Source: a virus
IMG/VR virus record: IMGVR_UViG_3300048778_000113
Coordinates: 1-20,109 of that record
Strand: one strand, 5' to 3'
Length of the DNA stretch: 20,109 bases
How positions within the stretch are numbered: position 1 is the first letter of the stretch; each line of letters starts with the position of its first letter. Below are positions 1-20,109 of this stretch, one piece after another. The notes below the pieces were generated by a model. It did no database searches, had not been told where the DNA came from, and saw nothing but the letters and a program-made list of their open reading frames with translations. The translations under genes and the position numbers were made by a program.

Positions 1-305
1 ATCGGCCCGGCTTCTTCCTGTTTTGGAGCAACGGTCATTTCCCTGGGCACGGGTGCTGTGGGTGCCGGTTGCTCTGCAGGCCGTTCATCCTGATCATGCA
101 GCTGCCTTGCGGGTTTGTCGGGCGGCTGTGCGGTCATTGTTTTTCCGGACGTAGGCGTATGGCCAAATAAAGACTTGGCCTTTGATATTGTTTTATCTAA
201 AAAGGAAGGTTGTTTCGGCTCACCATATTCCGAAAAAGCACTTTCCCCCTCTGTTTTTTCAGGTTGCTTATTATCAGGAGTGGCGTATTCGTCAAAAGCA
301 CCCAT
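1..305 (-). CDS. Proline-rich probable internal virion protein, N-terminal part (cut by window edge)
   Basis: This is an open frame from ATG at 305 to the left edge with no stop, so only the first 101 residues are visible. An AAGGGG ribosome site lies about 6 bases before the ATG, and the gene starts 18 bases after the preceding stop. The visible part is hydrophilic and looks disordered, with many Pro, Glu, Lys and Gln from residue 55 on. A short motif of the form A-F-x-E-Y-x-x-P followed by K-Q-P occurs twice, near residues 3-15 and 23-33. No catalytic domain is visible. Its place at the end of the internal-protein run suggests the large ejection or internal protein usual in podoviruses, but that rests on position only. 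Confidence 0.7.
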   Translation of the reverse strand, partial: MGAFDEYATPDNKQPEKTEGESAFSEYGEPKQPSFLDKTISKAKSLFGHTPTSGKTMTAQPPDKPARQLHDQDERPAEQPAPTAPVPREMTVAPKQEEAGP

Positions 306-323
306 TTAATCCCCTTGTAATTT

Positions 324-2225
324 TTAATAGTTGGTTTTGGAAGGATCGTACCCTCGGCGCTTAGCTTCCTCTTCCATCTTTTTCACTTTAGCGGGCCCGT
401 TTGGCATATCTTTAAATTGCTCCGCTATCTCTTTTTTTATGTCTTTTGTAATTGGCTTTGGTGCGCTCTTTTCTTTTTTTACATCAAATTTATGATAGGC
501 TTCGTTGGCGCTTCCTTTGCCTTTTCTTACATAATCTTCGGCCGCCTTCACCTTTTCCCTTAACCTTTCCTTCGCAGCATCATCTAATTTAGTGTCGTCA
601 ACGGTTTTTGCGTCATCTTTATAATGTCGGGCAAAATATCCTTCAACTTTATCAACTTCTGAATCAATTCGGGTTTGGTGCGCAGTCGGATCTGTTTCCT
701 TCGGTGCTTTCAGTGACCAACTTTTAGGCGGCACGTAATCCTCGCCTTTATTGATAAAGACCTCTTTGGTCTGTCCTTTGGGGCCGTAGATAGTCTTATT
801 CGCTCCGGCTTCTTTGGGTTTTGTTGATTCGTCAAACTTCTTTACTTCTGGAGAATTTTCCCCAAACTCTGCCACAATACGCGTACGATCTTCCATTTCC
901 TTGCCTTTTTGCGAGCCCATCTTCGGACGGGATTTCTGCAAAGCGTCGAACCAAACCTTCGCGTCCTTCATATCCATTTCAGGATTTTCTTTAAGAAGCG
1001 TTTCGGCAAATTTCGTGAAGTCCGTGCCGCCGGAAGATTCAAAGGCTTTCATGACGGCCGAACCTTCTTTACGTTTGGCCTCTGCCTGCTGAACCTTCTG
1101 AGAAAAGACCGTGGGGCCATATTTCGCTTCAAGCTGGCTTACATGGCCGGCAACGTCTTTGAGCGTTCCTATCTGCATGGAAAGAAGCGGCGCGGGGATT
1201 TGCTGAACGGGCGCTTTGGGATCGCCGTTTCTTCCCCAGGTCATCACGCTATCATAACCCTCTTTACCTTTAACGTAATAATCCATTGACGGCTGCCAGA
1301 GTTTTGACGAGTGAAGTTTCTCGGCGTACTGGTCGGCGCTGTTCGCGTCATCGAACTTGCCTAAATGCTGGCCGGTTTTCTTGTATAATTTAACAGCTTC
1401 TTCCGGAGACAATACTTTCCCCTCCGGGCTTACCCTGGGAATTAACACTTCTTTGCCGTCTACTTCGATGCTCATTGAAAGAACGGTGCTTATCGAACCA
1501 TCCGGATTGAGAGATACTTTACGTTTGCTCAGGTCGATATTCCCTTTTTCGGTCTGGCCGGCGGCAAGTTTCCCCTCGGTTTCCGGAATGGTGAAAACAT
1601 TGTTCTCGTAACCCTGCAAAGGCACCATGTTAGCCGCGCCATTTTGAGGCGGTGTAATATGAAGACCAAAGGCCACCGTAGGCATTTCCGGATTGCTGAA
1701 ATCTACAAATATTTTATTAGCTTTCTTGGAAGACTTATTGCCGTATTTATCAACGCCCTGGTCAAAATTATCTCCATAGACATCATGAAGGGCTTTCTCG
1801 ACTTCGGGGTGCTTGGAAAGATCAATGCTGGCCTTCTGTCCGTTTTTCATGGCCTCATTTAACTGCGGATCATTTTTAATGACATTATCTAAAATATTGA
1901 GGGAATTGAGTTTTCCGCTGTCAACTTTACCGTCTTTGATAAGTCCTTTTTTTGTGGCCAGTGGCAAAAGGGAAAGTTCTTCCTCTTCCGATAATCCGGC
2001 TTTATCCAGATCGCCGTTTGATTTTGAAAGTTTATCATAGGCTGACGCGGCCATATTCAAGTTCTTTTGTCCGAAATATGATTCATCCTCTCGCGCCCAC
2101 ATTTGCTTCTGGCGTTGTCTTTGCTCTCTGTCATCTTGCATTCTTTCGGCCATCTGAAATCCCTGCATGACTTTCAGGGCAGTGTTTACGCCGGACCCGA
2201 CCGGATCAGCTGTCATTTCTCTCAT
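324..2225 (-). CDS. Putative internal virion/ejection protein, 633 aa, with an embedded conserved phage module
   Basis: AGGAG lies 6 bases before the ATG at 2225. The protein is hydrophilic and very rich in Lys, Glu and Asp, with no membrane segment. Residues about 20-50 form a charged coiled-coil-like helix. Residues about 228-310 match a module I know from many large phage virion proteins: N-P-D-G-S-I-S-T-V, then VLIPRVS, then an E-E-A-x-x-L-Y-x-x-TG-x-H-L-G-x-F stretch. The rest (310-633) is helical and Lys-rich, ending in a basic tail. The position after gp13-like and gp14-like genes suggests a protein of the internal core that is ejected with DNA, like T7 gp15/gp16 in role. No lytic transglycosylase motif was seen. 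The function is inferred from context. Confidence 0.75.
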   Translation of the reverse strand: MREMTADPVGSGVNTALKVMQGFQMAERMQDDREQRQRQKQMWAREDESYFGQKNLNMAASAYDKLSKSNGDLDKAGLSEEEELSLLPLATKKGLIKDGKVDSGKLNSLNILDNVIKNDPQLNEAMKNGQKASIDLSKHPEVEKALHDVYGDNFDQGVDKYGNKSSKKANKIFVDFSNPEMPTVAFGLHITPPQNGAANMVPLQGYENNVFTIPETEGKLAAGQTEKGNIDLSKRKVSLNPDGSISTVLSMSIEVDGKEVLIPRVSPEGKVLSPEEAVKLYKKTGQHLGKFDDANSADQYAEKLHSSKLWQPSMDYYVKGKEGYDSVMTWGRNGDPKAPVQQIPAPLLSMQIGTLKDVAGHVSQLEAKYGPTVFSQKVQQAEAKRKEGSAVMKAFESSGGTDFTKFAETLLKENPEMDMKDAKVWFDALQKSRPKMGSQKGKEMEDRTRIVAEFGENSPEVKKFDESTKPKEAGANKTIYGPKGQTKEVFINKGEDYVPPKSWSLKAPKETDPTAHQTRIDSEVDKVEGYFARHYKDDAKTVDDTKLDDAAKERLREKVKAAEDYVRKGKGSANEAYHKFDVKKEKSAPKPITKDIKKEIAEQFKDMPNGPAKVKKMEEEAKRRGYDPSKTNY

Positions 2226-2234
2226 AATATTCTC

Positions 2235-2423
2235 CTACCACATTGCGGCAAGCATTATTCCCAATGAAGCTATTGAACTGGCACCACTTATTATTCCTTG
2301 CGTATTGCCTTGCTGTATCTGTTCATTGGCTTCTTTAATCTTCTGATCTTCTGCCGATTCCCTGGCAAAACCGGATATCGCTTCATCTTTGTATGCTTCA
2401 CCCGTTCCTATAAGCCCTTCCAT
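2235..2423 (-). CDS. Small phage protein, 62 aa, with hydrophobic Gly/Ser C-terminus
   Basis: The start is ATG at 2423, with AGGAGG about 11 bases upstream (slightly long spacing). The N-terminal two thirds is a charged helix (Glu, Lys, Gln, Asn). The last 20 residues are a Gly/Ser/Ala/Ile/Leu stretch ending in Trp that could insert in a membrane. The same layout, a polar helix followed by a glycine-rich hydrophobic tail, occurs in small proteins next to internal virion genes of other podoviruses. A role in the ejection channel is possible. It could instead be holin-like, but there is only one short hydrophobic segment and no endolysin beside it, so I do not call it a holin. Confidence 0.65.
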   Translation of the reverse strand: MEGLIGTGEAYKDEAISGFARESAEDQKIKEANEQIQQGNTQGIISGASSIASLGIMLAAMW

Positions 2424-2448
2424 ATTATTAAAATCCTCCTTAACGAAT

Positions 2449-2961
2449 TCATTTTTGAACGTTAGGATTTGGAGCTGCCCCCATTAATAGCTGCTCATCC
2501 ATTTGACGAACATTTGACCTGGTGGTATTCTCCGCACCCGCTGCCGATAATGATTTATTAAGATCAAGAAGACGCTTTGATGTTTTTGATTGCTGCGGCG
2601 TTTGGGTAATCCCCAGCCCTCTATTCTGTCGGTCTGCAATTCCTTCCATGGAACGGTATGAATCTGTAACCGTGTCCCTTGCTTCCTGAAGGGCATCCGG
2701 AAGAACTGCGGCATTGTTGGTGGAAATCTGGCTCAATGCCTGTAATTCAATCGGCTTAAACGAGCTTTCCCAGTCCTGATATTGCTCCTGCAACAAAGCA
2801 GAAGTTTGCTCATCGGCTTCATTAGGTTTCGCATCGGGGAAAATGCTTTTCCAGAGACCCGGCAAAAGTCCAACGGAAGCACCTGTCGCCATACCACTTC
2901 CGGGATCAATTCCAAATGTTGACATCCCTAAAAATGTTCCCACTCCCGAATTGTCTGACAT
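2449..2961 (-). CDS. Putative internal virion protein, 170 aa
   Basis: The ATG at 2961 follows a TAGGTGAT ribosome site at about 5 bases. The first 40 residues are Gly- and Ser-rich with hydrophobic patches (a run with FLGMSTFGI, then ASVGLLPGLW). The remainder is polar and helical, rich in Gln, Ser, Asn and Ala, with no cysteine. I do not recognise a domain. The composition (small-residue hydrophobic N-terminus, then Gln/Ala helices) and the place between the gp14-like gene and the 633-aa gene fit a component of the internal core or ejected channel. This is inference from context. Confidence 0.65.
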   Translation of the reverse strand: MSDNSGVGTFLGMSTFGIDPGSGMATGASVGLLPGLWKSIFPDAKPNEADEQTSALLQEQYQDWESSFKPIELQALSQISTNNAAVLPDALQEARDTVTDSYRSMEGIADRQNRGLGITQTPQQSKTSKRLLDLNKSLSAAGAENTTRSNVRQMDEQLLMGAAPNPNVQK

Positions 2962-2969
2962 AAAATCAC

Positions 2970-3545
2970 CTACGGAGTAATAGTCTGGTCATTTGTAGCA
3001 TTATTGCTGACTGTCACATTCTTGCCTTTGCTTTTCATGTAATAACCCAACCCGGCACCCGCGGCAAGGCCGACCGCAGAACCTATAGAATTTTCCATAA
3101 TAGCCTGATCTTGCATATCCATTTCTTTATTCTGAATCGCTTCTTCCACTGATTGACCGGCTAGAACATCAAGGCCCTGCATGGCTTTTGTTGTCTGACC
3201 TCTGCCGATGCTGATTACATTCAGTTCCTTGCCTAACTGACGCTCCTTTTCTCCGGCTTTCCCGGCAACTTCCGACCTTGCTTTCGCGTCAGAAAGATTG
3301 ATCATATTCTTTACGTTGCTTGCGGGATTTGTTGAAACCGGTTTAGCGCCTTTCATAAGATCGGCATTAATTTCGCCGGTGACTTTTTTATTTTCGGCTG
3401 CTATCGTGGCGGGGTCAATAGCTGAAGCGGCATACCTGTCAACAAGAGGCTTATAATTCTCTTTATAATAAGCATACATCTTCGTATTGATATCGGCCTG
3501 AGTCTTCTGAGTTTCGGTGGGACCTACTTGATTACTTCCGCACAT
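2970..3545 (-). CDS. Putative internal virion protein, T7 gp14-like in position and layout, 191 aa
   Basis: The start is ATG at 3545 with AAGGAG about 8 bases upstream; the gene overlaps the end of the previous gene by 22 bases. The protein begins M-C-G-S, and an M-C start is common in gp14-type internal proteins of podoviruses. Residues about 15-150 are polar Ala/Lys/Glu/Gln helices. Near residues 153-170 there is a glycine-zipper-like segment (SAVGLAAGAGLGYYM) that could insert in a membrane, then a polar Asn/Thr tail. In T7 the gp14 protein is ejected first and forms a pore in the outer membrane. That function is only suggested here, by the order gp13-like, then this gene, then larger core proteins. 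The Cys at position 2 is not a lipobox, since no signal peptide precedes it. Confidence 0.65.
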   Translation of the reverse strand: MCGSNQVGPTETQKTQADINTKMYAYYKENYKPLVDRYAASAIDPATIAAENKKVTGEINADLMKGAKPVSTNPASNVKNMINLSDAKARSEVAGKAGEKERQLGKELNVISIGRGQTTKAMQGLDVLAGQSVEEAIQNKEMDMQDQAIMENSIGSAVGLAAGAGLGYYMKSKGKNVTVSNNATNDQTITP

Positions 3546-4045
3546 AAGACACGCTCCTTGTTATCGCCGTGTCCTACGGCCTTAGTATGATACATTTTAC
3601 CGAATTTTACGTATTTGTCAACTTTTTCCGTCCGGGACAATAAATAAAATCCCATGACATTAAACCATTCTTCGGCTTTTTTATTTCTCGGATCGGAGAG
3701 TATTTCAATATATCCCGTTCCGTTTCCTTCTCCGACCAAAAAGTCACTTATTCTTTTTAAAAATCTGCTTATCGGCATCCAGAGCTCGTTAAATCCTTCT
3801 TCGGTGGCCGCAAAGTGAGTTCGCCACATTAAATGTCCGATAACTTCCATGTAACATATCGCCGCCGCCGGTGATTGACAGCTTTTATGGAAAGAAAGAG
3901 CCCAGGGCTCGCCTATCATTTTGATATATCCTTCCTGGACACTCTCTACCGTCTTCCCCCAAAGTTCGGCTTCGTCCCGGCTTCTCTGCCAAAGATTTTG
4001 GAATACTTGGTCAACAATTTCTTTGGTAAAGGGCTGCATATTCAT
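3524..4045 (-). CDS. T7 gp13-like / GNAT-like internal virion protein, 173 aa
   Basis: I chose ATG at 4045, two bases after the previous stop, with GGTGGAT upstream. A longer frame to 4126 would overlap the glycosyltransferase by 80 bases and adds an unlikely Arg/Trp-rich leader. The layout matches the acetyltransferase-like family related to T7 gp13: an N-terminal helix with the R-S-R-D-E-A-E-L-W-G pattern (near residues 22-31), a hydrophobic strand, a long middle helix, and the closing signature Y-I-E-x-x-S-D-P-R-N followed by W-F-N-V-M-G-F, equivalent to the V-D-x-R-N...W-L-R-x-L-G-F of relatives. No clear acetyl-CoA loop is seen, so enzyme activity is doubtful. In this phage group the gene lies just after the tail genes, as here. 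Confidence 0.65.
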   Translation of the reverse strand: MNMQPFTKEIVDQVFQNLWQRSRDEAELWGKTVESVQEGYIKMIGEPWALSFHKSCQSPAAAICYMEVIGHLMWRTHFAATEEGFNELWMPISRFLKRISDFLVGEGNGTGYIEILSDPRNKKAEEWFNVMGFYLLSRTEKVDKYVKFGKMYHTKAVGHGDNKERVLCAEVIK

Positions 4046-4046
4046 T

Positions 4047-4829
4047 TTAGAGATCCACCATCTTCTGGTGTAAAATTCGGCACTTCGGGTCAACGTGTAT
4101 CTTGTACCCCAACTCTTTGGCCGCAAAGCAAAAGCGGCTATCGTCCGTGTCGATATCTGCGCACTGGATCCCGTTTTCTTCCCATTCGATTATGCCGGAC
4201 CGAAACCACGGATAAGGCATCTTTTCAAAAACCCCCTTTTTAACGATCATTAAGCCCATTCCCGCATAATCGACTTCTATCAATCCCTTTTCGTTGGTCG
4301 GCTCTTTCGGGATATCGGCAATAGTCAAAGGCCGAACTTCATTATACCCTGTGCCGCGCTTCCAGAAGCCGCAGGCCGCTTTATTTGTGTCATCTATAAC
4401 ACCGCCGCCGTACTGCCGGTACCAGGCTGCCGCGATATCCACATCATGAGAAAGCAACTGGAGAACGTCTTGCGTTTTGATAATATTATCTGAATCAATC
4501 CAGATCATCCGGTCATAGTCTGCTATTAAGCCTTCCCACGGTTTTTGGTTGACACGATTTCCCATAGGTAAGGTCGGCCTCAATACGCCATTTCGCACAA
4601 CGTAAATATTGCAGCTTTGAGCATTTACGGGAATAATGCGCTTCCCCATGACAGATAATTCATTGATCATCTGCATAACGCCCATAGCCTGCTTCCAACT
4701 TGACGGCGCGTTCCCGGGCAGGCATACGACATAATCACATACCAATCCCTTTCCCTGTGCAGGTTCATCAGCCTTCTTAACGTTTATTTTCTTCATAATA
4801 TTTTTCCAATCGAAAACTCCTTTTTTCAT
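4047..4829 (-). CDS. GT-A fold glycosyltransferase (GT2-like), 260 aa
   Basis: The start is ATG at 4829, with AGGAGG 7 bases upstream and 11 bases after the previous stop. The frame is open up to 4925, but that extension would overlap the preceding gene and has no ribosome site. A DxD motif (D112-S-D114, in I-W-I-D-S-D-N) is preceded by a beta strand and should bind the metal and nucleotide sugar. Residues near 190-200 carry Y-A-G-M-G-L-M-I-V-K-K, the usual acceptor-side segment. D-T-D-D (227-230) may hold the catalytic base, and H254 near the C-terminus may be the third metal ligand. This resembles stand-alone phage glycosyltransferases. The sugar and acceptor are unknown. The acceptor could be a virion protein, since the gene directly follows the beta-rich tail gene. 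Confidence 0.85.
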   Translation of the reverse strand: MKKGVFDWKNIMKKINVKKADEPAQGKGLVCDYVVCLPGNAPSSWKQAMGVMQMINELSVMGKRIIPVNAQSCNIYVVRNGVLRPTLPMGNRVNQKPWEGLIADYDRMIWIDSDNIIKTQDVLQLLSHDVDIAAAWYRQYGGGVIDDTNKAACGFWKRGTGYNEVRPLTIADIPKEPTNEKGLIEVDYAGMGLMIVKKGVFEKMPYPWFRSGIIEWEENGIQCADIDTDDSRFCFAAKELGYKIHVDPKCRILHQKMVDL

Positions 4830-4840
4830 CCTAAATCCTC

Positions 4841-6406
4841 CTATAATGGTATTTCGCTCATGCTTGTTGCTAAATAGATTGCCGATATGACGGCATTTGA
4901 ATTGTACGCCCTGACTTCGCAGCAATCGGCCAATAAAGGTTTTATCCGCTGCGGATCAGAAGAAGAAACTTTCGCCGATATTGTTTTCGGCCCTCTTTTC
5001 AGTAATGGATAGATAATATCAATGGTAACCGGGTAGGTTGTCGCTATAACTTTTATCACAGAGAATGTTTGCTTCGGGTATTTATAGCGTTTAGACTGAA
5101 GGGCCGCGCTCCGATAAACTCCGTAACGATTGGCAAATGACACGATGTTTGGAATGCCTGTAGTGATATTTGGAACGACAATCAATATGGCGCCGCCGGT
5201 TACACCGTCTAAAGTGGCCGTGATCGCCACTCTTCCTAATTTAAAGGTTTTGACTAATCCGGAAGAAGATACGGCTGCCACCGAAGGATCGGACGACACC
5301 CATATTACCTGGTTCGTATAATCTTCCTCGCCTATAATTGCCGAATACTGCCATGCCTCGCCAGGCGTTAAATATTTCGTTGAAGGCAAAACCTTTATTT
5401 GCGTGAAAATAACCTCTAACATTGCAGCTGCGGAAAAATCCCCGATATCAGCGGTTATGGTCGTGAAACCGCCATTTACTGCCGTGGCCAATCCGGAATC
5501 ATCTACCGTGGCAACGTCCTCATGATCAGAAGAAAAATCACATTGAGAAGTTATATCTTCCTGTGAAGAATCGTCATAAGTCCCTATAACGGTGAATTGC
5601 TGTGTTCCGCCTTTATCAATATTTGCCTGTCCGGGAGATATCTGGATAGATGTAAGAACCTTTGGAGGAGCAAAATTTATTCCACTATTGCCGCCTCGAT
5701 CTTGGCAACCATTCGATGTATATGCGTTAAATGTGACGCCACCAGTTACGGCACAATTATTAAATGTAGTATAACTTAAATCAACAATGCCACTTGGGAT
5801 GTTTACCGTAAAAGAGGCGGTGCCTGTATTGGGCTGCAAAACAGCTAAACTTGCCAAAGAGGAAATTACAGAAAATAAATTCGTGCTTATAAATGGTATT
5901 GGATCCCCAAACGTAGTTTCTATATTAAATACCGCGCTAGCAAGATCTAAAGTATTAAATATAATACTATTGGCATTTATTGAATAAAATTCGGCATTGC
6001 CTTGGAATTCTATAATATCCCAATTCATGATATGCCACGGATCGTTAAGCGCATAATTTGAATGAGATATAAATTTTCCAGTTACATTAACGGAAGTAAA
6101 CGGCCCAGAAACAACCATTTGAGTGTCGAATATGCCAGTTGGCCCTATCGTCATCGGATTGGCAAGTACGATGTTGAAATTAGGGATCACGCCACCGGCG
6201 GGATTACCTTCTATATAAAAACGATTAGGTGATAACGCTAAGGGGAATGTTATAGTCTGGCCTGTGATGGTAATAGAATGAAAATCAACTATTATTATAT
6301 CGCCATCAACAGGGACACCGGCACCGCCAGCACCGCCGCTCGTCAATGCCCAATGTGCGGGATCGTCTGCGCTCCCGGAATTTCCTACCCAATAATATGT
6401 TGCCAT
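4841..6406 (-). CDS. Beta-helix plus two BIG2 (Ig-like) domains, ending in a nozzle-type C-terminal domain, 521 aa
   Basis: The ATG at 6406 follows the TAA of the preceding gene directly and in the same frame. A weak GGCGG site precedes it by 5 bases. Residues 1-250 look like a phage beta-helix or beta-sandwich module: the opening Y-Y-W-V-G-N-S-G-S with A-H-W and a GAGVP turn, and later strands ending T-F-N-A-Y-T-S-N-G-C and G-G-N-S-G-I-N-F. Residues about 250-333 and 335-412 are two BIG2 domains (W-V-S-S-D-P-S-V-A-A-V pattern, then G-x-x-x-I-T-A). Residues about 425-521 do not fit these. They match the end of podoviral stabilisation/nozzle proteins (L-Q-S-K-R-Y-K-Y-P...V-I-A-T-T-Y-P-V-T, closing L-A-T-S-M-S-E-I). 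Surface attachment is the likely role. Confidence 0.8.
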   Translation of the reverse strand: MATYYWVGNSGSADDPAHWALTSGGAGGAGVPVDGDIIIVDFHSITITGQTITFPLALSPNRFYIEGNPAGGVIPNFNIVLANPMTIGPTGIFDTQMVVSGPFTSVNVTGKFISHSNYALNDPWHIMNWDIIEFQGNAEFYSINANSIIFNTLDLASAVFNIETTFGDPIPFISTNLFSVISSLASLAVLQPNTGTASFTVNIPSGIVDLSYTTFNNCAVTGGVTFNAYTSNGCQDRGGNSGINFAPPKVLTSIQISPGQANIDKGGTQQFTVIGTYDDSSQEDITSQCDFSSDHEDVATVDDSGLATAVNGGFTTITADIGDFSAAAMLEVIFTQIKVLPSTKYLTPGEAWQYSAIIGEEDYTNQVIWVSSDPSVAAVSSSGLVKTFKLGRVAITATLDGVTGGAILIVVPNITTGIPNIVSFANRYGVYRSAALQSKRYKYPKQTFSVIKVIATTYPVTIDIIYPLLKRGPKTISAKVSSSDPQRIKPLLADCCEVRAYNSNAVISAIYLATSMSEIPL

Positions 6407-7930
6407 TTACACCGCCAAATATAAAATGCCTGTTCCGGGATCTCTGTAACCGGCAGAGGCATAAAATGTTAAATCGCTCAGTTCTTTCTTTGCAATGTTG
6501 AAAATAAATCCCGCTGATTGCCCGTTGCTGTTCGTATAAAAGCCCACATAATGACCTTCCCAATAGAAAGCTGATATTGATTCGGGATTGTAAATCCGCA
6601 GCCAATCTTCGCGGGTCATTATCTCTTCCGTTAGAACGGCTCTGAATGAGGGCGATATAGCTACTACGCCTTCAGGAGACGGATAAATAACCGTGTCGCC
6701 GGCCTGAACCGTTCCGCGTTTCGACATCGAAGCAAAGCCAATATCCATATCTTCCATGACAACATTAGAAGGATCATTGCCTACGGCCAGCTTCGGCTTT
6801 CCGGACGTCAAAACAACAATAGTAGTGCCGAACGCTCCCAGGGCCACAATCGGCTTATCTACCGGCTTTTGATAAGATACAGGCCATGCATGGGGATAAT
6901 AAGGAACTGACCGGCAGAGCGTACTCCCGAAAAATCCGGCGAGAGAACCGTCTGGAAGAGCGATAAGCCCCTGAATTCCCGTAGGCGCTCCATCCCATTC
7001 CGCGCTGCCTAAAACTTCTCCAAGATCAGCGTCAAGAGTTGTGTCTGTGTAATCGGCAGCGGCTATATCTATTTCATCTAAAAACTGATATTCCGCGCCG
7101 GTCGAACTCTGATTTATCCGGTAAATGCGCTTTGTTTCTATGTTGTAATCGGAGCCCGCCGTTGTGTCCATGCCGGAAAGGATAACTTTATCGCCATCCC
7201 AAACGTCAACCAATGCAGATACGGGAGAAGGCGGACCTTCTGAGCCGTAGCCATTCACCAGGGTATAAATATATCCCCTGGTTTCCATTAACGTAGGGTC
7301 ATTAATCCCGGAGGCCGTGATTGAACCGGTGCCGCTTTGCGTGGAAACGGTCGGATTTTCAACATAAGAGCCGCCAGACGTCAATATTGTGTCCGTTATA
7401 ACGCCATTCGAGACGGTGTAGGTACCTATCGCACCAGTACCGCCGCCGCCTGCAAAAATAAGCGAGCTCGTTCCGTTACTCTCGCCGCAATTAGAATCTG
7501 TTATCGTCAGTTTCGTTACAGCCTCTTTGCTTGGGAATGGCGTGATAATAGGGGCTGACGCGGGCGGCAAAGGACTTGGATTGTAAGATTTTTGAGGAAA
7601 AGGGCCAGAACCGGATTTATAAAGAGATTGATCTGTTACTCTTAACTCTCCGTTTTCCGTGAAATACACTCGCCCATAAGTGTCATTTGCCAAAGGTGCA
7701 GTTACAACATCCGTGTCGTTACTGAATAGAAAAAATTTGCCGTCAATATTCCGATAAATAGAGGCCGGTTTAAATGTTAATTCCTGAATAAGCTGATTTT
7801 CTTCGAGGGCAGTTACGCCGCCGCGGTCAAAACGGCAATTCTTAGCGACTTGAGATTTTCCTTCCGGCAAAAGAGTGGGGTCTATTATCCGGGGCATCAA
7901 TCCGCCAAATTGTGAGACATTGATCAGCAT
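6407..7930 (-). CDS. Tail nozzle / DNA-stabilisation-type protein, lacking the usual C-terminal domain, 507 aa
   Basis: The start is ATG at 7930, overlapping the TAA of the preceding gene (TAATG), so translation is probably coupled. The N-terminus (M-L-I-N-V-S-Q-F-G-G-L-M-P-R-I, then A-x-N-C-R-F-D-R-G) and the core (Y-I-Y-T-L-V-N-x-x-G-S-E-G-P-P-S-P at 220-236, R-I-Y-R-I, P-Y-Y-P-H-A-W-P at 343-350, S-K-R-G-T-V near 403) match the podoviral tail-hub protein that closes the portal channel, similar in role to T7 gp12 or P22 gp10. Residues about 155-207 are an inserted Gly/Thr/Ser-rich repeat (GGGGTGA, then V-S-N-G-V-I, then T-S-G-G-S-Y) usually found in tail fibres. The protein stops at L-Y-L-A-V, where relatives continue for about 100 more residues; that part appears at the end of the next gene. 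Confidence 0.8.
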   Translation of the reverse strand: MLINVSQFGGLMPRIIDPTLLPEGKSQVAKNCRFDRGGVTALEENQLIQELTFKPASIYRNIDGKFFLFSNDTDVVTAPLANDTYGRVYFTENGELRVTDQSLYKSGSGPFPQKSYNPSPLPPASAPIITPFPSKEAVTKLTITDSNCGESNGTSSLIFAGGGGTGAIGTYTVSNGVITDTILTSGGSYVENPTVSTQSGTGSITASGINDPTLMETRGYIYTLVNGYGSEGPPSPVSALVDVWDGDKVILSGMDTTAGSDYNIETKRIYRINQSSTGAEYQFLDEIDIAAADYTDTTLDADLGEVLGSAEWDGAPTGIQGLIALPDGSLAGFFGSTLCRSVPYYPHAWPVSYQKPVDKPIVALGAFGTTIVVLTSGKPKLAVGNDPSNVVMEDMDIGFASMSKRGTVQAGDTVIYPSPEGVVAISPSFRAVLTEEIMTREDWLRIYNPESISAFYWEGHYVGFYTNSNGQSAGFIFNIAKKELSDLTFYASAGYRDPGTGILYLAV

Positions 7931-8667
7931 TATTTACCCTTTGCATTGTTTTGCGCGTCCACGTTAGACTTCAATCCCAAATCCTGTAAAAACGTTTGCC
8001 GATACATTATAGCTTTCTGTGAGGCTCCCTGCTGATTCGTTTCTTCAGACAAGCATTTCCATATCATGCCATTTTTAAAAGCTATCTTGTAAGAAGGATC
8101 GAGGGGAAAGTCCGTGTTATCCTCAGTAATATCGGGCGGCGGTTCGCTTAATAGAAATTTAACAAAGCCTTGATTGCTTGCCGGCTGCGGCGGGAATGAA
8201 TAAAAAACCAACGGGTTTCTGCTGTCTTTTATCCCATGGACGACAACGGGATCGGCGTCATACGTCTGCCAATCGGGGACAAGATGATCTATCGCATTTT
8301 TTTCAAGTCCGATGATAGAAAGTCCTGTCGTGGATCCTGTCGTCCCCATGTTACAGACAATATCCAGGATAGATATTGCGGCAATAAAGGTTGTCGCCAA
8401 AGTCGTTCCAAGCGCTGATAGTCTTTGCTCCGTACCGGCATTTAATTGTAATACCCTTGGTACAGGATAGGCTTCTGGCTTCAACTTGACGATTTCTAAA
8501 ATAACCGGATTGATATACATGAGCATGACGGACGGCGGCCAGGTATCGCCGGTGATATCCCTTAACTGCTGCTGCACTTCAAGCAGAATGTCGCCTATTT
8601 CTCCGCTTAACGATTGCTCCCCGCCTTCGGGAGTCCCGCCGTCGGCTGTTACTATGTCGTCTGCCAT
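7930..8667 (-). CDS. Head-tail adaptor-like protein (DUF6682-type), 245 aa
   Basis: The ATG at 8667 has AAGGTGAT about 5 bases upstream. Residues 24-60 carry the signature of a podoviral adaptor family: L-x-x-V-Q-Q-Q-L-R-D-I-T-G-D-T-W, then L-M-Y-I-N-x-x-I-L-E-I-V-K-L-K-P-E-A-Y. A strand with L-N-A-G-T-E-Q-R-L and a D-P-V-V-V-H-G-I segment follow. The C-terminal half has Y-S-F-P-P-Q-P and an E-P-P-P-D-I motif. The acidic, Gly-rich first 20 residues look disordered. Family members lie between capsid and nozzle genes, as here, and are thought to bridge portal and tail. The family name is from memory and not checked. Confidence 0.65.
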   Translation of the reverse strand: MADDIVTADGGTPEGGEQSLSGEIGDILLEVQQQLRDITGDTWPPSVMLMYINPVILEIVKLKPEAYPVPRVLQLNAGTEQRLSALGTTLATTFIAAISILDIVCNMGTTGSTTGLSIIGLEKNAIDHLVPDWQTYDADPVVVHGIKDSRNPLVFYSFPPQPASNQGFVKFLLSEPPPDITEDNTDFPLDPSYKIAFKNGMIWKCLSEETNQQGASQKAIMYRQTFLQDLGLKSNVDAQNNAKGK

Positions 8668-8675
8668 AAATCACC

Positions 8676-9626
8676 TTACATGAACGTATCTAATCCCGTT
8701 CTGCATTGAGTGGGGATCAATCTTCCCCGGCTTATCATTACAGAATCAAATTCTCTTTTAAAAAGCGCCATAAAGCCTAAATCGTCTTCAACAACAGCGG
8801 TCCCTTTGGCAATTATCCGGATAACGCCCTCTTTGAAAATTTCATCAAAACGGCCATCCCACGGAATTACCTGTGAGGGAATCGTCAAATCAACAAGCCT
8901 CTGATTGTATTTACCTGTGACGTTAATATCAACGACACACTCCGGTTTTATAATCATGGTATTGCCGATGATCTTGTACGTAGAAGGCCGGACGGTGGGA
9001 TATTGAAAAGATTCTCCCCAATAAGAGTAGTTCATCCACCATTCATCCGTATGCTCGCCCTGGCCATCGCCCAAGTAATTAGGCTGTAGAAGCCTTTTTC
9101 GTCCTTCCCAATTAGGAGGCGAATTCTCCGAAGAAACAATTACATAATAGCCTGGCAGAAGATTGAGCCCTGCCTGAGTTGTAATCGTCTGAATGCCTGT
9201 CCCGACCGTCAGAGTTGACGTTGAATTCCCGATATTTTGGGCTGGCATTCCCGGCACTCCGGCCAATGCTATAAACCAAACGGATAAAGTATCTGTCCCG
9301 CTTGACGTGGCAACATTGACAACAAGTTCTCCGGTGTCATTGTCATAACTTTGAACAGCCCCGGCCATCCATTCATCGGTTTGCTCAACGGATTTCGGAC
9401 GCTCGGCCATGCTTTCAAAGTCTGACGGCAAAGTCGCTGATCTTCCAAAGGCCGGTATATATAAATCGAGTTCCCCGCTGGCTATTAAATCCGATTTACT
9501 ACGCAAGAGGTTTTTATAAATAAGCGACTGAATGGAATTGGCCGCCTGATAAATAGTTATGCCGCTTGCTGAAGCCTGTCGGCCAAGTCGCGGCAATACC
9601 ACTTTTAATAAATCAGATACCAGCAT
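8676..9626 (-). CDS. Head-tail connector / tail protein with inserted fibre-like beta module, 316 aa
   Basis: The ATG at 9626 follows GAGGG at about 5 bases. Residues 1-85 are helical with an L-P-S-D-F turn; residues 205-316 return to a mixed fold (T-Y-K-I-I-G-N-T-M-I-I, then a helix I-F-K-E-G-V-I-R-I-I-A-K-G). This two-part layout is typical of podoviral adaptor proteins. Between them, about residues 88-170, lies a beta module common in tail fibres: V-Q-S-Y-D-N-D-T-G-E-L-V-V-N-V, then L-T-V-G-T-G-I-Q-T-I-T-T-Q-A-G-L. It seems to be an insertion in the connector. I know no exact family name for the core. The order (capsid, small head protein, this gene, DUF6682-like gene, nozzle) supports a head-tail role. 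Confidence 0.65.
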   Translation of the reverse strand: MLVSDLLKVVLPRLGRQASASGITIYQAANSIQSLIYKNLLRSKSDLIASGELDLYIPAFGRSATLPSDFESMAERPKSVEQTDEWMAGAVQSYDNDTGELVVNVATSSGTDTLSVWFIALAGVPGMPAQNIGNSTSTLTVGTGIQTITTQAGLNLLPGYYVIVSSENSPPNWEGRKRLLQPNYLGDGQGEHTDEWWMNYSYWGESFQYPTVRPSTYKIIGNTMIIKPECVVDINVTGKYNQRLVDLTIPSQVIPWDGRFDEIFKEGVIRIIAKGTAVVEDDLGFMALFKREFDSVMISRGRLIPTQCRTGLDTFM

Positions 9627-9635
9627 AAGCCCTCT

Positions 9636-10211
9636 CTATTTCTTTGCTTTTTTAGTCTCCGGGCCGGCGGTTTTGCCCACTTCATTTATCTCTTTTTCAA
9701 GCCCTTCATAACCTTCGTTAGAGGCTGAGGAAACTTCTTCTTTCAGGAAAGCGAAGAGTTCAATTTCAGTCTTCCAGGGATTCATCCCGCCTGCTTTTTC
9801 TTTCCAAACACCATCTGCGCCGGCGTACAAATACGGCTTTTTCTTTTTATTTACTGCCAAATAGCCCTGGACGCTGCCGACTTCATATTTTTCAATCGCA
9901 TATCCCTCAAAGGGGTTTGATCGTTCAATGTTCGCTTCTGACTGTGCTTTCGCAGGGTCATAAGGCCTGTATTGCCCTGTCGCCAGAAGATAATCGTAGT
10001 GTTCCTGATTTTGCACATCACATACCGACGTCGATTCTACAGGAACGCTTCTGGTTGTTACATCAACCTGTCCTGTCTTCTTGTTGTAATTCCTGAGCGT
10101 CTCAGGATTATATTTAGTTCCCGGAATAGGCCTAAATGTATAAACCGTCTTTTCCAGAACCACCGTGGTATTGCCTACCCTTCTGATCAAGCACTCCAAT
10201 TCTCCTGCCAT
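9636..10211 (-). CDS. Hypothetical head/connector-associated protein, 191 aa
   Basis: The start is ATG at 10211, with AGGAGG 8 bases upstream. The frame stays open to 10271, but that would place a strong hairpin inside the coding region and leave the good ribosome site unused. The first 30 residues form strands (L-E-C-L-I-R-R-V-G-N-T-T-V-V-L, then T-V-Y-T-F-R-P), followed near residue 75 by V-C-D-V-Q-N-Q-E-H-Y-D-Y-L-L, a pattern also seen in short proteins downstream of phage capsid genes. The C-terminus is Lys/Glu-rich with a basic end (KKAKK). The function is unknown. A head-completion or tail-joining role fits the position but is not proved. Confidence 0.65.
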   Translation of the reverse strand: MAGELECLIRRVGNTTVVLEKTVYTFRPIPGTKYNPETLRNYNKKTGQVDVTTRSVPVESTSVCDVQNQEHYDYLLATGQYRPYDPAKAQSEANIERSNPFEGYAIEKYEVGSVQGYLAVNKKKKPYLYAGADGVWKEKAGGMNPWKTEIELFAFLKEEVSSASNEGYEGLEKEINEVGKTAGPETKKAKK

Positions 10212-10241
10212 CGTGAAATCCTCCTGATTTTTAATTAAGCG

Positions 10242-10267
10242 GGATGGGCGGCCGAAGCCGCCCATCC
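10242..10267 (-). terminator. Strong UUCG hairpin between capsid and tail genes (terminator-like or mRNA-stability element)
   Basis: The two arms 10242-10252 and 10257-10267 are perfectly complementary over 11 bp, GC-rich, around a 4-base loop. Read on the minus strand the loop is TTCG closed by C-G, an extra-stable tetraloop. It starts 13 bases after the stop of the decoration gene. There is no run of T after it on the minus strand (CGCTTAATTAAAAATC), so it is not a textbook intrinsic terminator. It may partly terminate, or protect the 3' end of the capsid mRNA, and so set capsid output above tail output. Confidence 0.55.
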
Positions 10268-10279
10268 ACATGTTAAGGG

Positions 10280-10852
10280 TTAATTTGCGAAATCAATACC
10301 GACAATGAACGTCACATTACCCGCTTTGGCCGTTGCCGGAAGCGCGGGAAATTGCAGGGCGATAATCCTGTCATTCACCTTGTCAATGCCGATATACCGC
10401 GTAAACGCCAGCGAGGGACCTTTACGTCCACCAGCTGCAACGGTATTGTCAGCCGTTATAATGTTGTGGTTAGCAACAAGGGCGGGCTGAGTATCGGTAT
10501 TCTGATCCGTTGCCGGAGATTCCGCATAAATCGTATTCCCGGCAGCGTCTTTGGTCGTCGGGTTATAATTCGCCGCCTTTGCCGCCGTGGCGGGCGCCTG
10601 ATTGTAATAGGTATTTAAAATACCTACCGTGGCGGTCAGCGTGGTTGTTACGTTGGAATCAAGCTGATCGGATTCAAGCACAAAATCCGTCAGCATGTGA
10701 CCTGCAGGCAGGACCGCCAAAGCCACTAACTGCGTAGTGGTCAAGTCGGTCGTTGCCAAACTGATTGTCCTGACATCTTTACGCGCCCCCGAAATGGCAG
10801 TTTTGGGCACATTACTGTAAAGATCAGGAGCGATTTTCAAAGTTTGGGACAT
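10280..10852 (-). CDS. Probable capsid decoration/head-associated protein, 190 aa
   Basis: The start is ATG at 10852 with a strong AAGGAGG about 8 bases upstream, suggesting high expression. The protein is rich in Thr, Ala and Asn with beta character. Residues about 40-85 carry L-V-A-L-A-V-L-P-A-G-H, then F-V-L-E-S-D-Q-L-D-S-N and T-L-T-A-T-V-G, the pattern of small phage head proteins that lie just after N4 gp56-type capsid genes. The end returns to strands (R-I-I-A-L-Q-F-P-A, then V-T-F-I-V-G-I-D). A structural, surface-binding role is inferred from composition, ribosome site and position. It is followed by a strong hairpin that closes the capsid block. Confidence 0.65.
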   Translation of the reverse strand: MSQTLKIAPDLYSNVPKTAISGARKDVRTISLATTDLTTTQLVALAVLPAGHMLTDFVLESDQLDSNVTTTLTATVGILNTYYNQAPATAAKAANYNPTTKDAAGNTIYAESPATDQNTDTQPALVANHNIITADNTVAAGGRKGPSLAFTRYIGIDKVNDRIIALQFPALPATAKAGNVTFIVGIDFAN

Positions 10853-10899
10853 AATAAATTCCTCCTTTTTAATGTGTTATAGCGGAGCCCATTCCACCG

Positions 10900-12009
10900 T
10901 TAGGGTTTTACAGACGCCGTATCAATAGCCATTACGCCGAAGTCATTGCCGTTATAGGTAACTTTCTTAGCGCCCCAAATTACGTGGGTGGAAATAATGG
11001 CCTTGTTGCCGTTGTCGCGTTCCTCTTCATGCCAACCGAAGCGCAGTTCCTTGCCGGGCGAACCAAAAGCAATGACGCCCGCCTGAAGCCCCATAAACAG
11101 AGCGCGGGTTGCTGAAACGTTGGAGCCTCCGCCGTAATCGGTGAACCGGATACAGTTTTGATGACTGTGGAGCACTACGCCGTTCCATGTTCCCAAGCCG
11201 CCTTTGTAGAACTCGTTTTCGCGTCCGACTGCGGTTGCTATCGCTTTCTGGATATCCGCCCAATCGTTGGTGGTCGTATTCCGGCGAAGATTGAACTCCT
11301 GATAGGGGTCCATCACGCACAGGAAAATTTCATTGCCGTCAACGTTGCACTTCTGGATCTGCGGGATTTCCGAATAAGCAGGCCCGCCGCCGCCCATCAT
11401 CTTCGCATAAGCAACCGCTTTATCGATCGGAAGCGTGGACATGGTGTCCGTTGTCGCAAGAGAAGCCTTTGTCGTTGCCACGCCGCCGTAAACGATATGG
11501 TTGCTATCCGGCGAAGTTAAAGGGTTATTGGCAAATCCCGAATAGGTTGTCGGGAAAACAAATTCGGTGTTTGTTCCTCGCGCACCGGACAGGTACATAA
11601 AGATAATTTCATCAAACACCCTCGCCCACCAATCAACCGAACGCGCTTTTGCAATCTGGCGCAGGTCGTGAAGAGTCCGCTTGCGCGTCATTCTTCCGCC
11701 GGCATCCGCACCGCCGCGCATCTGATCGATGTAAACATTGTCCGTAAAGAAGACCAGCGCCTCTTCTTTGCCGTGCAATTCTGCATCACCTTCAATCGGC
11801 TGCATGTTTAACTGCATACTCAAATCATAGTTGATCTGTTCTCCCGCTGCCTGCTCCAAATCCGTCAACTGCCAGATCGGGCGGGTAGGGACATTCCCTT
11901 TGCCCATAAATTTACGGGTAAAGTACCCTTTTCGACCCACATCGACCGCGAGGTTACCTGAGTACCTCTTGACGGCTTTGGGGTCATTCAATCCGATAAT
12001 CGTCTGCAT
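10900..12009 (-). CDS. Major capsid protein, N4 gp56-like family, 369 aa
   Basis: The ATG at 12009 has a perfect AAGGAGGT 5-6 bases upstream, as expected for the most abundant virion protein. The sequence follows the N4 gp56/DUF4043 capsid pattern: P-T-R-P-I-W-Q-L-x-D-L near 41-51, then M-Q-P-I-E-G-D-A-E-L-H-G-K-E-E, F-F-T-D-N-V-Y-I-D-Q-M-R-G-G, M-T-R-K-R-T-L-H-D-L-R, W-W-A-R-V-F-D-E, Y-L-S-G-A-R-G, C-V-M-D-P-Y-Q, and the closing G-x-D-F-G-V-M-A-I-D-T-A. The length suits the family. It forms the icosahedral shell with the scaffold encoded two genes earlier. The fold is expected to be HK97-like from family knowledge, not visible here. No protease gene is next to it, so maturation by cleavage is not supported by the window. 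Confidence 0.9.
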   Translation of the reverse strand: MQTIIGLNDPKAVKRYSGNLAVDVGRKGYFTRKFMGKGNVPTRPIWQLTDLEQAAGEQINYDLSMQLNMQPIEGDAELHGKEEALVFFTDNVYIDQMRGGADAGGRMTRKRTLHDLRQIAKARSVDWWARVFDEIIFMYLSGARGTNTEFVFPTTYSGFANNPLTSPDSNHIVYGGVATTKASLATTDTMSTLPIDKAVAYAKMMGGGGPAYSEIPQIQKCNVDGNEIFLCVMDPYQEFNLRRNTTTNDWADIQKAIATAVGRENEFYKGGLGTWNGVVLHSHQNCIRFTDYGGGSNVSATRALFMGLQAGVIAFGSPGKELRFGWHEEERDNGNKAIISTHVIWGAKKVTYNGNDFGVMAIDTASVKP

Positions 12010-12057
12010 ATGACCTCCTTCTCTTGGTTTAGACCGTCCTGGTCGATGTTAAGGGCT

Positions 12058-12429
12058 TTATTGCCCTATTATTTGCTGTTTTACGTGGTGAACTGTAATT
12101 TCTCGTTCCACTGTGATTTTAAAGACAGCCTTCCCCCGCATCCTCTCTATGAGATAAAGAAATATGCTCCCATCGTGCCGCGCATTTCTTAAATCAAACA
12201 AAAGCTCTTCTCCAACGCTTAAGGTTTTATAAATCGCGTCCTCTTCGTAATTAAGGACCTGTTTAAAGTGCTGAATCGGTATAGAATTATGGGCGGTGAT
12301 CTTCAGCATGGCCCTGCCGCCTGCCTTGTCTGTCAAAATGACGGAAACTTCCTTTGCTTCCGGAGGGAAATCCCTCAATGGAAGTACCAATTCGTCAGAC
12401 TTGCTGATCATTTTCATTAAACAGCCCAT
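12058..12429 (-). CDS. Tandem CsrA-like two-domain protein, 123 aa (diverged)
   Basis: The ATG at 12429 overlaps the scaffold stop (TAATG), with GAGG 6 bases before it, so translation is coupled. The protein is an internal duplication with a period of 61 residues. A40, K43, I44, T45, I50, H54, K56 and Q57 recur exactly at 101, 104, 105, 106, 111, 115, 117 and 118, and E13 recurs at E74. The second half has V72-G73-E74 followed by hydrophobics, as in the CsrA V-G-E motif, then strands and a final V-H-H-V-K helix start resembling the CsrA end (V-H-R-E-E-I). E. coli CsrA is also 61 residues. Yet the RNA-contacting CsrA residues L4, R6 and R44 are not kept (K68, L70 and His). It may be a diverged RNA binder or a structural reuse of the fold. 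Confidence 0.5.
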   Translation of the reverse strand: MGCLMKMISKSDELVLPLRDFPPEAKEVSVILTDKAGGRAMLKITAHNSIPIQHFKQVLNYEEDAIYKTLSVGEELLFDLRNARHDGSIFLYLIERMRGKAVFKITVEREITVHHVKQQIIGQ

Positions 12430-13484
12430 TACACCCTCTTCTCGTATGCTTCCCTTACTTCCGGTTTTAATGAAGCGAGCGCGTTCTCGTATGCTTCGCC
12501 GGTCATCTTATCCAACTGAGCGAAAGCGTCTTCAACATTCCCGGTACCGGCTGCCGGCAATCCGGATAACGTCTTCACGTCATCCTTTTTTAATTCATCT
12601 TTGGCAGACGGCTTTACTTCCTTCTTTTCAACGGGCTTAACGTCCTTTTTAACTTCTTTCTTCGGGGCCAGTCCGTAAGCCTCTTTAACTCCGGATATCG
12701 CTTTGTCTGCCTTTATTAGAACCTGCATACCTGACAGGTGGGCGTTCTTCGGATCGCTCGATATCTGCCGAACCATGGCCTTTAACGTGCTGAAAACGAC
12801 CTCTTTATTAGTAACGATATCGGCAGCCTCGTCTTTTTTAACCAGGAATTCAGGATGTGCAGCCAGAAAAAACTCTTGTTCCTTTCCCCAAATAATCGCC
12901 TCACGTTTCTTTTCCCTGGCAGCTGCAACACTCGAAGAGTTGGCTAACATAATTTGACGGTTAAGGGCGTCGCGTTCATCATCGTATTGCTCGCGTGTAA
13001 TATCTCCGTCATCGAACTTTTGAGTTAACTCCGCTTTTTTGGTTTTTAGAGCCTCCGGGATAACCTCTTCAACTTCAACCTTCAAGTCATCTTCGCTCAC
13101 GACGGGCCGATAAGAAAGAAGGTCAACATCACTCACTAATTGAGCGCTTTCGGCCGGTTTTTCTTCGGTCGGCTTTTCCTCGACCGGCTGCTCGTCAACC
13201 TTTTTTTCCGGTTCCTCAACGGGTTTTTCATCCACCGTTTTTTCTTCTTCACCGTCTTTAGCGATTTCTTCTAAAGCGGCCAGTTCTTCCGGTGTCGGCA
13301 CATGATCATCTTCCGGCGCGTCGGTCGGGTTTTTAATGCTGTCAACAATTCCTTCCTGCTCTGAGCGCGATAAATCTTGCCATTCCTCGGAGCTGTAGCC
13401 TTCAGGGATTGGGATAGCGCTCTCTGCCGCGGGAATTTCTATTTTATCTATCTCAACTTTTTTCTCGACTTCCTGTCCTTCCAT
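12429..13484 (-). CDS. Scaffolding protein (acidic, head assembly), 351 aa
   Basis: The ATG at 13484 follows AAGGAGGT by 9 bases. The protein lies between portal and capsid genes. Residues 60-115 are low-complexity Glu/Pro/Lys/Val repeats (variants of V-E-E-K-P), strongly acidic and surely disordered. Residues 140-250 are charged helices, with a K-Q-E-F-F-L-A-A-H-P-E-F region. Residues 275-305 form a Lys/Val linker. The last 45 residues (L-S-G-L-P-A-A-G-T-G, then E-D-A-F-A-Q-L-D-K-M-T-G-E-A, then L-K-P-E-V-R-E-A-Y) match the closing motif of scaffold-like proteins beside N4 gp56-type capsids. It should guide shell assembly and then leave. The 13 bases AAGGAGGTCATAT before it are the same as before the capsid gene. 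Confidence 0.75.
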   Translation of the reverse strand: MEGQEVEKKVEIDKIEIPAAESAIPIPEGYSSEEWQDLSRSEQEGIVDSIKNPTDAPEDDHVPTPEELAALEEIAKDGEEEKTVDEKPVEEPEKKVDEQPVEEKPTEEKPAESAQLVSDVDLLSYRPVVSEDDLKVEVEEVIPEALKTKKAELTQKFDDGDITREQYDDERDALNRQIMLANSSSVAAAREKKREAIIWGKEQEFFLAAHPEFLVKKDEAADIVTNKEVVFSTLKAMVRQISSDPKNAHLSGMQVLIKADKAISGVKEAYGLAPKKEVKKDVKPVEKKEVKPSAKDELKKDDVKTLSGLPAAGTGNVEDAFAQLDKMTGEAYENALASLKPEVREAYEKRV

Positions 13485-13509
13485 CGTAATATGACCTCCT
13501 TGAAAAATA

Positions 13510-13716
13510 TTATTTTTTGCCTAATGCCAACGCAGCCGTTGCTTCATCTTTTCTCTTCTGGTATTCAGCGGCTTTCTTTTTGGCATGGACTTTGGCCTCG
13601 GCGTGTCTCTTGGGGTCTTTCTTTATCGCTGACGCCCTGATAAGAGCTTCCACGTCTCGATCTTTCTCGTACTCTTTCTCGTAATCCGGTTGAACAGTAC
13701 TTTTTCCCTTTACCAT
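13510..13716 (-). CDS. Small basic protein between portal and scaffold, 68 aa
   Basis: The ATG at 13716 has GGAGG about 10 bases upstream. The protein is about one third Lys and Arg. It begins with a polar stretch, then a helix with Y-E-K-E-Y-E-K-D-R, then a long Lys/Ala helix (A-K-V-H-A-K-K-K-A-A-E-Y) ending G-K-K. No known domain is seen. Its strong positive charge contrasts with the acidic scaffold next to it, so binding to scaffold, portal or DNA is a fair guess. An ATG at 13723 in another frame lies nearer the ribosome site but opens no comparable gene. The function is unknown. Confidence 0.7.
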   Translation of the reverse strand: MVKGKSTVQPDYEKEYEKDRDVEALIRASAIKKDPKRHAEAKVHAKKKAAEYQKRKDEATAALALGKK

Positions 13717-13731
13717 AACGCATAACCCTCC

Positions 13732-15927
13732 TTATTGATTTTGCTGCTGGGCGGTCATTTCTTTGCCCTTACCTGAACCAACAACGGCATCCGCTTCCTG
13801 GAGAAGATTATCGGCGGCTTTCGCTAAATGCGGATTGGCCGCCAGAGTTCCGGCGGCGCCCATTGCTTCGACAAATGTTTGTAATTTCTTCAACATGCCA
13901 TCCATCATTTCATTCATGGATTTGGCCTGTTTTTCGTTAACTTCGGCCTGCTTGAAGGCAACCTCAAGCTGCTGCATGATTTCAGTAATCTGTTGTTGCT
14001 TTTGTACCTGCTGTTCTTTTTGTTTTTTACTATTCGCGGCCTTTTGCTTCTCTTCCGGCGACATGTCGTCTTCTGCGCCGATCTGTCCGTTAATCTCCCG
14101 GATACGCGCGACAATTTCATCCTTGTTAGCCAGGTCGTCCATAAGATCGACAACCATATCCAAAAGTTTAAGAGCAACTTCCGGCTGCGACTTAGATAGA
14201 TTATTGATTAACTCGCTGAGTTGGGAGAGCATGGCCTGGCGGATTGTGTCTCTGAAGTCCTGCTTCGTCATAACGAAATCAGCTTTGTTTTTGGTGATAT
14301 TGTTCTCGATGGTGCCGTCTTCGTTTCGTTTATTTACATGGACAAATTCATCTTTTCTCTGATCGCCTGTAATCCGGTATTCCTTTTCGTCGTCGCAAAA
14401 CTGTTCGATCAAGGCGAGTTGGATTTCGCCGTGGCCCTGAAAGGCATAGTAAAGATTATCGAAACAAACACCCTGGGACATCTGCCCTTGATTCTGTAAT
14501 GATTTTATTGCAATTCCTGAAAGGTCTGTGCGTGGCTGATCCTGAAGCTCTCCAGTAACGCCGGAAATGTTATGAACAAACCTTTCGTCATCCCTGGCAA
14601 GTTCAACATGAGAGTTTGCCAATTCAATATGATTTTCTACTTTGATATTTTTCCCTGCATTGACCTCTACCCATCCATCGGGCTTGTGCAGTTCAGTAAT
14701 GGCTTCAACTTTGTCATTAACAGCGCCTTCATCCGCTATGACCTGAGTGGCCGTAAGAAGGAATAAAGAACGGGACCGTCTCTTGTTTAAATCGGATTGA
14801 GGATCTCTCAGGTTCCGGATAACGCCGTAAGGCATATTATCCCGTTTGCGGCGATAACAGAAAAGCGGCACAAACGGAAAACGGTTGTGATTGAATGGAG
14901 AAAGTTTATCCTGAAGAAGCGTTGCGCCCGCCCACATAGCGCACCGGACCGTCAAGATCAGGGCGTCGTTGGTCGATATGTAATTCCCTTTCTTTAGATA
15001 CTGGTGCTCTTTGCTTTCAGGACGGAAAATAGAGCCGTCAAGAGCTCCGTAAGGCGTGTCGTGATCGCGCATTTTAATTAACTCGACACGCGCCGGCATC
15101 CGGTACCACATTTCAATCGCTTTAATTCGCTCGCGCGCGCCGTCAAAGGGACCGCCAAAGAGCGCGTCCAGATCGCTTTCAAGATCGAATTCAGAAGCGT
15201 AGTCCGTAACGACAACATCATCCGGCAAATACGGATAGAGGCTATTTACGCCTTCGGAAATGTTCTTTAGGGCATCTTCCCTATCAGGGAACATGTGTTG
15301 AGCGATATCAAGGTCAAGCCACTTCTCACGTAAGATAAAGCGATAATCCGAACCGTCCAGAGAAAGGCCAAGGTGATCATACCAAATATTGCGCCACCGT
15401 TCCGACTTCATAAAGATAGGTTCATCGTCATTATTTCTGACGCTATCCTCTAACCATCCCAGGCCGGCCTTAACCTGTTCTTCAAAAGCGAAACTTATCT
15501 CGTATTCGCCTTTTGAAGCGTCCTGAATGTATTTCATCATTTTGGTTTTGGCTTTTGCTGAATCGGAATCAACTTTCTTGCGGGGCAATACGCGGCTGTC
15601 GAACCGTGCGCGCCGTTGCGTTCCCAATATCCAGTTGATCGCATTGGCGATAACATTGTAAACAACGACCGGCTGATTGCGCCGCTGAAGAACAGCTAAT
15701 TCTTCCGGCGTTAATTGAATCCCATCGTAGAAATCTTCGTCGGTAGCCATTTCAAGACGATTATCAGCCTGGGCAACGCGCGCCTGCCTGCGCCACTGCA
15801 TAAGCTTTTTGAGTTTTTGCTGATTTTCTTCTGAGTCAAGGTTGGAAGTGGCAGCTTCAGGGGTAACCTGGTCTTTCTCAGGCTGAACGTCTCCCTGTAA
15901 TTGCTTCGCTTTGGTTATCTCGTCCAC
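13732..15927 (-). CDS. Portal protein, P22-like, 731 aa
   Basis: The GTG at 15927 is the only usable start in frame before the conserved region, and no ribosome site is visible before it, which is unlike the neighbours. Residues 75-115 carry L-x-x-R-N-Q-P-V-V-V-Y-N-V-I, I-N-W-I-L-G-T-Q-R-R and a K-K-V-D-S-D segment, the N-terminal signature of P22-type portals. Further blocks are R-F-P-F-V-P-L-F-C-Y-R-R near 350, G-V-I-R-N-L-R-D-P-Q-S-D-L-N-K-R-R-S near 373-390, and the G-I-A-I-K-S-L-Q-N-Q-G helix near 475. The last 150 residues form a Gln/Lys-rich coiled coil that could build a C-terminal barrel. Twelve copies should form the DNA channel at one capsid vertex and dock terminase and adaptors. 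Confidence 0.88.
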   Translation of the reverse strand: MDEITKAKQLQGDVQPEKDQVTPEAATSNLDSEENQQKLKKLMQWRRQARVAQADNRLEMATDEDFYDGIQLTPEELAVLQRRNQPVVVYNVIANAINWILGTQRRARFDSRVLPRKKVDSDSAKAKTKMMKYIQDASKGEYEISFAFEEQVKAGLGWLEDSVRNNDDEPIFMKSERWRNIWYDHLGLSLDGSDYRFILREKWLDLDIAQHMFPDREDALKNISEGVNSLYPYLPDDVVVTDYASEFDLESDLDALFGGPFDGARERIKAIEMWYRMPARVELIKMRDHDTPYGALDGSIFRPESKEHQYLKKGNYISTNDALILTVRCAMWAGATLLQDKLSPFNHNRFPFVPLFCYRRKRDNMPYGVIRNLRDPQSDLNKRRSRSLFLLTATQVIADEGAVNDKVEAITELHKPDGWVEVNAGKNIKVENHIELANSHVELARDDERFVHNISGVTGELQDQPRTDLSGIAIKSLQNQGQMSQGVCFDNLYYAFQGHGEIQLALIEQFCDDEKEYRITGDQRKDEFVHVNKRNEDGTIENNITKNKADFVMTKQDFRDTIRQAMLSQLSELINNLSKSQPEVALKLLDMVVDLMDDLANKDEIVARIREINGQIGAEDDMSPEEKQKAANSKKQKEQQVQKQQQITEIMQQLEVAFKQAEVNEKQAKSMNEMMDGMLKKLQTFVEAMGAAGTLAANPHLAKAADNLLQEADAVVGSGKGKEMTAQQQNQ

Positions 15928-15986
15928 GAAACAAGTATAAAGTATTGATATTTTAAAGGCTAACGACTGTGATTAACTATGAATAG
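15928..15986 (-). other. Longest gap of the region before the portal gene; no ribosome site, AT-rich
   Basis: This 59-base gap is AT-rich. On the minus strand it has a TATACT at 15939-15934 that could be a -10 box, but no good -35 at 16-18 bases further upstream. Just upstream are two imperfect copies of a CATAGNTA-like sequence (about 15974-15990), partly inside the end of the helix-turn-helix gene. No Shine-Dalgarno site precedes the portal GTG. The gap could hold a weak or phage-specific promoter, or a binding site for the adjacent DNA-binding protein. Neither is proved. Confidence 0.3.
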
Positions 15987-16184
15987 CTATGAGACAGTAT
16001 TTAACAGATCTGCCTTGGCGAGTATTTTTTCAATGGTTTCTTTCTTTACGAGCCATGATCTGCGGTTTGGTAACTTAAAGGCCGGAAGATCGCCATTATC
16101 TATCATCCGGTATATCGTGCTCCTGCTTATGCGTAGAATTTCTGCCACTTCATCAAGTCTTAGATTTTCTTTTTCAGGTTTCAT
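15987..16184 (-). CDS. Excisionase/AlpA-type helix-turn-helix protein, 65 aa
   Basis: The ATG at 16184 has GGGAG 6-7 bases upstream and overlaps the previous gene by 11 bases. Residues 8-55 are a complete HTH_17/MerR-like winged motif: L-R-L-D-E-V-A-E-I-L-R-I-S-R-S-T-I-Y-R-M-I-D-N-G-D-L-P-A-F-K, then R-R-S-W-L-V-K-K-E-T-I-E-K-I-L. It binds DNA. Such proteins act as excisionases, AlpA-type activators or small regulators. Its place within the morphogenesis run, with no integrase nearby, argues against a plain excisionase role. It could control late genes or, less likely, aid terminase in site recognition. Confidence 0.85.
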   Translation of the reverse strand: MKPEKENLRLDEVAEILRISRSTIYRMIDNGDLPAFKLPNRRSWLVKKETIEKILAKADLLNTVS

Positions 16185-16449
16185 GGATTACTCCCTTCAA
16201 CACCGCGGCGACAAGGGTAGTGGTTCCTAAGTCAGTTACAAACTCATCGCCTTCCGGAATGCCCACAATAAGAGTAGCTATATATCCCTTGTCTGTGCAA
16301 TTCGGAGCCAAAGAGTCTAATTTTTCCACTTTAATATATTTAACTAAAGAGTCTGCCATTTTCCGAACAAGTGCCTCTTTAATGGAAAGATCGGAGCTTC
16401 CCTCAGGGAAAACGAGCGCTGAATTAACTTCTATCTTTATAACATTCAT
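16174..16449 (-). CDS. Hypothetical protein, 91 aa
   Basis: The ATG at 16449 overlaps the previous TGA (ATGA), so translation is coupled. The protein has an alternating strand-helix look: N-V-I-K-I-E-V-N-S-A-L-V-F, then a helix (K-E-A-L-V-R-K-M-A-D-S-L-V-K-Y), then strands Y-I-A-T-L-I-V-G-I-P and a Thr/Leu/Val/Ala C-terminus. There is no membrane segment, and the single cysteine is at C51. I do not recognise it. It sits between a membrane-anchored protein and a helix-turn-helix protein, in a run of overlapping genes with a glycosyltransferase. Confidence 0.7.
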   Translation of the reverse strand: MNVIKIEVNSALVFPEGSSDLSIKEALVRKMADSLVKYIKVEKLDSLAPNCTDKGYIATLIVGIPEGDEFVTDLGTTTLVAAVLKGVIHET

Positions 16450-16952
16450 TTCAGTTTGCCCCTCTTTGCCATTTGGAATAGTTTTTCCGGGATTTTCATT
16501 TCTGTTATGTGTGACGTATAGTAAACCGTGATTTTGTTATCGTCAATATCGTATGTTTTCCCTGCTTCGCCGCTGCTAAAATCAGGTTTATCTAATGCTT
16601 TCCTTACTGCGTCTTTGAGGTTGTCGCTCCAATAATCATCTCCAGTATAGTCATTTTCAACTACAATCACACATCTTCTATGCACGATATAAACATCTTC
16701 CATAAATTCAGTAGGCGGATCGTTTTCCGGCGGTGGTGGGTATCCCTGCAACACTCCAAGCATGTGCGCAATTCTTTCGGCTCGTCTTTTTCCTCGGATA
16801 ATTCGCTCTCCGTCCTCTTGAAAAAAACCAGTGGAGCTATCCTTAACCGGTTTTTGGTATTGTTGTTCTCTGCGGCGAATAAACACTCTAAATAATATTG
16901 CTGCTAAAACAAGAATGCATATCCCAATAGGTATTAAATTTATAATATTCAT
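16446..16952 (-). CDS. Membrane-anchored protein of unknown function, 168 aa
   Basis: The ATG at 16952 overlaps the glycosyltransferase stop (ATGA). Residues 3-25 form one hydrophobic helix (N-L-I-P-I-G-I-C-I-L-V-L-A-A-I-L-F), followed at once by F-I-R-R-R-E. The positive-inside rule puts the soluble part in the cytoplasm. Residues 30-75 are charged, 76-90 Pro-rich (G-Y-P-P-P-P-E-N-D-P-P). The C-terminal half has strands and acidic patches (V-I-V-V-E-N-D-Y-T-G-D-D-Y-W). No signal-peptidase site or lipobox is present. It might anchor the glycosyltransferase to the host inner membrane or block superinfection. The context suggests this; the sequence does not prove it. Confidence 0.75.
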   Translation of the reverse strand: MNIINLIPIGICILVLAAILFRVFIRRREQQYQKPVKDSSTGFFQEDGERIIRGKRRAERIAHMLGVLQGYPPPPENDPPTEFMEDVYIVHRRCVIVVENDYTGDDYWSDNLKDAVRKALDKPDFSSGEAGKTYDIDDNKITVYYTSHITEMKIPEKLFQMAKRGKLK

Positions 16953-17740
16953 CAGTCCACCCTCACAAAATTAGTTAAGCCGTCATTAATTTTAGTTAAC
17001 TTTTCACAGTATTGCCGGGGTTTCTCCGGCCTGTCCAATAAACCATAATCATAATTATCAATCGCCATAGCCAGCTTCAGCGCGTCAATCTTGCGCTGCC
17101 CTTCAAGCATTTGATAATAAACACCGTCATTGGAAACAGTAGCTTCGAGTGATTTCGTGTAAACCCGTTTCCCGGCAATCATCGTGTAATGGTTATGCTC
17201 AAAAACAATGTCTTCCCGGTAAATGATACGGTCATGGCCCAGACGACGCAGAATATCGTAAGTGTGGTGAATGTGATCGTCCACGCGGTAATACTGATAG
17301 GCCGGGTGAATGCTGTAGCCAACGATCTCCACGGCCCGCCTTGACATGATAGGAATAGTAAAAAGCGTATCTTTAAACATCAGATCATTAATACCGACCA
17401 ATGCGATCTTATCCGGAATCCCCTCGTATATTTTCTTTATCTCTGCGTCCCACCCCGTCGTATGGATAATGAAATCATCGCTCATGCCGGAAAGTATTTC
17501 GCCAGTGGTGTTTTCAAATATGTATTTTGCTTTCTCTGAAGATGTATATGTTTCGTTAAAGACAAATGTCTTAATAATTAACCGAGGGTGATTAAAATTA
17601 TGACTTGCCGGATCGTCTTTATGAACCTGAATAACGACTTCCAGTTCTTCCGGTTTATCGGCCGTATCAACGATATTGTGAAGAACGCCCGGCATTCGTT
17701 CAGGATGATAGCCGGTCTGGATTGCGAAGGTTATTTTCAT
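16952..17740 (-). CDS. GT-A type glycosyltransferase-like protein, 262 aa
   Basis: The ATG at 17740 overlaps the preceding TGA (ATGA). The N-terminus (M-K-I-T-F-A-I-Q-T-G-Y, then L-E-V-V-I-Q-V-H-K-D-D) has the strand-helix-strand start of a nucleotide-sugar binding fold. G86? is followed by S87-D88-D89-F90 after the G-E-I-L-S-G-M strand, in the place of the DxD motif. W97-D98 follows, as in many such enzymes. V153-D-D-H156 may hold the catalytic acid, and H182 with H184 (F-E-H-N-H) may be the late metal ligand. The sugar and acceptor are unknown. It resembles phage glycosyltransferase-like proteins but not closely the other one in this window. It is flanked by an unknown 197-aa protein and a membrane protein. 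Confidence 0.75.
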   Translation of the reverse strand: MKITFAIQTGYHPERMPGVLHNIVDTADKPEELEVVIQVHKDDPASHNFNHPRLIIKTFVFNETYTSSEKAKYIFENTTGEILSGMSDDFIIHTTGWDAEIKKIYEGIPDKIALVGINDLMFKDTLFTIPIMSRRAVEIVGYSIHPAYQYYRVDDHIHHTYDILRRLGHDRIIYREDIVFEHNHYTMIAGKRVYTKSLEATVSNDGVYYQMLEGQRKIDALKLAMAIDNYDYGLLDRPEKPRQYCEKLTKINDGLTNFVRVD

Positions 17741-18330
17741 TGCTCGTTACTCTCGATAATGACCTCTGATTCATCCATGGTAATATCTTTCGTGCCCATC
17801 TTCTGGCCGCCGTTGAAGATAGTGACCTCTCCCATGTATTGCTTCGCGTCCGGCGGCGCGTCCGGCAAGTTCTTGAGCTCGTCCAGTCCGTCTTGAATCC
17901 ACATTAAAAGCTGTGCAGCTGCTTCCGGCCGGGCTTCAATCGTCATCATCTGCATTATTTTCGCCAGATTGTAGCCGGTACAGAGCATTATCCTGTTGGT
18001 CATATTCAGGCCGATTGCAAACCCTATACAGGCCAGATCCGCATCAGCTACGCCTTTTTGAAGGTAAGTTGCTGCCACTTTACGGGCGAACCTGTTCTTA
18101 ATAACAAGCTTGTCAAACTCTTCCATATCCGCGCTTATCGTCTTCGGGTCTCTGTTTTCTCTCGGCTCGATATATTTCCAGATTGCTTCACGGGTGATCA
18201 TAAAGGATTTACCCGGAGCCTGGTGCCTGAGAATAACCATTACCGCCTGCCATACGTCCTGGTTGTCGCTGCCTGCCACTTTTACATGGTCGAATTGCCT
18301 TTTAAGACCGCCTAAATAATTTATAGCCAC
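17737..18330 (-). CDS. Hypothetical phage protein, 197 aa
   Basis: The start is GTG at 18330, with GGAGG about 8 bases upstream and a 10-base overlap with the gene before. The protein is mainly helical: residues 10-60 charged, 60-100 with R-F-A-R-K-V-A-A-T-Y, and 100-160 more hydrophobic with A-C-I-G-F-A-I-G-L-N-M. The C-terminal 50 residues are Pro/Asp-rich, then strands, then an acidic tail. No motif is recognised. Its place after terminase might suggest a packaging helper, but the ATGA coupling to the glycosyltransferase suggests it belongs to the accessory set. I leave the function open. Confidence 0.7.
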   Translation of the reverse strand: MAINYLGGLKRQFDHVKVAGSDNQDVWQAVMVILRHQAPGKSFMITREAIWKYIEPRENRDPKTISADMEEFDKLVIKNRFARKVAATYLQKGVADADLACIGFAIGLNMTNRIMLCTGYNLAKIMQMMTIEARPEAAAQLLMWIQDGLDELKNLPDAPPDAKQYMGEVTIFNGGQKMGTKDITMDESEVIIESNEQ

Positions 18331-18488
18331 CTTCTTTCCTCCTTCTTACGAAATATAGCCAACTCTTTTAATATGTCAGAATACATGTCACTGGCAATGG
18401 AATAAGGTTCCTCTTCTTTACCTCTAAACGTCCGGTCGAAATTATCCCTAAATTCCTTTGTTGCTGGCTTTGATCTGATATCAGGCAT
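18321..18488 (-). CDS. Small conserved phage protein, 55 aa
   Basis: I chose ATG at 18488, which overlaps the terminase TAA (TAATG) with GAGGTC about 7 bases upstream. A start at 18503 is also open and adds five residues. The segment T-K-E-F-R-D-N-F-D-R-T-F-R-G-K resembles short proteins of many phages with an E-Y/F-R-x-N-F/W-D-R-I-F-G-K core, usually near packaging or head genes and of unknown role. The rest is a charged helix. A structural or packaging accessory role is possible. The family likeness is from memory. Confidence 0.6.
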   Translation of the reverse strand: MPDIRSKPATKEFRDNFDRTFRGKEEEPYSIASDMYSDILKELAIFRKKEERRWL

Positions 18489-20035
18489 TATACCGACCTC
18501 CATGTCGTCTCCGGCATCCTTGCTCGCCAGTTCTTTTGTCTGCGTGGAGAATTCTTCACGGTCCTGATATTCGCCAAGATAACCGCATCGCCTTTGTCCG
18601 GTGACCGTTTTATCCGCTTCTTTATTTCATCTTTTTGCTCAACCTGGTAACCTTGCGGCGTTAACTTGTATCGTGGAGCGCATAAATCGGCTTTAAGTTC
18701 TGGATCCGGCGGGAGGGCCAGATCGTCCCCTTTGCCTGGCTCCAACGCTTCTCTGAACCGCCACATAAAAAAGGCGCGATTGTTCTTAAACTTGATTTTA
18801 TTCGTATCTCTATCAACCTGGTTTTCAGAGAAGTCCGTTGCAGCGTTATTTATGCCTATGACCTGAAAGCTGTTCTCGTTAAGATGGTCATACGGGCTAC
18901 CACCGAAGCCGCCCGTTATATCGATATGGATCGGCGCGGAGTCCTTCGTTTCCTTAACAACCAGGCCGGCCACCGTGGGGCCATCCGGCGTCGTCTGCCC
19001 GGGATGAACTTTTAACTCATCGAACCAATTCCCATAACGTGGGGCTATCATGGTTTTGTCGGCGCCGCCGCGCGCCACATCGACACCGACCGAATCCATT
19101 TGTTTGCCTTTTTTACCGTCCGGTTTCCACCGTGCCTGCGCAGCTTCAACCCATGCGGTCGGGATAACCTGCCATTCATCATCACTGACTCCGGCCATAA
19201 AATCGCCTTTTAGCATTTGTGATCGTAAGGGTTCCGGAAGAGCTTGCAGCTGCGATTTATAACCTGTGGCCATCAGGAAAGGATTATCTTCAATATGAGA
19301 AGGAATAAATGTCCGGGAAAGAGGCTGTATCCTTTCCCCTTTATGGTCAAACGGCTCGCCGTTTTCTACTTCAACGTCATGCTTTCCATCTATCGTAGCA
19401 AACCAACGTAACTCCCCGATCATGGCGGGATTAGGATGAAGGCTATTAATCCACGGCCCCCAAAAGTCAAGGATCCAACGCCCATCTGAATCTGTCGGCG
19501 GGTTCCCGGTGCATACAATTCGCGTCCGTTGTCCCTTTTTCACTGTACGCAACCATCCTATTAAAAACCGAAATTGCGCTTCTAAGAAATGTGTTATTTC
19601 ATCAAAGCCAGCAAGATCATGCGGCCGGCCCTGGTACTTCTTTTCATCCCCGGCATTGTTACAAGAGCCGAATTCTATCTTCCTTCCAGGAAGCCGCAAA
19701 ACATCGGTTTGCCCGTTCCATCCCTTTCGTGATTTTAGTATTTCATCAAGAAGTCGATCCTGAATGCCTAAAAGCTGAGTGCTTTGCCGCCGGAATATGA
19801 TTGAATTGATATGATCATCAAGGGCCAGTCCCAAGAGCAAATCACTTTTACCACCGCCTGCAGCGCCACCGAAAAATATTATATCTGCCTGCGATTCCCG
19901 CGCAGCCAATTGAGGGCCAACCATCGGCACCCATTTTTGAGGCGTTGCTTTCTTCATGATCTCCAGGAGCTCTTTCTTTTCATCCGGCTCTAAGTAATTT
20001 ATGAGATCCTGATACTTTTCAATTCTATTTGCCAT
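18488..20035 (-). CDS. Terminase large subunit (DNA packaging ATPase/nuclease), 515 aa
   Basis: I chose ATG at 20035. A TTG ten codons earlier (20065) has no ribosome site, and ATG lets the gene overlap the preceding one by 11 bases. The N-terminal ATPase has Walker A G-G-A-A-G-G-G-K-S at 56-64, Walker B L-A-G-F-D-E-I at 141-147 (D145, E146) and the coupling motif T-G-N-P-P at 176-180. The C-terminal RNase H-like nuclease has D319 (V-D-V-A-R-G), D372 (H-I-D-I-T-G) and D480/D483 (S-P-D-K-G-D-A) as metal ligands. All key residues are present and the length is normal, so it should be active. It pumps DNA into the procapsid through the portal encoded downstream. Confidence 0.93.
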   Translation of the reverse strand: MANRIEKYQDLINYLEPDEKKELLEIMKKATPQKWVPMVGPQLAARESQADIIFFGGAAGGGKSDLLLGLALDDHINSIIFRRQSTQLLGIQDRLLDEILKSRKGWNGQTDVLRLPGRKIEFGSCNNAGDEKKYQGRPHDLAGFDEITHFLEAQFRFLIGWLRTVKKGQRTRIVCTGNPPTDSDGRWILDFWGPWINSLHPNPAMIGELRWFATIDGKHDVEVENGEPFDHKGERIQPLSRTFIPSHIEDNPFLMATGYKSQLQALPEPLRSQMLKGDFMAGVSDDEWQVIPTAWVEAAQARWKPDGKKGKQMDSVGVDVARGGADKTMIAPRYGNWFDELKVHPGQTTPDGPTVAGLVVKETKDSAPIHIDITGGFGGSPYDHLNENSFQVIGINNAATDFSENQVDRDTNKIKFKNNRAFFMWRFREALEPGKGDDLALPPDPELKADLCAPRYKLTPQGYQVEQKDEIKKRIKRSPDKGDAVILANIRTVKNSPRRQKNWRARMPETTWRSV

Positions 20036-20109
20036 CCTTCGCTTCTTTTGCCTTTTTCCTTTCAAGGGCTACGTGTAATAAGAAAGCCACTCTTGTGGCA
20101 AGTTCCGTA
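20025..20109 (-). CDS. C-terminal end of an upstream gene (partial; small terminase subunit possible)
   Basis: One frame stays open from the right edge to a TAG at 20027-20025, giving 27 residues: an amphipathic helix (L-A-T-R-V-A-F-L-L-H-V-A-L-E-R) and a Lys-rich tail. It overlaps the terminase start by 11 bases, as is usual here. Small terminase subunits often lie directly before the large subunit and often end in basic tails, but too little is visible to say. The other frames stop within 50 bases and look less protein-like. Confidence 0.5.
   Translation of the reverse strand, partial: TELATRVAFLLHVALERKKAKEAKDGK

What the first reader, a model, noticed from the sequence alone, without database searches (positions are those of the whole stretch)
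4841..7930. Nozzle protein split in frame: its C-terminal domain sits on the next gene behind a beta-helix and two BIG2 domains
The protein at 6407-7930 has the N-terminus and core of a podoviral tail-hub/stabilisation protein but stops at L-Y-L-A-V, where family members continue about 100 residues. The final ~95 residues of the next gene (4841-6406) look like exactly that missing part (S-K-R-Y-K-Y-P, V-I-A-T-T-Y-P-V-T, L-A-T-S-M-S-E-I). The two genes are in one frame with TAA immediately followed by ATG. This suggests about 425 residues of surface-binding domains were inserted into the hub protein, with a stop-start at the junction, so the hub is made in two pieces or as a 1029-residue readthrough product.
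Basis: partly seen in the sequence, partly recalled or inferred. Interest (0 to 1): 0.8.

Follow-up and report, generated by a model that had tools for sequence, protein, structure and literature searches.

The report
Phage tail nozzle split into two genes
In this short-tailed phage the DNA-gating tail nozzle is encoded as two separate proteins, the second carrying the nozzle's missing last domain behind surface-facing modules, and related phages have made the same kind of cut several times independently, which suggests that the missing domain acts as a plug-in socket for exchangeable host-contact modules.

Summary
The 507-aa protein (6407-7930, minus strand) is a podoviral nozzle (PHROG 511; relative of PDB 8jov, phage GP4) that stops in a beta-turn where nearly all relatives continue about 100 residues. 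Those residues sit at the C-terminus of the next gene (4841-6406; residues 420-521), after about 419 residues of other domains. The match is specific: a C-terminal-domain (CTD) profile built from other displaced copies finds this one at E=3e-31 and, in 22,714 ORFs, hits only nozzles and displaced copies.

The split is neither an error nor unique. Sister phages at 58-65% identity have it too, one with two CTD-bearing proteins. By parsimony it arose about five times. In several phages the CTD gene lies behind other genes, so readthrough cannot make the protein there. Single-gene nozzles with domains inserted at or next to the same site also exist.

Best explanation: a nozzle core plus a separate carrier protein that completes the adaptor-binding platform non-covalently and presents exchangeable surface modules where T7 has its fibre dock. 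The carrier gene is probably translated by coupling across TAA-ATG. The split and its recurrence are shown; the trans-assembly and host-binding roles are inferred.

The parts
6407..7930 (-). Nozzle core gene (507 aa, P0001); ends in the first strand of a beta-hairpin (...GILYLAV)
   Evidence: PHROG 511 E 1.9e-112; PDB 8jov_A E 6e-56; profile to position 468 of 470, with no CTD hit
7316..7528 (-). Extra module inside the nozzle core (about residues 135-205), absent from single-gene relatives L018 and L019
   Evidence: alignment A2; weak match to phrog_460 (E 2.2e-4) and phrog_701
6407..6409 (-). TAA stop of the nozzle core, directly followed by ATG
   Evidence: sequence; the same TAA-ATG junction at the same site in sister phage L189
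6410..6416 (-). Shine-Dalgarno-like GGCGGTG before the carrier's ATG (moderate: -4.3 kcal/mol)
   Evidence: sequence; duplex energy
4841..6406 (-). Carrier gene (521 aa, P0002)
5672..6406 (-). Carrier residues 1-245: MATYYWVG module, the native N-terminus of free-standing phage proteins; fold uncertain
   Evidence: low-confidence model
5438..5653 (-). BIG2 domain 1 (residues 252-323)
   Evidence: Pfam Big_2, two stretches, E 3.3e-23
5174..5407 (-). BIG2 domain 2 (about residues 334-411)
   Evidence: second Big_2 stretch; PHROG matches at 335-410
4844..5149 (-). Displaced nozzle C-terminal domain (carrier residues 420-521)
   Evidence: pLDDT about 88-94 in the fused model
7930..8667 (-). SU10-type adaptor protein, the probable partner of the nozzle platform
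   Evidence: Pfam SU10_adaptor E 3.4e-11; PHROG 399

Best explanation
A split (two-polypeptide) podoviral nozzle. SHOWN: the nozzle chain is cut in the turn of a beta-hairpin after its conserved core; the remaining ~100-residue domain is the C-terminus of a second protein whose N-terminal part is unrelated modules (here MATYYWVG module + 2 BIG2); the same kind of cut occurs in relatives by about five independent changes, with different modules (LamG+BIG2, BIG2 alone, FN3-like) or with the domain alone; the displaced domain is conserved about as well as attached ones. INFERRED: nozzle core and carrier are made as separate chains, the carrier by termination-reinitiation at TAA-ATG. The carrier's C-terminal domain folds onto the core, completes the platform that binds the adaptor ring, and so fixes about one carrier per nozzle subunit (six per virion). 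The modules project from the site that corresponds, by chain order, to the T7 nozzle's fibre dock (between propeller and platform), where they would touch the host surface. A cut chain lets modules be swapped, duplicated or moved without remaking the nozzle core.
For: Nozzle identity: (Foldseek: GP4 nozzle 8jov E 3.6e-24, then SU10, T7 and, lower, P22 gp10). CTD identity and specificity. PDB profile search with a mixed CTD set finds only 8jov_A, residues 423-575, E 1.6e-20. Splits in relatives. Tree: five changes by parsimony, and the near splits as one clade are rejected (p-AU 2e-44). Sister pairs that differ: L193/L245 (split) with L019/L192/L240 (one gene), support 100/99; L247 (cut) with L246 (one gene, 72-aa insert), 100/100. 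Conservation: core-minus-CTD identity gap 12.9 points between split phages, 17.4 between single-gene ones. L239 and L252 carry the CTD as a ~90-aa protein alone; L189 has two carriers. AlphaFold of the read-through chain: core and CTD confident, insert not, pTM 0.61. Published structures: the T7 platform binds the adaptor and is built from the C-terminus plus strands of the N-terminal 45 residues; the fibre dock connects propeller and platform (PMC6702177); the SU10 nozzle is similar (PMC9509320). A GP4-type nozzle homologue is in virions by mass spectrometry (JC1 gp61, PMC9144972).
Against: No experiment and no chain-chain co-fold was possible. Assignment of the CTD to the platform rests on published T7 and SU10 topology, not on coordinates examined here. 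In the fused model the second hairpin strand was taken from carrier residues 2-6 because of how the alignment was built, so the model cannot show the real hairpin. The carriers-only CTD profile does not reach 8jov directly; the link runs through single-gene intermediates. Host binding by the modules is untested. The window is a 20-kb fragment, so a second CTD copy elsewhere in the genome cannot be excluded.
Confidence: 0.8

Rival explanations
1. Stop-codon readthrough makes a 1029-residue nozzle with a large in-chain insert, alone or as a minority product.
For: The two genes are in one frame here, in L189 and in L193; single-gene nozzles with comparable inserts exist (L263, L269), so such a chain would be viable.
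Against: TAA is the commonest stop in the window; no recoding signal was seen (none was systematically sought); carriers in L191, L236, L239, L169 and L254 are separated from the nozzle by other genes; carrier residue M1 matches the native start of free-standing proteins.
Confidence: 0.05
2. The break is a sequencing or assembly error, or a decaying gene.
For: One point change would join the two ORFs; the exact junction was not found in any other viral contig, and the near-identical contig L002 ends before it.
Against: Sister phage L189, 65% identical, has TAA-ATG at the same site; L236, L190 and L191 stop within a few residues of it. Both ORFs are intact and the CTD is conserved.
Confidence: 0.02
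3. The carrier is an independent tail-surface protein that borrowed the CTD as an anchor; the nozzle works without it, and the CTD binds another copy or site instead of completing the core.
For: The N-terminal module and BIG2 domains are typical of free-standing surface proteins; L189 has two CTD carriers.
Against: Among the loci examined no split nozzle keeps its own CTD, and displaced CTDs keep pace with the core. In five phages the carrier's CTD resumes at the very next hairpin strand after the nozzle's last one.
Confidence: 0.12

Closest known systems
GP4-type podoviral nozzle (PDB 8jov_A; PHROG 511; JC1 gp61, annotated 'head closure' or 'internal virion protein')
   Same: Core sequence and fold; C-terminal domain homologous through single-gene intermediates; a virion structural gene in the tail region
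   Different: In the known proteins core and CTD are one chain of about 524-615 aa; here the CTD is on the next protein after about 419 residues of other domains
T7 gp12 nozzle (platform, propeller, fibre dock, tip)
   Same: Foldseek match; by chain order the insertion site falls between propeller end and C-terminal platform, where T7 has its fibre dock
   Different: T7 gp12 is one chain and docks separate trimeric fibres; here modules are fused to the displaced CTD
SU10 nozzle (Kuravirus)
   Same: Same overall fold; Ig-like domains inserted into the nozzle chain
   Different: SU10's Ig-like domains lie between propeller blades 2 and 3 and the chain is uncut
Nozzles L263 and L269 with an in-chain repeat (propeller-like) insert, and L246 with a 72-aa insert
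   Same: Extra domain at or just after the same hairpin
   Different: Single gene, no stop; a likely intermediate stage (L246 is sister to cut L247)

Membership tests
Podoviral nozzle, GP4 / PHROG 511 type | Conserved N-terminus and propeller core (PHAWP motif, G and W positions) | tested here: met
   PHROG 511 E 1.9e-112; 8jov_A E 6e-56; invariant columns
Podoviral nozzle, GP4 / PHROG 511 type | C-terminal (platform) domain in the same chain | tested here: not met
   The ORF stops at the hairpin; CTD found only on P0002. It is filed as a nozzle core, not as a whole nozzle protein
Podoviral nozzle, GP4 / PHROG 511 type | C-terminal domain encoded somewhere in the same locus | tested here: met
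   P0002 residues 420-521, leave-one-out E 3.3e-31
Podoviral nozzle, GP4 / PHROG 511 type | Nozzle fold | tested here: met
   Foldseek top hit 8jov_A, then other podoviral nozzles; model confident for core and CTD only
Podoviral nozzle, GP4 / PHROG 511 type | Hexamer below a dodecameric adaptor in the virion | not testable with these tools
   An adaptor gene lies directly upstream; no structure of the assembly
Programmed stop readthrough | Continuous frame with a leaky stop and conserved in-frame position in relatives | tested here: not met
   Adjacent and in frame in window, L189 and L193 only; detached carriers elsewhere; ordinary TAA
Tail fibre / receptor-binding protein | Homology to a known fibre family or a demonstrated receptor | tested here: inconclusive
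   BIG2 domains and structural-protein PHROGs; no receptor test possible; no hit for P0002 in isolate phages
   The CTD profile hits only nozzles and their displaced copies; the only PDB hit of the mixed CTD profile is the GP4 nozzle

The most novel reading that the evidence does not exclude
The nozzle C-terminal domain has become a general plug-in connector: phages complete an obligatory tail component in trans with interchangeable carriers. Some, such as L189 with two carriers, build mixed nozzle rings that display more than one kind of surface module, with ring stoichiometry guaranteed because the carrier is structurally required.
Probability: 0.35. Interest if true: 0.78.

Novelty: new variant of a known kind. 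Interest (0 to 1): 0.62.

Why it matters
The nozzle retains and releases DNA and is one continuous chain per subunit in the solved structures matched here. Repeated, independent fission at or near one hairpin suggests that it tolerates completion in trans, marks the fibre-dock position as a hotspot for module exchange, and gives a natural attachment domain of about 100 residues that could be tested as a docking tag. It also warns annotation pipelines that truncated nozzles followed by proteins with Ig-like domains may be intact two-part nozzles. No paper found in the held library describes this, though most subscription journals are not held there.

Tried and rejected
1) Direct search with the CTD alone found no Pfam, PHROG, NCBIfam, isolate-phage or viral-contig relative; it is too diverged from Bcep22-type nozzles, and close intermediates were needed. 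2) First CTD profile from isolate phages gave only a modest hit (E 1.3e-5 in a 3-sequence set); superseded. 3) Exact junction pattern in viral contigs: 0 hits. 4) Carriers-only CTD profile against PDB: no hit. 6) AlphaFold of the carrier alone: CTD and BIG2 domains confident, first 245 residues not, so no fold search was made with it. 7) In the read-through model the second hairpin strand was misassigned by the alignment; that detail is not used. 8) L079 looked split in one tally but is cut by the contig end. 9) L155, L176 and L180 are prophage fragments with partial nozzle ORFs; not counted as splits. 10) PMC11784390 turned out to concern T7, not GP4.

Full report
OBSERVATION. On the minus strand the 507-aa ORF (6407-7930) ends ...LYLAV-TAA, and the next codon is the ATG of a 521-aa ORF (4841-6406) in the same frame. 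The first is a podoviral nozzle: PHROG 511 at E 1.9e-112 over profile positions 320-751 of 862, and PDB 8jov_A (portal-tail complex of phage GP4) at E 6e-56. Upstream lies an SU10-type adaptor gene. Fifteen isolate-phage homologues are single genes of 524-615 aa that continue past the window's stop.

THE MISSING PART IS ON THE NEXT GENE. The closest single-gene relatives, L018 and L019 (59% and 60% identical), have about 100 further residues. Carrier residues 420-521 align to exactly these with 38-39% identity, starting at the second strand of the hairpin (NIVSF against EIVKF and NIVAF) where the nozzle ORF ends on the first strand (LYLAV against LYLLV and LFLVI). A profile made only from displaced copies hits 50 nozzle ORFs and 16 carrier ORFs out of 22,714, and nothing else; the window copy scores E 3.3e-31 when left out of the model.

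THE SPLIT RECURS. In 231 distinct nozzle ORFs, 204 have the CTD attached. Split phages, with anatomy: L189, TAA-ATG like the window, with two carriers in tandem (504 aa with one BIG2; about 197 aa with one BIG2). L191, carrier (LamG + BIG2 + CTD) two genes further on. L236, carrier with two BIG2. L193/L194/L245, carrier with FN3-like domains directly after the stop. L239/L252, a CTD-only protein of about 90 aa more than 5 kb downstream, behind a protein of about 1700 aa. L169 and L254, distant relatives with small CTD genes. In L190 and L247 the contig ends before any carrier could be seen. Single-gene nozzles with extra domains at or just after the same hairpin are L246 (72 aa) and L263/L269 (about 314 aa of repeats, propeller-like).

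INDEPENDENT ORIGINS. A maximum-likelihood tree of nozzle cores (IQ-TREE, 51 rows) puts window, L189, L236, L190 and L191 in one split clade (100/99). L193/L245 are sister to single-gene L019/L192/L240 (100/99), and L247 is sister to L246 (100/100). Parsimony needs five changes, and one clade for the close splits is rejected (p-AU 2e-44). The direction of each change (fission or re-fusion) is not proven, and the middle of the close clade is poorly resolved. The cut position also differs: at the hairpin turn in the window clade and L193, later in L239 and L247.

CONSTRAINT. Identity of core minus identity of CTD averages 12.9 points between split phages and 17.4 between single-gene ones, so displaced domains are not decaying.

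TRANSLATION. TAA is the commonest stop in the window (11 of 22 scored genes). The carrier's ATG has a moderate ribosome-binding site (-4.3 kcal/mol). Carriers that start at the nozzle stop have weaker sites (-4.3, -2.0, -2.4) than detached ones (-5.2 to -8.3; exact one-sided p 0.012, n = 3 against 6, a comparison made after seeing the data). That fits termination-reinitiation coupling, but the sample is small. Readthrough cannot explain the detached carriers.

STRUCTURE. AlphaFold of the read-through chain (TAA read as Q, 43-row alignment) gives confident core and CTD (CTD blocks pLDDT 88-94), a low-confidence insert and pTM 0.61. Foldseek finds the GP4 nozzle first (E 3.6e-24), then cyanophage A4, SU10, T7 and other podoviral nozzles. 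The Foldseek alignment length (526 columns) is too short to span the insert, so it supports the core, not the CTD placement. In T7 the platform binds the adaptor and is built from the C-terminus together with strands of the first 45 residues, and the fibre dock connects propeller and platform (PMC6702177); SU10 is described similarly (PMC9509320). By chain order the window's break and insert therefore fall at the fibre-dock position, and the displaced domain should be the platform's C-terminal part. This is inference from published topology; coordinates were not compared here, and the model's own hairpin is shaped by an alignment artefact.

CARRIER ANATOMY. Residues 1-245 begin MATYYWVG, a start that is invariant at the N-terminus of the free-standing phage proteins aligned. 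So the gene looks like the 5' part of a free-standing gene, with its own start codon, fused to the nozzle CTD. Residues 252-323 and about 334-411 are BIG2. A surface or receptor role is the usual reading of such modules and was not tested.

MECHANISM. Most likely two chains assemble into each nozzle subunit, the carrier completing the adaptor-binding platform and presenting its modules outward; about six carriers per tail would follow. L189's two carriers would allow mixed rings.

NOVELTY. Nozzles, and domains inserted into nozzles, are known. A nozzle cut into core and carrier, repeatedly, was not found in the searchable literature. I rate it a new variant of a known kind.

Noticed in passing
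window 7316-7528: The nozzle core carries a second extra module (about residues 135-205, GGGG...SGGSY repeat-like). The split clade (L189, L190, L191, L236) and L242 share it; L018, L019 and L193 lack it.
   Followed up: partly
L002 4156-4311 against window about 8667-8676: A 99%-identical contig has a small extra ORF, apparently a single-pass membrane protein, between the 316-aa gene and the adaptor gene that the window lacks.
   Followed up: no
window 4050-4829: A glycosyltransferase-like gene (PHROG 1574) follows the carrier; similar genes follow the carriers in L189 and L191.
   Followed up: no
L190 6561 onward; L018 about 7015 onward; L239 about 7557 onward: Proteins just downstream of the nozzle begin with signal-peptide-like sequences, unusual for virion structural genes; the one in L239 is about 1700 aa.
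   Followed up: no
L098-L149: The MATYYWVG...WxLTSGGxGGAGVP signature opens many free-standing phage proteins of 370-811 aa; no Pfam family matched this part of the window's carrier.
   Followed up: partly
L269 4343-7858: This nozzle seems to carry two repeat (propeller-like) insertions, one before the core's PHAWP region and one at the hairpin hotspot.
   Followed up: partly
L189 6522-8638: Two tandem CTD-bearing carriers whose CTDs are 59% identical: either a duplication or a second module source.
   Followed up: partly
L155, L176, L180: Prophage loci with partial nozzle ORFs and no attached CTD; possibly decayed, not examined.
   Followed up: no
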